Of a DNA stretch of 64,000 bases, positions 1-64,000 are shown piece after piece. Both the position numbers and the translations under genes were made by a program. The number at the start of each line of letters is the position of its first letter. Within the stretch, counting starts at the first letter, position 1. The stretch lies in assembly GCF_003852525.1 (NCBI RefSeq), contig NZ_QAJL01000003.1:613343-677342 (forward strand). Direction: 5' to 3'. The notes beneath the pieces were generated by a model. The model was not told the origin of the DNA. It ran no database searches and worked only from the letters and a program-made list of their open reading frames with translations. This DNA comes from Pedobacter sp. KBW06 (lineage in GTDB: Bacteria; Bacteroidota; Bacteroidia; Sphingobacteriales; Sphingobacteriaceae).

Positions 1-3000
1 GAGATACCACCATTGTCCGGGCCAGGAGATCCAGGCTGACCGGGTTGGAATTTAAACTGTACAGCCCGTTACTGCTGAGCTGAAGGACCTGTATTTTCTT
101 GTCTGAGCCTGTTCCAACGAAGACATAATTACCATCAGGCGTATACTGCAGGAGGAGGTGATTTGAGGCGGAAGAAGTAAACAAAGTCAAGTCGGTTTTC
201 AGGTTAAAAGTGCCTTTGGCTTCATCGCAGGTATAGGCAAGAAAACAGTGTTTCCCGGTCGCATCCCTGGTAATCACATACAGGTTTAAACAATTTGCAG
301 ACATCCCCAGTTCTACCGGAAAACGAGCCACTCCTCCTGGCCCCGCAGGTATCGGAATCGTGGATTTTAGCGTAAAGCGTCCTGTTTCCATAATGCTGAT
401 TTCCGCTGCATCCTGCTGTATCACATACATATTATCAGAAGTCCCGGATGGAGAAAAGACACACTTAATGATATCCTGTGTTTCCAGTCGTGTGGAAACA
501 GTTCCAGAATCGGTTTCATAGATAAAAATCCCTTTTGTATAGTTCGGTTTAGTCGTGATGAACAATACATTATGCCAGCTGACTGCAATCTTTCCATCCG
601 CAGAAAGTGCCACATCTGTTGGCTGTTTCCCAACGTTTACAGGGGCATTTATCAATTGATAATTGATCAGATTAAGGATTGTCACACTGTGATCAGCATT
701 TGAAACATAGGCTGCAGTGCCATCGTAGGCCATAGTCAGGGAGAGAGGTTTTGTTCCCGCAGGAATTCCGGTTTCCATGATTTTACAATTTCCAGCTCCT
801 GCATAACAGCTAATCAATGTGGCCGTATTGGCGCTATTGCTGACCACAAAAGCATAGGCTCTGTCGGGGCTTACAGCAATCCTGACCGGTTCCCCACTGA
901 TTTCAATCTGTTGCCCAGTCCCATCGGCTGTTGCATTCAGTGCAATCAGCACATTACTGTCCTGACAAACCACCAACAGCGTTTGCCCATGAGGATCTCC
1001 CACAGCAATATCTACCGGATGAGCAGGTAAGCCTGCAATACTTCTGTTGTATTTAAATTCCTCGTCGATGCCACTATATCCCATAACGGCAATACTATTA
1101 TCGCCCGTCATGGCCACATATACGTTCAATCCGCAGGGGTCAATTCCTATTCCGGAAGGATTTTGCGTAAGCACGATATCTTGCTTAGTGCCAAACACAT
1201 CCACACCTTTATTTTCAATGACAATCAGCTTCCCAGAACTAACCAGATTGGTCGTCACGAAAATGTATTTGTCATCATTTGAAATGGCAATCCGTACCGG
1301 CGTTCCTTCAATAGCGATCGTTTGAAGTACAGAGAAACTATAAATCCCGGTGCTGTCTTTCCATTCAATTTTAACAACGGTAACAGAACCTCCGCTGTTT
1401 AACACAAACAGGTACTGTCCGTCATAAGAAAAAACCTGATCTACCGGGCCAGTCCCGGTCGGAATTGCAGCCGCATACTCGCTGAAATCAAGTGGGTTCC
1501 GCATACTCAGGACATTCGCAGTCTTGTTGAGTACCGCAATAAAAGCCGCCGAAGGAGAAGCGACTGCTGCCAGGGAATTAAAGCCACAATCCTTAGCTTG
1601 GGTTTCCATCTTAAATGAACGAATCAATACACTACGGGAAAGCGTATGTGGATTGACACTGTCCTGGGGAATCAATGACCACATTCCAGGCGAGCTGAGG
1701 CTGACTGATCTGGTGCCTTTAGCAGGTACAATTTCGCTGTCCTTGCTGTCATCATTTACCAGTAGTACCGTGTCATTCGTTGCTACATCCCAGAAAAACC
1801 TGGAGTCATGAGGATAATCATGGTAATACACGTCCGCCGGAGTTACGCCAAAAGCATTGATCACTGGTAATACATCAGCAGTAGCCCTGGAAATGGCCTG
1901 ATTGGCACTGCTCCCGGAACCTGTTGCCACAAGGGTGATCACTTCCGACTTTTCCAGCGTAGCCGTATAACTACTCAGCTGCGTTACGTCCTCATAAAAT
2001 GGCATGAGCATCAATGAGCTATAATCCTTAGCCGTCCAGGAGACCTGAACGGATGCAGTTCCATCAACGATGACCGACGGATCTGGCAGAAGCTCCAAAG
2101 CATCAATCGATACATGAGGAATTTTGCTTAAAGCAATGCTGTATGCCCCATCATTATATCCTGGTACATTTTGGTATTGAATGTGCATTAAAGTTGCACC
2201 AGGTTCAAATGGGGTGATGATGCCGTTCACATCAAAGGAAACCACTTCATCGGTACCTAATATGGGTTTCTGGTTAACTGGTTGTAGGATCCAGGAAGGG
2301 TTTTGCGCATCTTGATCAGGCTTAACGGCCCAGACAGATGCATTTTCCTGCTGCTCTACCTTAATGGAATCAAGTGCAGACTGAGGAGTGGTTAAAGCGC
2401 CACAGCCCGGTGCTGCCGGCGCATATACAAAACTAATTGTAAAGCTGGTGTTTGCCGCAGCAATTACAGGAACCGGATTTGCGCCGGGTTTAAACGCAAA
2501 ACTAATGCTGTTCTTTACCTGAGGATACCCCTCTATCGTATTTACAATTAAAGCTGGAGAGGTCAGCACGCAGTCTATCACCTCATGCAGGTCCTTTTTA
2601 TTATCCGGCACATTCAGTAAGGATACTTTAAAAAAGGTTTCACTGGGAATGTTCAGGTAACTGATGGGGCTGACATGGAAATATTTGACCCAGAGGTTCA
2701 CAGTATCACCAGATGGCGGATTCGGCAATATCAGTTTGCTGATGCTGATTTCAATAGATGGAGACGAGATATTAATAGTGATCGGCTGCGTATCAGGTGC
2801 CATCCCAATAATGCTGTTGTTAAAGTTTTTAAACTGCCAGCCCGGGGCCTGACAAACAATCTGATTAAAATCATTAAAAGGAATCTGTAAAGGACTTAAA
2901 TCAAGATAAATAAGAGAAGCATTCGTATGGGAAACATCGCCCGGATCAACCAGTGTTCCCGGACTAAAAACAGTTTGGCTAACATTGGTATCTATCGTAA

Positions 3001-3106
3001 AGGTCAGTTTGTTTACCAATGGGTCTTTGGTAATATAAATCGTATTGTCCTGATCCTGACTGTTTATGGCAAAGGACAATCCCTGAGGCGTTTGTGACGT
3101 ATTCAT
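1..3106 (-). CDS. Large YncE/YVTN-type beta-propeller protein, truncated by left window edge
   Basis: An open frame runs on the minus strand from an ATG at 3106 to the window edge (at least 1035 codons, no stop seen), so the C-terminus is missing. There is no signal peptide or membrane segment near the start (MNTSQTPQGLSFAINSQ). Residues 1 to about 500 look like several beta-sandwich or Ig-like modules. From about 505 onward, repeated units of roughly 40-50 residues carry the pattern 'P..iaiS.Dg.yafV.n....v.vi', typical of YncE/YVTN/lactonase-like propellers. Such propellers usually bind ligands or partners; no catalytic residues are evident. Most relatives are exported, so the apparent cytoplasmic form is odd. 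Function unknown; the propeller call is fairly secure. Confidence 0.8.
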   Translation of the reverse strand, partial: MNTSQTPQGLSFAINSQDQDNTIYITKDPLVNKLTFTIDTNVSQTVFSPGTLVDPGDVSHTNASLIYLDLSPLQIPFNDFNQIVCQAPGWQFKNFNNSIIGMAPDTQPITINISSPSIEISISKLILPNPPSGDTVNLWVKYFHVSPISYLNIPSETFFKVSLLNVPDNKKDLHEVIDCVLTSPALIVNTIEGYPQVKNSISFAFKPGANPVPVIAAANTSFTISFVYAPAAPGCGALTTPQSALDSIKVEQQENASVWAVKPDQDAQNPSWILQPVNQKPILGTDEVVSFDVNGIITPFEPGATLMHIQYQNVPGYNDGAYSIALSKIPHVSIDALELLPDPSVIVDGTASVQVSWTAKDYSSLMLMPFYEDVTQLSSYTATLEKSEVITLVATGSGSSANQAISRATADVLPVINAFGVTPADVYYHDYPHDSRFFWDVATNDTVLLVNDDSKDSEIVPAKGTRSVSLSSPGMWSLIPQDSVNPHTLSRSVLIRSFKMETQAKDCGFNSLAAVASPSAAFIAVLNKTANVLSMRNPLDFSEYAAAIPTGTGPVDQVFSYDGQYLFVLNSGGSVTVVKIEWKDSTGIYSFSVLQTIAIEGTPVRIAISNDDKYIFVTTNLVSSGKLIVIENKGVDVFGTKQDIVLTQNPSGIGIDPCGLNVYVAMTGDNSIAVMGYSGIDEEFKYNRSIAGLPAHPVDIAVGDPHGQTLLVVCQDSNVLIALNATADGTGQQIEISGEPVRIAVSPDRAYAFVVSNSANTATLISCYAGAGNCKIMETGIPAGTKPLSLTMAYDGTAAYVSNADHSVTILNLINYQLINAPVNVGKQPTDVALSADGKIAVSWHNVLFITTKPNYTKGIFIYETDSGTVSTRLETQDIIKCVFSPSGTSDNMYVIQQDAAEISIMETGRFTLKSTIPIPAGPGGVARFPVELGMSANCLNLYVITRDATGKHCFLAYTCDEAKGTFNLKTDLTLFTSSASNHLLLQYTPDGNYVFVGTGSDKKIQVLQLSSNGLYSLNSNPVSLDLLARTMVVS

Positions 3107-3789
3107 CTGCTTGAGTTTTAGAATTGCTTTTTAAAAGCGCCTGATGCGCAACTGTTCATTGTGCTCAGCATGAGATAAACACCTCGGTAACGCCGGGAAG
3201 TATACGTACTGTTTGAATTCCAGCGATGAGCTGAATTGGCGAATTTTCGGGTATCCATGAGAGCGGTTAATTTGAAAATCTTTGTATGTTTTTGTTCAGT
3301 TGCCAACCATCGGTTGGCTATTGATCATTTCACAGCACAGAAAAGGCCGTTTTATGAGGGGATAAAGCTTATATATTTCTCAGGTTTTCAGGCCATGAAA
3401 AACAGGTTTACCTTTCAGAAACCATTTGTCCGGCCGGGATGAAGCAAGACATTGATCAAATATAAATAATGAATCAGGAAGTTGCACACGTAATTATACC
3501 CGTTTTTAGGAAGCAGTAGAAGCGCCTGCTCAATTGCCTTTTTTGCAGATTCCGACCACTGCCTGTCAGCCGGAAAAAATAATCTGCATAGGCATTGGCT
3601 TCATGATATAGCGGATTGGGCTGATCTGACGCGTCGCTCCAGCCAAAAGTCGATTTAATTCGTCGAAATTACCGGGAAACCGTGTTAAAAAGAAGCGTTC
3701 ATTTTTATCAATGAACGCTTCTTTAAGCTTTCCGGATCCAGGCTGGTCTGTGCCAGACTACTGCAGGAAATGAACACCACTTTCTACCC
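3107..3789. other. Gene-poor interval with possible decayed coding remnant
   Basis: No convincing intact gene lies here. On the minus strand between about 3440 and 3690, protein-like stretches appear in different frames (for example FGWSDASDQPNPLYHEANAY, then PADRQWSESAKKAIEQALLL), each ending in stops and lacking a sensible start. This is what a frameshifted remnant would look like, but chance cannot be excluded. The interval also holds a strong terminator at 3689-3724. Confidence 0.3.
3689..3724 (-). terminator. Rho-independent terminator after the small envelope gene pair
   Basis: A perfect 15-bp inverted repeat (AAAGAAGCGTTCATT and its complement) surrounds a 6-base loop. Read on the minus strand, the stem runs into a T-rich stretch, so it should terminate transcription coming from the genes at 3790-4444. 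Confidence 0.8.
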
Positions 3790-3987
3790 TTATTGTTTCT
3801 GGAAGAACGCTTCTGCCTCCTTTGATTCTTCCTTTGTCTCTGGTAATTCTACGGAAATTTCAATGTGGTTTTCTTTTCTGCTACTGGCAGGTATAGGAAC
3901 TCCGCCGCCCAGGCCAATCCCGGTTACAGCGAGCCCAATCAATAGCACAAGGTACAACAGCCTCCATGCTTTTTTGAAGTATTTCAT
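3790..3987 (-). CDS. Small single-pass membrane protein of unknown function
   Basis: A 65-residue protein starting MKYFKKAWRLLYLVLLIGLA: a basic N-terminus, one hydrophobic segment (about residues 8-27) rich in glycine at its end, then an acidic, Glu/Lys-rich tail. It is either a tail-exposed membrane protein or an exported small protein. I chose the ATG at 3987; the frame stays open to a TTG 36 bases upstream. It follows the gene at 4052-4444 on the same strand with a 64-base gap and is followed by a strong terminator, so the two likely form a transcription unit. Family not recognised. Confidence 0.55.
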   Translation of the reverse strand: MKYFKKAWRLLYLVLLIGLAVTGIGLGGGVPIPASSRKENHIEISVELPETKEESKEAEAFFQKQ

Positions 3988-4051
3988 GTTTAATGGGTAA
4001 AATGAAGACGATAAACTTTTCAATGCCGGATTAAGGCATCAGGGATAACAT

Positions 4052-4444
4052 TTATCCCATAAAAGAAAAGCCTTCTTCATCCTGGCTCTGAGGAATCGTT
4101 TTAGGCCGGTAGAAAGAACCTGCAGCTGCAATAAGAAAAGCCTTTTGCTTCAGCTGAGTAAACCTGATCAGCATCATTTTATGATGAAAGAACAAGACAT
4201 TTACCAGATTTTTATCGGCCCAGGGAAAATGTAGTTTTTTGGCTACAGCCGCATTATCATAATAATTAATTCCGGCAGTACTAAGCGGCCTGAAGCGGGC
4301 CAGAACCTCGGTTTGCGTTTTTTGGGCCGGAACCACAGAAAAACCCACATTCCCGCTGAGCATAAAAAAGCTCAACAGCAAAGTTACTGTCAGCAAAAAG
4401 CCCGACGATACTTTCTTTCTATGGGTTAATGTTTCCATTTTCAT
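4052..4444 (-). CDS. Hypothetical exported protein
   Basis: 130 residues. The N-terminus (MKMETLTHRKKVSSGF followed by a leucine-rich core and small residues near SGNVGFSVVPA) looks like a signal peptide or membrane anchor ending near residue 40. The rest has no recognisable domain; aromatic and basic residues are spread evenly. Likely co-transcribed with the small membrane protein gene downstream (3790-3987). Coding status is supported by the start context, signal-like N-terminus and the terminator that closes the pair, but the family is unknown. Confidence 0.5.
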   Translation of the reverse strand: MKMETLTHRKKVSSGFLLTVTLLLSFFMLSGNVGFSVVPAQKTQTEVLARFRPLSTAGINYYDNAAVAKKLHFPWADKNLVNVLFFHHKMMLIRFTQLKQKAFLIAAAGSFYRPKTIPQSQDEEGFSFMG

Positions 4445-4519
4445 TCCTTTTCAAAGTTAACACTTTTATGATCAGCTTCCTATAAATACCCGATTCATTT
4501 TCGGCAGCACTCCCCGAAC

Positions 4520-4531
4520 TGATGCGCATCA
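4520..4531. promoter_or_regulatory. Perfect 12-bp palindrome between divergent genes
   Basis: TGATGCGCATCA sits in the 156-base gap between the divergent exported-protein gene (start 4444) and the first ankyrin gene (start 4601). Its place between two outward-facing genes would suit an operator; nothing else supports function. Confidence 0.25.
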
Positions 4532-4600
4532 ACAGCCGCAAATATTCCGCTGATACGGCCTGATTTTTGATACCCTATAAAAAATTACGTATTTATAGAT

Positions 4601-5791
4601 ATGCCAGATACTACCGCTTTATTACAAGCATTCAGACAAAACAACTTCCAGGAAGCGAAACTGCTGCTGGAAAACGATAAAAACCTGACTTCTGACCTCA
4701 ATGAATATTATCATACACAGATCCTGGACCAGATCATCAGCCATAAAGCCTTTGACCTGATTCCTGTACTCATCTCCCAAAAATTAATCGGAACAGATGT
4801 GTATGAGTACGATTCCTTCAGGAAATCCATTTTCGCCAGCATCATTCCCAACCTTAAAGAGGACGAGGAATCCATTCAGTTTCTGGACGACCTGCTCGGA
4901 CAAATGGAAAACCTCAAAGATGAAGTTGCCGACCAGACTTTACTAGGTTATGCTTTCGAAGAAGGTGCAGAACTATGGCTGATCAAAAAATTCGTTGATG
5001 CCGGTCTCGACCTTAACTATAAGAACAATTACGATACGACTTTCCTGCATGCAGTAATTAAAAACGGAAGAATCAAACCGGAAAAATCATTGGCGTATGT
5101 CCGCTTCCTTATTGAAGAAGGCCTGGATGTAAATGCAAAAGATATTGTCGACAAAACGCCGCTGATAGAGGCCATAGAATTTAATAAACCGGAATACCTC
5201 GACTTACTGCTGCAAAATGGTGCAGATCCCAATCACCAGGACAAATCAGGAGAGTCTGCCTTCTTTTGGGCAATAGTGCATAAGGCGGACCTGAACTGGT
5301 ACCTTAAACTCCGGGAATATGATCGTCCTGAATTTGACCAGCTCAATAAAGAAGGGGTAACGATGTTCTTCGAATTCATGAGAAGAATTTACCGCTCTGA
5401 CCGGAATGCTGTTGCTTTCCTGATCAAACTGCTGGAAGACGGAGCGGATCTTTTAGAGCGTTCCACCTGGTATGGTCAGGGGAAAACTCCACTGGAAGTC
5501 GCTGCAGAAAAACAATTTGAAATCCTGGAAGCCATCCTGAATATGGACCTGGTAGACATCAATGCACAGGATGAAGATGGAAATACCCTTTTGCATTATG
5601 TGTGTGCATTCAATGTCAATTACGATAAAGAAGCAGCAAAAGACACTTATAAGAAGGTGAAACTCCTGATTGAAAAGGGCGCTGATACCAACCTGACCAA
5701 CCGCAAAGACGAAACAGCAATGGCCCTTGCTTCAAACGACAACCTCAAATCCAAAACAGTAGAAATACTGCTTGCCAACCAAAAATCCTAA
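4601..5791 (+). CDS. Ankyrin-repeat protein (first of tandem pair)
   Basis: 396 residues. Residues 1 to about 100 are helical without clear repeats. From about 110 onward there are ankyrin repeats, recognisable as D..G.T.LH.A / LLL..GAD.N (for example LIEEGLDVNAKDIVDKTPLI, LLQNGADPNHQDKSGES, LIEKGADTNLTN). No signal peptide, so probably a cytoplasmic protein-binding scaffold. It ends TAA at 5789-5791, only three bases before the ATG of the next ankyrin gene, and both reading frames are identical, so the two could be halves of one ancestral ~850-residue protein. No catalytic domain is visible. Confidence 0.9.
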   Translation: MPDTTALLQAFRQNNFQEAKLLLENDKNLTSDLNEYYHTQILDQIISHKAFDLIPVLISQKLIGTDVYEYDSFRKSIFASIIPNLKEDEESIQFLDDLLGQMENLKDEVADQTLLGYAFEEGAELWLIKKFVDAGLDLNYKNNYDTTFLHAVIKNGRIKPEKSLAYVRFLIEEGLDVNAKDIVDKTPLIEAIEFNKPEYLDLLLQNGADPNHQDKSGESAFFWAIVHKADLNWYLKLREYDRPEFDQLNKEGVTMFFEFMRRIYRSDRNAVAFLIKLLEDGADLLERSTWYGQGKTPLEVAAEKQFEILEAILNMDLVDINAQDEDGNTLLHYVCAFNVNYDKEAAKDTYKKVKLLIEKGADTNLTNRKDETAMALASNDNLKSKTVEILLANQKS

Positions 5792-5794
5792 AGA

Positions 5795-7153
5795 ATGTCC
5801 ATGTCATTTATCATTGCCTGCGAGGCGGGCAAAAGAAAGATTGCAGAAATACTGCTTAAAAACAATGAAGTCGATGTCGCTTATACCGACGAGAAAGGAA
5901 GAACAGCCTTACATTATGCGGCCTATCAGGGTTACCTGGACATTGCAAAAGCATTGGTTGAAGCCGGAACTGATATCAATTATGAGGATCATAACGGAGA
6001 AACACCACTTTTCTTTGCCTGTGTACAGAAACAAAAACAGACCGCCATTTATTTGATAGAACAGGGCGCGAGAGTCGACATCAACGACCTTCAGGGCAAT
6101 AGCCTCCTTCACCTGACCGCAAAAACCGCTCAGATTGAAGTACTCGATCAACTGATACAAAAAGGACTGGGTGTTGAGCTCCAGAATAACGAAGCAGAAA
6201 CACCTTTACTCCTCGCTTCGGGCCTTAGAAATAAGGAAATTGTACAAAGATTATTGGATCTGGGCGCTGATCCCAACACCACAGATAAAGCCGGAAATAC
6301 CCCACTGATTTATGCGGTAAATTCAAAAAACACGGCAATCGTGGAGTTGTTGCTGGACCATTCTGCAGAAATCAACCATGCCAATCACGGAGGAGAAACG
6401 CCATTGCTATTGGCCTGCTATCAGGGCAATAACATGCTGATCAAGCTCCTGGTACAGCGTGGCGCAGACCTAAAGGTTTCTACCAAAAACGGGCTTTCTC
6501 CGATCTGGTATGCCTGCAGCAATAACCAGAAAGAAATTGTCAGCTTATTTTTGCAGAATGGACTGGATGTTAATTTCAGCAAGCCATTATCCGGCGCAGA
6601 TGAATCCATGAACACTTACCTTGACTGGATAGAAAGTGCCACCAATATCTCCTTAGACAGCAGTTTCACTTTAGACAACAGCTACAGTTACGGTGGGGAA
6701 ACCTTACTCCATGTCGCCGTAAAGAAAGGTCACCTCAGTCTCGTTAAGCTGCTGATAGAAAATGGCGCTGCTATTAATATCGCCGATGAGAGTGGAAATA
6801 CGGCATTACATTATGCGGCTGCCAATGGTAAAAAAGACATCGTTAAACTCCTGCTGGAAAATCATGCTGACCCTTCAATAGTAAATGTGAAAGAGCAGAA
6901 AGCGATAGATTACTCCAATATCAAAGGTTATAATGAAATTACAGAAGCACTGTTAAAGTATAGCCCTAAAGATGTAGCCGCCGCGCCGGTTCCTGAAGTA
7001 CAGGCCACAACAGCAGCAGTAAACGGAGCTGCTCCGGAAAACCAGATGGCCTTAAAGAAACAGGCACTTCTGGACCTTAAAGAATTACTGGATGCAGGTA
7101 TTCTCAGTCAGGAAGAATTTGATACAGAAAAACAAAAGATACTTAAAGGATAA
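5795..7153 (+). CDS. Ankyrin-repeat protein with C-terminal SHOCT domain
   Basis: 452 residues. Nearly the whole protein is ankyrin repeats (about ten, from TDEKGRTALHYAAYQGYLDI at residue ~29 to about 390), interrupted near residues 270-305 by a Ser/Asp-rich insertion. An Ala/Pro/Thr linker (about 390-415) leads to a C-terminal SHOCT-type helical hairpin (LKELLDAGILSQEEFDTEKQ), a module typically found at protein ends and linked to oligomerisation. Start is ATG 5795, three bases after the stop of the preceding ankyrin gene and in the same frame; the upstream RBS is weak, so translation probably depends on coupling. A bidirectional terminator follows directly. Confidence 0.9.
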   Translation: MSMSFIIACEAGKRKIAEILLKNNEVDVAYTDEKGRTALHYAAYQGYLDIAKALVEAGTDINYEDHNGETPLFFACVQKQKQTAIYLIEQGARVDINDLQGNSLLHLTAKTAQIEVLDQLIQKGLGVELQNNEAETPLLLASGLRNKEIVQRLLDLGADPNTTDKAGNTPLIYAVNSKNTAIVELLLDHSAEINHANHGGETPLLLACYQGNNMLIKLLVQRGADLKVSTKNGLSPIWYACSNNQKEIVSLFLQNGLDVNFSKPLSGADESMNTYLDWIESATNISLDSSFTLDNSYSYGGETLLHVAVKKGHLSLVKLLIENGAAINIADESGNTALHYAAANGKKDIVKLLLENHADPSIVNVKEQKAIDYSNIKGYNEITEALLKYSPKDVAAAPVPEVQATTAAVNGAAPENQMALKKQALLDLKELLDAGILSQEEFDTEKQKILKG

Positions 7154-7155
7154 AA

Positions 7156-7188
7156 AAAAGAGGTACCGGATTCTCCGGTACCTCTTTT
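7156..7188. terminator. Bidirectional terminator between convergent genes
   Basis: A perfect 15-bp stem (AAAAGAGGTACCGGA and complement) with a 3-base loop has A-runs on one side and T-runs on the other. It can end both the ankyrin transcript (plus) and the dehydrogenase operon (minus). Confidence 0.9.
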
Positions 7189-7205
7189 TCATAATATTAT
7201 CTTTT

Positions 7206-7832
7206 TTAAACGCCTTCCATTCCGTACTGCTTCAGTACATCTGCAGGCACTCCTTCCCATTTATTGGGAACATTACCTACATAACCGATGTCTTTCACTC
7301 CGATTTCGCTGGTAAAGAAGCCTGAAGCTGTAAGGTTTCTCATCAGGTTAAAGAAAGCAACCCCTTGTTCCATTCCTGGCTTGGCCTTTTTAGGATAAGC
7401 GATCTGGTCGATCATCTCTATCTTCTGCTCATATGAAGTGTCTTTGAAAGACTTTTCATAACGGTTCAGGCATTGCAGGTCCAGCCACCTCAGTCCACCT
7501 CTCATCGGGGTTTGGTGTTCCGGCATGTCTTTCACAATAAACTCTATAAATTCCGGCACTTTCGCATCCGTAGCACTTCCGGATTTATCGTCTTTAGGGA
7601 TGATGATATCCGCAAGAAGGGCAATACTGGCCATTTCATGTGCCGTAAAGAACTTTTCTGCCTTTAATTTTTTATCTCTTTCAATCTCCCATTCTTCTCT
7701 TCCTGCTTCCGGGGTGCCTCCTTCCGGAGTTTCTGCTACTTTTTTATCCTCGCCGGGCTTGCAGGCGTCCAGCAATACCGCAGTACTGATGGTGGTAATT
7801 CCGAGGACTTTCAGTGATTCACGTCTGTTCAT
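7206..7832 (-). CDS. Gluconate 2-dehydrogenase subunit 3 family protein
   Basis: 208 residues. The N-terminus MNRRESLKVLGITTISTAVL has a twin-arginine-type motif and continues to LLDAC, a plausible lipobox, so the mature protein is probably a Tat-exported lipoprotein. The body (FFTAHEMASIALLADIIIPKD..., then a segment with MRGGLRWLD) matches the small gamma subunit of membrane-bound gluconate/sorbitol dehydrogenases. It lies 21 bases downstream of the GMC oxidoreductase gene. In known members the small subunit carries the export signal and the flavoprotein, which lacks one, is co-exported; the same arrangement is seen here. Confidence 0.88.
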   Translation of the reverse strand: MNRRESLKVLGITTISTAVLLDACKPGEDKKVAETPEGGTPEAGREEWEIERDKKLKAEKFFTAHEMASIALLADIIIPKDDKSGSATDAKVPEFIEFIVKDMPEHQTPMRGGLRWLDLQCLNRYEKSFKDTSYEQKIEMIDQIAYPKKAKPGMEQGVAFFNLMRNLTASGFFTSEIGVKDIGYVGNVPNKWEGVPADVLKQYGMEGV

Positions 7833-7853
7833 AATTTCTTTTTTTTAAACAGC

Positions 7854-9590
7854 TTAAATATTTTGTTTTTTCTTTTGCTCCAGGATGTATTCGGCAGTCC
7901 TCATAGAGAGGGCAAGAATCGTCCATGTCGCATTTTTATCTCCTTGTTGTACGAAAGGCGCAGCATCCACTACAAACAGGTTTTTACATTCATGTGCCTG
8001 ACACCATTTGTTCAGGGCTGACTTCTTAGGATCATCTCCCATTCTGATCGTCCCTACCTCATGGATAATTTTTCCAGGTGCTTCCAGACCATAATTGGTA
8101 TCCGGACCAGGAATATCTGAAGTAATGATGGCACCCATAGCATGCATCATAGACTGGAAGGTCTCCTGCATGTGTTTCGCCTGTTTTATTTCCTCATCGG
8201 CCCATTTATAGTTAAACCTCAATACCGGAATTCCGTATTTGTCAACTACTTTAGGATCGATTTCGCAATAATTGGTTTCTCTGGCGATGGCAGTTCCCCT
8301 ACCGGCCATTCCTACGGATGTACCATAGAAACGTCTGTAATCGTCTTTTAACGAAGCACCATAACCACCCGCTTCTTTCATTTTACCATCTCTTCCGGGC
8401 ACCATTCCATTCAGTTTGGCAGTACCACCACCAAATCCATAGGCCGGCATGCCCATTCCACCCCAGTACTCAATATGATAGCCACGAGGGAAATCCAGTT
8501 TCTTATTGTCCAGCCACCATGGAGAATAGATATGGACACTGCCCACACCATCTTCATTATAACGCTTGCGATCCATTAATTGCGGCAGGAAGCCACCTAA
8601 ACTTGCCCCGGTCGAATCGTGTAAATATTTACCAACGATACCACTGCCATTGGCCAGTCCACCTGGATGGGCAGCAGATTTAGAGTTCAGCAAAATCCTT
8701 GCAGATTCGCAGGCACTGGCACCAAGGATCACGGTTTTAGCGTTCACCTGGTATTCCATTCCGTCTTTTTTATTGATATAAGATACGCCGGTCGCCAATC
8801 CGTTTTTATCGGTCAGCACTTCTCTCACCATGGCATTGGTAATTACCGTCAGGTTTCCTGTTTTCACGGCCGGGATCACCAGGCAGGAAGAAGAAGAGAA
8901 ATCTCCGTAAACTTTACAGCTACGTCCGCATTGCCCGCAGTAAAAACAAGGAGCACGGTCTTTATTTCCCGGCAATGCTTCTGTTAAAACAGATCCCCTG
9001 CCCGGGATTACCTTTACTCCGGTCTTCAATCCGGCCTTCTTAATAAACAGTTCATTGAGCCTAGGTTTTGGCGGAGGAAGAAAGATTCCATCTGGTTCAT
9101 TTTCGATTCCTTCGACAGTTCCATAAACGCCAATAAGGCGGTCTACCTTGTCATAAAAAGGTTTTAGCTCCTCATACGTAATAGGCCAGTCGTCGGTTAG
9201 TCCATCCTTACATTTAAAATCCAAAGGACCCATTCTCAAGGAAATTCTTCCCCAGTGATTGGTTCTTCCACCAAGCATTCTTGACCGGAACCAGGCAAAT
9301 TCAGTTCCTGATTTCTGGGTATAAGGCTCACCATCTAATTCCCAACCTCCATAAGAGGCATCAAAATCTCCAAAGGGTCTGGTGGTTGATGCGCCGCGTC
9401 TGGGAGATTCCCATGGCCATTTTAACTGTTGTGCGTCGATACGTGGGTCGAAATAAGCACCAGCTTCCAGCATCAGCACTTTTTGCCCGGCATTGGCCAA
9501 TACATATCCGGCCATACCTCCGCCTGCTCCGGATCCTACGATAACGACATCATAGACGGCAGACGATTTCTTGATTTGAAATTCACTCAT
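7854..9590 (-). CDS. GMC-family FAD-dependent oxidoreductase
   Basis: 578 residues. The FAD-binding Rossmann motif GSGAGGG is at residues 19-25, followed by the LEAG acidic strand end. A Cys-rich stretch (CFYCGQCGRSC, about residue 212) is shared with gluconate/sorbitol dehydrogenase-type GMC proteins. The C-terminal part carries HEVGTIRMG and GDKNATWTIL, the regions that supply the His/Asn catalytic pair. It should oxidise a sugar or polyol alcohol. It has no signal of its own; the downstream Tat-type small subunit probably carries it to the periplasm. First gene of a two-gene operon; no cytochrome c subunit is adjacent. Substrate cannot be told from sequence. Confidence 0.92.
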   Translation of the reverse strand: MSEFQIKKSSAVYDVVIVGSGAGGGMAGYVLANAGQKVLMLEAGAYFDPRIDAQQLKWPWESPRRGASTTRPFGDFDASYGGWELDGEPYTQKSGTEFAWFRSRMLGGRTNHWGRISLRMGPLDFKCKDGLTDDWPITYEELKPFYDKVDRLIGVYGTVEGIENEPDGIFLPPPKPRLNELFIKKAGLKTGVKVIPGRGSVLTEALPGNKDRAPCFYCGQCGRSCKVYGDFSSSSCLVIPAVKTGNLTVITNAMVREVLTDKNGLATGVSYINKKDGMEYQVNAKTVILGASACESARILLNSKSAAHPGGLANGSGIVGKYLHDSTGASLGGFLPQLMDRKRYNEDGVGSVHIYSPWWLDNKKLDFPRGYHIEYWGGMGMPAYGFGGGTAKLNGMVPGRDGKMKEAGGYGASLKDDYRRFYGTSVGMAGRGTAIARETNYCEIDPKVVDKYGIPVLRFNYKWADEEIKQAKHMQETFQSMMHAMGAIITSDIPGPDTNYGLEAPGKIIHEVGTIRMGDDPKKSALNKWCQAHECKNLFVVDAAPFVQQGDKNATWTILALSMRTAEYILEQKKKQNI

Positions 9591-9729
9591 ATATTTGGTT
9601 GAATGGTTGATGATCTAATATTAATAAAAATATTACTAAATATGCAAATAGCTAAATCAAGAATGATTCTTAATAAGCAGGTTTGCATTTATGTAAACAA
9701 AAAAATACAGATCTCCACTCCCGCTCAAC

Positions 9730-10260
9730 TCATGATTTTCCCGTTTTAGAAAGAGGTTTTGGGGCTTTGGAAACGGTTTTTCCCGTTTTAGCACGAGGTT
9801 TTGGGTGCTTCTTAATGGCAGTTCGTTCCGATTTCTCTTCCTGAAGATCGACCGCCGCATCTATAGAATGTGATTTATGAATATCCTGGTCTTCTTCAGA
9901 AATGTCTGAGATCTTCTGGTAGTATTTATGAAGCACATCGAGCTCCGATTCGGTCAGATCTTCGATGTCTACCATCCGGTTACTGGCATGTCTGCTCGCC
10001 GCAATCAGTTCATTTAGTTTGAGCTGAATCGCTTTGGAATCTTTATTCTGACTTTTCTGGATCAGGAAGACCATTAAAAAGGTGATGATCGTGGTTCCGG
10101 TATTGATCACCAGTTGCCAGGTATCAGAATAATGAAAGATTGGTCCGGAAAGCACCCAGGCTAGCACCACAAAAAAAGCGACTCCAAAGGCAACAGGGCT
10201 TCCGGTCCAGTTTGTGATCCGGGTAGAAATCTTTTCAAAAAAATTAGCGTTCTTTTTCAT
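9730..10260 (-). CDS. Low-affinity iron permease-like membrane protein
   Basis: 176 residues. Two membrane segments (about residues 20-40 and 50-68) followed by IQKSQNKDSKAIQLKLNELI and a conserved helical stretch match the low-affinity iron permease-like family. The last 45 residues are a Lys/Pro-rich tail with a duplicated unit (PKPRAKTGK, PKPLSKTGK), visible in the DNA as an imperfect repeat at about 9736-9800. Export of iron has not been shown for bacterial members, so the family name should not be read as a proven function. It lies 42 bases downstream of the DUF6766 gene, probably in one operon. Confidence 0.85.
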   Translation of the reverse strand: MKKNANFFEKISTRITNWTGSPVAFGVAFFVVLAWVLSGPIFHYSDTWQLVINTGTTIITFLMVFLIQKSQNKDSKAIQLKLNELIAASRHASNRMVDIEDLTESELDVLHKYYQKISDISEEDQDIHKSHSIDAAVDLQEEKSERTAIKKHPKPRAKTGKTVSKAPKPLSKTGKS

Positions 10261-10302
10261 CAGTATATATATACGTAGGTTATGATTATTTGTCTGTCAG
10301 GA

Positions 10303-10974
10303 TTACTTACCGGTTTCCATATGTCCCGCATCAACTGGTTTGGATTCCGGAGATCCTTTTTGTCTCAGGTATATGGTAAAGAAAACAATGGAAGCCACAG
10401 AAAGAAACTCACTCTGCCAGTTTTGAAAGGTTTCAAACCAGAACTCAGGCATGGTCAAAAATGCTGCAACACTGTCCTCCGACTGATGCCGCAATACCTG
10501 AGCGACATTGTGATCCTGCCAGCTTCCATACAGGTGAAGTCCCCAGCTCACCAGGAACAACAAACAAAAGCAAATGGCCAGTGAGTTGCTGTATAGTTTC
10601 AGTATCCATCCTCCCTTGCGCACAGCCCATGGTGCATCTTTATGTTGCTTTGGTTCACGGTCCACCTCTTCCTCCCCGTCCAGCGACTTCGATTCTGCAG
10701 ATCCGATCTGCCGCAAACCCACAGTTAAGATCACGTATAAAGACATTTGAAGGAACTCACTCTCGAAGTTTTCAAAAGTGGCAGAGATAAAATGACCGCT
10801 CTTCAGATAAGTTGCCAGACTTAAGCTCTTGCCATGGTTTTCAGCAAGGTCCCTGTTGTGCGCTTTCCAGCCGGTTAAAGCCTGTGCAAATAACGTGACC
10901 AGAAACAACGACAAAAACACAATGGTTAAGCCGTTGCGGTAGAAAAAAGAATACTTTTTTTGCCCGTTCTTCAT
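10303..10974 (-). CDS. DUF6766 family membrane protein
   Basis: 223 residues with an internally repeated layout: an N-terminal hydrophobic helix (about 13-31), a soluble loop, a segment FENFESEFLQMSLYVILTVGLRQ, then a second hydrophobic helix (about 130-147) and a matching segment FQNWQSEFLSVASIVFFTIYLRQ. This duplicated helix / 'W/F.SEF..' / helix pattern and the ends RQ.GS.ESK identify DUF6766. Function unknown. First gene of a likely operon with the iron-permease-like gene and divergent from the DUF4142 lipoprotein gene. Confidence 0.85.
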   Translation of the reverse strand: MKNGQKKYSFFYRNGLTIVFLSLFLVTLFAQALTGWKAHNRDLAENHGKSLSLATYLKSGHFISATFENFESEFLQMSLYVILTVGLRQIGSAESKSLDGEEEVDREPKQHKDAPWAVRKGGWILKLYSNSLAICFCLLFLVSWGLHLYGSWQDHNVAQVLRHQSEDSVAAFLTMPEFWFETFQNWQSEFLSVASIVFFTIYLRQKGSPESKPVDAGHMETGK

Positions 10975-11177
10975 TTGTTTTTCGTTTTCCTAATAACACT
11001 TGCCCTATTCAAAAGTTTGAACTCCGGATGCTAAACTTTCTCCGATCCCTGAAGCACCCGGGAAAGATCTCCCCTGCCCTGCTTTATGAGAACAAATATT
11101 ACAACAGAGAAAATAATTTTAAAACATTTCAGTTTCTGATTTGTACTATAGCACAGTTAACAACAAACCCTAAAACC

Positions 11178-11750
11178 ATGAAAACGAAACGCTTAATCAC
11201 TTTTTTATCATTGGTTGTACTTGCTTTAAGTGCATGCAGGAACACAGACAAGGTCAATTCAGGAGTTACAGATTCCAGCATTGAACAAACCATGACGGAT
11301 ACGACCGCAATTAACAGGGGCGCTGATGCCGATGAATTTATGAAAACCGCAGCAATTGCAGGGCTCATGGAGATCGAACTTGGAAAAATTGCACAAACAA
11401 ATGCCAGCAGCAGCAGAATCAAGAAATTCGGAGAAAAGATGGTCAATGACCATACCCGGATTGCCAAGGATTTAAAAGACCTGGCCGACAGCAAAAAAGT
11501 CACTTTACCCACTTCTCTGCCTGCTGCCGATAGCAATCATGTAGAAGAAATGAAAAAAATGACCGGAGCAGCATTCGACAAGCATTATATGGATATGATG
11601 GTAAAAGACCATGTCAAAGCATTGGACCTGTTTAAATCCGCAGCGGTATCCGGAGATGTTAAAATCAGAAACTTCGCCTCAAAAACCCTGCGTACGCTGG
11701 AACGTCATTTTAAAGAGGCAGGCGATATCAATGCCGGTGTGAGTTATTAG
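11178..11750 (+). CDS. DUF4142 lipoprotein
   Basis: 190 residues from ATG 11178. The lead peptide MKTKRLITFLSLVVLALSAC ends in a lipobox, so the longer open frame upstream is not needed. The mature part is a ferritin-like four-helix DUF4142 domain: an N-terminal helix with EFMKTAAIAGLMEIELGKIA, KFGEKMVNDHTRIAKDLKDL in the middle, and a final KTLRTLERHFKEA helix. Members are often stress-associated periplasmic proteins; their activity is not settled. The gene end overlaps the end of the convergent L,D-transpeptidase gene by 23 bases, so there is no room for a terminator between them. Confidence 0.92.
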   Translation: MKTKRLITFLSLVVLALSACRNTDKVNSGVTDSSIEQTMTDTTAINRGADADEFMKTAAIAGLMEIELGKIAQTNASSSRIKKFGEKMVNDHTRIAKDLKDLADSKKVTLPTSLPAADSNHVEEMKKMTGAAFDKHYMDMMVKDHVKALDLFKSAAVSGDVKIRNFASKTLRTLERHFKEAGDINAGVSY

Positions 11751-13326
11751 CCGAGCTGAGATCCTCCACAGGAATCAGGTGGTGATTTTTCATATAGCTA
11801 TATAATACCATATCGAGTCCATAAACATCTCTCCTCAGCTGTAAACTACCTTTGACATCCGTCCAGGCAGTGAGATAATTGAGGTAAACTGGCACCTTTG
11901 CCGGTAAAGAGATGTTTTTGGCCCTTGGATAAGCATTTTCCATTGCCCTTTTTATCTGATCATAAATTTTTCCTTTTCCATATAGGGCCAGTGCAAGTTC
12001 CAAAGGTTTTTCTACACGGACACAACCATGGCTGATGGCACGGTTTGACTTTTTAAAAGCAGATTTTGTGGGTGTATCATGTAAATAAACACTGCTGTTA
12101 TTATTAAAAAGGAATTTAATCTTTCCCAGAGAGTTTTGCTCGCCAGGCCTTTGTTTAAAGGCATAATGGCCTACCTGCTCCCAATCTATCGCTTCCGCCG
12201 AAACCAGTTTACCATCTCTGTAAACATCAATATCATTATCGGCCAGATAATCCGGGTCTGCGGCGACATATCTCGCAATTTCCCCTCTGGCGATACTTGC
12301 AGGGATATTCCATATGGGGTTTACCTGAACACCATAAATCATGCTGCTCAGCTGAGGGGTTTCCCTGGCGATGGGCTGATCTTTGACCAAACAGGTATCC
12401 GGATCCTGACTGAGGAGGTTTTTATAGTCTTTGTTTCGCCCCTCTCCCACGCAAACTTTCATTTGTAGTATGGCTTTTCCCTGATCCATCACCTCAAGGC
12501 TAAAATCAGGAATGTTAACCGATACATATTTTAAGGCAAGGGGCTTATTCTTCCACCTCAAACGTTCCAGGTTTACTTTGATCACCAGATCAGCTTCAAC
12601 TTTGCTCATTGCTTTTGTACCGGCATGCATTTGCAAGGCTCTTTGTAAAGCAAGGTACTGCGGGGATCTGGGCTGAATGCTGTCCAGATAACTTTTGAGG
12701 TCGTTAACGGCAAGTACCTTAATGGCCATACTGCTATCGGGTTGCGCAGTAACGATGAAATAATTGGCATAGAGGCTATCCGGCCTGACAGCACCATACT
12801 GCAGGATACGGCTATATTTTATTAAGGAAGCGGCAAGCAGCACTTCTAATCTGGCCTTATCCCGGTAAGCATCTTTGGTATCCTCAGATCTCATTTCTTC
12901 CATTTTGCGCCATAAACTTCGGATTTCGGTACTATAGAAGATTTCAGGGTTCAGCCCATGAAGCACCGCACTATCCAGATAAGTCATCAGGACTTCCATC
13001 TGCTTTCCCTGAAAGTACCGGTCCTGAAGAATCAGTTCATAATCATGCGCTTTATAATAACGTCCCAGCCAATCCGCTTGCGCTGTGTCTTCATTATTTA
13101 GTACCAAAGCTTTTTGAAATGCCGCGCTGATCAGATTTTCTTTAAGCCTGATGATTTTTAAGCTTTTGGCTTCCTCGGAAGCGGATACGGAGCCCATAGC
13201 ATGTCCAGGCACCTCTGGAGGAGCAATTGGTCTTTTGACAGTGCAGGCAGAGAAAAACAGGACTGCTGACGACAGTAAAATACCAGCCAATTTTGTAATC
13301 CGACAACAACCAACGGCCTTTAACAT
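11728..13326 (-). CDS. L,D-transpeptidase of the YcbB/YkuD type, lipoprotein
   Basis: 532 residues. The start MLKAVGCCRITKLAGILL leads to a lipobox (FFSAC), so the enzyme is anchored in the envelope. A helical scaffold (about 60-290) precedes the YkuD catalytic domain, with YLHDTP and SHGCVRV (Cys near residue 433) as the active-site motifs. It should make 3-3 cross-links or attach proteins in peptidoglycan. The length and the long N-terminal region fit the YcbB branch. The 3' end overlaps the convergent DUF4142 gene by 23 bases. Confidence 0.93.
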   Translation of the reverse strand: MLKAVGCCRITKLAGILLSSAVLFFSACTVKRPIAPPEVPGHAMGSVSASEEAKSLKIIRLKENLISAAFQKALVLNNEDTAQADWLGRYYKAHDYELILQDRYFQGKQMEVLMTYLDSAVLHGLNPEIFYSTEIRSLWRKMEEMRSEDTKDAYRDKARLEVLLAASLIKYSRILQYGAVRPDSLYANYFIVTAQPDSSMAIKVLAVNDLKSYLDSIQPRSPQYLALQRALQMHAGTKAMSKVEADLVIKVNLERLRWKNKPLALKYVSVNIPDFSLEVMDQGKAILQMKVCVGEGRNKDYKNLLSQDPDTCLVKDQPIARETPQLSSMIYGVQVNPIWNIPASIARGEIARYVAADPDYLADNDIDVYRDGKLVSAEAIDWEQVGHYAFKQRPGEQNSLGKIKFLFNNNSSVYLHDTPTKSAFKKSNRAISHGCVRVEKPLELALALYGKGKIYDQIKRAMENAYPRAKNISLPAKVPVYLNYLTAWTDVKGSLQLRRDVYGLDMVLYSYMKNHHLIPVEDLSSANNSHRH

Positions 13327-13527
13327 AATGGGATAACGATGTTGATACAGCTACAACACCGCAGCATTTTTATTGTTTCATAAGGACGCTGTAAATTGAA
13401 GAACAAATACCTGATCAAAAAGCAGTTACAATCTATAAATTCTTAAAACAGGGCGCAAGTTCCGTTTGTTTATAGCATATAGCTGAATTTGTAAAATCAA
13501 CAGGTATTGTCTTAAAAACCAGCAATC

Positions 13528-14376
13528 ATGAAAACCATATTAGTGGCAACGGATTTTTCAGAAACGGCAAGCCATGCCGCCTATTACGCAGTTTCAGTCG
13601 CACTGCAAATTGGATTTCCAAGGATCATCCTTTACCATTCCTACGATGTTCCCTATGCCAGCTCCGACATTCCGCTTCCTGAACCAGACGACATCCTGCA
13701 GTTACATGAGAAAAGTCTCGAATTTCTGGAGTACCTGAAAAACGACCTGATGACGGTGGCCGGAAAGCAAATCACCATAGACATCCATACCAATGAAAGC
13801 CCGCTTGCACTTGCCATTGAAACTTTTGTAACACAGGAAGACATCAAACTGGTGGTGATGGGAACGACAGGAAAGCGCAAAATCGAAAAAGTATTGCTCG
13901 GCAGCAACTGCCTTTCTCTGGCAAAAGAATGTACCGTACCCTTGTTATTGGTTCCTTATGAAGCACCGGTGGAGCGCATCAAACGCATAGTCCTGGCGAC
14001 AGATTTAAAAGAAGTGGCGGAAATCAGTCCGGTAATGACGATTAAAAATGTAATCCATACTTTACAGGCCAGGTTGTTTATCCTCAATGTCGATCACAAT
14101 GAAAGCGAGCATTACAGCCCTGATATCATTGCGCAACAAAGTGCCTTACACAAATTATGGGATGCAGAAAATCCTGAATATCACTTTACCAATAACAAAG
14201 ATTGTGCTGCAGGTATTATGGCTTTTGCAGAAGAAAGAGACATACAGCTGGTGATCGCAATCCCTAAAAAGCATAGCTTCTTTGAAAGCTTATTTCACCG
14301 GAGCCTGACGGAGAAACTGGCTTATCACAGCCACATTCCCCTGCTCTTCCTCAAAAAAACGCAGTATATAGATTAA
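13528..14376 (+). CDS. Tandem universal stress protein
   Basis: 282 residues made of two Usp domains. The first (1-~145) starts MKTILVATDFSETASHAAYYA and ends with VVMGTTGKRKIEKVLLGSNC, matching the ATP-binding G-2X-G-9X-G(S/N) type. The second (~150-278) starts IKRIVLATDLKE and is more diverged; its LFHRSLTEKLAYHSHIPLL lacks the full nucleotide motif. Cytoplasmic stress protein, probably nucleotide-binding in the first half only. Monocistronic by spacing; 201 bases precede it. Confidence 0.93.
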   Translation: MKTILVATDFSETASHAAYYAVSVALQIGFPRIILYHSYDVPYASSDIPLPEPDDILQLHEKSLEFLEYLKNDLMTVAGKQITIDIHTNESPLALAIETFVTQEDIKLVVMGTTGKRKIEKVLLGSNCLSLAKECTVPLLLVPYEAPVERIKRIVLATDLKEVAEISPVMTIKNVIHTLQARLFILNVDHNESEHYSPDIIAQQSALHKLWDAENPEYHFTNNKDCAAGIMAFAEERDIQLVIAIPKKHSFFESLFHRSLTEKLAYHSHIPLLFLKKTQYID

Positions 14377-14402
14377 ACCAATGCCATTTCCGGATCAGCT
14401 AT

Positions 14403-15512
14403 TTAACGGACGCCCGAATAGCGCTCCGGATAATCCGGATGTGTGTAGACGATTTGCCAGAGGTTGTTTTTATGCGCCCGGAAAGAAGCGGCACTGATAC
14501 ATAAGTAATATTCCCACATTCGATAAAACTGATCGTCATAATGTGCCTTGATCTGGTCCCATGAATTTCGGAACCTCTTTAGCCATTCCATCAGGGTCCG
14601 GTCGTAATCCAGTCCGAAGTTATGCCAGTCCTGCAGGGCGAAATAAGGTTCTGCAGCATTACTGATTTGTGTTGGGGAAGGCATCATTCCATTTGGAAAA
14701 ATATAACGATCGATCCAGGGATCAGTATGGATGCCACTTTCATTGCCGCCAATACAATGCAGCAAAAATATCCCATCTTTTCTGAGGCACTGTTTGACCA
14801 CCTTCATAAAAGTATCATAATTTTTATACCCGACATGCTCAAACATCCCTACAGAGACAATGCGGTCGTAACTTCCTGTCAGCAGCCGGTAGTCTTCCAG
14901 TAAAATGCGAACAGGAAGGCCTTCGCAGCGTTTTCTGGCCAATGCCGCCTGTTCCGAAGAAATTGTTACCCCGGTGACCTTCACCTGATACCTTTCGGCC
15001 GCAAACTGCGCGAGACCACCCCAACCGCAACCGATATCCAGAATTTCCATTCCGGCTGAAAGCTTTAGTTTCCTGCAGATGAGGTCGAGTTTATCTTCCT
15101 GAGCTTCCTCCAGTGTACTGGCCTTGCTCCAATAGGCACAGGAATAGATCATGTATTTATCCAGCATTTTTTCAAACAGGTCATTACCGATATTGTAATG
15201 CTTTTTTGCCACTTCCACCGCTCTGGTAATGGATTGGAGGTTGAATATTTTTGCCTTCAGGCTTTGCCACTGCAAATGATGTCTGACGCGTTTCTCCAGG
15301 TTAACGGTCAGCAAACGATACAGAAAAGTGTCCAGCGCTTTACAATCCCACCATTCGTTCATATAAGATTCTCCAAGCCCAAGAGATCCATAACGTAGCA
15401 CATGACGGTAAAAACGATCATCATAGACGTGGATATCAAAATCATCTGTGCCATTCAGGTGTATTCCTGCGGGCGAGATTAACGTTTCAATAGTGGATTG
15501 GTACCTGTTCAT
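14403..15512 (-). CDS. cfa: Cyclopropane-fatty-acyl-phospholipid synthase
   Basis: 369 residues. The N-terminal lipid-binding part includes YGSLGLGESYMNEWWDC, a family hallmark, and the SAM-binding motif ILDIGCGWGGLAQFAA lies near residues 155-170. Also present are YDRIVSVGMFEHVG and the C-terminal FRAHKNNLWQIVY. The enzyme adds a methylene group from S-adenosylmethionine across double bonds of membrane phospholipid acyl chains, usually under stress or in stationary phase. It converges on the universal stress protein gene with a 26-base gap and is divergent from a lipoprotein gene. Confidence 0.96.
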   Translation of the reverse strand: MNRYQSTIETLISPAGIHLNGTDDFDIHVYDDRFYRHVLRYGSLGLGESYMNEWWDCKALDTFLYRLLTVNLEKRVRHHLQWQSLKAKIFNLQSITRAVEVAKKHYNIGNDLFEKMLDKYMIYSCAYWSKASTLEEAQEDKLDLICRKLKLSAGMEILDIGCGWGGLAQFAAERYQVKVTGVTISSEQAALARKRCEGLPVRILLEDYRLLTGSYDRIVSVGMFEHVGYKNYDTFMKVVKQCLRKDGIFLLHCIGGNESGIHTDPWIDRYIFPNGMMPSPTQISNAAEPYFALQDWHNFGLDYDRTLMEWLKRFRNSWDQIKAHYDDQFYRMWEYYLCISAASFRAHKNNLWQIVYTHPDYPERYSGVR

Positions 15513-15596
15513 ATCCGATAGAAATCTCTGTAGATTTAAACAATTAAGTTAGCCATCTGGTTTATCTTTTTTATGAACAATCAGAACCAAACGCAT

Positions 15597-15627
15597 TTTG
15601 ATTTGTTTTGAAAAAAACGTACCTTAT
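15597..15627 (+). promoter_or_regulatory. Candidate promoter of the DUF4136-like lipoprotein gene
   Basis: TTTG at 15597-15600 and TACCTTAT at 15620-15627 have the 19-base spacing of Bacteroidota promoters; the -7 box departs from TAnnTTTG in two places. It would put the transcript start at or just inside the ATG at 15631, giving an almost leaderless mRNA. Confidence 0.35.
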
Positions 15628-15630
15628 ATC

Positions 15631-16272
15631 ATGAAAAAATCAATGTTTACCGGCACAATAGGAATGTTTTTTCTATTTACCATTTTACTCAGTTCCTGTA
15701 GCCCAAGAACGAGTATTGTTTCTTCCTGGACCAAACCAGATGTAGCTTCGGTACAATATCAGAAGGTGCTGGTGATTGGCTTAATGGGCTCTAAGGACAG
15801 GCCCCTGCAGGAAGAAGTCGAGAATTCAATGATGAAAGCCCTGAATGCACATGGAATAAATGCAGGTTCTGCCTATGCAGAATATGGTCCGAAGGCATTT
15901 CAAGGCCTCAGCGAACAGGAAGCCCTTAAAAAAATAAGAGATAAAGGATACGACGGCACTTTCACGATTGCCCTGCTGGACAGAAGAAAAGAGAAAAAAT
16001 ACACGCCTCCTTCTGTTGGTTTTGCACCATATCCATATTTCGGATTCTGGGGATATTACAGACACGTTTATGGAAGAATCTACGAACCGGGATATTATAC
16101 CGTGAGCACCAACTTCATACTGGAAGCTAATTTTTACAGGCTAGGTGCAGATCAGCTCATTTATTCGGCACAGACCAAGACATCGGCACCAGATAGTCCG
16201 CAAATTTTGGCAACAGATTTCACCAATACCCTGGTTCAGGACATGCTCAGCAAAGGACTGCTAAAAAAATAG
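15631..16272 (+). CDS. DUF4136-like lipoprotein
   Basis: 213 residues from ATG 15631. The signal MKKSMFTGTIGMFFLFTILL ends LSSC, a lipobox. The mature part starts SPRTSIVSSWTKPDV, continues with a nucleotide-fold-like strand YQKVLVIGLMGSKDR and ends with TNTLVQDMLSKGLL, the layout of DUF4136-like envelope lipoproteins. A central aromatic- and glycine-rich segment (FAPYPYFGFWGYYR) is notable. Function unknown. A further ATG at 15643 would also give a workable signal peptide. Confidence 0.75.
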   Translation: MKKSMFTGTIGMFFLFTILLSSCSPRTSIVSSWTKPDVASVQYQKVLVIGLMGSKDRPLQEEVENSMMKALNAHGINAGSAYAEYGPKAFQGLSEQEALKKIRDKGYDGTFTIALLDRRKEKKYTPPSVGFAPYPYFGFWGYYRHVYGRIYEPGYYTVSTNFILEANFYRLGADQLIYSAQTKTSAPDSPQILATDFTNTLVQDMLSKGLLKK

Positions 16273-16334
16273 CCGGATCAGGTTGGGGTATAAAGATCAT
16301 GTGAAGTCTCAAAATCAGGATTAACGGCGATAAG

Positions 16335-16381
16335 AGCCAGTTCTGCCGTTCCGCAAGGTTCAGGCAGAGCTGGCTTTTTTT
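16335..16381 (+). terminator. Terminator after the lipoprotein gene
   Basis: AGCCAGTTCTGCC pairs with GGCAGAGCTGGCT (one G-U) around a 15-base loop and is followed by a run of seven T. It lies 62 bases after the stop of the lipoprotein gene. The remaining 230 bases to the next gene show nothing else I can identify. Confidence 0.8.
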
Positions 16382-16610
16382 CGTCATATCAAGTGATTTT
16401 TTCAACAACTAACGAAATGCTTTTCATATCATATTCATATGCGGTCGAATAAAACACAATGTCATTTGATTTTGGAAACATCGTTTAAAGGTCCGCAGGA
16501 TCAATCAAGGACCTATCAACCTCCTATTGATGATCAACTGACGATCAATAGCAATCGACCGGAAATGCACCGCATTTTAAACGCATGTCAACATCATTTC
16601 AGGAATCGGT

Positions 16611-17129
16611 TCACTTGATATCTTCGGCTTTTGCTGTTGGATAAATAAAACGTCTGCCAATTTCAATTAAACTGGTTTTGGTATTTATTTCATCGGCCAG
16701 ACATTCTTCCAGTAAAGTGGTTATTTTCTGGTGTTTCGTAGCTGTTGCCAAAGCAACGAGATTACGATAAGTAGCGGTCTTATAATGCTGAATCACCTGA
16801 ACGAGGTTTAAAACGGCCACGTCCCTCAAGGCGGTACCCGTTTCGGTGTGCCTCATCATCTCAGATGCCTTATCGCTTAAACAAGCAATTAATGCACAGT
16901 TTCCCGCACCGGCAACATGTCCCAACCGGTTTAAAATAGCATCCAGGTGGCCGAGGTGTTTTTCTGTAATGCTGGCATGTGAACTGAGAATCGTTTTAAG
17001 CTCCTCATTCACTGCCGCTATGCCGAGTGCGGCAGAGCACTTTGTAAATTTTCTTTCTGCGTCGTATATCTCTTCCAGGCCATCAATGAAGAAATCCTGC
17101 AGTCCCATCTTTTTAGCTTCGTCTTTCAT
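16611..17129 (-). CDS. YciE/YciF-like ferroxidase family protein (DUF892)
   Basis: 172 residues. The start LQDFFIDGLEEIYDAERKFT and later LVQVIQHYKTATYRNLVALA and LEECLADE are the conserved helices of the DUF892 ferritin-like fold; the E...Y.AE and later E/H residues would form the metal site. Family members respond to osmotic and other stress. Cytoplasmic, no signal. The gene stands alone between long AT-rich gaps, convergent with the upstream lipoprotein gene's terminator. Confidence 0.9.
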   Translation of the reverse strand: MKDEAKKMGLQDFFIDGLEEIYDAERKFTKCSAALGIAAVNEELKTILSSHASITEKHLGHLDAILNRLGHVAGAGNCALIACLSDKASEMMRHTETGTALRDVAVLNLVQVIQHYKTATYRNLVALATATKHQKITTLLEECLADEINTKTSLIEIGRRFIYPTAKAEDIK

Positions 17130-17314
17130 AGTCAGGAATATCTGTTCAATTCAAGAAAAATTCAGCATAAATTTCGTCAAATAATTCATAAAAAGCAACA
17201 AAAATCATTGATTTAAAACAAGTTACATTAAATAAAATCAAAAAAAGGGAACTTAAAAAAAACCGTTTTTTTCCCTATTTGTTTTTTAGTTGTATGAATT
17301 AAATTCAAAAAACT

Positions 17315-17491
17315 ATGGCAAAGTATTCAAAAAAAGCCGGAGAAAAAGTTGAAAAAGCCATGCACGAAATGAAAGAAGGCAAACTTAAATCCGGAAGCGG
17401 CAAAAAGGTAACCTCTAAAGAACAGGCGGTAGCCATCGGGCTTTCTGAAGCCAGAAAAGAAGGAGCAAAAGTCCCGAAAAAGAAATCCTAA
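17315..17491 (+). CDS. DUF6496 small basic protein
   Basis: A 58-residue protein from ATG 17315: MAKYSKKAGEKVEKAMHEMK, then a GKLKSGSGKKVTSKEQAVAI segment and GLSEARKEGAKVPKKKS. It is very Lys-rich with the motif S..QAVAIGLSEARK.G, diagnostic of DUF6496. It resembles the small KGG/ChaB-like stress proteins found near YciE/YciF and universal stress genes, which is its neighbourhood here. Probably DNA- or membrane-associated; function unknown. Confidence 0.85.
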   Translation: MAKYSKKAGEKVEKAMHEMKEGKLKSGSGKKVTSKEQAVAIGLSEARKEGAKVPKKKS

Positions 17492-17507
17492 CAAGGACAT
17501 GTTTATC

Positions 17508-17531
17508 ATGAAGCGATTATCATCGCTTCAT
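17508..17531 (+). terminator. Stem-loop after DUF6496 gene
   Basis: ATGAAGCGAT pairs perfectly with ATCGCTTCAT around a 4-base loop, 17 bases past the stop. There is no clear T-run, so it may terminate weakly or protect the mRNA end. Confidence 0.5.
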
Positions 17532-17576
17532 TCCTGTTAAACCTGATTCAGGAATTCCCAAATGGTTTTCAAACTG

Positions 17577-17590
17577 AGCGCTCGAGCGCT
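17577..17590. promoter_or_regulatory. GC-rich 14-bp perfect palindrome in intergenic DNA
   Basis: AGCGCTCGAGCGCT lies in otherwise AT-rich DNA between the DUF6496 and DUF551 genes. It could be an operator or a modification/recognition site. It is too tight to form a normal RNA hairpin. The rest of the 302-base gap shows no gene. Confidence 0.25.
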
Positions 17591-17793
17591 TGAGATCAAT
17601 TGAAAATCAATAAATAGCACAGAAAAATTAATAGAAACAAGATTAACCGGGAACGCGTGTCATAAATAGAAATGCTCCGTCTGAGGCTGGAAAATATTTT
17701 GTTAAAGTTTTAATTCATTTTCTCAAACAAAACAAACCCCAAGATTGTTATATATGCGACTGACAACTAAAGGTTTACATAAATTGAATAACA

Positions 17794-18003
17794 ATGAAAG
17801 AATGGATTTCAACGAACGAGAGATTACCCGAAGACCATGAGTATAAATTGATTACTGTAATCAACCCTGAGCTGGAATATGGATATCAGATCGCCAGATT
17901 CAACACCTATTTACAGGAATGGGAATTGCAGGAAGAAGAAAATTTAAGCCCTTGTCTGAAGGTGAGCGGGTGGATGGACCTACCCGAAATGTATTCTGCC
18001 TAA
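17794..18003 (+). CDS. DUF551-like small protein
   Basis: 69 residues starting MKEWISTNERLPED, the conserved opening of DUF551 (W-I-s-x-x-x-R-L-P), and ending CLKVSGWMDLPEMY, matching the closing 'W.plPe' of that family. These short proteins are common in phages and genomes; function unknown. Cytoplasmic. It precedes the 2OG dioxygenase gene by 78 bases, but that gene has its own promoter-like site. Confidence 0.75.
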   Translation: MKEWISTNERLPEDHEYKLITVINPELEYGYQIARFNTYLQEWELQEEENLSPCLKVSGWMDLPEMYSA

Positions 18004-18045
18004 CGTTTCCGCAAGAAACGGGTTCTGCAGAAAACGTCATCACTC

Positions 18046-18053
18046 TACTTTTG
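18046..18053 (+). promoter_or_regulatory. Candidate -7 promoter box for the dioxygenase gene
   Basis: TACTTTTG matches the Bacteroidota -7 consensus TAnnTTTG exactly and lies 28 bases before the ATG at 18082. No clear TTTG -33 box is seen at the usual distance. Confidence 0.5.
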
Positions 18054-18081
18054 TCATACCTTACATATCATACTAAAGGCC

Positions 18082-18795
18082 ATGAACAAAATTATAGAGA
18101 GACTGAAAGACACCAACTGGGAAAAAGCCACAAATGAACTGCATGATCAGGGGTATACGACATTGAAAAAGATGTTGACCAGGGAAGAATGTGAGCAACT
18201 GATTCATGCCTATCAGGCAGACCATACCTATAGAAAGACAATCACGATGGAACGTTATCGTTTCGGACTTGGCGAATACAAGTATTTCCAGTATCCGCTC
18301 CCGGACCTGATCACAGAAATCCGGGAAAGCATTTATCCCCTTCTTGCACCTATTGCCAACCAGTGGATGCAGGTACTGCATATCGACAAATCTTTCCCCG
18401 CAAGTCATCAGGAGCTTAAAGATACCTGCCATGAAAACGGGCAGACGAAACCCACCGTTTTAATTCTTAAATACGGCCCCGGAGGTTTTAATACCCTTCA
18501 TCAGGATTTATATGGAGAAATTTATTTCCCAATGCAGCTGGTTCTCTTTTTAAATGAACCTGAGGAAGATTATACTGGAGGTGAATTTGTGCTGACTGAA
18601 CAAATTCCAAGAGCTCAGTCCAAAGCGAATGTATTGCGGCCAAAAAGAGGCGACATGCTCATATTCAGCACCAATTTCAGGCCTGCAAAAGGAAGCAAGG
18701 GTTATTACAGGGTGAATATGAAACATGGCGTAAGTCCTTTGCACAGCGGAAAAAGGCATACCCTGGGCATCATTTTCCATGACGCACTGAGTTAA
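18082..18795 (+). CDS. 2OG-Fe(II) dioxygenase (prolyl-hydroxylase-like)
   Basis: 237 residues. The iron-binding triad is visible: His and Asp in LHQDLYGE (about residue 139) and the distal His in MKHGVSPLH (about 213), followed by the 2-oxoglutarate-binding Arg in KRHTLGIIFH. TGGEFVLTEQ and RPKRGDMLIFST are the standard intervening strands. It should hydroxylate a protein or small-molecule substrate using oxygen and 2-oxoglutarate. Cytoplasmic. Partner unknown. Confidence 0.9.
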   Translation: MNKIIERLKDTNWEKATNELHDQGYTTLKKMLTREECEQLIHAYQADHTYRKTITMERYRFGLGEYKYFQYPLPDLITEIRESIYPLLAPIANQWMQVLHIDKSFPASHQELKDTCHENGQTKPTVLILKYGPGGFNTLHQDLYGEIYFPMQLVLFLNEPEEDYTGGEFVLTEQIPRAQSKANVLRPKRGDMLIFSTNFRPAKGSKGYYRVNMKHGVSPLHSGKRHTLGIIFHDALS

Positions 18796-18836
18796 GTCCT
18801 TCGCATTTTTTCTTATATTCAAGGCTGATTTACCCG

Positions 18837-20444
18837 ATGCCTATGTTTACTGAAACCCTTTTTCTTGTACTGGTTCTTCTTTTTGCGGTGTTTATGCTCA
18901 CCATGCTGGCACAGAAATTAAAAATATCTTATCCTATATTTCTGGTGATCGCTGGATTGGGCATCAGCTTTATTCCGGGGATCCCAAAGGTGGAGGTTGA
19001 ACCGGAAATGATTTTCCTGATTTTCCTTCCGCCTCTGTTGTATGAATCCGCATGGTATACCTCCTGGAACGACTTTTGGAAATGGAAAAGACCTATCGGA
19101 ATGCTGGCTTTTGGTCTGGTATTCTTCACCTCGATTCTCGTAGCCTATATTTCCAGCTCAATGATTCCAGGTTTTACCCTGGCAATGGGCTTCTTACTGG
19201 GAGGAATCATTTCTCCGCCAGATGCGGTAGCTGCAAATTCCGTATTAAAAAATATTAAAATCCCAAAACGGCTGACGGCAGTTCTGGAAGGAGAAAGCCT
19301 CATCAATGATGCCTCCAGTTTAATTGTATTCCGCTTTGCGCTTGCAGCGATACTTTCAGGGCATTTTTCGATGCAGGAGGCAGTCGGACAGTTTTTCCTT
19401 GCCGCTGGAATGGGCGTCGTGATCGGACTGGCAATTGCCCATATCGTTTATGTCGTCCATCGTTTTCTACCCACTACCCCGAGCATTGATGCCGCATTGA
19501 CCCTCATGACTCCATATTTCATGTATATCGGAGCAGAACATTTCCATTTCTCGGGAGTGATGGCAGTAGTGAGTGGCGGATTGTTCCTTTCCTACCGCTC
19601 CCATGAAATTTTTGCCCATAGCAATTCCAGAATACAGGCAGTAGGCGTCTGGGCAACCCTTGCATTTGTTTTAAATGGACTCGTCTTTATCCTGATCGGA
19701 CTGGAGCTACCTGTAATTATAGAAAGTCTGGGTGATTATTCCATCGGACAGGCCATCAATTATGGATTGATCATCAGCGTTGTCATCATCGTGATCCGTT
19801 TATTATATGTGATACTCATTGCTTATGTTCCGGCATGGCTGGGCAACCGGAAAAGAGCAGATCCGGTAAACCCACTCTGGAAAGGGCCGGTAATTGTGGG
19901 CTGGGCGGGGATGAGAGGCGTGGTATCCCTGGCATCTGCCCTTTCCATTCCCTTATTAATGAACAATGGGCAAGCTTTCCCCCACCGGAGTCTCATCCTG
20001 TTCATCACCTTTGTGGTGATTCTGGTTACCCTGGTGTTTCAGGGCCTGACTTTACCTTTAGTGATCAAATGGACCAGGATTAAAGACATTGATGATTTTC
20101 CTCCGGAAGGAGAACAGGAAGCGGGAATTCGCCTGCGGCTGATACAGGTCTCGCTCAAAAGGCTGGAAGAAAAGTTTGCAAAGGAAGTCAGGGAAAATGA
20201 ACTGGTCGGCTTCCTGAAGGAACAGATGGAAAGTGACCGCTCTATTGAGCAACAGCGACTGGACTCTCTGGAATGTGATACGATAAGAAAGGAAGAACTG
20301 GAGTTCTACAATTCCATTTTAATGGACCTTTATGCGGTACAACGCAAAGAATTACACCTGTTACGCAAAGAAAACAGTTACAGCGACGAAGAAATCAGGA
20401 AACAGGAAAGCCAACTCGATCTGGACGAAGCCAAGATCAATTAG
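18837..20444 (+). CDS. Na+/H+ antiporter of the CPA1 (NhaP-like) family
   Basis: 535 residues with about twelve membrane segments over residues 1-410. Family motifs are clear: FLPPLLYESAW, GGIISPPDAVAA, the ion-binding region LEGESLINDASSLI, and GWAGMRGVVSLASALSIP. A charged, helical cytoplasmic tail of about 125 residues follows, likely regulatory. It exports Na+ (or K+) in exchange for protons for pH and salt homeostasis. It starts 41 bases after the dioxygenase gene and may share its transcript. Confidence 0.95.
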   Translation: MPMFTETLFLVLVLLFAVFMLTMLAQKLKISYPIFLVIAGLGISFIPGIPKVEVEPEMIFLIFLPPLLYESAWYTSWNDFWKWKRPIGMLAFGLVFFTSILVAYISSSMIPGFTLAMGFLLGGIISPPDAVAANSVLKNIKIPKRLTAVLEGESLINDASSLIVFRFALAAILSGHFSMQEAVGQFFLAAGMGVVIGLAIAHIVYVVHRFLPTTPSIDAALTLMTPYFMYIGAEHFHFSGVMAVVSGGLFLSYRSHEIFAHSNSRIQAVGVWATLAFVLNGLVFILIGLELPVIIESLGDYSIGQAINYGLIISVVIIVIRLLYVILIAYVPAWLGNRKRADPVNPLWKGPVIVGWAGMRGVVSLASALSIPLLMNNGQAFPHRSLILFITFVVILVTLVFQGLTLPLVIKWTRIKDIDDFPPEGEQEAGIRLRLIQVSLKRLEEKFAKEVRENELVGFLKEQMESDRSIEQQRLDSLECDTIRKEELEFYNSILMDLYAVQRKELHLLRKENSYSDEEIRKQESQLDLDEAKIN

Positions 20445-20520
20445 CTTTTCCTTTCCTCAACATATGTACATGTTTTGCAGTTAAAGGAAGCGGTACTTTG
20501 TTTCATAAAACAAAAAGAAT

Positions 20521-21345
20521 ATGAAACGACTACTGTTTATTTTAACTGCAATTTTCTTTGCAGACGCAGTTTTTGCCGCAAAGGTTGATACACTGAAAGT
20601 GTATAGCGAAACGATGAAAAAAGACATCACTTGTCTTTTTATCAGTCCGGAACAGTCTAAACAAACCAAAGAAAAGAAACACTACCCTACAGTGTACCTG
20701 TTACATGGTTATACCGGAGACGCCAGACGAACTTTAAAACTGGATATCCCCGATCTGAAAGCTCAGGCAGATGCCCTTCAAATGATCATTGTTCTTGCCG
20801 ATGGCGGATACAACAGCTGGTATTTCGACAGTCCGCTGAATGAAAAAATCAGATACGAAAGTTTTATCACCAACGAACTTGTTCAATTTACGGACAAGAC
20901 CTATCCTACCATTGCAGACAGATCAAAAAGGGCCATTTATGGCTGGAGCATGGGCGGACATGGTGCTTTATACCTTGCCATACGCCATAAAGGGCTCTAT
21001 GGTGCAGCAGGCAGCATTTGTGGAGCGGTAGATTTCAGGGCTGCAACAAAGGGTTATGACATTGAAAAAATCCTCGGCGACTATGCCGGTCATGAGAAAA
21101 GCTGGGAAGAGCATACAGTAAACTATAATGTGAGCAGCCTCAAAAACCAGGAATTAAAACTGATCATAGACTGCGGACTGCAAGATCCGCTGCTACCAGT
21201 CAACAGGGCCCTGCACCAAAAGCTGAACGACCTGAAAATTGACCATGATTACATTGAGCGCCCCGGTGTGCACGACAATACCTATTGGTCCAAAGCTTCT
21301 GCATTTCAACTCCTCTTTATCCATAATTATTTTAGTCAGTCCTGA
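20521..21345 (+). CDS. Exported alpha/beta-hydrolase esterase (esterase D/EstA type)
   Basis: 274 residues with a cleavable signal (MKRLLFILTAIFFADAVFAA). The oxyanion motif LLHGYTGD is near residue 62, the nucleophile elbow GWSMGGHGAL puts Ser near 143, an Asp lies in IDCGLQDPLL (about 222), and the His is in GVHDNTYW (about 250). It should cleave short acyl or S-formyl esters in the periplasm. Exact substrate unknown. The next gene, also exported, starts 85 bases later. Confidence 0.9.
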   Translation: MKRLLFILTAIFFADAVFAAKVDTLKVYSETMKKDITCLFISPEQSKQTKEKKHYPTVYLLHGYTGDARRTLKLDIPDLKAQADALQMIIVLADGGYNSWYFDSPLNEKIRYESFITNELVQFTDKTYPTIADRSKRAIYGWSMGGHGALYLAIRHKGLYGAAGSICGAVDFRAATKGYDIEKILGDYAGHEKSWEEHTVNYNVSSLKNQELKLIIDCGLQDPLLPVNRALHQKLNDLKIDHDYIERPGVHDNTYWSKASAFQLLFIHNYFSQS

Positions 21346-21430
21346 AACCATCATGAGCCTGTTGTTGCTGCCCAGCAAGTTATAAACATGCTCATGATCG
21401 CTTTATGGCTTTAAAAAACAATCCGTTCCA

Positions 21431-21898
21431 ATGAAAAAATTCACCTCAACATTATTTATCCTTACTTTAAGTATCATGGCAACACAAGTTAAATCACAGG
21501 AAATCAGCAATCCGAAAGGGCTTTACGACCCTCGTCCGCATGGATATTCACATGTCGCCACTGTTCCGGCCAACAGCACGTTGGTCTTTGTTGCCGGACA
21601 GGCAGGAACCGATGCAGAAGGAAAGCTCTCTTCAGATTTCAGAACTCAGGTCAGATATACCCTCAAAAACATCGAAATTGCGCTTAAAAGCAAGGGCTTG
21701 ACACATAAACATATTGTTAAGTTAACCACACTTGTGGTAGATTACGATTCAGAAAAGCACAAAGTCCTCATCGAAGAAAGTAAAAAAGTATGGCCTGACG
21801 GGAAATATCCGGTAAACACGCTCATTCCGGTCTCCAGGCTCGCTCTGGATGGGATGCAGATTGAGATTGACGCAACAGCCGTCCTGATCAACGATTAA
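21431..21898 (+). CDS. Exported RidA-family (YjgF/YER057c/UK114) protein
   Basis: 155 residues: a signal peptide (MKKFTSTLFILTLSIMATQV, cleavage after KSQ) followed by a complete RidA domain, with VFVAGQAGTDAEGKL and VSRLALDGMQIEIDATAV. The catalytic Arg of RidA enamine deaminases appears kept (about residue 136). Cytoplasmic RidA hydrolyses reactive enamines from PLP enzymes; an exported form must have another substrate or role. No PLP enzyme is nearby. Confidence 0.9.
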   Translation: MKKFTSTLFILTLSIMATQVKSQEISNPKGLYDPRPHGYSHVATVPANSTLVFVAGQAGTDAEGKLSSDFRTQVRYTLKNIEIALKSKGLTHKHIVKLTTLVVDYDSEKHKVLIEESKKVWPDGKYPVNTLIPVSRLALDGMQIEIDATAVLIND

Positions 21899-21932
21899 TT
21901 ACCCTTCATCCCGGTTTGTTCCGGAAGTATCT

Positions 21933-22026
21933 ATGTCCTGAAATACATTTCTTACTGATTATTTCAGGACATAATGATATTATTCCAGGTTTTATTCCCC
22001 AAAATCGAGTAAATTTATTCCAGGTT
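21933..22026. repeat. 13-bp inverted repeat followed by a 12-bp direct repeat
   Basis: ATGTCCTGAAATA at 21933-21945 is perfectly inverted at 21960-21972 (14-base loop). Downstream, TTATTCCAGGTT occurs at 21980-21991 and again at 22015-22026. All lie in the 140-base gap between the RidA-like and SAM-hydrolase-like genes. No T-run follows the inverted repeat, so an operator or mRNA structure is as likely as a terminator. Confidence 0.6.
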
Positions 22027-22038
22027 AAACAAAATGGA

Positions 22039-22953
22039 ATGAAGATCAAATTATTACTCCTGGTTTATTTACTATTTACCCTCAGTTTCTGTCATACTAT
22101 CTCAGCACAAAATAAGATTGTGGTCTTTCAATCTGATTTTGGATTAAAAGACGGTGCCGTTTCGGCAATGAAGGGCGTGGCCATGGGTGTTTCTACAGAT
22201 TTAAAACTATACGACCTTACTCATGAGATCCCCGCATACAACATATGGGAGGCCAGTTACCGTTTGCTGCAAACCGTTCCTTATTACCCCAAAGGCACGG
22301 TTTTCGTATCCGTAGTCGATCCTGGCGTCGGAACTGAACGAAAATCGATAGTTCTTAAAACAAAAAGCGGACATTATATTGTCAGCCCGGATAATGGAAC
22401 ACTTACGCTGGTTGCGGAATCTTTGGGGATTGAAGCGGTCAGAGAAATCGACGAGGCGGTAAACAGGCGTAAAGATTCCGGAAAATCCTATACCTTTCAT
22501 GGAAGAGATGTATATGCCTATACCGCGGCACGCCTGGCAGCCGGAACCATTAGTTTTGAACAGGTAGGAAAACAATTGCCAAATCAGGTGGTTCTGATTT
22601 CTTATCAGAAAGCCTTATTGGAAAATGACAGGATCAAAGGAAATATCCCTGTTTTAGATGTTCAGTATGGAAACATATGGACAAATATCGGAGCAGAACT
22701 GCTCGGACAGCTGGGTATCAAGTATGGAGATCTGGTTCATATTGCGGTTTATCACCTGGCTAAAAAAGTTTATGAGGGAACAATGCCTTATAGTGCTACA
22801 TTTGGCGCAGTGGATCAGGGAAAGCCTTTGGCTTATCTGAACAGTCTCCTGGAATTGTCGTTTGCGATTAATCAGGGTAGTTTTGCTGCTGAGCATCGGA
22901 TAGCAAGTGGCAATGAATGGACCGTAGAAGTAAACCTGGTTAACAAAAGATAA
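22039..22953 (+). CDS. Exported SAM-hydrolase-like protein (SAM hydroxide adenosyltransferase family, DUF62)
   Basis: 304 residues from ATG 22039, which gives a signal peptide (MKIKLLLLVYLLFTLSFCHT, cleavage near ISAQ). Family motifs are in order: QSDFGLKDG, DLTHEIPAYN, VVDPGVGTERKS, SPDNGTLT and FHGRDVYAY, so the catalytic Asp-Arg-His set appears intact. Cytoplasmic relatives hydrolyse S-adenosylmethionine to adenosine and methionine. An exported version is odd because SAM is a cytoplasmic metabolite. It lies 10 bases upstream of the cardiolipin synthase gene, likely in one operon. Confidence 0.9.
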   Translation: MKIKLLLLVYLLFTLSFCHTISAQNKIVVFQSDFGLKDGAVSAMKGVAMGVSTDLKLYDLTHEIPAYNIWEASYRLLQTVPYYPKGTVFVSVVDPGVGTERKSIVLKTKSGHYIVSPDNGTLTLVAESLGIEAVREIDEAVNRRKDSGKSYTFHGRDVYAYTAARLAAGTISFEQVGKQLPNQVVLISYQKALLENDRIKGNIPVLDVQYGNIWTNIGAELLGQLGIKYGDLVHIAVYHLAKKVYEGTMPYSATFGAVDQGKPLAYLNSLLELSFAINQGSFAAEHRIASGNEWTVEVNLVNKR

Positions 22954-22963
22954 AGCAGCTGAT

Positions 22964-24415
22964 ATGAAATGGATTCTTGTCTTTGAAATTGTCTATGTAC
23001 TCTTCATTATCGCGGTATGCCTGCGCATTATCTACGATACCCGATCTGTGAGCAAGACCCTGGCCTACCTGATGCTGGCGGTATTTCTACCGGTAGTGGG
23101 TGTGATCATTTACTTTTCTTTTGGGATCAATTACCGGGTAAGGAAAATTTACAACAAAAAGATCATTTCTGATGACATCATCTCTCAAAGGATCAATGCA
23201 AGGATCATTTTGAATTCAGAGAAGACCATTGATCAGATGAATCCGGAGCTGCAAAAGTATAAAAAGCTCGCCCAACTGCTATTGAACAGCAATATGAGTG
23301 GCCTGTCCGGAAGGAATGAAGTCAAGCTCCTATTAAATGGTGAGCAAAAATTCCCGGAAGTATTACAGGCATTACGGAATGCAAAACACCATATCCACAT
23401 GGAATATTACATTTTCGAAGATGAGAAGATCGGAAATGAAATCAAAGATATTCTCATTGAAAAAGCAAAACAAGGGGTCCAGGTACGTTTTATCTATGAT
23501 GACTTTGGGAGTCGCTCGATCAGGAAAAAGTTGGTTCCGGAGCTCAAAGCAGCAGGTGTACAAGCCTTTCCTTTTTATCAGATCATTTTTATTGCCCTGG
23601 CCAACCGCCTCAATTACCGAAACCACAGGAAGATCATCATTATAGACGGAAACATTGGATTTACGGGTGGCATCAATATCAGCGACCGCTATATCAATGA
23701 TGCAAATGATCCCAAATCTTTGTTTTGGAGGGATACCCATGTAAAAATTATGGGCCCTGGCGTACATTACCTTCAGCATCTGTTTATTTCCGACTGGAAT
23801 TTTTGCTCAGAAGAGACTTTGGAGATCCAGGAAGCATTCTTTAGTACGCATGAAAAGCTAAAGGGAGAGGTAGAAGTACAAATTGCGGCAAGTGGACCGG
23901 ACTCCGACCATCCCACCATTCTGCTGAACCTCATTCAGGCTATAGGAATGGCAGATCAGGAAATTTTGATTACCAGCCCATATTTTATTCCGGGGATCAG
24001 TCTCCTGGATGCCTTATTTGTTGCGGCATTGAGCGGGATCAAAGTAAAGCTTCTCGTTCCTTTTGAGTCGGATTCCATCTGGGTAGCTGCGGCGGCCCGC
24101 TCCTATTATCAGGAATTGCTGGATGTGGGTGTAGAGATTTTCCAATACCAGAAAGGTTTTATTCATGCAAAAACAATGGTGATTGATGAACAGCTGTCCT
24201 TTATAGGAACTGCAAATATGGACGAACGCAGTTTCGAGCTTAATTTTGAGGTAAATACTGTGATTTATGATAGCGGGATTGCTAAAGAACTGAAAAATGC
24301 TTTTGAGGAAGACCTGACTTTCTCAGTTCCAATTGATGCAAAAAGCTGGGCAGCAAGGTCTGCAAGAGTGCAGTTCCCCGAAAAAATTGCCCGTTTGCTT
24401 TCTCCGTTATTATAA
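22964..24415 (+). CDS. cls: Cardiolipin synthase (phospholipase D family)
   Basis: 483 residues. Two N-terminal membrane helices (about 3-22, 36-54) precede two HKD phospholipase D motifs: HRKIIIIDGNIGFTGG (about 219) and HAKTMVIDEQLSFIG (about 400). ANMDERSFELNFE is the typical C-terminal signature. It joins two phosphatidylglycerol molecules into cardiolipin at the inner membrane. It ends 9 bases before the convergent DUF6122 gene. Confidence 0.96.
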   Translation: MKWILVFEIVYVLFIIAVCLRIIYDTRSVSKTLAYLMLAVFLPVVGVIIYFSFGINYRVRKIYNKKIISDDIISQRINARIILNSEKTIDQMNPELQKYKKLAQLLLNSNMSGLSGRNEVKLLLNGEQKFPEVLQALRNAKHHIHMEYYIFEDEKIGNEIKDILIEKAKQGVQVRFIYDDFGSRSIRKKLVPELKAAGVQAFPFYQIIFIALANRLNYRNHRKIIIIDGNIGFTGGINISDRYINDANDPKSLFWRDTHVKIMGPGVHYLQHLFISDWNFCSEETLEIQEAFFSTHEKLKGEVEVQIAASGPDSDHPTILLNLIQAIGMADQEILITSPYFIPGISLLDALFVAALSGIKVKLLVPFESDSIWVAAAARSYYQELLDVGVEIFQYQKGFIHAKTMVIDEQLSFIGTANMDERSFELNFEVNTVIYDSGIAKELKNAFEEDLTFSVPIDAKSWAARSARVQFPEKIARLLSPLL

Positions 24416-24424
24416 TGTAGCTTA

Positions 24425-24718
24425 TTACATAAAGCAATCTATGTAATCCAGAATCATATGGATTACCAGCCCTATTCCAACTAACCTGGTCTTGGGAAAG
24501 AACAACAAAATCACATATACTCCTATTGCGTAATAAGAATGCAACGGATGAAAGCCAATGCTGCACCGGTTAGGATCATATATCGGCACCGCCAGTAGAT
24601 GATCCAGGTCTACCGCCATGGTAGCCATCATAATCAACCATGCTTTCAGCAGGGTTTTCCTATAAAAAACAACAGCAACAATCGCGGGTACCAGAAAATG
24701 TAAGAAGATATGAAACAT
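24425..24718 (-). CDS. DUF6122 membrane protein
   Basis: 97 residues, mostly hydrophobic, with about three membrane helices. MATMAVDLDHLLAVPIYDP and CSIGFHPLHSYYAI carry Asp/His residues resembling the metal-dependent hydrolase YdjM/LexA-induced fold (DxDH...H), and VIHMILDYIDC repeats a His/Asp pair. This is the DUF6122 pattern. Possible membrane-embedded metal hydrolase, by analogy only. Confidence 0.85.
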   Translation of the reverse strand: MFHIFLHFLVPAIVAVVFYRKTLLKAWLIMMATMAVDLDHLLAVPIYDPNRCSIGFHPLHSYYAIGVYVILLFFPKTRLVGIGLVIHMILDYIDCFM

Positions 24719-24944
24719 GGCTCCAAAGATAATGCTATGTAGGGATCAAATAAAACATTAAAAATCATACTTATTTTTAACATAATATTGTTAAAGTAAA
24801 ATTATTTGCAAATATTAGACATGTAAAAGATTTTATAAGGCCGAATCCTCCTGTTCAAGCCAGTCATATGATAAGATGATCAGAGTGAATCAGCTGAGGG
24901 TATTGGTGCAGTTAAGGAATTTAGAAATACCATTTAATCAAGTT

Positions 24945-25175
24945 ATGGAACCAGCAAGCACATTTTTCAAAGAAGAGAAAGATCCTTATTACATCAAAGG
25001 CTTTAAAAAAGGGGCGGAAAAGGAAAGAATCAAGGCCTCATCTGAATTTGCAGAAAGGTTAATTCTTGCTACAGACTACACCAATGAGGTCATCGCTGTA
25101 CTGGCCGGGGTAACCATTGCTTTTGTAAAAACAAAGCGCCGGACTGTGGTCAAAAAAAGCCGACTGAAGAAATGA
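24945..25175 (+). CDS. Small charged protein resembling the tail of Rpn-type nuclease/transposase proteins
   Basis: 76 residues from ATG 24945. The body (EEKDPYYIKGFKKGAEKERI, then EFAERLILATDYTNEVIAVL and AGVTIAFVKTKRR) has the 'G...G.EK..I......L....S...IA...GVS..FV' shape of the C-terminal helix-turn-helix-like segment of Rpn/PD-(D/E)XK transposase-type proteins, without the nuclease domain. Many Sphingobacteriaceae carry such stand-alone short proteins. The frame is open further upstream to 24876; the downstream ATG is preferred. Function unknown. Confidence 0.6.
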   Translation: MEPASTFFKEEKDPYYIKGFKKGAEKERIKASSEFAERLILATDYTNEVIAVLAGVTIAFVKTKRRTVVKKSRLKK

Positions 25176-25247
25176 ACAAAAATCACCTGATTCTGCGCAA
25201 CGAAAATGTTTTCATGATGCAAAATCAGGTAATCTGGAAGGTCAAGC

Positions 25248-25985
25248 TTACCTTTTTCCGAAAAGTGTGTAACCAAGGCTAACTGAAAAGCCCCGGTTAT
25301 AAATCTTCCATTGACCTTCATTTCTCTCGGTATGCTCAATTAAAGGAGCAAGCCCCTGAGTATATTTAGCCTGTATGTTAATGCCATTTTTAAACTCGTA
25401 ACCCAGCCCGGCTAGCAATCCTGCATCCAGTTTTTGCGTATAATTACCAGTCTGTTTTGCATCACCAAAAATGCTTTTATCGGTATAAATCTCCCCTGAT
25501 TCATTTTTTCGCTGAATGGAGGACGATAATAACACTCCGGCATAAGGACCTAAAAAAAGCTGTAATCCTTCCAGCTGAAAAGTCAGGCTGAAAGGGGCAA
25601 TATCAAGGTATGCGTTTTTATATTTGCTGTCGAAAGCCGGATAACCTTCTTCCTCCCTCTTTAGCACGGCACCTTTTTGAAGGATGGAAAGCTCATGTTT
25701 AAAACCCCAATGCCGGCTTAATTTTGTGCACAGTTCCAACCCCAGATAATACCCGGCCAAAGAGCTGGGCTGCTCTCCGCCTGAAAACTCCTTTACTCCT
25801 GCCCCGGCAATTGTAAAACGGGAATACCCGGCTTTCAGGCCAAAACTTAATTTGCCCGGTTCTGTTGACTCTTTATTTTCTGTCAGGACTTCGAGGTCTG
25901 ACTCTGCTCGCCTTAATGCTGTCTGAGCGATTCCTGCATTGGCCAGGAACAAGCCCAGCAATACCACCATACTTATCTTTTTCAT
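25248..25985 (-). CDS. Outer-membrane beta-barrel protein, last gene of the metal efflux operon
   Basis: 245 residues with a signal peptide (MKKISMVVLLGLFLANAGIA, cut after Q). The mature part alternates amphipathic strands with Gly/aromatic turns (SFGLKAGYSRF, YYLGLELCTKL, GLLAGLGYEFKNGI) and ends in a strand finishing FSVSLGYTLFGKR, as PorT/OmpW-like barrels do. It lies 27 bases downstream of the TolC-like gene on the same strand, so it is probably co-transcribed with the efflux system. Role unknown; a metal- or stress-linked porin is a guess. Confidence 0.85.
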   Translation of the reverse strand: MKKISMVVLLGLFLANAGIAQTALRRAESDLEVLTENKESTEPGKLSFGLKAGYSRFTIAGAGVKEFSGGEQPSSLAGYYLGLELCTKLSRHWGFKHELSILQKGAVLKREEEGYPAFDSKYKNAYLDIAPFSLTFQLEGLQLFLGPYAGVLLSSSIQRKNESGEIYTDKSIFGDAKQTGNYTQKLDAGLLAGLGYEFKNGINIQAKYTQGLAPLIEHTERNEGQWKIYNRGFSVSLGYTLFGKR

Positions 25986-26012
25986 TTCTTATTTTTTTAC
26001 CGTTAATCCCAT

Positions 26013-27308
26013 TTAAAATTCGATATCCCAAATCCCTGCGGCCCTTTCCAGTTCCAGCAATGTATTTCCACAGGCGTTCCATGTCTCCAGATAACTCTGC
26101 TGAACCTCATTAAATGTTCGCTGGGCATTGAGCACTTCCAGAAGTGAAGTTTCTCCCCGTTTATAGCTGTACACCTTGCCATCCAATACTTTCTGTGCAT
26201 CCTCCAGCATTCCTCCTGAAAACTGTTCGACCTGCTTTCGGCTCGCCAGGTAATTATAATAAGCCTGTGTCACCTCTGTCTGAATCTGCAGTTCGGTTTG
26301 CTGGTATAAGACTTCGTTCTGCTGAACGCCATACTTGGCAGCCCTCAATGCCCCGGGATTCTGGTTGGAAAACTTCAAAGGAATGCTGAACCCTATCGTG
26401 ACATTTGTTGAAGAAGGTGTTGGTGCCACGGCATTGGCCACCACTGAATTTGAAGCGACACCAAGAGACAAGCCCAAATCAAGCGTTCTGCTGGCTTTAG
26501 CCAGTTTAAGTGCCCATTTAGACACCTCAGTGCTTTTTAATGCAGCCAGCAGGTCCGTACGGCGATTCTGAGCATTCAGGATCAGCTCTTGCAGGTTGAA
26601 AATCCTTTCGAGCTTTTTCAGGTCAACATCAGGTGCGTAAAAGGTATCCTGTTGTTTTGATCCGCTCCACATGTTCAGGCTCGCCAAAGCTGCTTTCCAA
26701 TCTGCCTCCTGCTGAAAAACTTCGTTCAGCTGTGATGCGGCCTCCAGTCTGGATTGCCTGGCATCAACCCCTGATATCGCGCCCAGTTTTAATCGAATGC
26801 TGTCCGAGCTGCTCAGTTTTTTCATCATGGCATAAGAATTCATTTTTAGCCGCAGCAATGCCTTTTCCTTTACCGCATTCAGGTAAGCCAGGGTTGCGTC
26901 AGCCCTTAGGTTTCGGAAATAATCGTCTAGTAAAAGCTGAGCCAGCTCCGCTTCCCTGTTGGCCAGGTTAATCCTGGCCTTTCGTTTACCACCCATTTCC
27001 AGCGTATAGCTCAGGCCAGAACTGATTTCGTATCCCATTTTCATACGCCGTTGCCCATGATCTCCTGCTCCAAAGCTCAACTCAGGATCAGGAAAAACCC
27101 TTGCACTCAAGGCATCCGCCTCCGCAATGCTCACTTTAAATTTTTCGGCAGCATAACCCAGGTTATTCTGCCCAACCATTTTCAAATAAGCCGGAAAAGA
27201 GAGTTTAAGCTGATAAAAACCGGTATCCACCTGAGCATGGACACTGTGGCCAAAAATTAGCAGCAACAGGATTAAAAAACCTTTTTTATATTCATTAAGT
27301 AAGTTCAT
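26013..27308 (-). CDS. TolC-family outer-membrane efflux channel (CzcC-like)
   Basis: 431 residues with a signal peptide ending SVHAQ. Long alpha-helical hairpins with heptad-like pattern repeat twice (residues ~50-210 and ~250-420), the usual TolC fold; YKRGETSLLEVLNAQRTFNE is the family signature. It should form the trans-periplasmic duct for the RND pump encoded just upstream; the pump gene overlaps its start by 14 bases. Confidence 0.93.
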   Translation of the reverse strand: MNLLNEYKKGFLILLLLIFGHSVHAQVDTGFYQLKLSFPAYLKMVGQNNLGYAAEKFKVSIAEADALSARVFPDPELSFGAGDHGQRRMKMGYEISSGLSYTLEMGGKRKARINLANREAELAQLLLDDYFRNLRADATLAYLNAVKEKALLRLKMNSYAMMKKLSSSDSIRLKLGAISGVDARQSRLEAASQLNEVFQQEADWKAALASLNMWSGSKQQDTFYAPDVDLKKLERIFNLQELILNAQNRRTDLLAALKSTEVSKWALKLAKASRTLDLGLSLGVASNSVVANAVAPTPSSTNVTIGFSIPLKFSNQNPGALRAAKYGVQQNEVLYQQTELQIQTEVTQAYYNYLASRKQVEQFSGGMLEDAQKVLDGKVYSYKRGETSLLEVLNAQRTFNEVQQSYLETWNACGNTLLELERAAGIWDIEF

Positions 27309-30300
27309 CGGTGTTGGAATTAGTAGTTAATAATTGGATTTTACCAGTTGCAGCATCCGCTTCAGCCCTACGCTCCAACAGGTAATAAAGTGCTGGAAGG
27401 GCATACAAAGTAATGGCCGTAGAGAAAAGTAAACCATAAACGATGACGGTAGCCAGGGGCCGTTGTACATCTGAACCGATCCCTGTAGCCAATGAGGCTG
27501 GCAACAAGCCAAGAACGGCTACCGTAGCCGTCATCAATACCGGCCGGAAACGATGTTTTGCACCTTCAATTACCGCGTTTTTCAACGCCATCCCCTGCTT
27601 TCGCAAGCTATTGATATGCGAAAGCATGATGACCCCATTCTGTATCGCCACGCCAAAAAGCGCAATAAAGCCAACGGCAGAAGAGACATTGAGCGTCATC
27701 CCCCTGAGGTTTAAAGCCAGCATTCCGCCAAACAAAGCGAGAGGAACAATGGTCAGGATCAGTGCCGCCTGATTAAACTTGCCGAAGGCGACATAAAGCA
27801 GTAAAAACATGATCGCCAGCGCCAGGGGAACAATTACCAGCAACCTGGAATAGGCACGATTCTGGTTTTCAAACTGTCCGCCCCACTGGATGCTGTACTT
27901 CTGATGGCCGTACGTAATGTTCTTTTCAATTTTCGCTTTAGCCTCTTTAAGTAAAGAAGATAGGTCCGTACCCCTCATGTTAAGCTTTACCGTGAGATGC
28001 CTCCGGTTCGTCTCTCTCGTGATCGTACTCTCTCCGGTACTCAGCCCGATGTCTGCGACCTGCGACAAAGGGATTTTAGCCCCCTCATTGTTTGTCAGCA
28101 TGAGGTTCCCGATTTTCTCAGGACTATCCCTGCTGTCTTCTTTATAGCGGCAGGTCAGCTCATACACCTTATTGCCCATGAATACCTGAGAAATTGCTTT
28201 TCCACCTATTGCAACCTCGATCAGGTTTCCTACATCGGCTACATTTAAACCATACTGAGCGATTTTCTCCCGGTCTGCCCGAATCTGCAATTGCGGCAAT
28301 GGTGGTTCCTGGTCAATCGCAATGTCTACCGCTCCTTTAACGGTTTTCAGCGTTCGCCGGATGTCCTCTGCGATTCTCCTGCTTTCCTTAAAGTCATCAC
28401 CATAAACCTTTACGACCAGCTCACTATGTGCCCCTGAAATCTTATCCATCACCCCATCAATCATCGGCTGTGCAAAACCCACAGTATAGCCGGGCATGCT
28501 TTCATATTCTTTCGACAATTCAGCGATCAGGTCTGCTTTGGTTTTCCCCCGCGGCCATTGGCTATAAGGCAAAATTCCGATGGAGCATTCAAAGTGGGCC
28601 GCGGTAAAAGGATCGGTTCCATCGTCGTTTCTCCCGGCCTGAATCATCATATAGGTCACCTCCTTATGTTTCATCGTCCGATGACGAAGCGTATCGCTCA
28701 TCTCCCTGGATTTCTCCACCGTGATCCCCGGAGGAAGCTGAACCTGCAACCATATAGACCCCTCATCAAGAGGAGGCAAGAAATCTTTTCCTACAGTAAC
28801 ACTTAAAACAAGACCCGATACAAGCACAAATGCCAAAGGCAGAAAAACCCTGCCCGGCCGCGCCATGATTTTGCTGGTCCTGCTGTAATAAGCAAGGCTC
28901 AGTTTCTCCAGCCATTTGTTGTGATACAACTTTTTAGGCTTGCGGTAAGTCAGGTATGCGAGGCCCGGAATCAACAACAATGCAACGGCCAGCGCACCAA
29001 ATAAAGCATAGCCAACTGTAAACGCCATTGGTGTAAACAGCTTCTTTTCTACCCGTTCAAAAGCAAATAAAGGCAGGTAGGCGGTGATGATAATCAAGGT
29101 GGCAAAGAAGATCGGTTTTGCAACGCTAAAAGCACGATTGGCAATAGACTGCTCTTCCAGCACCTCCTCCGGATGATCCTCTCTTTTCTTGAGAATTGTT
29201 TCCATCATCACGATGGCTCCATCCACGATGATTCCAAAATCTATCGCCCCCAGAGAAAGCAAATTCGCTGGAATATTGGTCAGTTTCATCAGGATAAAAG
29301 CAATGAGCAATGAAATGGGAATGGTAATTGCCACCAGTAATGCACCTCTCCAGCTGCCCAGAAAGACGATCAGAACAATGATCACCAGTGCCATTCCTTC
29401 GATCAGGGTATGGGATACTGTCTTTAGCGTTGTGTCTACCAGATCTGTACGGTCCAGAAAGGTATGGATCTTTACGCCTTCAGGAAGCAGGCCATTGTTG
29501 AGTTCATCTACGGATTTATTGATTCCTGCAAGAACATCTGAAGGATTTTCTCCTTTCAGAAGCAATACGATCCCCTGGATACTTTCACTATAATCACGAC
29601 TGCGATCGGTATAGCCCAGGACACCTTTACGTTCCAGTTTTCCATATTTCAATTCCCCGAGATCGCTCAGCAGAATGGGAACTCCCTTTTGGGACCTGAC
29701 CACAATGCGGCCAATGTCTTCCAGGTTCCTCAGCAGCCCGATTCCACGAACCACGTAACCCTGCTCGCCTCTGTTCAGGATGCTTCCCCCCACATTTGCA
29801 TTGTTTTTGGCAATCGTTTCTTCAACATCGCTAATATTCAACTGGTATTGCTCCAGCTTTGCAGGATCGAGTTCGATCTGATACTGAGTGGTAATGCCCC
29901 CAAAATTGGTCACATCGGCTACGCCCGAAACCTGCTTGATCCTGGGGATGATCAGCCAGTTTTGAAGGTCAGTCAGTTCCCGGAGGTCATGCCCCTTGCT
30001 TTCAATCACATAGCGGTAAATTTCGCCCGTTGGCGAAGTCAGCGGGTCCAGACCAGGCGCTGCACCATAGGGAAGCTGCACCTCCGTAAGCCGTTCCTGA
30101 ATGCGCGTACGCGCAAAATAATCGTCTGTGCCGTCGTTAAACACAATGGTGATGATAGACAGTCCAAAAGTACTTTTGCTTCGCATCACGTGCATCCCAG
30201 GCATTCCGTTCAACGCTCTTTCCACAGGAATGGTGATTTGTTGTTCTACCTCTTCCGCGGCCAGACCGGGAACCTGGGTAACAACCTGGGAGGTCACATC

Positions 30301-30426
30301 GGCAATATCAGGATAAGCTTCCACTGCAAGCTTTGTCCATGAATAATAACCAAAGACCCCCAGGAGGAGGAATAGGGCCAGCATCAGCCAGCGCTTTTGT
30401 ATGGCGGTAAGTACAATATTTTTCAT
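27295..30426 (-). CDS. czcA: HME-family RND heavy-metal efflux pump (CzcA-like)
   Basis: 1043 residues from ATG 30426 (1061 if an upstream in-frame ATG at 30480 is used; the shorter form MKNIVLTAIQKRW fits the usual start). Twelve membrane segments and two large periplasmic loops are recognisable. Membrane segment 4 carries DFGIIVDGAIVMME, the Asp-Asp-Glu pattern of divalent-cation (Zn/Co/Cd/Ni) pumps rather than the Cu/Ag type, although the usual Asn after the Glu is replaced. It should expel metal from periplasm or cytoplasm, driven by protons. Middle gene of the adaptor-pump-channel operon. Its start region is duplicated upstream (30511-30530). Confidence 0.94.
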   Translation of the reverse strand: MKNIVLTAIQKRWLMLALFLLLGVFGYYSWTKLAVEAYPDIADVTSQVVTQVPGLAAEEVEQQITIPVERALNGMPGMHVMRSKSTFGLSIITIVFNDGTDDYFARTRIQERLTEVQLPYGAAPGLDPLTSPTGEIYRYVIESKGHDLRELTDLQNWLIIPRIKQVSGVADVTNFGGITTQYQIELDPAKLEQYQLNISDVEETIAKNNANVGGSILNRGEQGYVVRGIGLLRNLEDIGRIVVRSQKGVPILLSDLGELKYGKLERKGVLGYTDRSRDYSESIQGIVLLLKGENPSDVLAGINKSVDELNNGLLPEGVKIHTFLDRTDLVDTTLKTVSHTLIEGMALVIIVLIVFLGSWRGALLVAITIPISLLIAFILMKLTNIPANLLSLGAIDFGIIVDGAIVMMETILKKREDHPEEVLEEQSIANRAFSVAKPIFFATLIIITAYLPLFAFERVEKKLFTPMAFTVGYALFGALAVALLLIPGLAYLTYRKPKKLYHNKWLEKLSLAYYSRTSKIMARPGRVFLPLAFVLVSGLVLSVTVGKDFLPPLDEGSIWLQVQLPPGITVEKSREMSDTLRHRTMKHKEVTYMMIQAGRNDDGTDPFTAAHFECSIGILPYSQWPRGKTKADLIAELSKEYESMPGYTVGFAQPMIDGVMDKISGAHSELVVKVYGDDFKESRRIAEDIRRTLKTVKGAVDIAIDQEPPLPQLQIRADREKIAQYGLNVADVGNLIEVAIGGKAISQVFMGNKVYELTCRYKEDSRDSPEKIGNLMLTNNEGAKIPLSQVADIGLSTGESTITRETNRRHLTVKLNMRGTDLSSLLKEAKAKIEKNITYGHQKYSIQWGGQFENQNRAYSRLLVIVPLALAIMFLLLYVAFGKFNQAALILTIVPLALFGGMLALNLRGMTLNVSSAVGFIALFGVAIQNGVIMLSHINSLRKQGMALKNAVIEGAKHRFRPVLMTATVAVLGLLPASLATGIGSDVQRPLATVIVYGLLFSTAITLYALPALYYLLERRAEADAATGKIQLLTTNSNTDELT

Positions 30427-30530
30427 CAGAATATATTTGTTTTTCAATGGTAATGAAGCGATCATGATCTTAATATTCATTTCGTTATGTGATCTGTAAG
30501 ATCATGATGGTTTCATCAGAATATATTTGT
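30421..30530 (-). repeat. Duplicated translation-start region with internal inverted repeat
   Basis: TTTCATCAGAATATATTTGT occurs at 30421-30440 and 30511-30530; with mismatches the repeat extends to about 36 bases, and the period is exactly 90. On the minus strand each copy reads ACAAATATATTCTGATGAAA; the downstream copy is the pump start, the upstream copy opens a four-codon ORF (MKPS, then stop) in the same frame. Between them, ATCATGATCTTA at 30461-30472 is perfectly inverted at 30497-30508. Confidence 0.75.
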
Positions 30531-30564
30531 CGCTTAATGGTTATGACTTGTATTAATTCGGCTT

Positions 30565-31671
30565 TTACTTTGCTTCAAGCAGGTAAAAACCACCTTCAGT
30601 GACGATTGTTTCTCCCGGTTTAAGCCCGGACGTGATCATCATTTCCCCCTGATCAACAGCGGCTGTTTCGACTTTCCGGCGCACAAATTTCCCCGGAGCA
30701 GTCTGCAGGAACACAAAACTGTTATCGTTCATCTGGAAAACAGACGAAACAGGCACCGCAGCCGTATTTTGAGGACTATCCTTGAAACTGACTGTTACGT
30801 ACATCCCCGGTTTAAGGGCATAATCCTTATTTTCACATTCGATCAGCACCTTCACGCTCCTTGTCTCTTCGTCGATTAAATCTTCGACACGATAGACCCT
30901 GCCCTTGATTTTGCGTCCCGGATAAGCCGCTACCGCGATCGTCGTTTCGTCGCCCTGATGTATAAAGCGGATGTCCTTTTCTTTCACCTGTCCGGCAATC
31001 CAGACTTTGTTCAGTTCTGCGATTTTTGCATGAGGAGCCTCGTCGCTTTTCAGGTAATGTCCCGTCACCAGGTCATTTTGAATGACCTCTCCTTTGATGG
31101 GAGAACGAATGATCAATGGCTGTCCCAGAACCAGTTTATCCGGGTCAGTCTGGTAGATCCTGAGGGCAGCCCTAACATTTTCATACTCCTTTAAAATCAG
31201 CTCATAAGAAGCTTCTGCCTCTTCCAGATCTTTAACTGAACCCACTTCATTTTTTTTGAGGTCCCGCTGACGTTTTAAATTCAACAATGCCTTCTTTAAT
31301 TCGGACTTTGCAGCGAAATAATTCTTCTGGGTTTCTATAAATTCAGCGGATACCATTTCAAAAAGCGGAGTTCCGGGATCGACCTTCATTCCAAGTTTCA
31401 GAAACACTTTGACCACCCTTCCGGAGAACGGTGCTGCGATGTCTGCAAAGAAGTTTGGAATGGCCTTTACTGTTCCTGCACTACTGAGTGTCATACGGTA
31501 GGCAGTTTCTGCAACCGTATCCAGTTTTAGTTTATGCTGCAGGTTTGAGTTCGCTGCGATGAGCACCGTATCGCCTGAGAGCTGATAATTTACAGCTTGT
31601 TCTTTGTCTTTTTTTTGGGCACAGGAAGCCATGAGCAGTAAGAAACTGCCGGTCAGTAAAATCTGTTTCAT
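30565..31671 (-). CDS. RND periplasmic adaptor lipoprotein (CzcB-like)
   Basis: 368 residues. The start MKQILLTGSFLLLMASC is a lipoprotein signal. A beta-barrel/lipoyl arrangement (IAAPFSGRVVKVFLKLGMKV ... IIRSPIKGEVIQNDLVTGHY) surrounds a helical hairpin (about 105-165), and the C-terminal part has KPGMYVTVSF and GLKPGETIVTEGGFYL. It links the RND pump to the outer-membrane channel. No His-rich N-terminal metal domain is present. First gene of the efflux operon, 117 bases after mgtA ends; a separate promoter is possible. Confidence 0.93.
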   Translation of the reverse strand: MKQILLTGSFLLLMASCAQKKDKEQAVNYQLSGDTVLIAANSNLQHKLKLDTVAETAYRMTLSSAGTVKAIPNFFADIAAPFSGRVVKVFLKLGMKVDPGTPLFEMVSAEFIETQKNYFAAKSELKKALLNLKRQRDLKKNEVGSVKDLEEAEASYELILKEYENVRAALRIYQTDPDKLVLGQPLIIRSPIKGEVIQNDLVTGHYLKSDEAPHAKIAELNKVWIAGQVKEKDIRFIHQGDETTIAVAAYPGRKIKGRVYRVEDLIDEETRSVKVLIECENKDYALKPGMYVTVSFKDSPQNTAAVPVSSVFQMNDNSFVFLQTAPGKFVRRKVETAAVDQGEMMITSGLKPGETIVTEGGFYLLEAK

Positions 31672-31788
31672 TGGTGTTGTTTTTTACGTTTGAAAGAGAG
31701 AATTTCCAGCGCAAAATCTCATAGTCCGATGTTTACAAGGACTAAACTCTCTATTTTTACAATTTTTAAATGATTTTTATTCAAATAC

Positions 31789-34473
31789 TTACAGCCATTG
31801 ACTAAACTTTTTAATGAACAAAGATTTCACATATTGAGTTAGCAAACAATAGCCAGTCAGGATGCCGATGAGCCATGGAAAATAGGTAAGCGGCAAGGCT
31901 TGGAGCTTCAATATTCCGGCAAAAGGACTAAAAGGAATTGCGATTCCGACCAGCATAATTAAGGTCGTTAATGCGACTACCGGAGTTGTTGCCCAGCTTT
32001 GAATAAAAGGAATTTTCCTGGTCCGGATCATGTGCACAATCAGCGTTTGCGACAACAGTCCTTCCACAAACCAGCCGGTCTGGAACAGCGTCTGGTGTTC
32101 CGGGGCATTGGCTTTAAAAACAAAGAACAGCACTGCAAATGTGGCATAGTCGAAGATGGAGCTGATCGGCCCGATATACATCATAAACCGGCTGATCCCC
32201 GCTGCATCCCATTTTTGAGGTTTTTCTAGAAAGTCTTCATCCATTCTGTCCCAGGGGATAGAAATCTGTGAGATGTCATACAGCAGGTTCTGAATTAACA
32301 GGTGGATTGGCAACATGGGTAAAAAGGGAAGAAATGCACTGGCCCCCAGCATACTGAACATGTTTCCAAAATTGCTGCTGGCAGTCATTTTGATGTATTT
32401 GATGATGTTTCCAAAGGTTCTGCGCCCATAGATCACCCCTTTACGGAGTACCATCAGGTCCTTTTCCAGCAAAATGATATCGGCACTTTCCTTGGCAATA
32501 TCCACAGCCGTATCGACTGAAATGCCCACATCTGCATCTCTTAGCGCAGCAGCATCATTGATCCCATCCCCCATAAAGCCAACGGTATGACCTTTCAACT
32601 GCAGCAATTTCACAATTCTTGATTTCTGAATGGGGCTGAGCTTGGCAAAAATACTGGTCTCCGCAAGCCGGGCAGAAAGTTCCTCATCACTCATCTGTTC
32701 CAGTTCATTGCCCAGTAAGACCTGCTGAAAGGGAATTCCTACATCCCTGCAGATTTTCCTCGTTACAATATCATTATCACCGGTCAGGACTTTTACGCTG
32801 ACGCCCAGTTTCTGTAACCCTTCAATTGCAGGTTTAGCAGAGGGCTTTGCAGGATCAAGAAAGCCGATAAACCCGGTTAGGATCATCTTTTGCTCATCCC
32901 CTACCGTATAGTTCGCCGGGCGTCCTTCATGTTCCTTTATCGCAACCAGCAGTACCCTCAGTCCATCTGCATTGAGTTTACGGGAAATGCGGAGCACAGT
33001 ATTCCTCATGGTTTCATCCATAGGAACAATGCCATCTTTTTCGATGTGAAGCCGGCGGTCTTCTCCCGGATCGAAAGCATGCGAACAGAGGTCCAGCATT
33101 TCTTCCACCGCTCCTTTACAGATCAGCAGCTGTTTTCCGTTTTTCTGTTCCAGGATCACGCTCATACGTCTCCGCTGAAAGTCAAACGGAATCTCGTCCA
33201 CCTTCACATAATCCTCTTCCACCTTCAGGTAGTCATGAAGCTCTACATGCTCCAAAACAGCCAGATCAAGCAGGTTTTTCAATCCGGTTTGATGGAAACT
33301 ATTGAAATAGGCCCATTTCAGTACCTCATCATCTTCTTCACCAAATACGTTCAAGTGCCTTTCCAGGATGATCTTATCCATCGTCAGCGTTCCTGTTTTA
33401 TCCGTACAGAGCACATCCATCGCCCCGATATTCTGAATGGCATTCAGCCGTTTCACAATAACTTTGCGTTTGCTCATGTTCTTGGCCCCTTTGGCCAGAT
33501 TTGCCGTCACAATCATAGGCAGCATTTCCGGGGTGAGGCCTACAGCAACAGCAATTCCAAACAATAGGGCCTCAAACCAGTCGCCCTTGGTTAATCCGTT
33601 CAGGAGAAAAATAAGCGGCACCATCACCAGCATAAATCGGATCAGCAGCCAGCTCACTTTGTTGACCCCTTTATCAAAGCTTGTTTCCGCACGTTTTCCG
33701 GTAATTGCTTTTCCGATAGAACCGAAATAGGTCAGATTGCCGGTTGTCACGACGATAGCCGTTGCCGTTCCACTCAGCACATTGGTTCCCATAAAGCAGA
33801 TGTTATCCAATTCCAAAGGAGATTTATGATCGGCATCCGGGATCAGTTCCCCGTTCTTTTCCAGAGGAAGAGATTCCCCGGTCAGCATCGCCTGACTCAC
33901 AAAAAGGTCTTTTGACGTGATGATGCGGATATCCGCCGGGATCATATCCCCTGCACTTAAAAAGATCACATCTCCCGGAACGATATTTTTGATATCGATC
34001 TCCTTCCTGCCCCCTATTTTACGGAGTACATTGACCGTGGTTTTCACCATACTTTTCAATTGTTCTGCCGCGCGGTTACTGCTGTATTCCTGCCAGAAAC
34101 GCAATAATGAACTTAGCACCACCATCAGGCCTACCACTATCACCGTTTTATAATCCCGCTCAGGCGTTTTAACCAACCATACATCCATTATAAATGAAAT
34201 GACAGCCAAGATCATCAACACGGCAATAAAAGGGTTTAGAAAGGCTTGAAATAACTGAACATACCAGGCCGGTGCTTTTTCATGCTGAATTTCATTTAAT
34301 CCAAACATTTTTCTCTTTTCTGCAATCTGGGATGGTCCCAGTCCTTCTTTATTGCTGCTCAGCATGGCATAAAAGAAGTCCTGGTCTCCCCTTGAAGCAT
34401 TTCTCAATTTGGTTACTGCTACATCATCGAAGCCTGAGACCGCTTTCTGATGGTTCGTTTTTAGTGTTTTCAT
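31789..34473 (-). CDS. mgtA: Magnesium-translocating P-type ATPase
   Basis: 894 residues of the P3-type ATPase family. Visible are the actuator motif SQAMLTGESLPLEK, the phosphorylation site CTDKTGTLTMD (about residue 356), the ATP-binding FDFQRRRMSVIL, and the hinge MGDGINDAAALRDADVGIS. Ten membrane segments are expected. It imports Mg2+ into the cytoplasm at ATP cost when Mg2+ is scarce. The ATG overlaps the stop of mgtC by four bases, so translation is coupled. Confidence 0.96.
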   Translation of the reverse strand: MKTLKTNHQKAVSGFDDVAVTKLRNASRGDQDFFYAMLSSNKEGLGPSQIAEKRKMFGLNEIQHEKAPAWYVQLFQAFLNPFIAVLMILAVISFIMDVWLVKTPERDYKTVIVVGLMVVLSSLLRFWQEYSSNRAAEQLKSMVKTTVNVLRKIGGRKEIDIKNIVPGDVIFLSAGDMIPADIRIITSKDLFVSQAMLTGESLPLEKNGELIPDADHKSPLELDNICFMGTNVLSGTATAIVVTTGNLTYFGSIGKAITGKRAETSFDKGVNKVSWLLIRFMLVMVPLIFLLNGLTKGDWFEALLFGIAVAVGLTPEMLPMIVTANLAKGAKNMSKRKVIVKRLNAIQNIGAMDVLCTDKTGTLTMDKIILERHLNVFGEEDDEVLKWAYFNSFHQTGLKNLLDLAVLEHVELHDYLKVEEDYVKVDEIPFDFQRRRMSVILEQKNGKQLLICKGAVEEMLDLCSHAFDPGEDRRLHIEKDGIVPMDETMRNTVLRISRKLNADGLRVLLVAIKEHEGRPANYTVGDEQKMILTGFIGFLDPAKPSAKPAIEGLQKLGVSVKVLTGDNDIVTRKICRDVGIPFQQVLLGNELEQMSDEELSARLAETSIFAKLSPIQKSRIVKLLQLKGHTVGFMGDGINDAAALRDADVGISVDTAVDIAKESADIILLEKDLMVLRKGVIYGRRTFGNIIKYIKMTASSNFGNMFSMLGASAFLPFLPMLPIHLLIQNLLYDISQISIPWDRMDEDFLEKPQKWDAAGISRFMMYIGPISSIFDYATFAVLFFVFKANAPEHQTLFQTGWFVEGLLSQTLIVHMIRTRKIPFIQSWATTPVVALTTLIMLVGIAIPFSPFAGILKLQALPLTYFPWLIGILTGYCLLTQYVKSLFIKKFSQWL

Positions 34474-35180
34474 AACTCTGATTGTTGTCCTGTTAATTCC
34501 CAGCTCACCCTCATCACCTCGCTCTCGATCGTCAGCCTGCTCACCATTTTCTCCATCAGCTCGTCCTGATTGCCGGCCGCAATGATCTCAGCAGTGATGA
34601 TCGCATTTGCGGGATCTCCATTATCGCTGCTGGTCAATGCCCTCAGCATTAATTTATCATGGTTCCCCAGGTGTTGCAGCAAGAGGACACGAATGTGATT
34701 TTCTACCGTTTCTTTGCACTTGATTGAGATCAGGTATTCCGTATCCGACGATTCGCTTTTATGAAAAATGGAGATTTTACCCAGCTTCAGACCCAACGGG
34801 CGTAACATCAGATGTGCCATCACGATAAAAGCGGCACCGATGGCTGCTTCCGAAATAAAGCCCATTCCACACAATGCGCCGATTGCTGCAGAACACCAGA
34901 GTGTAGCCGCGGTATTGAGTCCGCGGACATTTGTCCCATCTTTCATGATGACACCGGCACCCAGAAACCCGATGCCGCTAACGATATAAGAAGCAACCCG
35001 GCCACTGGCATCGCCTCCGATTTTTACGGCAAGCGTAATGAAGATTGCAGCACCCAGAGACACCAGCGTATTGGTCCGTAAACCTGCGATACGCTGACGC
35101 CATTGGCGTTCTATGCCGATTCCGGCGCCCAAAGTAAGCGCCAGTAAAAGGCGCGTTGTGAAGTCTAATGTAGTTAACAT
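34470..35180 (-). CDS. mgtC: MgtC/SapB family membrane protein
   Basis: 236 residues. Four to five N-terminal helices contain GAGIGIERQWRQRIAGLRT, VSLGAAIFI, YIVSGIGFLGAGVIMKDG and NTAATLWCSAAIGALCGMG, all hallmarks of MgtC/SapB. The C-terminal ~90 residues form an ACT-like cytoplasmic domain (EYLISIKCKETVENHIRVLL). In other bacteria MgtC helps survival at low Mg2+ and modulates F-type ATPase. It is the first gene of the mgtC-mgtA pair; its 207-base upstream region has RR-box-like repeats, a promoter box, a leader ORF and a hairpin. Confidence 0.95.
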   Translation of the reverse strand: MLTTLDFTTRLLLALTLGAGIGIERQWRQRIAGLRTNTLVSLGAAIFITLAVKIGGDASGRVASYIVSGIGFLGAGVIMKDGTNVRGLNTAATLWCSAAIGALCGMGFISEAAIGAAFIVMAHLMLRPLGLKLGKISIFHKSESSDTEYLISIKCKETVENHIRVLLLQHLGNHDKLMLRALTSSDNGDPANAIITAEIIAAGNQDELMEKMVSRLTIESEVMRVSWELTGQQSEL

Positions 35181-35188
35181 GGCTTTTG

Positions 35189-35217
35189 TTGTTGCCCCAA
35201 CTCAGGGACAGCAACAA
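35189..35217 (-). promoter_or_regulatory. Hairpin directly in front of the mgtC start
   Basis: TTGTTGC (35189-35195) pairs with GCAACAA (35211-35217), and CCC with GGG inside, with a 3-base bulge and 6-base loop. On the minus strand it begins 4 bases after the leader ORF stop and ends 8 bases before the mgtC ATG, covering the likely ribosome-binding region. Leader-ORF translation would disturb it. Confidence 0.55.
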
Positions 35218-35221
35218 AGCA

Positions 35222-35278
35222 CTATTCTGAGGAGGGAAGGTGAAAAAATAATGGCTTATGACACGGAGGCTTATCCAT
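35222..35278 (-). CDS. Proline-containing 18-residue leader ORF of mgtC
   Basis: An ATG at 35278, about 20 bases after the predicted transcript start, opens an 18-codon ORF reading MDKPPCHKPLFFHLPSSE and ending TAG 41 bases before mgtC. It has four prolines, including a CCT-CCG pair at codons 4-5. In enterobacteria, the mgtA and mgtC leaders encode short Pro-rich peptides (MgtL, MgtP) whose slowed translation changes downstream expression. The match here is of position and composition, not sequence. Coding is inferred, not proven. Confidence 0.5.
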   Translation of the reverse strand: MDKPPCHKPLFFHLPSSE

Positions 35279-35302
35279 ATGGTTTGTTTTTTTATTGTGA
35301 TG

Positions 35303-35310
35303 CAAAAGTA
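35303..35310 (-). promoter_or_regulatory. -7 promoter box of mgtC
   Basis: On the minus strand TACTTTTG matches TAnnTTTG exactly. No TTTG -33 box is present at the standard distance, as expected of an activator-dependent promoter. The predicted start lies near 35298. Confidence 0.6.
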
Positions 35311-35311
35311 A

Positions 35312-35324
35312 GGCAGGCCCTGCC
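35312..35324. promoter_or_regulatory. 13-bp palindrome just upstream of the mgtC -7 box
   Basis: GGCAGGCCCTGCC is a perfect dyad (GGCAGG / CCTGCC with one central base) placed in the spacer immediately next to the -7 box, where a bound protein would block polymerase. Candidate repressor site. Confidence 0.4.
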
Positions 35325-35331
35325 GGATCGC

Positions 35332-35375
35332 CGTTAGGGGACCATTAGAAAGACATTAGAAAGTCATTAGAAAAG
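35332..35375 (-). promoter_or_regulatory. Four 11-bp direct repeats: candidate OmpR-type response-regulator boxes
   Basis: On the plus strand CATTAGAAAGA (35343-35353), CATTAGAAAGT (35354-35364) and CATTAGAAAAG (35365-35375) follow each other with no gap; a degenerate copy CGTTAGGGGAC lies at 35332-35342. On the minus strand the core is CTAATG every 11 bases. OmpR/PhoP-family regulators bind such one-turn-spaced half-sites as head-to-tail dimers. The array ends about 22-33 bases upstream of the mgtC -7 box and 13 bases after the sensor kinase stop. Confidence 0.7.
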
Positions 35376-35387
35376 GGCAGGATTTTA

Positions 35388-36755
35388 CTAAACGTGGTTT
35401 AGGATCAGGATAAAAGTAGTTCCTTCATGCTCTTTGGAGGTCAGCAGAATTTCTCCGTTATGGAGGTCAACAATCTTTTTGGTCAGGGCAAGGCCGATGC
35501 CATTCCCTTCCGCATACTCTTTGTTATTCCCTCTGTAAAAGGGTTTAAAGAGGTTTTGTATGTCTTTTTCGGCAATACCGATCCCCTGGTCCGAAAAACG
35601 CAGGATCGTTTTTTCTTTGTAGTAGGAAATAGAGACCACAGATTCCTGGTTTTCAGAAAACTTGCAATTGTTCTCCATCAGGTTGATAAAGGCAAGCTTT
35701 AACAGGTGCTCATTCCCCTGAATCGAGATAAAATCATCGTCTTCCGCTTCCTGATCAAAGATGATGTTCACCTGGTATCCCGCCTGGTTGTGCATCACTT
35801 CCGTTCTTGCATCCAGCAGCACTTCATCCAGACGGATTTCCTTAAAGCTGATCTCTGCCTGGTCATAGCTCGCATTCGCCAGATTCAGCAAACTTGTACT
35901 TAAGCGGGCCAGTTTACGGGCATCCGTTAAGGCCAGTTCAATCGCTTTTTGGTATTCAACTGTACTTCGTTCTTTATTCTGAGAGATTTCCAGTTCTGCA
36001 ATTACGGTGGCCAATGGTGTTCTCAGTTCATGAGAGATATGGGAGACAAATTCTTTCTGGGCATCAAAGGAGTTCTCAATTCTGTCGAGCATCCGGTTAA
36101 AGGTGATGGCCAGCTCTCCGACTTCGTCTTTACTGTTCTCAACTTTGAGCCTCAGGTCAAGGTTTTTAGCCGTAATCTCCTCCACTTCATCGACCATGTC
36201 CGCTACGGGCTTCAGGGCATGTTTGGCAAAAAAGTAGCCCGCAAAAACCGTTAGAACGATGCTTCCAATCGCCGATAAAATCAGGATAAAACGAAGGTTC
36301 CCCAGCTTTATCAACCCATATTCGTCTTTTGCAGCAGCAGTGATGACATAATCCGCTCCTTTATACCGATATAAAAAACCGACTGCCTGAAGTTCTCCCT
36401 GGTTAAACTGAATCTCTCCCTTGCTGACAATCTCGGCAATCATCGCCCTGGTTTCTTTGATCTTGTCAATATTTACCGCATCATGGTACAACAGCTGAAA
36501 ATCTGTATCATAAACCGCCACTTCCTCCTGGAACAAAGAGCCCGGAGAATTTTTATAGATCGTTTGTAAAACACCCGGCTCTACTTTAGCGTCCAGCAAA
36601 AGATTGGTTTTAGTAACCGCCAGTTGTCTCAGGCGCTTATAGTATTCCTCCTCCCTGTTCTCTGCCGAGGAGAAATAGATAAAAAAGGCAAATCCGGAGA
36701 TGATCACCGCAAAAAGCAGGGTAAATAAAAGGCTGAGTTTGTAGCGGATTTTCAA
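35388..36755 (-). CDS. Two-component sensor histidine kinase
   Basis: 455 residues. Membrane helix at about 7-28, a periplasmic sensor region of about 125 residues, a second helix (about 155-172), HAMP, then HisKA with SHISHELRTPLATVIAELEI (His near 240) and a HATPase domain ending with FSDQGIGIAEKD and GNGIGLALTKKI. The periplasmic region has no recognised fold but has several acidic stretches, which could bind cations. It lies 19 bases downstream of its response regulator gene and directly upstream of mgtC, so Mg2+ or envelope sensing is a reasonable guess. Confidence 0.94.
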   Translation of the reverse strand: MKIRYKLSLLFTLLFAVIISGFAFFIYFSSAENREEEYYKRLRQLAVTKTNLLLDAKVEPGVLQTIYKNSPGSLFQEEVAVYDTDFQLLYHDAVNIDKIKETRAMIAEIVSKGEIQFNQGELQAVGFLYRYKGADYVITAAAKDEYGLIKLGNLRFILILSAIGSIVLTVFAGYFFAKHALKPVADMVDEVEEITAKNLDLRLKVENSKDEVGELAITFNRMLDRIENSFDAQKEFVSHISHELRTPLATVIAELEISQNKERSTVEYQKAIELALTDARKLARLSTSLLNLANASYDQAEISFKEIRLDEVLLDARTEVMHNQAGYQVNIIFDQEAEDDDFISIQGNEHLLKLAFINLMENNCKFSENQESVVSISYYKEKTILRFSDQGIGIAEKDIQNLFKPFYRGNNKEYAEGNGIGLALTKKIVDLHNGEILLTSKEHEGTTFILILNHV

Positions 36756-36774
36756 GGCTTTGTATTTTTCAGGA

Positions 36775-37458
36775 TCAGCTTTCTTTGAAAATAAAGCCCA
36801 TTCCGGTTTTGGTATGAATTAGTTTATGATCAAAGTTCTTATCAATTTTCTTTCTAAGATAGTTCATATAAACGTCTATGAAATTGGTTCCCGTATCAAA
36901 ATGGGTATCCCATACTTTGTCTGCGATCTCTGCGCGTGTCAGAATCCGCTCTTTATTCCGCAACATGTACTCCAGGAGCTTAAATTCTTTAGGAGTAAGG
37001 CTGATTTCCATTCCCATCCTGCTCACCACGTTGGTTTGCAGGTTCATTTCCAGGTCTGCATATTTTAATACCTTCGCTACCGGAGCATGTGAAGTACTTA
37101 AGGAACGGTTCAGCAGGGCTTTTATCCTTGCGTGAAGCTCCCGAAAGTCGAAAGGTTTCACCAGATAGTCATCTGCACCAGCATCAAAACCATCAATCTT
37201 GTCATCTGTAGTACCGAGGGCAGTGAGCATGATGACCGGAATTTCCGGCCAGATCATTCTGATTTCTTTACACAGCTCAATTCCATTCATCCGGGGAAGT
37301 ACAATATCCGTAATGATCAGATCGTAACGGTTGGAGGTCATTAATTTCTTTCCCATCAATCCATCGTAAGCCAGTGTAACCAGGTAGCCCTGCTCCTCCA
37401 GCCCTCTTTTAACGAGTTCTGAAACACGAAGATCATCTTCAACTAATAACAGCTCCAT
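36775..37458 (-). CDS. OmpR-family response regulator
   Basis: 227 residues. The receiver domain has the acidic pair EDD at 7-9, the phosphorylated Asp at 51 (IITDIVLPRMNG), Thr in MLTALG and Lys in DDYLVKPFDF. The DNA-binding winged helix (about 130-225) has SLTPKEFKLLEYMLRN and YMNYLRKKIDKNF. This class binds tandem direct repeats spaced by one helical turn, as found upstream of mgtC 1.4 kb downstream. Cognate kinase follows immediately. Confidence 0.95.
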   Translation of the reverse strand: MELLLVEDDLRVSELVKRGLEEQGYLVTLAYDGLMGKKLMTSNRYDLIITDIVLPRMNGIELCKEIRMIWPEIPVIMLTALGTTDDKIDGFDAGADDYLVKPFDFRELHARIKALLNRSLSTSHAPVAKVLKYADLEMNLQTNVVSRMGMEISLTPKEFKLLEYMLRNKERILTRAEIADKVWDTHFDTGTNFIDVYMNYLRKKIDKNFDHKLIHTKTGMGFIFKES

Positions 37459-37502
37459 ATTGATAAATTAAAAGGCTTGCTCCGGCAAATATCCAGAATT
37501 AT

Positions 37503-37522
37503 TTCGGATTCCGGCATCCGAA
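37503..37522. promoter_or_regulatory. 20-bp near-perfect palindrome upstream of the response regulator gene
   Basis: TTCGGATTCCGGCATCCGAA has nine of ten matching pairs and lies 45-64 bases before the response regulator start. Candidate operator; it could also be a weak RNA hairpin. It does not resemble the mgtC direct repeats. Confidence 0.35.
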
Positions 37523-37553
37523 GTACAGATAAGCCCCGGAATAGCATGGGCAC

Positions 37554-37605
37554 AAAAAAGCCCCGGTTCCGGATCCTAAAATTAAGATCGGGAACCGGGG
37601 CCCCT
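37554..37605 (-). terminator. Terminator of the aldehyde reductase gene
   Basis: CCCCGGTTCC-GATC and GATC-GGAACCGGGG pair (one mismatch) around a 10-base loop; on the minus strand the stem is followed by six T. It lies 15 bases after the reductase stop and separates that gene from the two-component operon. Confidence 0.88.
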
Positions 37606-37620
37606 ATTTAACAGGATATA

Positions 37621-38781
37621 TTAATAGCTCATTGCTACGATTTTCTCTACGTCTGAAGGAGAAAGCGTTTTATGCTCACCCAATCCCAACCAGCCTCTTT
37701 CGGTGAAGCGTTTGGAAATTTTCTCTGCCGTTCCTTCATAATCATCCGTATACTCTCCAAGTGTTGTTTTGATTTCCATCGCATGGAAAAAATCTTCAGT
37801 TTTTGCGATGGCAATTGTTGCAATCTCCTCTACAGTACCTTCCTGAATCCCCCATACACGCTGTCCATACTGTGCCAGCTTCTCTTTCTTCGCTTCGAAG
37901 TTATAACGGTAATGGCTTGGCGCAATGATCGCCAGTGTTCTCGCATGGTCGATGCCAAATAAAGCAGTCAACTCATGTCCCATGGCATGCACTGCCCAGT
38001 CCGTAGGCACTCCTTTTTGGATCAAACCATTCAGCGCCATTGTGCAGCTCCACATAAAATTCGCAGCAGCTTCATAGTCGGCAGGGTTTTCTATTACTTT
38101 AGGGCCTACTTCTATCAGCGTCTGCAGGATACTTTCTGAAAAACGATCCTGCAAATGTGCTCCTGCAGGATAAGTCATATATTGTTCCAATACATGGGTA
38201 AAAGCATCGGTAACACCATTTACCAGTTGACGTTTCGGAATGGATTTTACCACCTCAGGATCAAGGATAGAGAACTCAGGGAATAAACCAGGTCCGCCCA
38301 TGGCCAGCTTTTCCTGTGTTTCTGCACGGGTAATTACGGCACCGGAATTCATTTCTGAACCTGTTGCAGGCAAGGTCAGTACCGAACCGAAAGGCAATCC
38401 AACTTCAGTTCTGATGCTTTTTGTTAAGATATCCCATGGATGTGCTCCCTGGTATACAGCCGCAGCAGAAAGGAATTTTACCCCATCTATTACAGATCCA
38501 CCACCAACAGCCAGCATATAGGTAATCTTTTCTTCCTTAATCACTTTTAAGGCCTGCATCAATACCTCATATTCCGGATTCGCCGGAATTCCGGCAAACT
38601 CAACAACCTCAAAGGCTTTTAATGCGTGGATCACCTGATCATATACACCGTTGGTTTTAATACTCCCACCTCCATAAAGCATCATTACTTTAGCTCCGGT
38701 TGGAATCTCTCTGCTTATCTTTTCTATTTCACCTTTTCCAAAAATGATTTTGGTTGGGTTTTTAAATTCAAAATTTAACAT
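37621..38781 (-). CDS. Iron-containing alcohol dehydrogenase, YqhD-type NAD(P)H aldehyde reductase
   Basis: 386 residues. GGGSVIDGVKFLSAAA binds the cofactor, LPATGSEMN follows, and the metal ligands are the Asp/His residues in VNGVTDAFTHVLEQY, HAMGHELTALFGIDHARTLA. The GGGS ... WDILTK and the LQDRFSESILQTLIE segment fit the YqhD/butanol dehydrogenase group, which reduces toxic aldehydes to alcohols. Cytoplasmic, single gene with its own promoter and terminator. It is near an MFS exporter and glyoxalase-like genes but not co-transcribed with them. Confidence 0.94.
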   Translation of the reverse strand: MLNFEFKNPTKIIFGKGEIEKISREIPTGAKVMMLYGGGSIKTNGVYDQVIHALKAFEVVEFAGIPANPEYEVLMQALKVIKEEKITYMLAVGGGSVIDGVKFLSAAAVYQGAHPWDILTKSIRTEVGLPFGSVLTLPATGSEMNSGAVITRAETQEKLAMGGPGLFPEFSILDPEVVKSIPKRQLVNGVTDAFTHVLEQYMTYPAGAHLQDRFSESILQTLIEVGPKVIENPADYEAAANFMWSCTMALNGLIQKGVPTDWAVHAMGHELTALFGIDHARTLAIIAPSHYRYNFEAKKEKLAQYGQRVWGIQEGTVEEIATIAIAKTEDFFHAMEIKTTLGEYTDDYEGTAEKISKRFTERGWLGLGEHKTLSPSDVEKIVAMSY

Positions 38782-38803
38782 TTCTATAGGATTTGTAATG
38801 AAG

Positions 38804-38835
38804 CAAAATTATCACCCATAGCTTGTAATCCCAAG
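38804..38835 (-). promoter_or_regulatory. Promoter of the aldehyde reductase gene
   Basis: On the minus strand CTTGG (38831-38835, near-match to the -33 TTTG) and TAATTTTG (38804-38811, exact TAnnTTTG) are separated by 19 bases, and the ATG at 38781 follows 22 bases later. Confidence 0.6.
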
Positions 38836-38957
38836 GAGTTTGGCGCATTTATTACCTTTGGAATGTCATTTTACGGCCCCTTTCCAGACTGCCCTTTCCT
38901 GAACCACGGCATGGCGATCCTGTTTCCGGAGCCTCCTGCCCTGCTCATCAGTACAAT

Positions 38958-39449
38958 TTAAAGCAATAAAGGTGTTTCTTTGATCGTATCCATCACGAAA
39001 ATGCTTTTGGTCTGCGCAATTCCCGAGATTTCACTCAATTTATTTACAGAGAAATAGTGGAAGCTCCCCATGCTTTCGACCACAATTTTGAGCATAAAAT
39101 CAAAATCTCCGGAAATGTTATAACACTCGGTAACTTCTTTAAAATCCAGTACCGCATCAATAAATTCCTGAGCAGCCCTTTTATTGTGTTCTTTCAGAGA
39201 GATCTGTACAATAACGGTAATTCCCTTATTGATTTTCCGGTTATCGAGCAATGCGACATATTTTCTGATTACTCCTTCCCTTTCGAGTCGTTTGATCCGT
39301 TCATGCGTTGGTGTTGGGCTCAGATGCACTTTTGAGGCAATTTCACGAATGGTTAACTTGGAATTTTCCTGGAGCAGCCTGAGGATTTCATAATCTTTAT
39401 CGTCTAATACAATAGGTGCTTGTCCGACTTGTTCTGTTTGCAGTGTCAT
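38958..39449 (-). CDS. Lrp/AsnC-family transcription regulator
   Basis: 163 residues from ATG 39449. The N-terminal helix-turn-helix is DDKDYEILRLLQENSKLTIR ... IASKVHLSPTPTHERIKRLE, followed by an RAM/ActR-type ligand domain ending with FVMDTIKETPLLL. A TTG at 39461 would extend it, but the promoter boxes overlap that position, so the ATG is preferred. Such regulators form octamers and respond to amino acids. It is divergent from the MFS exporter gene and shares a palindrome with it, so it probably controls itself and the exporter. Confidence 0.93.
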   Translation of the reverse strand: MTLQTEQVGQAPIVLDDKDYEILRLLQENSKLTIREIASKVHLSPTPTHERIKRLEREGVIRKYVALLDNRKINKGITVIVQISLKEHNKRAAQEFIDAVLDFKEVTECYNISGDFDFMLKIVVESMGSFHYFSVNKLSEISGIAQTKSIFVMDTIKETPLLL

Positions 39450-39458
39450 ATTTAAGAT

Positions 39459-39491
39459 CAAAAATTACGTTTGTTCTGTGAAAATAACAAA
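39459..39491 (-). promoter_or_regulatory. Promoter of the Lrp gene
   Basis: On the minus strand TTTG (39488-39491) and TAATTTTTG (39459-39467) are 20 bases apart. The transcript start would be only a few bases before the ATG at 39449. Confidence 0.5.
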
Positions 39492-39506
39492 TAATGATCA
39501 TTTGTT
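39486..39506. promoter_or_regulatory. Palindromic operator between the Lrp and MFS genes
   Basis: AACAAAT (39486-39492) is inverted as ATTTGTT (39500-39506), and the ten bases AATGATCATT inside the site are themselves a perfect palindrome. It overlaps the -33 box of the lrp promoter and lies about 45 bases upstream of the exporter -7 box: suitable for autorepression and control of the exporter by the Lrp protein. Confidence 0.5.
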
Positions 39507-39547
39507 CTAAATAATCAGAACTTATTTTTACTCTGTTTCACTGGGCT

Positions 39548-39555
39548 TACCTTTG
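39548..39555 (+). promoter_or_regulatory. -7 promoter box of the MFS exporter gene
   Basis: TACCTTTG is an exact match to TAnnTTTG, 17 bases before the ATG. A TTTT near the -33 position is a weak match. Confidence 0.6.
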
Positions 39556-39572
39556 CAAGAAAATTATACTAT

Positions 39573-40961
39573 ATGATTCAAAGAAAGAACCTCATCCTCG
39601 CCATTGCCTCTGTTGGTATATTTGTAGAAGCCCTTGACATTGCGATTGTCAACCTGGCGATTCCATCTATACAATCGGATTATGGCTTAAGCAGCGATAA
39701 GGTACAATGGTTACAAACGCTCTATGTACTATTATATGGAGGTTTTCTAATCATTGGAGGAAAACTTTCTGACCTTATCGGCAAAAAGAACATCTTTATT
39801 GCCGGCTCGGTATTATTTATGCTCACTTCTTTAGGGGCGGGGTTATCTCCCTCTTTTGAGCTGCTGGCCTTTTTCCGGGCCGCCCAGGGAATCGGTGCGG
39901 CTTTAATCATGCCTTCCGCATTTTCTATCGTTACCCATACTTTTACCGAACCCCGTGAACGCGCAAAAGCCATCGGAATATTCAGTTCATTTGCGGCCAT
40001 TGGATCAGGAAGCGGGCTCGCGCTCGGCGGAATTATCACTACTTTTTGGGGATGGCACTGGATATTTTTCATTAACGTGCCCGTTTTAACTGCCATCATC
40101 ATCCTCGCCTGGTATTATTTGTCGGCTGATCCGGCAAAGGAATCCAAATCAAAACCCGACCTTATTTCCGGTTTCTTATTGGTGATTGTGTTATTAATGC
40201 TGAGCTATGGTGTTCATGAGCTTGGTGCAATCCGTGAGCATTACGGGATGCTGATTGCGCTGGCTATAGCCGTAATTGTCGGCACAAAGATTATCCTGCA
40301 CCGCTTAAAAGTACAAAAAGAACCTTTAATAGACATGTCTCTTTTCCGCTCTAAAGCTACGGTTACCGGCATTGGTGTATTCCTGCTTCTTGGCGCTTAC
40401 TTTACAGGATATATGTTCATCCTGTCGTTATTGATACAAAAAGACATGCATTTTACCGCAGCCAAAGCCGGGGTGACACTCGTTCCATTTAGCCTCTTAT
40501 CTGCACTCTTTGCCAAATTTGCTTTACCATCAGTGATGAAAAGGTTAAATGTATGGCAAACGGGAGTTTTTGGAATGACGCTGATGGTGGGTGGAGCAGG
40601 CTTCCTCCTTGGTTCCGTATTGATGAACCATAACCTGATTTTACTATTGTGCTCTGCGGCCTGCGTTTCGGGACTTGGGATGACCATTTGTTATACCAGT
40701 TTATCGGTAATTTCGGTACAGGGAATTCCGGCAAAGCATTATGGTCTGGCTTCCAGTCTGGCCTCTACCTCTTATTTTCTGGGTGGGGGAATCGGATTGT
40801 CCATCCTTTCTTTATTCATCATTGCCAAAGGACCTGGAAATTCGGTCAGCAATTCGTCAATCATTGTACTTTGTGTTTATGCACTTGCCGCCTTGATCTG
40901 GCTGGCTTCCTACACCAGGAAGCACGTTTCTGTTCAAAGTCCATCGCTGGCCGGAGAATAA
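39573..40961 (+). CDS. MFS drug/metabolite exporter (DHA2, EmrB/QacA type)
   Basis: 462 residues with about fourteen hydrophobic segments. Motifs: LDIAIVNLAIPSI in helix 1, GGKLSDLIGKKNIF (motif A), FRAAQGIGAALIMPSAFSIV (motif B) and GSGLALGGIITTFWGWHWIF (motif C of antiporters). It should export drugs or metabolites in exchange for protons. The gene is divergent from an Lrp-type regulator that probably senses the substrate or an amino-acid signal. It ends one base before the convergent kinase gene. Confidence 0.95.
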   Translation: MIQRKNLILAIASVGIFVEALDIAIVNLAIPSIQSDYGLSSDKVQWLQTLYVLLYGGFLIIGGKLSDLIGKKNIFIAGSVLFMLTSLGAGLSPSFELLAFFRAAQGIGAALIMPSAFSIVTHTFTEPRERAKAIGIFSSFAAIGSGSGLALGGIITTFWGWHWIFFINVPVLTAIIILAWYYLSADPAKESKSKPDLISGFLLVIVLLMLSYGVHELGAIREHYGMLIALAIAVIVGTKIILHRLKVQKEPLIDMSLFRSKATVTGIGVFLLLGAYFTGYMFILSLLIQKDMHFTAAKAGVTLVPFSLLSALFAKFALPSVMKRLNVWQTGVFGMTLMVGGAGFLLGSVLMNHNLILLLCSAACVSGLGMTICYTSLSVISVQGIPAKHYGLASSLASTSYFLGGGIGLSILSLFIIAKGPGNSVSNSSIIVLCVYALAALIWLASYTRKHVSVQSPSLAGE

Positions 40962-40962
40962 A

Positions 40963-42855
40963 CTACTTGTTATTGAGCCAGTCTTCGGCAAAACTGATAT
41001 CTGTAAAAAACTGTGTAACGACATTCCCTACGGCAATGTCTACACTTTTTTTGGCAGAAAGCTGACTAAATACACTCGGCGAATAGATCCATGCAAAATA
41101 TTCAAGTCCTGCTTTTTCAATCATAGGAAACCAGACTTCGCCCGCCCATTCGGAAGCTTCAGACCAGGTACCTAAAACATTCCGGTTATCATTCAGGATC
41201 TTATTGCATTGATTTTCCCTCAACATTTCCAACAGCAGCATTCCTCCCCGCTGCACGGATTCAAAACTCTGAAAACCAGTCCAGTCTACATCCAGCCGGC
41301 GATGTTGTTTGTTATAGGAAACCGTTATGCTGTCGTCCTTATAAAAAAGGTGTTTTTCAATAATCGGCTGTAAGGATGATGTATTGGAGAGCGGAAGTCT
41401 GAAATAAAAGGTGGAACCCTCTCCCGGTTTACTCTCGAGCCAAAAACTGCCTTGATGTCCTTTCAGGATCTCTGAAGAAATAAACAGCCCCAGACCAAGC
41501 CCCTCAAACCTTAAAGCAGAATTATCTACCCTATAGTACCGCTCAAATAATCGCTGAAGGTCATTGCTCGCAATCCCGATTCCAAAATCCTGCACAGAAA
41601 CAATGATATTGTCCAATTGAACTTTGCTCTTGATCAGTACCTTCCCTCCTCCCGGAGAATATTTAACAGCATTGGTCAGGAAATTATTCAGGACCTGCTC
41701 AATTCTGAAGCGATCACCGTTATAAATCACATTTTCTGTTTCCGCTAATATCAATTCATGATTCGGGGAGGTATACTGTACGCTTTCCACACTTTCCTGC
41801 AGCATTTGTCCGAAGTCAAATTCTTTTATCGTATAGCTCATTTTACCGGCATTGATTTTGGTCACGTCCAGCAGGTCGCTAATGAGTTTTTCCAGGCGGA
41901 AGATGTTACTGGCAGACTTTTCAACGAAACCATGTAATTTATCGATGTCGTTGGTCCGCTTCATGAGCTGGTTAAATGCCTTAATGGTAGTTAGAGGCGT
42001 TTTAAGTTCATGACTGGCAATAGACAGAAACTCATCTTTTTTCTGTTCATTGCTTTTTTGATGGTCAATATTGGTATTGGTCCCCATCCACAACCTCAGT
42101 TTCCCTTCTTCGATCAGCGGGATGGCTTTCCCCAGAAACCATTTATATTGGCCGTCCCACATCAGCAACCGGAATTCCACCATATATTCCAGCTGGGTCT
42201 GTAATGCTTTTTTCCAGGCATTCAAACAGCCTGGAAGGTCTTCCGGATGCACAAAGCTTTCCCATCCAAGTGTTTTAAGCTCTTCCGCATTTTTACCAAA
42301 ATCGAAACAACAGACCTGATTCACGTAATTGATCACCCCATCCGCTGTGGCTGTCCAAACCTGTTGAGGCATGGCATTCAAAAGAAAACCAAGGTGTGTT
42401 TCACTTGCCCAGCGCTCTTTTTCGCGTTGCTCCACTCCTTTTTTCGCCTGAACCAGATCTGTGACATCAAAGCAATGCTGAACAATATATTGAACTTCTC
42501 CTTCCTCATTAAGGAAAGGGGTATGGGTCACATCCCAATACCGTTGTTTCATATGGGTTTTATTTCCCTGATCGGGTAATTCCTGTCGTATTAGCGGCAA
42601 CTGATGCGGTTTCCCTGTACTGAGCACTTCCTGAAAGGAGCCTGCGAAGCCCAATTCATAGGGAATTGCAGGATCAGGTGGAAAAACGTCAAAGACGAAT
42701 TGTCCGGTAATTTCGGCCCTGCTCAAGCCCCTTGCTTTTAAATAAGCGTCACTGGCCGTCAGGATCATGAGCCGTTCTGAAAGAACGAGAAACATTCCAG
42801 GTACGGTCTCGTATGCGCTTAAGTGTTCAACTAAGGGTACATTTTTTTCTTCCAT
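40963..42855 (-). CDS. Soluble PAS histidine kinase with extra C-terminal domain
   Basis: 630 residues, no membrane segment. Two PAS domains (about 15-135 and 150-270; the second has LGFLLNAMPQQVWTATADGV), HisKA with FLSIASHELKTPLTTIK (His near 281), and a HATPase domain (VQDFGIGIASNDLQRLFERY, GLGLGLFISSEIL). From about 503 a further ~125-residue domain (LDVDWTGFQSFESVQRGGML ... LEYFAWIYSP) resembles the stand-alone STAS-like proteins found in Bacteroidota. The second PAS domain's family often binds small ligands. No response regulator is adjacent; orphan kinase. Divergent from another kinase gene. Confidence 0.92.
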   Translation of the reverse strand: MEEKNVPLVEHLSAYETVPGMFLVLSERLMILTASDAYLKARGLSRAEITGQFVFDVFPPDPAIPYELGFAGSFQEVLSTGKPHQLPLIRQELPDQGNKTHMKQRYWDVTHTPFLNEEGEVQYIVQHCFDVTDLVQAKKGVEQREKERWASETHLGFLLNAMPQQVWTATADGVINYVNQVCCFDFGKNAEELKTLGWESFVHPEDLPGCLNAWKKALQTQLEYMVEFRLLMWDGQYKWFLGKAIPLIEEGKLRLWMGTNTNIDHQKSNEQKKDEFLSIASHELKTPLTTIKAFNQLMKRTNDIDKLHGFVEKSASNIFRLEKLISDLLDVTKINAGKMSYTIKEFDFGQMLQESVESVQYTSPNHELILAETENVIYNGDRFRIEQVLNNFLTNAVKYSPGGGKVLIKSKVQLDNIIVSVQDFGIGIASNDLQRLFERYYRVDNSALRFEGLGLGLFISSEILKGHQGSFWLESKPGEGSTFYFRLPLSNTSSLQPIIEKHLFYKDDSITVSYNKQHRRLDVDWTGFQSFESVQRGGMLLLEMLRENQCNKILNDNRNVLGTWSEASEWAGEVWFPMIEKAGLEYFAWIYSPSVFSQLSAKKSVDIAVGNVVTQFFTDISFAEDWLNNK

Positions 42856-42971
42856 ATCTTCTGGGCTTCATGGTACAAGACTCATACCATTTATATCAGA
42901 TGAGTGTTCATTTCTCCATCATTAACTCTTAGCTGAATTCTTTTCTACAATACTTTCCGTATTTTTACGCC

Positions 42972-44294
42972 ATGCTACCAACAGAAGGCACCCCTCCTTT
43001 CCTTATCCTTTTAAAAAGAGCGATCTACTTTCTCATTGGCGCCCCGGGACAATTCAAACTGGAGAATCAGGTCTTCAATTCGATCTGTGTCATCGCCATT
43101 ATCATCGTCGGCTATAACGTTCCTTTCAGCTATTATACCGGGTTAAAAGTAGCAGCAGCGATATTTACCCTCTTATTCCTTAGTTTCTGTATCACTTATT
43201 ACCTGGCCCGTTTCAGGAAGCAGCTCAAATTCAGTGTTATCATTTCTTCGGTCATGGTATTGTTGATGTTGGGCACCAATTATTTCTTCAATGCCGGAGT
43301 CAGGGGGCCTTCACTGCTATCTTTCACCCTGGCCTTTTTCATGATTATGATCATTTCTCCCAGGAAACAATATTGGTTATGGTCTGTCCTTTCTTTAGGT
43401 ACCGGTCTTGGATTGCTCTTTTTTGAATATAAAAACCCACAGGATATCCAGAGTACCTATACAAATGATGCCGCCATGTTTATTGACATGGCCTCTACCT
43501 ATATCATCAACATCATGGTCATATTTGTGGGCCTTTATTATCTGAAGACCGCTTATTACAAGGAAAAAAGATCCGCTGAAGCAAAAGCACAGATGCTGGA
43601 AAGGATGAACCATGAAAAAACAAAATTCTTCTCGATCATTTCACATGACCTGCGTTCTCCATTGGCTTCTATTCAAAGCTATATGGAATTGTTCAGAATG
43701 GATGTCCTTTCTGAAGAAGAAAAAGAAATGATGGAAAAGAAGCTGACCAATGCGGTAAGCAGCACTCAGGAAATGCTGGACAATATGCTTTCCTGGTCTA
43801 AGGCTCAGCTCAACGACGGAAAGGTAAACCTGGAAATCAATAACTTAAGCGAAGTGCTTGCACCGGTAATCAGCATTCAGAAAGCAGCATCAAAAGAGAA
43901 GAAAATCAAGCTGACTCACCAGATTGACCCTTTGCTGGCCGTCATGTCAGACGTCCACATGCTTCAGCTGATTGTCCGGAACATTATCGGAAATGCGATT
44001 AAATTCACACCCGAAGAGGGGCTCATTCAACTTAGTGTCAGCAAATCAGACCAGCATTGCCTGATTAAAGTTCAGGACAACGGGAATGGGATTGCCAAAG
44101 AAAACAAAGCGGAAATTTTCTCTCTTAAAGCCCAGTCTACTTATGGCACTGCCAATGAAAAAGGCATCGGACTTGGACTCTTCCTATGTAAGGAATATAC
44201 CCATGCCCAGGGCGGAAAGATCTGGTTTGAAAGCCAGCTGGGCATCGGAACCACTTTTTATGTCGCACTCCCGCTGGACCACGAAGGCCTTTAA
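42972..44294 (+). CDS. Membrane-bound orphan histidine kinase
   Basis: 440 residues. About six membrane helices (residues 35-200) form the sensor part with little periplasmic sequence; a short coiled coil (KEKRSAEAKAQMLERMNHEK) leads to HisKA with FFSIISHDLRSPLASI (His near 223) and a HATPase domain with VQDNGNGIAKENK and GIGLGLFLCKEYT. The sensor likely detects a membrane or lipophilic signal. No regulator next to it; it is back to back with the PAS kinase gene, 116 bases between starts. Confidence 0.92.
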   Translation: MLPTEGTPPFLILLKRAIYFLIGAPGQFKLENQVFNSICVIAIIIVGYNVPFSYYTGLKVAAAIFTLLFLSFCITYYLARFRKQLKFSVIISSVMVLLMLGTNYFFNAGVRGPSLLSFTLAFFMIMIISPRKQYWLWSVLSLGTGLGLLFFEYKNPQDIQSTYTNDAAMFIDMASTYIINIMVIFVGLYYLKTAYYKEKRSAEAKAQMLERMNHEKTKFFSIISHDLRSPLASIQSYMELFRMDVLSEEEKEMMEKKLTNAVSSTQEMLDNMLSWSKAQLNDGKVNLEINNLSEVLAPVISIQKAASKEKKIKLTHQIDPLLAVMSDVHMLQLIVRNIIGNAIKFTPEEGLIQLSVSKSDQHCLIKVQDNGNGIAKENKAEIFSLKAQSTYGTANEKGIGLGLFLCKEYTHAQGGKIWFESQLGIGTTFYVALPLDHEGL

Positions 44295-44297
44295 GCC

Positions 44298-44954
44298 CTA
44301 AGAGATCCTGAGCTCCTGATCCTCACCGGTTCCGATATTGAAAACAATTTTAGTGGGGAATGATTTGGCTTTCTTTTCCGTAGGAAACCAATTTCTATCG
44401 GCATTTACAATGATTAACAAGCCCTCTTCATCTCCCAATGCGGTAAAATTATCCTGAGCAGGTTGTTTTGAATAAACCTCCAACCCATATTTGCTCATCA
44501 GGGTTTCCGCTAAAAAAGGAACATCGTCAGAAACCAAACCAATTTCACTGACATATAGAATGGAAGAACCATCAAAAATAAGATCAGAATCATTGTCAAG
44601 GTCATAGCGACAAATCAGTTCCAGAAGATTTCCGTTATTGTCATAAAAATAAAATGACTTTGCATTCCATAGCTGGAAGTCCGAAAATTCAGTCTCCGCA
44701 GTTACCGGTAAGATCGTTGTTCTTTGTTTCAGCCAATGAAAGGCTTCTTCCAGTTTATTGCCTGGAATATCAAAAGCAAGGTGGTAAACCGGATTTTCTT
44801 CCGGGGAATTTTGAAAAGAAATCAGCGTTTCGCCCAGTAAGAGAGAAAGTTCCTGCTCATTTTCTGTTTTTATGGCAGCGCCAAGTACCTGAGTATAAAA
44901 TTGAGCTGTATTTTGTAAATTATTCGTCAGCAGATGTAGTTCCTTAATTCTCAT
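44298..44954 (-). CDS. Two-module VOC (glyoxalase-fold) protein
   Basis: 218 residues with two beta-alpha-beta-beta-beta repeats: MRIKELHLLTNNLQNTAQFY (1-~115, with FYFYDNNGNLLELICR) and ILYVSEIGLVSDDVPFLAET (~128-200). It looks like a glyoxalase/dioxygenase-fold protein, single-chain dimer type; metal ligands are not all obvious. Substrate unknown. Convergent with the kinase gene (3-base gap) and divergent from another VOC gene. Confidence 0.85.
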   Translation of the reverse strand: MRIKELHLLTNNLQNTAQFYTQVLGAAIKTENEQELSLLLGETLISFQNSPEENPVYHLAFDIPGNKLEEAFHWLKQRTTILPVTAETEFSDFQLWNAKSFYFYDNNGNLLELICRYDLDNDSDLIFDGSSILYVSEIGLVSDDVPFLAETLMSKYGLEVYSKQPAQDNFTALGDEEGLLIIVNADRNWFPTEKKAKSFPTKIVFNIGTGEDQELRIS

Positions 44955-45122
44955 GATTCTTCTCGTTTTATCGTATTCCTGTCGGGAGCCTAAAGTAGGA
45001 ATATTCCCTTACAGCAATGTCACAGACAGGTATTAACTGAAATTCTCATTACTGTTTCGTAATTTATAAATATTCAACTAACTTATGCTCACCAAGATGG
45101 TTAAGATATAAGGAGAATTACT

Positions 45123-45557
45123 ATGTCAAATACGAACAACTCAGCCAAACCGATTAACCTTCAGGGATCGGCCCCTTTATTGTCTGTTTTTAATATGCCT
45201 GCATCGGTTCGCTTTTACCGCGATTTACTGGGTTTTGATCTGGTACAAACTGATGATAAATCAGAGCGAAAAGATGATTTCCAATGGGCTTTACTTCGGC
45301 TAAACGGAATTGAACTCATGTTAGAGCCCAGAGGGGAAAAGAGCTGTCCGAAACCAATTACCGCAAATGCCTGGCTTGACCGCCATGACATGTCGATCTA
45401 TTTTGGCTGCAAAGAGCTCGATAAGGTATACACTTATCTGTCGTCAAATGGGGTTGATGTACAGGAGCCATCGACAACCTCTTATGGATTTAAAGCATTA
45501 TATGTCAGGGATCCGGATGGTTTCCTGCTCGTATTCCATTGGCCTGAATCTGAATAG
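45123..45557 (+). CDS. VOC-family protein (bleomycin-resistance/glyoxalase fold)
   Basis: 144 residues. Begins PLLSVFNMPASVRFYRDLLG, then ELMLEPRGE, and ends with GFKALYVRDPDGFLLVFHWP, the usual second half containing the metal-side Glu position (here replaced by Val/Phe, so it may be a binding protein). A classical Shine-Dalgarno (AAGGAGAA, 45111-45118) precedes the ATG, unusual in this genome. Cytoplasmic; function unknown. Confidence 0.9.
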   Translation: MSNTNNSAKPINLQGSAPLLSVFNMPASVRFYRDLLGFDLVQTDDKSERKDDFQWALLRLNGIELMLEPRGEKSCPKPITANAWLDRHDMSIYFGCKELDKVYTYLSSNGVDVQEPSTTSYGFKALYVRDPDGFLLVFHWPESE

Positions 45558-45633
45558 ACAGCACAGCATCCTCTTTATTTCTGAAACAAGCAGCGCGATA
45601 ATTTGTTATCCTTATATACTTAAAGCAAAAAAC

Positions 45634-45891
45634 ATGACTACGCCCATAAATCCGGAAGACAATGTACCTCTAGATGATGCTGTAAACTCAGAATCAGATG
45701 ATCAGCAAAGCCAAAAAGATATTCATTCCAATGGTTTCGATGAAAACTTCGACCTTCCTGAAGGACATGAACAGCCCGATACGGAAATATTGAAACAGGC
45801 TTTCGACGCTTCGGAATCGGCTTATACCTTAAATGTCGACAGAGGGATTGCACCTAAGAAGGACCAGAAAGAGAAAGACAAAAAGAACTAA
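45634..45891 (+). CDS. Small acidic, disordered protein
   Basis: 85 residues from ATG 45634, rich in Asp, Glu, Gln and Ser (MTTPINPEDNVPLDDAVNSE) and ending in a Lys/Asp-rich tail (KKDQKEKDKKN). No signal or fold is evident; it is probably intrinsically disordered. It lies 76 bases after the VOC gene. Not assignable to a family by eye. Confidence 0.7.
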   Translation: MTTPINPEDNVPLDDAVNSESDDQQSQKDIHSNGFDENFDLPEGHEQPDTEILKQAFDASESAYTLNVDRGIAPKKDQKEKDKKN

Positions 45892-45911
45892 TTGACGGGA
45901 TGCCCGTAATT
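45890..45911 (+). terminator. Weak terminator after the acidic protein gene
   Basis: AATT-ACGGG pairs with CCCGT-AATT around a 3-base loop (one bulged base), overlapping the stop codon; only a patchy T-rich stretch follows. Confidence 0.4.
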
Positions 45912-45962
45912 CTTCTATTATGATGATCTTTGCAGTTTCAAATTTGATACTGTACCCTTTCT

Positions 45963-47444
45963 ATGCTTCTGCTTAAATCGTCCTTCCCTACTTTCATTGT
46001 TAAAATCAGTTTATCGCTACTCCCCTTACTCTTCATCAGCTCTTTCGTGCGCGCGCAGGTAAAAACCGGAATTTATAAGGTTGAGCACCACACAGACAGC
46101 GCTTTTATAAATACTTATTTTCGGCCTTATGCTCAACAAAACACCAATCCGGATTTAAACATCAGCACCTTTTACAATTACCAGTACAAGCCACTCTTAG
46201 ACAGCGCCATTGGTGTCAGATATGTAGTGGTCATCAACAAGAACGACCCGAACAATAAGGAATATTACCCGATCCAGATGGTTTGGCTGAATCAACATTC
46301 CCCGGATAATTTCCACATCACCTACAGTGACTCCCTGGTCAGAAGATATGTAGGCATGGAGCTCTATATTGGAAAACAAAGAAACTACTGGAATCCTGCC
46401 AGGCCATTTTTCAACAATGGTTTTATATGGAATCAGGCATTTGACAATTACTCTTCAGCAGACAGCTACAGGTATCAGCTAAGTGACAGCAATTTTTACT
46501 CAGATAAAAACCTGTTTATACTCAAATCAAAGAAATTTGAGCTGGTATCTGATTCTGTAAAGGTCGATTCGGGTACTTATTACAGCTACCCTTTAGGGGA
46601 TTTTGGTTACAGGACCGCAAAAAAATACCTGAGCTACAAACAAGCTTTTAGCACTTTTAAACTGAAAGCAGCAAAAGCATATCAGTCTTTCTTATACTTT
46701 CCGGTTGATGTTAAATTTTATAACGGAGCTACCGGAAGCGATCAGTTTAAACAGCTCTATGCAGGTGATTTCATTGCCGTTACAAAGGAAACCGACGAAT
46801 GGTACGAGGGGGAGCACATTTCAATTGATGGCCAGGTAACTCCGGGAAGGATCTACATTGATGATTTATGGATCGGAAAGCGAAAACTTCAAACCATAAA
46901 CGGCCTGCAGCTGCGGATAAAATATAGTTCCTATCCGGAAGACCAATCCTTTCCTGATGCCTCAGTTCCTATTTTAGGGATAAAGATCTATAAAAACAAC
47001 AAATTGATCCAGGTGATTAAAGAACCTGGTCTGGTAAACGATACGACTCAGATCATTCATCCTGTAGACGTCAATTTCGATGGTTATCCTGATTTACAAA
47101 TCTACTCACATTCGGGAGGCGCCGGCCCAAACTATGGCAATAACTACTACCTGTATAATCCCAAAACAAAACATTTTGATTATCATCAAAAACTATCTGA
47201 TTTATCACAACCTGCCATTGATGTAAAAAGCAAAACCATTTCCGCCGCCTGGCGCAATGGTGCCGGAAACTGGGGTTCTGAAAAATACAAATGGATCAAT
47301 CATAAACTCAGACTGGTAGAATACTACGAAATCAGGTACCTTGATGAGGATCAGATTTCCGAAACACATGATAAGATGATCAAAGGAAAAATGAGAAAGA
47401 GGACCCGTGTAGTCAGAGAAGAAGAACTGAGGCAACCGTTTTAG
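45963..47444 (+). CDS. Secreted protein with XAC2610-like C-terminal domain
   Basis: 493 residues with a signal peptide ending SFVRAQ near residue 31. The first ~350 residues are beta-rich and not recognised. The segment at about 365-460 contains DVNFDGYPDLQIYSHSGGAG, a D.N.DG.PD calcium-binding loop, then GNNYYLYNPKTKHFDYHQKL: the layout of XAC2610-related proteins. XAC2610 of Xanthomonas is a periplasmic inhibitor of a type IV-secreted peptidoglycan hydrolase; whether that role extends here is unknown. Alone in its transcription unit by spacing. Confidence 0.7.
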   Translation: MLLLKSSFPTFIVKISLSLLPLLFISSFVRAQVKTGIYKVEHHTDSAFINTYFRPYAQQNTNPDLNISTFYNYQYKPLLDSAIGVRYVVVINKNDPNNKEYYPIQMVWLNQHSPDNFHITYSDSLVRRYVGMELYIGKQRNYWNPARPFFNNGFIWNQAFDNYSSADSYRYQLSDSNFYSDKNLFILKSKKFELVSDSVKVDSGTYYSYPLGDFGYRTAKKYLSYKQAFSTFKLKAAKAYQSFLYFPVDVKFYNGATGSDQFKQLYAGDFIAVTKETDEWYEGEHISIDGQVTPGRIYIDDLWIGKRKLQTINGLQLRIKYSSYPEDQSFPDASVPILGIKIYKNNKLIQVIKEPGLVNDTTQIIHPVDVNFDGYPDLQIYSHSGGAGPNYGNNYYLYNPKTKHFDYHQKLSDLSQPAIDVKSKTISAAWRNGAGNWGSEKYKWINHKLRLVEYYEIRYLDEDQISETHDKMIKGKMRKRTRVVREEELRQPF

Positions 47445-47603
47445 CTTACTTCTTACATCTTCAAAATACGCATATTTAATCAAAGGTATCTCTAATTCAC
47501 ATTACACAAATGTCATTAGTTATACCAGTCATGGGCGATCTATGTGATCATCTTTCCATCAATGAAATAAAGAAACACTAAAAAAATGTCATAAAATCAG
47601 CAC

Positions 47604-47618
47604 AAACATCAGATGTTT
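47604..47618. promoter_or_regulatory. Upstream FCD-regulator operator
   Basis: AAACATCAGATGTTT is a perfect palindrome around one base, overlapping the expected -33 region of the promoter at 47632-47639. Same sequence apart from the centre as the site at 47640. Confidence 0.7.
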
Positions 47619-47631
47619 AAGGATTAACACC

Positions 47632-47639
47632 TACCTTTG
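47632..47639 (+). promoter_or_regulatory. -7 promoter box of the FCD regulator operon
   Basis: TACCTTTG matches TAnnTTTG exactly, with the ATG 20 bases downstream at 47659. It ends exactly where the second operator begins. Confidence 0.7.
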
Positions 47640-47654
47640 AAACATCTGATGTTT
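47640..47654. promoter_or_regulatory. Downstream FCD-regulator operator
   Basis: AAACATCTGATGTTT covers the predicted transcript start. Centre-to-centre distance from the upstream copy is 36 bases, so protein bound at both sites could bridge the promoter. Confidence 0.7.
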
Positions 47655-47658
47655 AAAT

Positions 47659-48312
47659 ATGAAAACAACACTAAAACTTTCCGATAAAGTCATCATCGGA
47701 ATCCAGAAAGATATCGCTTCGGGGAAATTGAAAAAGGGAGAAAAAATCCCCGCAGAACCGGAGCTCATGGCATTTTACGGCGTGGGACGTTCCAGTATCC
47801 GTGAAGCCATAAAAACACTGGCCATTTCCGGAATTCTAAAGGTACAGCAGGGTTCGGGGACTTTTGTTGCCTCGAAAATTAAGGATGAAACACTTTCCCA
47901 ACGTTTAAAACGGGCTGATTTCGAAGAGATCAACAGCGTGCGTTCCTTGCTGGAGAAGGAAATCGTCAGGCTAGCTTGTCAGCATCGAAGTGATGAAGAT
48001 ATCCTTATGATGCAGGAACATTTACAACAGCGCAAGAAAGCCATTGAGGGCAATCAGCAAAAGAAGTGCGCAGAAGCAGACATTGCTTTCCACATCAGCA
48101 TCGCAAAATCATCCGGTAATCATGTCCTTTCTGATCTGTATGAGAATTTCAGCACGGTGATGCGCAACTTCTTCTCCCTTCGGGATGCAGAAGACATCAA
48201 AAATTTTGCCGGCAGTCAGCATTTACATGAATCACTGGCTGCAGCCATTGCACAAAAGAACCATCAGCTTGCAGAACAGCTGGTCCTAACCATTTTAGAC
48301 AATAACTATTAA
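47659..48312 (+). CDS. GntR-family regulator with FCD domain (FadR subfamily)
   Basis: 217 residues. The winged helix-turn-helix (1-~75) includes KLKKGEKIPAEPELMAFYGV and GRSSIREAIKTLAISGILKV; the FCD ligand domain (about 85-210) follows with FHISIAKSSGNHVL, whose Asp/His residues bind a metal and carboxylate ligand. It should be a dimeric repressor released by an organic acid. The two palindromes at its own promoter point to autorepression. It opens a three-gene operon: TauE 4 bases and DUF1634 after that. Confidence 0.94.
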   Translation: MKTTLKLSDKVIIGIQKDIASGKLKKGEKIPAEPELMAFYGVGRSSIREAIKTLAISGILKVQQGSGTFVASKIKDETLSQRLKRADFEEINSVRSLLEKEIVRLACQHRSDEDILMMQEHLQQRKKAIEGNQQKKCAEADIAFHISIAKSSGNHVLSDLYENFSTVMRNFFSLRDAEDIKNFAGSQHLHESLAAAIAQKNHQLAEQLVLTILDNNY

Positions 48313-48316
48313 CATT

Positions 48317-49150
48317 ATGAATATTTTATTCTTTACCCTCATCCTTTTACTGGGTGCTTATCTTGCAGGCCTTGCTGGTTCATTAACGGGTCTGGGCGGA
48401 GGTGTGGTGATCATTCCTCTGTTAACACTAGGCTTCCATGTGGATATCCGTTATGCAATTGGTGCCGCACTGGTGGCTTCTATAGCGACTTCTTCAGGTT
48501 CAGCCAGTGCCTATGTAAAAGAAGGCATCACCAATATCAGACTTGGAATGTTCCTCGAAATTGCCACGACCTCTGGTGCAGTCATTGGCGCCATCCTGGC
48601 GATTTATACGCCTGTAAATATTGTAGCCATCCTGTTTGGGGTAATGCTTATTTTTTCTGCGGCCATGACCCTGCGAAAGAAACATGAGACCGCCCTGACA
48701 GAAGGCAGTAAGCTCTCCTATGCATTGAAATTAAACAGCAGCTATCCGACAAAGGAGGGTATCATTGAATATAAACTAAAGAATGTTGCAGGCGGATTTT
48801 CCATCATGACTGTAGCAGGGGTTCTTTCCGGTTTATTGGGAATTGGTTCTGGTGCACTCAAAGTCCTTGCGATGGACAGCGCCATGCGGGTACCCTTTCG
48901 GGTAAGTACCACCACCAGTAATTTTATGGTAGGTGTCACTGCTGCAGCCAGTGCCGTAGTCTATCTTCAAAGAGGATATATCGACCCAGGCATCGCCTTT
49001 CCGGTGATCATCGGCGTACTTGCAGGTGCTTTTACCGGTTCTAAACTGCTCATGAGAATTAATGTAAAATGGCTGAAAATCATCTTTTGCAGCGCAATCA
49101 CCCTGATCGCCATCAATATGATTTATAACGGTATTCATCATAAATTTTAA
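48317..49150 (+). CDS. TauE/SafE-family anion transporter
   Basis: 277 residues with about eight membrane helices in two repeats: YLAGLAGSLTGLGGGVVIIPL near the start and VAGVLSGLLGIGSGALKVLA in the middle are the paired family signatures. TauE/SafE proteins move sulfite, sulfonates or other organic anions. It is 4 bases after the FCD regulator, which probably responds to its substrate. Paired with DUF1634, its frequent partner. Confidence 0.93.
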   Translation: MNILFFTLILLLGAYLAGLAGSLTGLGGGVVIIPLLTLGFHVDIRYAIGAALVASIATSSGSASAYVKEGITNIRLGMFLEIATTSGAVIGAILAIYTPVNIVAILFGVMLIFSAAMTLRKKHETALTEGSKLSYALKLNSSYPTKEGIIEYKLKNVAGGFSIMTVAGVLSGLLGIGSGALKVLAMDSAMRVPFRVSTTTSNFMVGVTAAASAVVYLQRGYIDPGIAFPVIIGVLAGAFTGSKLLMRINVKWLKIIFCSAITLIAINMIYNGIHHKF

Positions 49151-49154
49151 TACA

Positions 49155-49550
49155 ATGAAGATAGAAAAGATTAATAAAGTGACCGATTACGACATGCAGC
49201 AACTTATCGGTCAGGTTTTGCGATATGGTGTCCTGATTTCAGGAATAGTAGCAATTATTGGCGGGATCTGGTATTTATATCAGCACGGATCGGGAATTCC
49301 CCATTATACCGTTTTTAATGGGGAGCCTGCAGGTTATACCAGTTTAACCGGGATATTAAAAGGCCTCGGAGAGGGAAGTGCCAAAGAGATCATACAACTT
49401 GGTGTTGTCATCCTGATTGCAACCCCCATTTTGAGGATCGGGTTTTCACTGCTGGCCTTTGTATTGGAAAAAGATAAACTTTATGTGTTGATTACAGTTA
49501 TTGTCCTTTCGATCATCTTATTTAGCATGTTCGGCGGACTAAAGGTTTAA
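49155..49550 (+). CDS. DUF1634 membrane protein
   Basis: 131 residues with three membrane helices (about 22-42, 76-98, 106-126). MQQLIGQVLRYGVLISGIVA and ATPILRIGFSLLAFVLEKDK are typical of DUF1634, which almost always follows a TauE/SafE gene and is likely an accessory subunit of the transporter. It starts 4 bases after the TauE stop and a terminator follows. Confidence 0.92.
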   Translation: MKIEKINKVTDYDMQQLIGQVLRYGVLISGIVAIIGGIWYLYQHGSGIPHYTVFNGEPAGYTSLTGILKGLGEGSAKEIIQLGVVILIATPILRIGFSLLAFVLEKDKLYVLITVIVLSIILFSMFGGLKV

Positions 49551-49551
49551 C

Positions 49552-49602
49552 AAAAAGGCTGTCCGAAAATGAAGTATACTCCAAAAAACGGACAGCCTTT
49601 TT
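49552..49602. terminator. Bidirectional terminator
   Basis: AAAAAGGCTGTCCG pairs perfectly with CGGACAGCCTTTTT around a 23-base loop, with A-runs before and T-runs after. It serves the TauE operon (plus) and the TerD gene (minus). Confidence 0.9.
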
Positions 49603-49619
49603 CTATATTTCCAGTCTAA

Positions 49620-50168
49620 TTACTGGTATTTATTCAGATAATCCTGTAATCCACCATTCATGCCCACGCCTACTGCTTCAAATTTCCATTCTCCGTTTCT
49701 GCGGTAAATCCGGCCAAACTCTACAGCCGTCTCAATAGAGAAATCTTCTTCCAGCTCATACTTCATCAGTTCTACACCATTGTGGTCAATGATGCGGACA
49801 AATGAATTTTTCACCTGTCCAAAATTCTGTTTGCGGGCATGTGCTTCGTGTATCGTCACGACAATACAAAGCTCCGAAACCTTCGGATCTGTTTTAGTAA
49901 GGTCAACTTTAATGCTCTCATCATCACCATCTCCTTCACCGGTAAGGTTATCGCCGGTATGTTCTACCGCGCCATCCGGAGAATTCAAATTGTTATAAAA
50001 GATAAAGTGTCCGTCCGAAACCAGCCTTTTATCTTCACCAAGCATAAAAACTGAAGCATCCAAATCGAAATCATGTCCGTTTGAACTATTCGTATCCCAT
50101 CCAAGTCCAACAGTAAATTTTGGGGCATTTAAATTCTCCCTCTGCCCTTTTTGTAAGTTAATAGCCAT
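49620..50168 (-). CDS. TerD-family tellurite-resistance/stress protein
   Basis: 182 residues from ATG 50168 (MAINLQKGQRENL; an upstream extension to 50210 is unlikely). GLGWDTNSSNGHDFDLDASV and the calcium-loop-like LTGEGDGDDESIKVDL are TerD hallmarks. TerD proteins bind Ca2+ and take part in tellurite, phage and chemical-stress responses, normally with other ter genes; here it is single. The next gene faces away from it. Confidence 0.94.
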   Translation of the reverse strand: MAINLQKGQRENLNAPKFTVGLGWDTNSSNGHDFDLDASVFMLGEDKRLVSDGHFIFYNNLNSPDGAVEHTGDNLTGEGDGDDESIKVDLTKTDPKVSELCIVVTIHEAHARKQNFGQVKNSFVRIIDHNGVELMKYELEEDFSIETAVEFGRIYRRNGEWKFEAVGVGMNGGLQDYLNKYQ

Positions 50169-50452
50169 ATGTATTGATTTGTTTTTTGCTTTACTCTCAA
50201 ATATTGCCACATTATTTTACATAAACAATACCAGGTCAAATTATTTTATAACAAATCTGTTATGCTATTTGAAAAGAACAGCGGAAAAAACTCAGGCCAC
50301 ATCCACATTACCCAAAGCGCAACATTATAAAGCCAAAACTACAGCAGGTATTAAAAAAAGAGAATAAAAACACAAAAGAACAATTAATTGTCCAAATAAA
50401 ACCCGATTCAGCTAAATCAATTTAAAACCAATAAATATGCCTAATTTTGGAA
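50169..50452. other. Divergent intergenic region between TerD and T5orf172 genes
   Basis: AT-rich and noncoding. ATAACA-aatc-TGTTAT (about 50250) is a small dyad. TAATTTTG at 50442-50449 fits a -7 box, but it would place the transcript start at or after the ATG at 50453, so it may be chance. No other element stands out. Confidence 0.4.
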
Positions 50453-51127
50453 ATGACAATTAAGCACCTATTAACAAAGGAACAGGAAACCTTTCTAAAG
50501 AAACACAAGATCTCATCAGAACTATTGTTCGATGCCGAGGGGGGAGATATCACAGAAGATCTACAGAAAAGTATGACTGAGGCGGACAAGGTGATCGCCT
50601 GTAACACTGCTGCATGCAGCGAAAATGACACGCATACCTTAAAAACTATCGGAGGCTTTTGTCCACAATGCGATACGACTAAAATTGCTGCTGCCCTGAG
50701 AGAGCTAAAACCAGGCTATATCTATATCTCCGGATCAAGAAGAGGTGGTTTAATAAAAATTGGTTCTTCCAATGAAGGAAAAAGTAAAACACTAACCTTA
50801 AATTTAACCACAGCAAGAGATGGTGGTTATGATGACTGGGAATTATTATTCAGTGCAAAAACCGCAACCTTAGGAAGAGTAGAACGTATGTTTCAGGACA
50901 AGCTGAGCGAATATAAAGCGGCTTATCAGCATGAAAAGAGCGGAAAACTCCAAAATGGAGGAGAATTATACCGTTGTGCTTACCTTAAAGCCAAAGAAGC
51001 CTACCTTTCCCTGCAGGAAGAAGAACAATTCGAATTCACTCAGATCAGTGAAAAGAAACACATCATTTCTGAATACCAATTCAAGAACTTAAAAATAAAA
51101 TCTAGTACGGTCGTTACTGAGGCCTAA
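50453..51127 (+). CDS. GIY-YIG/T5orf172-type nuclease-domain protein
   Basis: 224 residues from ATG 50453 (a TTG six bases earlier is also in frame). An N-terminal segment HLLTKEQETFLKKHKISSEL is common to a family of Bacteroidota proteins. From about 90 there is a T5orf172/GIY-YIG core: GYIYISGSRRGGLIKIGSS, TLGRVERMFQDKLSEYK and GGELYRCAYLKAKEAYL. The first strand pair replaces GIY-YIG with GYIYIS and the Arg-Glu pattern is partly kept. May act on DNA, but nuclease activity is not assured. Confidence 0.8.
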   Translation: MTIKHLLTKEQETFLKKHKISSELLFDAEGGDITEDLQKSMTEADKVIACNTAACSENDTHTLKTIGGFCPQCDTTKIAAALRELKPGYIYISGSRRGGLIKIGSSNEGKSKTLTLNLTTARDGGYDDWELLFSAKTATLGRVERMFQDKLSEYKAAYQHEKSGKLQNGGELYRCAYLKAKEAYLSLQEEEQFEFTQISEKKHIISEYQFKNLKIKSSTVVTEA

Positions 51128-51167
51128 GATTCTACTTATAGACCTCATCAAGGTCATCAATTATTAT

Positions 51168-51198
51168 GTATCGAAGCATGTTTCCAATGCTTCGATAC
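51168..51198 (+). terminator. Terminator after the T5orf172 gene
   Basis: GTATCGAAGCAT pairs perfectly with ATGCTTCGATAC around a 7-base loop, 40 bases past the stop. The following T-run is broken (TTAATTTTC). Confidence 0.65.
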
Positions 51199-51344
51199 GT
51201 TAATTTTCTCCGCTCAGCCGGCCCTCCCCTTCCCACATTCCCAATTGGAACGCTGTTTATTCAGAAATTTTTTATCGATTTATCTATACCATTTTTACAG
51301 ATAAAATTATATAAATTTATTTTTAGTAGACCAATCACCCCAAT

Positions 51345-52199
51345 ATGAACAAAGAACAGTTAAAGCAACTATTTGAAGAAAATCACCTCTCCAGAATATG
51401 GGAAATTGCAGCGCCGAAAATAAAAAACGGCATTCACATTACTTTAAATAAAAAGGCAGAGACACAAATCCATTTAGGACAATCCAAAATCGGAGGATTA
51501 CCTGACTTACCGGAAAACATGAGCTGGTTTGCGAATGATGGCGCTCCGATGTCTTTTATAGCCCAGATCAATCTGGAAGAATTACATCATCTTGATCTGG
51601 AAGCTAAGCTACCTGCAACAGGAATCCTTTACTTTTTTTATGACTCCAGTCAGGAAACCTGGGGTTATGATCCTGAGGATAAAGACAAGTCCAAAGTATA
51701 CTATTATAAAGGCCCTCTCAGCGCCCTGGTGAGAAAAGAAAAACCGGAGCAACTGGAAGACTGGGCATTTTTTGAGCCGGCATCTCTGACTTACAGTGCC
51801 GCTCCCGACGTTCCGGACTACCAAAGCAGCCTCATGGAAGAAGTCAATCTCAGTGATGAAGAATACGATAGTTATTACAATTTGAATGAAGACCTTAATG
51901 AAGGAAATGTCAATAAGGTACTGGGGCATTCCAACAACATTCAGGGTGGAATGGAATATGAGTGTGAGCTCGTTAGCAATGGATTCTATTGTGGTGATGC
52001 TACCGCTTATGAGGACCCCAAAGCACAATCTTTAAAAGACAATTCCGGAAATTGGAATTTACTATTGCAGATAGACAGCAATGAAGACGAATGTGGAATG
52101 ATGTGGGGAGATTCAGGCAGGCTATACTTCTGGATTAAAGAAGCAGATTTAAAGGAAGAAAAATTTGAAAACAGCTGGCTGATTCTCCAGTGCTGTTAA
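51345..52199 (+). CDS. DUF1963 (YwqG-like) protein
   Basis: 284 residues. SKIGGLPDLPENMSWFANDG, then MSFIAQINLEELHHLDLEAK and PATGILYFFYDSSQETWGYD are the classic DUF1963 motifs, followed by the acidic central part and SNEDECGMMWGDSGRLYFWI near the end. Cytoplasmic; members often sit in SMI1/KNR4-type or toxin/immunity-rich gene neighbourhoods, function unknown. No toxin partner is next to it. Confidence 0.93.
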   Translation: MNKEQLKQLFEENHLSRIWEIAAPKIKNGIHITLNKKAETQIHLGQSKIGGLPDLPENMSWFANDGAPMSFIAQINLEELHHLDLEAKLPATGILYFFYDSSQETWGYDPEDKDKSKVYYYKGPLSALVRKEKPEQLEDWAFFEPASLTYSAAPDVPDYQSSLMEEVNLSDEEYDSYYNLNEDLNEGNVNKVLGHSNNIQGGMEYECELVSNGFYCGDATAYEDPKAQSLKDNSGNWNLLLQIDSNEDECGMMWGDSGRLYFWIKEADLKEEKFENSWLILQCC

Positions 52200-52215
52200 A
52201 TATCAGGATCATCAG

Positions 52216-52260
52216 AAAGGCCATTAAAAAGGACAACATGCCCTTTTAATGGCCTTTTTC
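52216..52260. terminator. Terminator between convergent DUF1963 and DUF6493 genes
   Basis: AAAGGCCATTAAAAAGG pairs with CCCTTTTAATGGCCTTT (one mismatch) around an 8-base loop, followed by T's on the plus strand. Confidence 0.8.
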
Positions 52261-52263
52261 AAT

Positions 52264-55110
52264 TTATAACTGTTTGCTCAATAATTCTCCAACTACTTTT
52301 TTCAGACTGCCGGTGATGTGCCAGGTCTTGAGCTGAGGTATCTTCTCCAGATCTGCGACCGAACCATTTAAGGCAATCAGTTCATGGTAAATTTCCAATA
52401 GCTTTTTAAGGTTTTTAACCGGTTCTGTTTCCAGTTGGGAAAGTAAAGCCACAATCAGCTCTTCCAATGCCATATGATGAGCGGTACTCAAGCCCATCAT
52501 ATGGCTCATCATCAAATCCGTTAATCTTTTCAGAGGTGCCCATTCTATCCGTTCCAGCAATCCCAGTATCCTGCCGGTCTCCGCGCTGGTAATCCTTCTT
52601 TCTTCAACCCTTTCAAACCAAAGTTCTGCGGCATATCCGCGGACCGTTTTATCAGAATGGAGCATCCCTGCAGCAACAATTAAATTCCCTAAAGGCGACA
52701 ACTCTCCATTCAGCTGACGGAGCGACATCAACATTTTGATCAGCGCCCTTAACCCATCACTCTCCGCATAGGAGATTTTAAGATATTGATTAATCCGGCT
52801 GCTTAAGATCAGGTCAGGATGGTTAGGAAAAGCAAAGATCAGCCTCGGGACATCCGTTTCCCATGCTTCCTGAAGTTCTTTCTCAAAGAAGTACTCTACA
52901 AACAGATAGCGCGCTCTTTTTTTGGAAGCATGGACGGGATATTTCACTAAAATCTCCGGACTCCAGGCTTTATAACGTTCGGATTTACCCGTTTCGTAAT
53001 TGTATTCCCCATACGCAAGATACTCATTCAAAGAAGCTTTCCATTCAAACTCCCCCTTAAATAAAGCCTGAAGCACTTCCTGCTCAGCCTCAGCCTTCAG
53101 GGCTTGTGGGATCTGTCCGTCTTTACGGAGTATCGCCGCAGTTAACCACCAGTTGGGATGTATGACCTCCCCGTCAAGGGATGCATTTTTGTCTAAAAAG
53201 TAAGTCAGCAGCGCTTTATACTCTCCCTGCAATTCAGATTGCGCCATTCCCAAAGCCTCCCCGGGATCATCCAATGCGCATCGCTGCAACGCCAGCTGTA
53301 CATCCATGGCATCAGGCTCCGCTCCTGCCTCCTGATAGGCCTTAAACCTTTGCACGAGTATTCCCGGATCAATATATGAAGGAGTGTGAGTCGAGGTAGA
53401 CAACAAAGGAATTGAAGTCCCTTTTTTTATTTGCTCCAGTACCGAATCGAAAATCATTTTAAACGGATCAAACAGGTGGCAATCGATCCGGCGTCCCCAG
53501 GAATCCAGGTCCAGGTCCCCTGTCGGGTACTGCTTCTTTAACTTGATCAGTCCGGAGGCATGTTCCGGAAATTGTACCGTCAGGTAGCCACTATAGCTGA
53601 TCAGAAAAGCGGCAAGTAAGCGATCAAATAAACCCAATCCGGAAGACCATTGACTGTTCGCTTTATAAGCACGCAAAAAAGCAGGTTCCAGTTGTGCGAT
53701 GGTTTCTCCGGTAATCTCCTTGCTGAACTGTAGTATTGCTGCCGGCAACAGGTCAAAATGATAAGGTTCATTATTGTCCATCGATTGTCCGGCAAGAAAA
53801 ATAAGATCCGTGAGGTCTTTCAGTTCCGGAATGCGGTGATCTGCACTGATCAGGCGAAACTGCAGAGGATCTCCTTCCTCCAGCTGCCCAGGACCTCCCT
53901 GATCACCAGCCTGCCCCGGTTCAAGGGTAGTTAACCAGGGTTGCAATAAAGGCCTCACCGACATAAGGATGGCCTCTGTATAAGGAACAACTGCTTCCTT
54001 TAATTCAGTATTGTCCATATCCCCATATTTTCTGATCAATTTCGCTGACTGTAACTGTAAGGCTTCATCTTTACTCAAAAAGATATTGATTGCCTGGATA
54101 CAAATATCCTGCCTGCGGTCAGGCGCAGCTTCCGCGATCTTCTCTGCGATAGAAAGCGCTGTTTTCGCTACAGATTTCACCTCGGAAGAAAACAATACAG
54201 ACAGCTGTGCGATAAAATCAGTCCTGCGAAAATCAGGATGGGCATATAGCTTTTTAAAAAGGATCAGTACCGCTCCTACCGCTTTAGACTGTACACTGGA
54301 CAATGCAGAGAAAAGCTGATCCTGCAGCCAGATCAATTCTTTTTCTACCGGATTCAATAACAGAAAAAGATCCACAAACCAGGCTGTCTGCGTTTTGTTG
54401 AAATTACGGTTAACCGCCAGCAAACTCTCTTTTAGCACCCTCATTCTGTCCATCTGCCCGCTTTTAGTCAGCCGCTGAATTACATCCATCCATTTCTCCT
54501 GTTCCTTTTCTCCGGCAATCACGCTTAAAAACCGTTCTACTCGATTCACGATGCTGGGATATTCAAAGAGATACCAGATGTGCTGCTCCAGTGTAGTGGG
54601 GTTCTTTTCCAGCTCTTCCGGACGAAAATGAAAAGAATGTGCTATTTTATCGTCCTTTACATAGATCGACATGGGCAAAATGGCCGCCAGCAATTCCGGA
54701 CTTGCAGACAGGTATCCTTTTTCCTGCCAGTCCAATACATATAGATAAGGAACCGGAAGAAACTCCTCATCCTTTAAACCATGAATAAAAGAAGAAAACC
54801 AGGAAGGGCAATGCCATTCCAGAATTTCGTCCATATCCTGGTAAGCCCGCCAGGTCCAGCCCTGCAGTGCTTTTCTATCTTCAGATCCAAAGCAGATGAA
54901 TGTGCTCACAGACAGGATCCATAACTGTTCATCAGTTGCTATTCTGGAATATTTACCATTGCCCCTGAATTCATATTTATCTAAACGCCGCTCTTCCTTT
55001 TTGATCGTCTGAACAAGCGCATGTCTTTCTTTAGCGGTATATGATTTTAAAAAGGGAATCAGCAAATCTTTCCTGCCTTCTTCCAATATATCGAGGTACG
55101 CTTCTATCAT
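52264..55110 (-). CDS. DUF6493 large alpha-helical protein
   Basis: 948 residues from ATG 55110 (MIEAYLDILEEGRKDL; a TTG six bases upstream is in frame). The N-terminal ~300 residues include YEFRGNGKYSRIATDEQLWI and LEWHCPSWFSSFI; the remainder is HEAT-repeat-like (for example SVAKTALSIAEKIAEAAPDR), with a conserved W..R..C..F middle segment. This matches DUF6493. HEAT-type proteins are usually scaffolds. The start lies 7 bases after the SWIM gene stop, so the two are translationally coupled. Confidence 0.85.
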   Translation of the reverse strand: MIEAYLDILEEGRKDLLIPFLKSYTAKERHALVQTIKKEERRLDKYEFRGNGKYSRIATDEQLWILSVSTFICFGSEDRKALQGWTWRAYQDMDEILEWHCPSWFSSFIHGLKDEEFLPVPYLYVLDWQEKGYLSASPELLAAILPMSIYVKDDKIAHSFHFRPEELEKNPTTLEQHIWYLFEYPSIVNRVERFLSVIAGEKEQEKWMDVIQRLTKSGQMDRMRVLKESLLAVNRNFNKTQTAWFVDLFLLLNPVEKELIWLQDQLFSALSSVQSKAVGAVLILFKKLYAHPDFRRTDFIAQLSVLFSSEVKSVAKTALSIAEKIAEAAPDRRQDICIQAINIFLSKDEALQLQSAKLIRKYGDMDNTELKEAVVPYTEAILMSVRPLLQPWLTTLEPGQAGDQGGPGQLEEGDPLQFRLISADHRIPELKDLTDLIFLAGQSMDNNEPYHFDLLPAAILQFSKEITGETIAQLEPAFLRAYKANSQWSSGLGLFDRLLAAFLISYSGYLTVQFPEHASGLIKLKKQYPTGDLDLDSWGRRIDCHLFDPFKMIFDSVLEQIKKGTSIPLLSTSTHTPSYIDPGILVQRFKAYQEAGAEPDAMDVQLALQRCALDDPGEALGMAQSELQGEYKALLTYFLDKNASLDGEVIHPNWWLTAAILRKDGQIPQALKAEAEQEVLQALFKGEFEWKASLNEYLAYGEYNYETGKSERYKAWSPEILVKYPVHASKKRARYLFVEYFFEKELQEAWETDVPRLIFAFPNHPDLILSSRINQYLKISYAESDGLRALIKMLMSLRQLNGELSPLGNLIVAAGMLHSDKTVRGYAAELWFERVEERRITSAETGRILGLLERIEWAPLKRLTDLMMSHMMGLSTAHHMALEELIVALLSQLETEPVKNLKKLLEIYHELIALNGSVADLEKIPQLKTWHITGSLKKVVGELLSKQL

Positions 55111-55117
55111 TATCAAT

Positions 55118-56467
55118 TTAAATATTCGTAATCATTTTTTTAACGGCAAGTACATGTTTACATGCGCCCCGATCTCCCTGGTACTTGCTAAACCAGGTGC
55201 AGGTACATCTGGCTTTCTCTCCTTCAAGGACGACGGTATGTTTCAGGCCGGACCCCTCCACTCTCGCATCTACTTTGCCTTCATGGCGACTGACGATCTG
55301 AACCTTAGCTTCAAGAATCAGTTTCTCCGCATCTCTCATTCTTGGATTGAGGCTCATGATCCGATCCAGGCGATAGGGCAAACGACGGTAAAAAAAACGG
55401 TTGTCGTCCAGATCAAAGCCCAGCAATCCCATCGCAGCCAACCTTCCGGTCAGGTTCTCTACCTGCCTGAAATCCAGGTCTTCTTCTACTGCCAATAAAG
55501 AAGGATTAAACTCCTGATTGGCGTAGCTGTATTTGTCCATCGCGTCCACCCAGCTATCCGGAACATCTTCAATCAGCGCTTCAAGTGCAGCCCCTTCCCC
55601 CGAAAATCCACGCCAGGATTCCCTGGATAAAGAGAGACTGAATCGCAATGGCCCGAAATAAAGCTGCCAGGTAGTAGATTGCATCCCCGGATGAGGAAAT
55701 ACACAAAGTTTATCCAGGTATGGCAATAAAGGTTCCAGTAAACGCAGGCGCTGAAGACCGCCGATACAGACTGCTCCCGGTGATTTCAAAGGAGAAAACA
55801 AGGGGCGGTTCCCCCGGTTAACGAGGTAATAATCATTTTTCAACACGCCTTTCGGAATGCCCTGGAACAATTGTAAGGCCTGTAATTTGTTAAAGGTATG
55901 AGATATGGCGGATTCGGACAGAAAAATTTGTACGGTCGTCAGACCTTTAATCCATTTCAATGGAAGGGGTACTTTTTTCTCCAATACTGTACCCCCTTCT
56001 TTATGCAGGGAAAGTTCCTGACTTCCAACAGAAAGCATGACCTGTTCTTCCGGTCTGATTCCGCCTAATGCCGAGATCATCGGCTGATTAAAATCGACAT
56101 TGGTGGTCCCATTTTCAATAAACTCTCCGTCCAGGCCATCAGGCAAAACATCTACACGCGCATAAACACCTGCACAATGTGAAAAGCCTTCGAAGCGTAA
56201 TTTTCCATTTCCGGCGGTTACAATGGGATCTTTGAGCTTCGCCGATTCTGCCGGCGAGAGGTTAAAAGACGACTGTACCACATTCGATAAGGTGATCAAA
56301 CAGCGGGACAGCAGGAAAGGTTTATGGAGCTTCCCCCAGAAAAAGCAAGGTGCGACTGAACCTTTCTGGACTTCGCTATAATTGGAGAGCAACAAACTTT
56401 CATGCGCGGCTGATTTCAGTAACACAGAGGGCTGTGCATACTGATAATTGATCATGGTCTCTGTCAT
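55118..56467 (-). CDS. SWIM zinc-finger protein
   Basis: 449 residues. Near the C-terminus (about 419-435) the SWIM motif CTCTWFSKYQGDRGACKHVL has the C-X-C-Xn-C-X-H pattern that holds zinc. The N-terminal 400 residues form beta-rich repeats not assigned by eye. SWIM fingers bind DNA or protein. In many bacteria SWIM and HEAT-like DUF genes sit beside a MoxR ATPase and a VWA protein; here those are absent. Its ATG lies 2 bases after the stop of the upstream gene. Confidence 0.88.
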   Translation of the reverse strand: MTETMINYQYAQPSVLLKSAAHESLLLSNYSEVQKGSVAPCFFWGKLHKPFLLSRCLITLSNVVQSSFNLSPAESAKLKDPIVTAGNGKLRFEGFSHCAGVYARVDVLPDGLDGEFIENGTTNVDFNQPMISALGGIRPEEQVMLSVGSQELSLHKEGGTVLEKKVPLPLKWIKGLTTVQIFLSESAISHTFNKLQALQLFQGIPKGVLKNDYYLVNRGNRPLFSPLKSPGAVCIGGLQRLRLLEPLLPYLDKLCVFPHPGMQSTTWQLYFGPLRFSLSLSRESWRGFSGEGAALEALIEDVPDSWVDAMDKYSYANQEFNPSLLAVEEDLDFRQVENLTGRLAAMGLLGFDLDDNRFFYRRLPYRLDRIMSLNPRMRDAEKLILEAKVQIVSRHEGKVDARVEGSGLKHTVVLEGEKARCTCTWFSKYQGDRGACKHVLAVKKMITNI

Positions 56468-56469
56468 TT

Positions 56470-57351
56470 CTATTTCTTCCTGACGATCATAAAATCATCC
56501 AGACTAACCTGCTCAGCCTTCAGTTTATCCAATTCAACCTGTCTTTTTATCAAAGCGCGGCCTTCTTCTTTTGTAAATTCATTATTGCCCAAAGCATAAC
56601 TTGTTCCGGCAATCTCCAGCTTTTCTGTATAGCAATCCATCAGCAGGTTATAGGCAGAGAAATCCGTAACCGGGAAAGTCATCTTATCCCATTTTATGGC
56701 GGTAGAATTTTTCTTAGCCGCATCAAATGGGTAGCTGCAACTAAATATTTTTGTTTCCTGGGGCTTGAAAATGTCTGTGCCGGAAGATCCTTTGCTGCAG
56801 CTCCAGCCATCATTCTCATCCTCTGTAGAAGAATATCCGATTACGGTGGTATAATTAAGGATTGCCCGGTCGCCCTGATTGGTAAAAGCACAATAAATGA
56901 TCAGCTGACCATTCAAAAGATCTGCTTTTACAGGTTTCGCCTGCAGCACATTTAACTGAGCTTTTAGCTGATCAGTTTTCTGCTTTTTAAGCGCTTCCAC
57001 TTTTACCTCAGCTTCCATTTTCTCTATTTTTCGCTGATGATCTTCTTTTACGAAGTTTTCAGCCAGAACGAAGACCTCTGGCACGGATTTTCCGTTGACT
57101 CTTTTTCTTACCACCTCATCAAAAGATCGCTTTTGGTTTGCCGGCTGATCTCCCCTTTCATAAATCACAGAAAGGGCCAATACCCTCATGGCGACCTCCA
57201 GTTTGTCTTTTTCCTTTTCAGTTATTCCAGCCTCTATTTTCTTTCTCGACGCTTCAAACTTCTCTTTGGATCCTCCTTTGAAAACATCCTGACAAATGGC
57301 CAGAGCAGGAAAAAGGATCACTAAAAGGAACAGGGGTAAACATTTTTTCAT
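56470..57351 (-). CDS. Exported protein of unknown function, first gene of SWIM operon
   Basis: 293 residues with a signal peptide (MKKCLPLFLLVILFPALAIC, then Q). The first half is helical and Lys/Glu-rich, with a coiled coil near residues 105-140; the second half is a beta-sandwich-like region containing YCAFTNQGDRAILNYTTVIG. The pattern resembles a DUF6694-type or FxLYD-type domain, but I am not sure. It is odd that an exported protein leads an operon whose other two products look cytoplasmic. Confidence 0.75.
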   Translation of the reverse strand: MKKCLPLFLLVILFPALAICQDVFKGGSKEKFEASRKKIEAGITEKEKDKLEVAMRVLALSVIYERGDQPANQKRSFDEVVRKRVNGKSVPEVFVLAENFVKEDHQRKIEKMEAEVKVEALKKQKTDQLKAQLNVLQAKPVKADLLNGQLIIYCAFTNQGDRAILNYTTVIGYSSTEDENDGWSCSKGSSGTDIFKPQETKIFSCSYPFDAAKKNSTAIKWDKMTFPVTDFSAYNLLMDCYTEKLEIAGTSYALGNNEFTKEEGRALIKRQVELDKLKAEQVSLDDFMIVRKK

Positions 57352-57702
57352 AGATCATGCACTATTTTAAATAACTAACGTTAATTGTATCACTCCTATT
57401 ATACATGTTTTTCTGCCGGTATAAAAACTTAATTTCCTTAGCCAGGTGATATTACATTTCTAATACAAAATATTCCGGGCATTTAATTTATTCCAATAAA
57501 AAGCCCTTTACATAAACACGTTCTGCCTGCTATCTCCGTTTCCCGTCCTCCTTTTCAGGATCTCCGCCATCCTGATATGTCCATTGCCTTTATCTGCTCT
57601 AACATGGAGAATACTGCGGAACATTCGTTAAAAATAGTAAACTATTGAAAAGGTTTTTTGTTAATGAACTAATCATCACTGTATTTACCTTGTTCATCAC
57701 CA
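57352..57702. other. Divergent intergenic region between SWIM operon and CDF genes
   Basis: About 350 bases, AT-rich, no gene. It contains a small stem TCAGGAT/ATCCTGA at about 57557 with a 7-base loop and TTTACCTTG before the CDF start, a partial match to the -7 box. Nothing else is identifiable. Confidence 0.5.
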
Positions 57703-58590
57703 ATGACTTCAATTCCGGTCTCTTCCTCAGGAAAGAATAAAAAGAAGCTAAAGCTTGTTCTTGGTTTCACAGCCCTGTACCTTCTGGCGGAAGTTGCAGG
57801 AGGGATCATCACCGGAAGTCTGGCACTTCTGGCCGATGCCGGGCATATGCTGACTGATGTCGGAGGTCTGGCGCTATCGCTTATTGCCATCAATCTCGCG
57901 GAGCGACCTGCAAATGAACAGCGCAGTTATGGGTATTACCGGGCAGAAATATTAGCTGCATTAACCAATGCGGTCATCCTCATTGTCATCTCGATTTATA
58001 TCCTTTATGAAGCCTGGCTGCGTTTCTCTGATCCCCCTAAAGTAGAAAGCAAAATGATGCTGATCGTTGCCGCAATCGGCCTGTTGGTGAACATTGCAGG
58101 AATGATGATTTTACGAAAAGGTTCCGGAGACAGCCTGAACATGAAGGGAGCATATTTCGAAGTTTTATCGGATATGCTGACCTCAGTAGGTGTGATTGTT
58201 GCCGGTGTAATCATGCTGACCACCGGATGGTATTATGCAGACCCCATCTTATCCTCTTTAATCGGCTTGTTTATCCTACCGAGAACATGGATCTTACTGA
58301 AAGAATCTGTCGGCATTTTACTGGAAGGAACACCAAAAGACATTGATATTCAGGAGCTGAGGCAGTCGACTGCAAAACTGAAGGGGGTTGCAGGAATTCA
58401 TGACCTTCATGTCTGGGTACTGACCTCCGGAGTAAATGCAATGAGCGTACATGTGGTAGCCGAAGAGGGACAGCTTTCTGATGTAGTGCTAAAAACCGTG
58501 CAGCAACACATCCGGAACAACTTCAACATCAGTCATACCACCATTCAGGTGGAAGGCCGGGATTTTGAGGAGGAAGCAACCCATGACTAA
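57703..58590 (+). CDS. Cation diffusion facilitator (CzcD/ZitB-like)
   Basis: 295 residues with six membrane helices. LLADAGHMLTDVGGLALSLI carries the His/Asp zinc site in helix 2 and FEVLSDMLTSVGVIVAGVIM the matching HxxxD-type site (here SDMLTS) in helix 5; the C-terminal domain IHDLHVWVLTSGVNAMSVHV is the CzcD type. It should export Zn2+ or similar in exchange for protons. The start MTSIPVSSSGKNKKKLKL has no His-rich loop. The next gene's ATG overlaps its end by 8 bases. Confidence 0.94.
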   Translation: MTSIPVSSSGKNKKKLKLVLGFTALYLLAEVAGGIITGSLALLADAGHMLTDVGGLALSLIAINLAERPANEQRSYGYYRAEILAALTNAVILIVISIYILYEAWLRFSDPPKVESKMMLIVAAIGLLVNIAGMMILRKGSGDSLNMKGAYFEVLSDMLTSVGVIVAGVIMLTTGWYYADPILSSLIGLFILPRTWILLKESVGILLEGTPKDIDIQELRQSTAKLKGVAGIHDLHVWVLTSGVNAMSVHVVAEEGQLSDVVLKTVQQHIRNNFNISHTTIQVEGRDFEEEATHD

Positions 58591-59482
58591 AAACAACGTT
58601 TCCATTTACAGTGCTTTGGCGGCAAACCTCCTCATTGCAGTGACCAAATTTATTGCCGGAGGGTTCACAAACAGCTCTGCAATGATTTCCGAAGGGATCC
58701 ATTCTCTGGTCGACACGATCAATCAGGTTTTGCTCTTATACGGACTCAAAAGAAGTAAAAAAGCACCGGATAGCAGCAGGCCTTTTGGCTATGGAAAAGA
58801 GCTTTACTTTTGGTCTTTTATTGTTTCCATTTTGATTTTTGGTCTTGGCGGAGGCATCTCTATTTACCAGGGAATACAGCACATTATCGAACCGGAACCC
58901 ATCAGCAACCCTTTGGTAAACTATGCTGTACTAGGTTTATGTATTGTTTTTGAAGGCTGGTCCCTGTCTGTTGCAATCAAAGAATTTAATAAGGTCAGGA
59001 ATGGAATGAACTGGTGGCAGGCCATCATAAAAAGCAAAGACCCATCCAGTTTCCTTGTCCTCTTTGAAGATGGTGCGGCTGTTATGGGTTTACTGATCGT
59101 ATTGGTCTTCATGCTCATTGGACACAATTTTGATCTGGATTATATGGACGGACTGGCCTCAGTCCTGGTGGGGTTGTTATTGGTTTTTGTATCTGCAATT
59201 CTCGCGAGAGAAAGCCGGAGTTTATTAATGGGTGAAGGCATTGCTCCGGAAACAAAAGAAAAAATCAGACTGTTGACAGAACAAGACCCGGCTGTGCTCC
59301 GTGTTTCCAATGTCATGTCTATCTATCAATCACCGGAAGAAGTGCTATTGATGATTATGGTGGTTTTTAAACCTGATATGGACACAGAAGAGATCACCAC
59401 TGCCATCTCAGGCATCCGTGAAATCATTAAAAAGGAATTTCCCTTTATACGCTTTGTGATCATCCAGCCTGCAGAAGGCTAA
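58583..59482 (+). CDS. Second cation diffusion facilitator-type transporter
   Basis: 299 residues from ATG 58583, inside the last eight bases of the preceding CDF gene and preceded by a strong GAGGAGG. SSAMISEGIHSLVDTINQVL has the helix-2 site of CDF proteins, and FLVLFEDGAAVMGLLIVLVF the second. The C-terminal domain ends FVIIQPAEG. It belongs to a different CDF branch (Fe/Mn or uncharacterised) than its neighbour. Co-translated with the first, so both may serve one metal response. Substrate not predicted. Confidence 0.92.
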   Translation: MTKNNVSIYSALAANLLIAVTKFIAGGFTNSSAMISEGIHSLVDTINQVLLLYGLKRSKKAPDSSRPFGYGKELYFWSFIVSILIFGLGGGISIYQGIQHIIEPEPISNPLVNYAVLGLCIVFEGWSLSVAIKEFNKVRNGMNWWQAIIKSKDPSSFLVLFEDGAAVMGLLIVLVFMLIGHNFDLDYMDGLASVLVGLLLVFVSAILARESRSLLMGEGIAPETKEKIRLLTEQDPAVLRVSNVMSIYQSPEEVLLMIMVVFKPDMDTEEITTAISGIREIIKKEFPFIRFVIIQPAEG

Positions 59483-59483
59483 C

Positions 59484-60422
59484 TTAATCAAGGATCTCAT
59501 CGATACTCTTTTTCTCATAATCAGGAAGGTGCTTCCCTCCCATTTCCAGCAAAGTCGTTTCGATCATTTGTGCCATCGCATTTAAAGCCAGATCATTGGG
59601 GGCTGTACCAAAAGGCTCTTCTATCTCATCCGCAATCGCCTCGAGTGCAACAAAAGTATAGGCGATAAAAATAACGATGAAAGGAGTGAGCCAGCTGAGG
59701 CTGTCTACAAATCCAAACGGTAAAAGAAAACAATAAATATAGACGGTGCGGTGCAGCAGGATATGATAGGTATAAGGAATTGGTGTAGAAGCGATCCGTT
59801 CACAGCCTCCTACAATATCCGATAGTTTATTCAGGTTTTCATCGAATGCGGTCTGAAGGATGGTGTCAATTTTTCCGCTTTCCTTAGCCTGCTGAACCCA
59901 TAGCCCCATTTCCTTCATCAGCATGATGGGTTTATATATAGCAGTGCTTAATTTTTTTGCAAGTGTCGGATCGAGTCTTTCCCGGAGGTCTTCGGTAGCA
60001 TCCGTTCCCCTTAACTGATGTTTTAAAGCATAGGTAAAAGCAATCAGGTAGCGAAGAAAGGTATCCACCTCTTTACCATCCCGGTGATAACCGCTAAAGG
60101 TAATGGCTTGCCTGGCGAGCGAACGCGTATCGTTCAATAAAGCTCCCCAGAGTTTGCGCGCTTCCCAAAAACGGTCGTAGCTCGCATTGTTTCTGAACCC
60201 CAGGAATAAGGCCAATGCAATCCCAAAAAGGGTAAATGGCGCCGGGCTCAGGGGGATTTTGAAATGAAACAATGTCCCTTTAAGCCATACAATTCCCACC
60301 GACATCAGAAACAGCATCAGCAGCCTTGGAAGGAGTTGCGGTAAGACAGAGCCTTTCCAGATAAAAAGCATGCTAAACCAATGTTCGTTTTTCCTTTGGA
60401 TCATGAGTTCAAAATTAAGCAT
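59484..60422 (-). CDS. Bestrophin-family anion channel
   Basis: 312 residues. The NEHWFSMLFIWKGSVLPQLL opening and FLGFRNNASYDRFWEARKLW with GALLNDTRSLARQ are the bestrophin/UPF0187 signature. Near the C-terminus VALEAIADEIEEPFGTAPND is the conserved end of the family. It forms a pentameric channel, likely for chloride or other ions. Start could also be the ATG seven codons in. It abuts the CDF gene end with one base between stops. Confidence 0.94.
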   Translation of the reverse strand: MLNFELMIQRKNEHWFSMLFIWKGSVLPQLLPRLLMLFLMSVGIVWLKGTLFHFKIPLSPAPFTLFGIALALFLGFRNNASYDRFWEARKLWGALLNDTRSLARQAITFSGYHRDGKEVDTFLRYLIAFTYALKHQLRGTDATEDLRERLDPTLAKKLSTAIYKPIMLMKEMGLWVQQAKESGKIDTILQTAFDENLNKLSDIVGGCERIASTPIPYTYHILLHRTVYIYCFLLPFGFVDSLSWLTPFIVIFIAYTFVALEAIADEIEEPFGTAPNDLALNAMAQMIETTLLEMGGKHLPDYEKKSIDEILD

Positions 60423-60477
60423 TTATTGCAAAACAACGTTTTAAAACCCAATCTCCTCTTCAATTGTTATATAGATT

Positions 60478-61260
60478 ATGAAAGCAACAGAAATTCCGAA
60501 TCAAGGCTTTTATTCAGGAACCAGTGGCCTGCTCCTTCCCTTCCCCAATAAACAACATTATCCGGAGGAATTTCGCGATAAAAGCCGCTTAACCTTTTAC
60601 GGAACTTTATTCAACAGCATAGAGATCAACAGTTCTTTTTATAAGATCCCGATGGCTTCCACGGTACAAAAATGGGCAGAAAGTGTTCCTGAAGATTTTA
60701 CTTTTACCTTTAAGCTCTGGAAAGAAATCACCCATCGCCATGCGCTGGAATTTGATCCTGAGGCCGTAGGCAGGTTTATGACCGTTATCGCAGCAGCGGG
60801 CAAAAAGAAAGGCTGCCTGCTGCTTCAGTTTCCACCCAGCCTCAGAAGTGATCAGCGGAATCAACTGACACAACTGCTCCATCAGGTCCGGCTGGGCGAT
60901 CCGCAGCAGCAATGGAAGGTTGCCTTAGAATTTCGCCATCCTTCCTGGTATCAGGAAGACACCTGGCAGTTGATGCGCGAATTCCGGATGGCCATCGTGC
61001 TTCATGACAAACCCGGTTCTGCCAGCCCCATGAGGACACAGGAACAGGAGTTTGTATACCTCCGTTTTCATGGTCCTGAAGGAGATTATAAAGGTGGGTA
61101 TACCGATGACTTTCTGATGGAATATGCCGGTTACATTAAAGACTGGAAGGAGGAAGGAAAAACGGTATATGTTTACTTCAACAATACCATTGGAGATGCG
61201 CTTCAAAACCTGCAAAGCCTGAACAGGCATTTGAGCTCAGTTTCCATCCCAGCTTTCTGA
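60478..61260 (+). CDS. DUF72 protein
   Basis: 260 residues. FYSGTSGLLLPFPNKQHYPE, then FNSIEINSSFYKIP, FTFKLWKEITH, LLLQFPPSLR and VALEFRHPSWY are the ordered strands of the DUF72 TIM-barrel-like family, ending YVYFNNTIGDALQNLQSL. Often annotated YecE. Function unknown. Convergent with the rhomboid gene at a 2-base gap. Confidence 0.95.
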   Translation: MKATEIPNQGFYSGTSGLLLPFPNKQHYPEEFRDKSRLTFYGTLFNSIEINSSFYKIPMASTVQKWAESVPEDFTFTFKLWKEITHRHALEFDPEAVGRFMTVIAAAGKKKGCLLLQFPPSLRSDQRNQLTQLLHQVRLGDPQQQWKVALEFRHPSWYQEDTWQLMREFRMAIVLHDKPGSASPMRTQEQEFVYLRFHGPEGDYKGGYTDDFLMEYAGYIKDWKEEGKTVYVYFNNTIGDALQNLQSLNRHLSSVSIPAF

Positions 61261-61262
61261 TT

Positions 61263-62732
61263 TTATTTCTGGGCAGTCAGCTCATTTAAGAGGTTTTGTA
61301 TTTCTATATTATAGCCCTGCATTTCCTCTTTGTACTGTTCTGTATTTTCGGCAATGGCCTTATAGGCGAGATCATAGCTTTTAATCCGCAGTTCACAATA
61401 TTTTTTAAGCATCACGTTCCGCTCATGAAATACAGCAGGAAGGTTCAGTTTATCCAGCCCCTCAATGATCTTTAAACTTTTTTGCCAGTTGTTCCGGCCA
61501 TCCTCTTTAAGCCCTTTCAGCAGCTGCGCCTTAGGTGCATCTTTTGGCAATTTATAGACCTCCAGCGCTTTAGCTTCCAATGCGGTAAATTCGGCGAATT
61601 TCTTGTCGTAAACACCATAATCATTTGGAATTTGCCGATAGACCACAAAGGAGCTTGTCAATATCAATACAGCCATCACTCCGATGGTTCCAAATTTCAA
61701 GCCTGCATGTGTTGGTTTTTTCAACCCCGGAAGGAAGGCATAGCCAATGATTAATCCCCCGACCAGCCCGCCGATATGAGCAGCATTGTCTATTCCTCCC
61801 CGAACGCCATTTAAGAGGTTGAAAGCAACGAAAATCATAATACTGGTCAGCAATGCTTTACGTGCTGTTTTTTCGATATGATTTGTGGTCAACATGGCCA
61901 GGAATACACCGTACATTCCAAAAATCGCGCCTGAAGCACCTGCACTCACCGTCAGGTCATTCCACCACAAACTGGCAATACTTGCCGTGATGCCGCTGAG
62001 CAGATATGCCGAAATAAACCGGACCTTCCCCAGATAAGGTTCCAGAAGCAATCCGATATAGACCAATGCATACATGTTCATCAGCAGGTGTAAAATCCCG
62101 ATATGTAAAAAACAATTGGTCAGTAATCTCCAGGGTTGCCCTTCCAAGGTCAAAGGGCGAAAATTAGCCCCCCAGCTGAGCAGGCTTTCCGTAGAAGGTT
62201 CAAAAACATTCACTCCGGCAATGGCCATCACAATGAAAACCAGGATATTCAGGTACATTAAAACTGGCGTAACCGTGTATCCTTTTACCGGCCTGAAAAC
62301 ATAGAAGAACTCTTTAATACTTTCTGCAGTTGTTGCCGGAGGAAGCTTGAGCACATCTTCTTCCGGAGCTACGAAATCCGCTTTCAACAATTCATACTTA
62401 AAGGAAAGTTCTTCCGGAGAAAGGGTTGCAAATTCATTGTAAGCCGCTAAAAACTCGTCAACAGTCTTTTTATTTCTGCCCCAGTCTATCATCTCGCTTC
62501 CTGTCGAAGCACTTTCGATCTGCACCTGTTCGGCTTCAATCGTTACCCTTAACTCTGCATTCCAGGAGAAAGTGCCTTTATTTGTATAAGCGATGACGCC
62601 TGATGCACTAAGCTGAAGGACCTTCCAGCCTAATTGATGAACTGCTTCTACACTGCGAACCAGAGCGCTTTGGGCCTCTCCGGCATTTAAGGGAATTTCT
62701 TCTGTATATTTCGGGGTAAATCCTATTGCCAT
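61263..62732 (-). CDS. Rhomboid-family intramembrane serine protease with N- and C-terminal extensions
   Basis: 489 residues. Residues 1-110 form a soluble domain (beta-rich, FTPKYTEEIPLNAGEAQSAL); the rhomboid core (about 165-345) has HLLMNMYALVYIG, GASGAIFGMYG (catalytic Ser near 264) and NAAHIGGLVGGLI (catalytic His near 316). The C-terminal ~120 residues are helical and soluble. It should cleave membrane proteins. Length is greater than the usual single-core bacterial rhomboid. Stands next to the L7/L12-like gene, separate by 85 bases. Confidence 0.92.
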   Translation of the reverse strand: MAIGFTPKYTEEIPLNAGEAQSALVRSVEAVHQLGWKVLQLSASGVIAYTNKGTFSWNAELRVTIEAEQVQIESASTGSEMIDWGRNKKTVDEFLAAYNEFATLSPEELSFKYELLKADFVAPEEDVLKLPPATTAESIKEFFYVFRPVKGYTVTPVLMYLNILVFIVMAIAGVNVFEPSTESLLSWGANFRPLTLEGQPWRLLTNCFLHIGILHLLMNMYALVYIGLLLEPYLGKVRFISAYLLSGITASIASLWWNDLTVSAGASGAIFGMYGVFLAMLTTNHIEKTARKALLTSIMIFVAFNLLNGVRGGIDNAAHIGGLVGGLIIGYAFLPGLKKPTHAGLKFGTIGVMAVLILTSSFVVYRQIPNDYGVYDKKFAEFTALEAKALEVYKLPKDAPKAQLLKGLKEDGRNNWQKSLKIIEGLDKLNLPAVFHERNVMLKKYCELRIKSYDLAYKAIAENTEQYKEEMQGYNIEIQNLLNELTAQK

Positions 62733-62817
62733 ATTTTTCAGGAACGTTTATGCGGTCAAAGGTTCATCTTTTATTTATGAAATACAATGATTCCTAAAAA
62801 GATCGCCATCCCTGTGA

Positions 62818-63447
62818 TTAGTCTTTTTTTGAAAGCCTGCGGACAATTCCATTTAACAGGTAAGTCCTCAGCAGCTCTTTTGCCCTGTCAGACCGGTCCA
62901 GTTGTCTGGCCAGAAAGGGAGAAACGGCATAGTAAAACCGGACAAAAGCCCTTCCTGCTAATGAATTCATCAACTGTTCATCCCTGAATGCCCTCAATAT
63001 CAGCACCTCGGGAGCAGCATAGTTTCCATAACAGGCGGTGGCAATAAAACAACCTGATTTGGGTTTCAACTCCTGTTGCTTCACAATATCGGCCAGCTGT
63101 GTTTCTCTGCTTCTACCTGCAGGACCTGCGTTTTTTAAGGGCTGTTTATCCAGGAGGGAATTCACATAATCTACACTTTCTTTCAGCCCTGCTCCGGTAT
63201 GATCCTTGTAAAACTTTACGGCCTCCATTTTTCTGCCTTCCCCGATAAAGGAAAGGAGTTCCCGTTCCATATCAGCGGGATTAATGGTCAATGGTGCAAC
63301 AGCAATACGTCCAAAATCATCTATAAAGTCTTTTGCCTCTTTCAGGCCGCAGTGCACGTTATCCTTGACCAGTTTAACGGCTTCAACTTTTTTTCCTTTT
63401 GATAACAGCAGCCGAATGTTACTTTCCAGTTCTTTAGAAATGTCCAT
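62818..63447 (-). CDS. Two L7/L12 C-terminal-like modules plus CFI-box domain
   Basis: 209 residues. Two repeats resemble the ribosomal L7/L12 C-terminal fold (GKKVEAVKLVKDNVHCGLKE, then GRKMEAVKFYKDHTGAGLKE). From about 130, SGCFIATACYGNYAAPEVLI and LRAFRDEQLMNSLAGRAFVR, then FYYAVSPFLARQLDRSDRAK, form the CFI-box C-terminal domain seen in many bacterial proteins. No signal peptide. Function unknown. It begins 10 bases after the TonB-C gene stop on the same strand. Confidence 0.88.
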   Translation of the reverse strand: MDISKELESNIRLLLSKGKKVEAVKLVKDNVHCGLKEAKDFIDDFGRIAVAPLTINPADMERELLSFIGEGRKMEAVKFYKDHTGAGLKESVDYVNSLLDKQPLKNAGPAGRSRETQLADIVKQQELKPKSGCFIATACYGNYAAPEVLILRAFRDEQLMNSLAGRAFVRFYYAVSPFLARQLDRSDRAKELLRTYLLNGIVRRLSKKD

Positions 63448-63457
63448 AGTTCAAAAA

Positions 63458-64000
63458 TTACCTCCCCAGGCTAAAGGAAATGGGGATATTATAAAGTACA
63501 TTGACCGGCATCCCTCTTTGAACCCCCGGGATCCAGGCCGGGCTTTGCGCCATTACCCTAACCGCCTCTGCCGAAAGCTCCGCGTCCAGAAAGTTCATTA
63601 CCCTGATGTCTTTTAAAGCTCCATCTTTCTTCACCACAAAACGCACATATACGATCCCTTCTATACCCCTCCGTTGTGCGCCTTTTGGATATTGAATTTT
63701 CCGTCCCAGGTATTTATAGAATTGATTGATTCCTCCTTTAAATTCCGGATGGGATTCTTTCTTTGTATAGGGGTAAACTACGCCAAAGGCGTCCCTGCTT
63801 TCTCCGGAAAGTAATTTCCCGTTTTCGTAAGTTTCTTCGAATTGAATTCCGGATTTCTTGTCTCCGCCGGTCCAAATACCATCACAAGTCCCATTCTTAA
63901 CCTTCCCCTGCTCTGCAATTTCATTAAAATCAGCATTATAAAAAATCGCTTCTCCATCGCCGTTCTGCACCAGAACTCTTCCTGTAGAATCCATAACCGT
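63458..64000 (-). CDS. TonB C-terminal domain protein, truncated by right window edge
   Basis: The frame is open to the window edge, so the N-terminus is missing; an internal ATG at 63994 is probably not the true start. The visible ~180 residues have a MORN-like repeat region (NGDGEAIFYNADFNEIAEQG, then a GIWTGGDKKSG segment) followed by a TonB C-terminal domain: INQFYKYLGRKIQYPKGAQR, YVRFVVKKDGALKDI, WIPGVQRGMPVNVLYNIPI. Such proteins join energy-transducing or toxin/antitoxin-like MORN proteins in Bacteroidota. The stop is followed by the L7/L12-like gene. Confidence 0.85.
   Translation of the reverse strand, partial: TVMDSTGRVLVQNGDGEAIFYNADFNEIAEQGKVKNGTCDGIWTGGDKKSGIQFEETYENGKLLSGESRDAFGVVYPYTKKESHPEFKGGINQFYKYLGRKIQYPKGAQRRGIEGIVYVRFVVKKDGALKDIRVMNFLDAELSAEAVRVMAQSPAWIPGVQRGMPVNVLYNIPISFSLGR

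Follow-up and report, generated by a model that had tools for sequence, protein, structure and literature searches.

A conserved 11-bp repeat array and a short leader open reading frame before mgtC–mgtA and a cation pump in Pedobacter: a candidate two-layer Mg2+ circuit of Bacteroidota

Introduction

What controls an mgtC–mgtA operon in Bacteroidota, and is Mg2+ the signal? The question is raised by a stretch of 64,000 nucleotides from Pedobacter sp. KBW06, here called the window, in which direct repeats separate the genes of a two-component system (TCS) from mgtC and mgtA. To our knowledge, Mg2+-responsive control has been well described in a few groups only. In the open-access literature we found no Mg2+ circuit in Bacteroidota, and no description of an mgtC leader ORF or of an mgtC two-component operator in this phylum.

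It had been proposed from the letters of the window that the repeats are the target of the neighbouring OmpR-type regulator in a PhoPQ-like circuit. Here, we examine the array, its conservation, the regulator and sensor that adjoin it, and the leader of mgtC, and we weigh Mg2+ control against the other explanations of the locus.

Results

Organization of the operon

The genes follow one another on the minus strand in the order response regulator (RR), histidine kinase (HK), array, mgtC, mgtA, CzcB-like adaptor, RND permease and outer-membrane partner (Table 1), with mgtC and mgtA overlapping by 4 bp. HME-type RND efflux genes, identified by the TIGR00914 score of the permease, adjoin RR, HK and mgtC–mgtA. 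The permease carries the acidic motif DFGxxxDGAxxxxE, which we take to mark the divalent-cation type. In Chryseobacterium sp. Bi04 (L080), only short mgtA-like fragments lie between mgtC and the pump adaptor (7696-8100), as if mgtA had decayed there.

Table 1. Positions of the features discussed, numbered from the first letter of the window
Feature	Position	Strand	Basis or remark
OmpR-type response regulator (RR), 227 aa, CzcR/CusR-like	36775..37458	-	Pfam Response_reg + Trans_reg_C
Sensor histidine kinase (HK), 455 aa, predicted PDC-type periplasmic sensor	35388..36755	-	HAMP + HisKA + HATPase
Operator unit 1, TTCTAATG	35365..35372	-	
Operator unit 2, TTCTAATG	35354..35361	-	
Operator unit 3, TTCTAATG	35343..35350	-	
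Operator unit 4, CCCTAACG, where a -33 element would stand	35332..35339	-	CTCTAACn kept in 57 non-redundant loci
Sigma-A -7 box, TACTTTTG; predicted start ~35298	35303..35310	-	21 nt past unit 4 in 88/111 loci
Upstream ORF (uORF), MDKPPCHKPLFFHLPSSE then stop	35222..35278	-	First-ATG ORF; codon-level conservation
Hairpin over the mgtC ribosome-binding site (RBS)	35182..35220	-	z -4.12; covariation in 11 sequences
mgtC	34470..35180	-	Pfam MgtC + MgtC_SapB_C
mgtA, Mg2+ P-type ATPase	31789..34473	-	TIGR01524 1306 bits, cut-off 611
RND periplasmic adaptor, CzcB-like	30565..31671	-	
CusA/CzcA-family RND permease, motif DFGIIVDGAIVMMET	27295..30480	-	TIGR00914 933 bits, cut-off 701
Outer-membrane efflux protein, TolC/CzcC-like by position	26013..27308	-	ORF; orthologue in the same place in relatives

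The repeat array, a probable operator

Read on the minus strand, 35372-35332 is TTCTAATG act TTCTAATG tct TTCTAATG gtc CCCTAACG (contiguously, TTCTAATGactTTCTAATGtctTTCTAATGgtcCCCTAACG), with a period of exactly 11 bp, and TACTTTTG follows 21 nt on. Three near-identical 11-bp units and a fourth between the HK stop and mgtC, as originally predicted, are therefore present to the base. A genome search for CTAATG-N5-CTAATG had been suggested; its sole exact occurrence in the 8.14 Mb genome is the window array, which is also the single genome match of the four-unit pattern with up to three mismatches, so that neither search found a second four-unit array in this genome. A PhoP-like global regulon, which we considered, is unsupported as no further array exists in the genome. 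In 30 dinucleotide-shuffled versions of the window, no hexamer of any kind came up three times at period 11, and the CTAATG triple pattern gave at least 21 matches in 301 genomes of the family, against a handful for the reversed-pattern control. The array is real and not a product of chance.

Orthologues were taken from the family, from GTDB genomes, from Weeksellaceae (48 of 246 genomes) and from the genus itself (28 of 145 genomes), and each array was scored as four units at 11-bp spacing against TTCTAATG, with a maximum of 32. The scores are bimodal: 22-29 at 111 mgtC loci, and 19 or less in all other mgtC homologues examined, which stand outside this operon type and include those of Proteobacteria. 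The 111 loci are partly non-independent, and 57 are left once they are collapsed at 80% identity. Their range comprises Pedobacter, Chryseobacterium, Elizabethkingia, Myroides, Cytophagales and Kapaibacterium; the conservation in relatives on which the original prediction had staked itself is thus found across the phylum. A class-wide search added only four orthologues, and viral contigs held eight mgtC relatives of at most 54% identity. In the profile of the 57 loci, units 1 and 2 are nearly invariant as TTCTAAT and unit 3 is looser. The fourth unit, described at first as degenerate, does differ from the other three but is itself conserved, its core being CTAAC or CTAAT.

The array keeps its place at the head of the operon even when another gene comes first: it precedes mgtA at two Bacteroidales loci in which mgtA comes first (L088 and L091), and the pump adaptor and MFP-RND genes at L059, where mgtC is absent and the kinase is 58% identical. 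Elsewhere in the family, at L051, L052, L054-L058, L060 and L061, the same 11-bp CTAATG array separates more distant kinases of the CusS-like type (~30% identity) from RND efflux operons that are OMF-first, and several paralogous regulators thus seem to share one operator type. A CTAATG triple array also lies between a CusS-like kinase and a short universal-stress-protein-like ORF at L065 and L068 (1501-1528). The simplest reading of these distributions is that the array would be the operator of this RR subfamily, inherited together with the operon.

The promoter

The Flavobacterium sigma-A -7 box has the consensus TAnnTTTG and is placed at -12 to -5 (PMC9723704). Applied to the window, this placement predicts a +1 near 35298, with the units covering about -74 to -34, in agreement with the -35 to -75 first proposed. 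A promoter lacking a -33 box had likewise been foreseen, and none is visible either in the window, where unit 4 sits at that position, or in the 57-sequence non-redundant profile. Direct repeats of 11 bp on one helix face, abutting a promoter without a -33 box and adjoined by the presumed cognate RR, support the OmpR-type operator that had been postulated. The spacer between array and -7 box holds a palindrome, GGCAGGCCCTGCC (35312-35324), which was rejected as an element since it is altered even in the nearest relative (L064, ~99%).

The response regulator and the sensor kinase

The upstream regulator is of the OmpR type, as anticipated, by its two Pfam domains. The best NCBIfam match of RR is TIGR01387 (221 bits, cut-off 279) and that of HK is TIGR01386 (196 bits, cut-off 293). 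The best-matching models are thus cztR/silR/copR and cztS/silS/copS, all below cut-off, and no PhoP or PhoQ family model is among the best 25 NCBIfam matches of either protein. Judged by these matches, the cognate regulator, of the OmpR type, resembles CzcR/CusR and is no close relative of PhoP. Its recognition helix, GTNFIDVYxNYLRKKID, is near-invariant in 21 sequences that span the same range as the array.

The HK sensor is predicted to be a PDC domain (AF2 model, pLDDT 75). The top match of this model in VIA-align is PhoQ (3bq8; Z 10.2 over 107 residues, 3.2 Å), with WalK, DcuS and CusS within ~2 Z of it and CzcS also among the structural matches; since other PDC sensors score so close to PhoQ, the fold does not give the ligand of HK. 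Foldseek returned no match for the sensor model below E 0.001, and Pfam nothing significant for the domain. The signal may be limiting Mg2+, a divalent metal in excess or envelope stress. Within the periplasmic domain (window 36282-36674), Y-H-D, D, K-E and D (residues 90-92, 97, 100-101 and 144) are invariant over the phylum and form a candidate ligand or metal site. The idea of a PhoPQ-like Mg2+ circuit is therefore borne out in part: its OmpR-type operator is supported, but RR and HK are nearest to CzcR/CusR and CzcS/CusS, and the operon runs into a CzcCBA-type pump.

A leader ORF with an acidic second residue

The first ATG past the promoter, usually 17-28 nt beyond the -7 box, opens a short ORF (the uORF) of 9-27 codons. 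Among the 94 array loci with long leaders (at least 60 nt), it begins M[D/E] in 87, against 4.5% of dinucleotide-shuffled leaders and 7.0% of long ORFs of the same loci; proline at residue 5 accompanies this start in 71 of the 94, against 0.2% and 0%, respectively. Residues 4-5 are usually Gly/Asp-Pro or Pro-Pro. Examples are MDTDPHYYNN (Elizabethkingia), MDPDPYSQYKH and MDSDPYSNYQS (Chryseobacterium), MDAGPYF... and MDSGPH... (Sphingobacteriaceae), MEPDSAKSHLAH (Weeksella), MELGPIFALKR (Nitritalea) and MDPEPRRKNRVSPA (L163). The window peptide has D2 and P4P5, with PP replacing DP and one acid in its first six residues; 34 of the 87 peptides have a single acid there. The 17 remaining array loci, whose leaders are short at 19-39 nt, have no M[D/E] uORF, and eleven mgtC loci that lack the array have none either. 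Some Sphingobacteriaceae leaders (L022, L026, L074, L078, L223-L224 and L226-L231) are ~300-390 nt long and have extra small ORFs between the M[D/E] uORF and mgtC.

Codon usage points to the peptide. In 43 distinct starts, codon 2 is GAC 19 times, GAT 17, GAA five and GAG two, a set preselected for M[D/E], so that invariance at the first two positions of this codon is built in and freedom among synonyms is not. As all four acidic codons are used, selection acts on the peptide. Codon 5 is mostly CCC, CCT or CCG, and differences over the uORF are concentrated at third positions (1653, 1537 and 2857 at the first, second and third). The C-terminal parts vary, and it is therefore the nascent N-terminus that is conserved.

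RNA structure between the uORF and mgtC

Between the uORF stop and the ATG of mgtC, each of the 59 distinct sequences folds more stably than shuffled versions of it (z below -1 throughout, -3.0 on average and -4.1 in the window). In the clade of the window, the RBS hairpin covaries: 14 both-side cells in 11 sequences compare with 7.0 in shuffled alignments (0 of 500 as good), and slid controls are lower. A second Pedobacter clade (clade B, seven sequences) has both the RBS hairpin and, over the uORF stop, an alternative helix: each pairs in at least 96% of cells, and the hairpin covaries here too, the alternative helix weakly. In Weeksellaceae, an alternative helix touching the uORF stop covaries (0 of 500 shuffles); the anti-RBS:RBS helix is almost invariant there and hence uninformative. 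The alternative pairing YTCAG:CTGA of the window clade was rejected as evidence, as 322 of 500 shuffles were equally good and covariation gave it no support. RNAalifold finds few pairs in this clade, in which the first 18 nt of the leader ORF hardly vary and fold into a small hairpin.

In a crude simulation of equilibrium folding, 30 of 62 leaders have their RBS opened by ribosome drop-off and 18 have it closed. The window leader is one of the 18; a ribosome standing on the uORF stop would open its RBS hairpin. When the RNA is folded as a truncated, still-growing chain, an alternative structure is favoured in the leaders inspected. No known riboswitch or M-box matched the leader at Rfam gathering thresholds; the matches were chance ones only (E at least 0.39). 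The uORF and the RBS hairpin together form the strongest sequence argument that Mg2+ may control the operon.

Discussion

A putative two-layer mechanism

Very probably, the array serves the adjacent RR/HK pair as its operator. Dimers of phosphorylated RR would bind the tandem TTCTAAT half-sites in one orientation and on one face of the DNA, and the bound RR would activate the promoter without a -33 box in class-II geometry, driving mgtC, mgtA and the RND pump. The transcript would then pass a second, post-transcriptional gate, formed by the uORF and the hairpin that covers the mgtC RBS. By analogy with MgtL and MgtQ, ribosomes would fall off at uORF codons 2-5 when cytoplasmic Mg2+ is low, the downstream RNA would fold differently, and either translation of mgtC or transcription of the operon would rise. 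The first layer would thus read a periplasmic signal, and the second cytoplasmic Mg2+ through the stability of the ribosome. In Weeksellaceae, the first arm of the alternative helix would lie beneath a ribosome that gets to the uORF stop, so that the RBS hairpin could form (off); after drop-off, the alternative helix would be free (on). What the comparisons show are the sites, their spacing, the conserved peptide and the hairpins, and from there we infer RR binding, activation, uORF translation and the Mg2+ effect. That both layers operate together, TCS-driven transcription and ribosome-based Mg2+ sensing, is somewhat better than an even proposition. For the second layer, ribosome-based sensing of Mg2+ is the most likely reading; we commit ourselves to this and not to an RNA path in the window, because the simulated directions are mixed and the pairing in the window clade lacks covariation.

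Other explanations of the locus

The strongest competitor, to which we give slightly less than an even chance, holds that the TCS senses divalent heavy metals or envelope stress, as CzcRS does, and runs an efflux operon into which mgtC–mgtA has been recruited; Mg2+ would not be its signal, and mgtC–mgtA would replenish Mg2+ when competing cations are pumped out or hinder uptake. Consistent with this, cztR/cztS are the nearest family models, CzcS and CusS are among the structural matches of HK, many relatives have the pump after mgtC even if they lack mgtA (L073, L086, L092 and L093), and the array also precedes MFP-RND genes without mgtC (L059) and OMF-first RND operons with more distant kinases. 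Nevertheless, the RR and HK scores fall short of the family cut-offs, PhoQ matches the sensor fold at least as well, and the operon encodes Mg2+ import besides export. A metal-sensing TCS would, moreover, be compatible with the leader layer of the two-layer mechanism.

The leader layer has a competitor of its own, which we consider unlikely: the uORF may tune mgtC translation by coupling or reinitiation, or report proline/EF-P-dependent pausing, rather than sense Mg2+ by drop-off. The PP and single acid of the window peptide, the frequency of single-acid peptides and the equilibrium opening of the window RBS hairpin by a ribosome at the uORF stop would fit this; against it, the near-universal acid at residue 2 followed by Pro 5 resembles MgtL and also MgtQ with its acidic start, and the uORF stands before Mg2+-transport genes.

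Binding of the array by a regulator other than the neighbouring RR is improbable in a high degree: RR and HK are missing from the fetched flank at L075 and L084, but they lie upstream, usually directly, in most other named array loci, and the site is unique in its own genome. Conservation of the uORF start as an RNA element, to which the near-invariant 18-nt hairpin of the window clade could point, has marginally the poorest prospects of all, since the third positions of codons 2 and 5 vary freely across clades.

The two-layer mechanism, extended over the phylum, describes an old operon that couples a TCS to an MgtL-type leader (Met-acid-x-x-Pro), apparently evolved independently, to gate mgtC–mgtA and a cation pump; we rate this wider account at even chances. 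Since the operator, the regulator, the leader peptide and the RNA hairpin have each been kept in much of the phylum, the proposal is directly testable in cultivable Chryseobacterium or Pedobacter. If the uORF works by ribosome drop-off, the same physical sensor would have arisen outside Enterobacteria; this would help to account for the presence of Mg2+ import and divalent-cation export in a single operon, and ribosome destabilization would be a general, convergent bacterial measure of cytoplasmic Mg2+.

Comparison with known systems

An OmpR-type RR of Bacteroidota has been named PhoP in Riemerella PhoPR, for which the motif TTTAACA and hundreds of candidate targets are given; with this different motif, we do not regard it as the same system, and the mgtC mentions found there concern Salmonella MgtC (PMC9603813).

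CzcRS and CusRS provide the best NCBIfam matches and, as in the window, adjoin CzcCBA-type RND genes. The differences are that the window proteins score below the curated cut-offs and that the window operon includes mgtC–mgtA. The CusR/CopR box is palindromic, whereas the array here consists of four direct repeats.

With PhoPQ of Salmonella and E. coli, the locus shares an OmpR-type RR, mgtC and mgtA as targets, and direct repeats at 11-bp spacing; the PhoP box consists of hexamer direct repeats at 11 bp. The PhoPQ kinase also has a PDC sensor, as is predicted for HK, although a shared fold is not a shared function. Unlike PhoPQ, the window pair is nearer to CzcRS/CusRS and has four units rather than two, a Bacteroidota promoter and one local target found, to which an RND pump belongs as well.

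The leader may be compared with two enterobacterial uORFs. In MgtL, ribosomes dissociate at EPDP in low Mg2+ (PMC11282234). MgtQ is the uORF between mgtC and mgtB of Salmonella, where alternative stem-loops sequester the downstream RBS; Asp2 and Glu5 are needed and, by the authors' reading, destabilize the ribosome, so that this RBS is released (PMC8092293). Like these, the window has a short ORF before a Mg2+-related transport operon, with an acid and a proline in the first five codons, conserved as peptide. The likeness to MgtL of E. coli and Salmonella mgtA lies in the acid and proline at residues 2-5 (the uORF of L163 reads MDPEP, against EPDP) and is limited to the first five residues; the uORF belongs to another phylum, it precedes mgtC, and its hairpin, as far as seen, covers the RBS rather than exposing a Rho site. 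MgtQ shares Asp2 and an RBS-sequestering structure with the window leader, which differs in being the 5' leader of mgtC. The Met-acidic-x-x-Pro leader uORF is apparently undescribed. Taken one by one, the parts are of known kinds; what is new, as far as the open-access literature shows, is how they are combined and that they have apparently converged.
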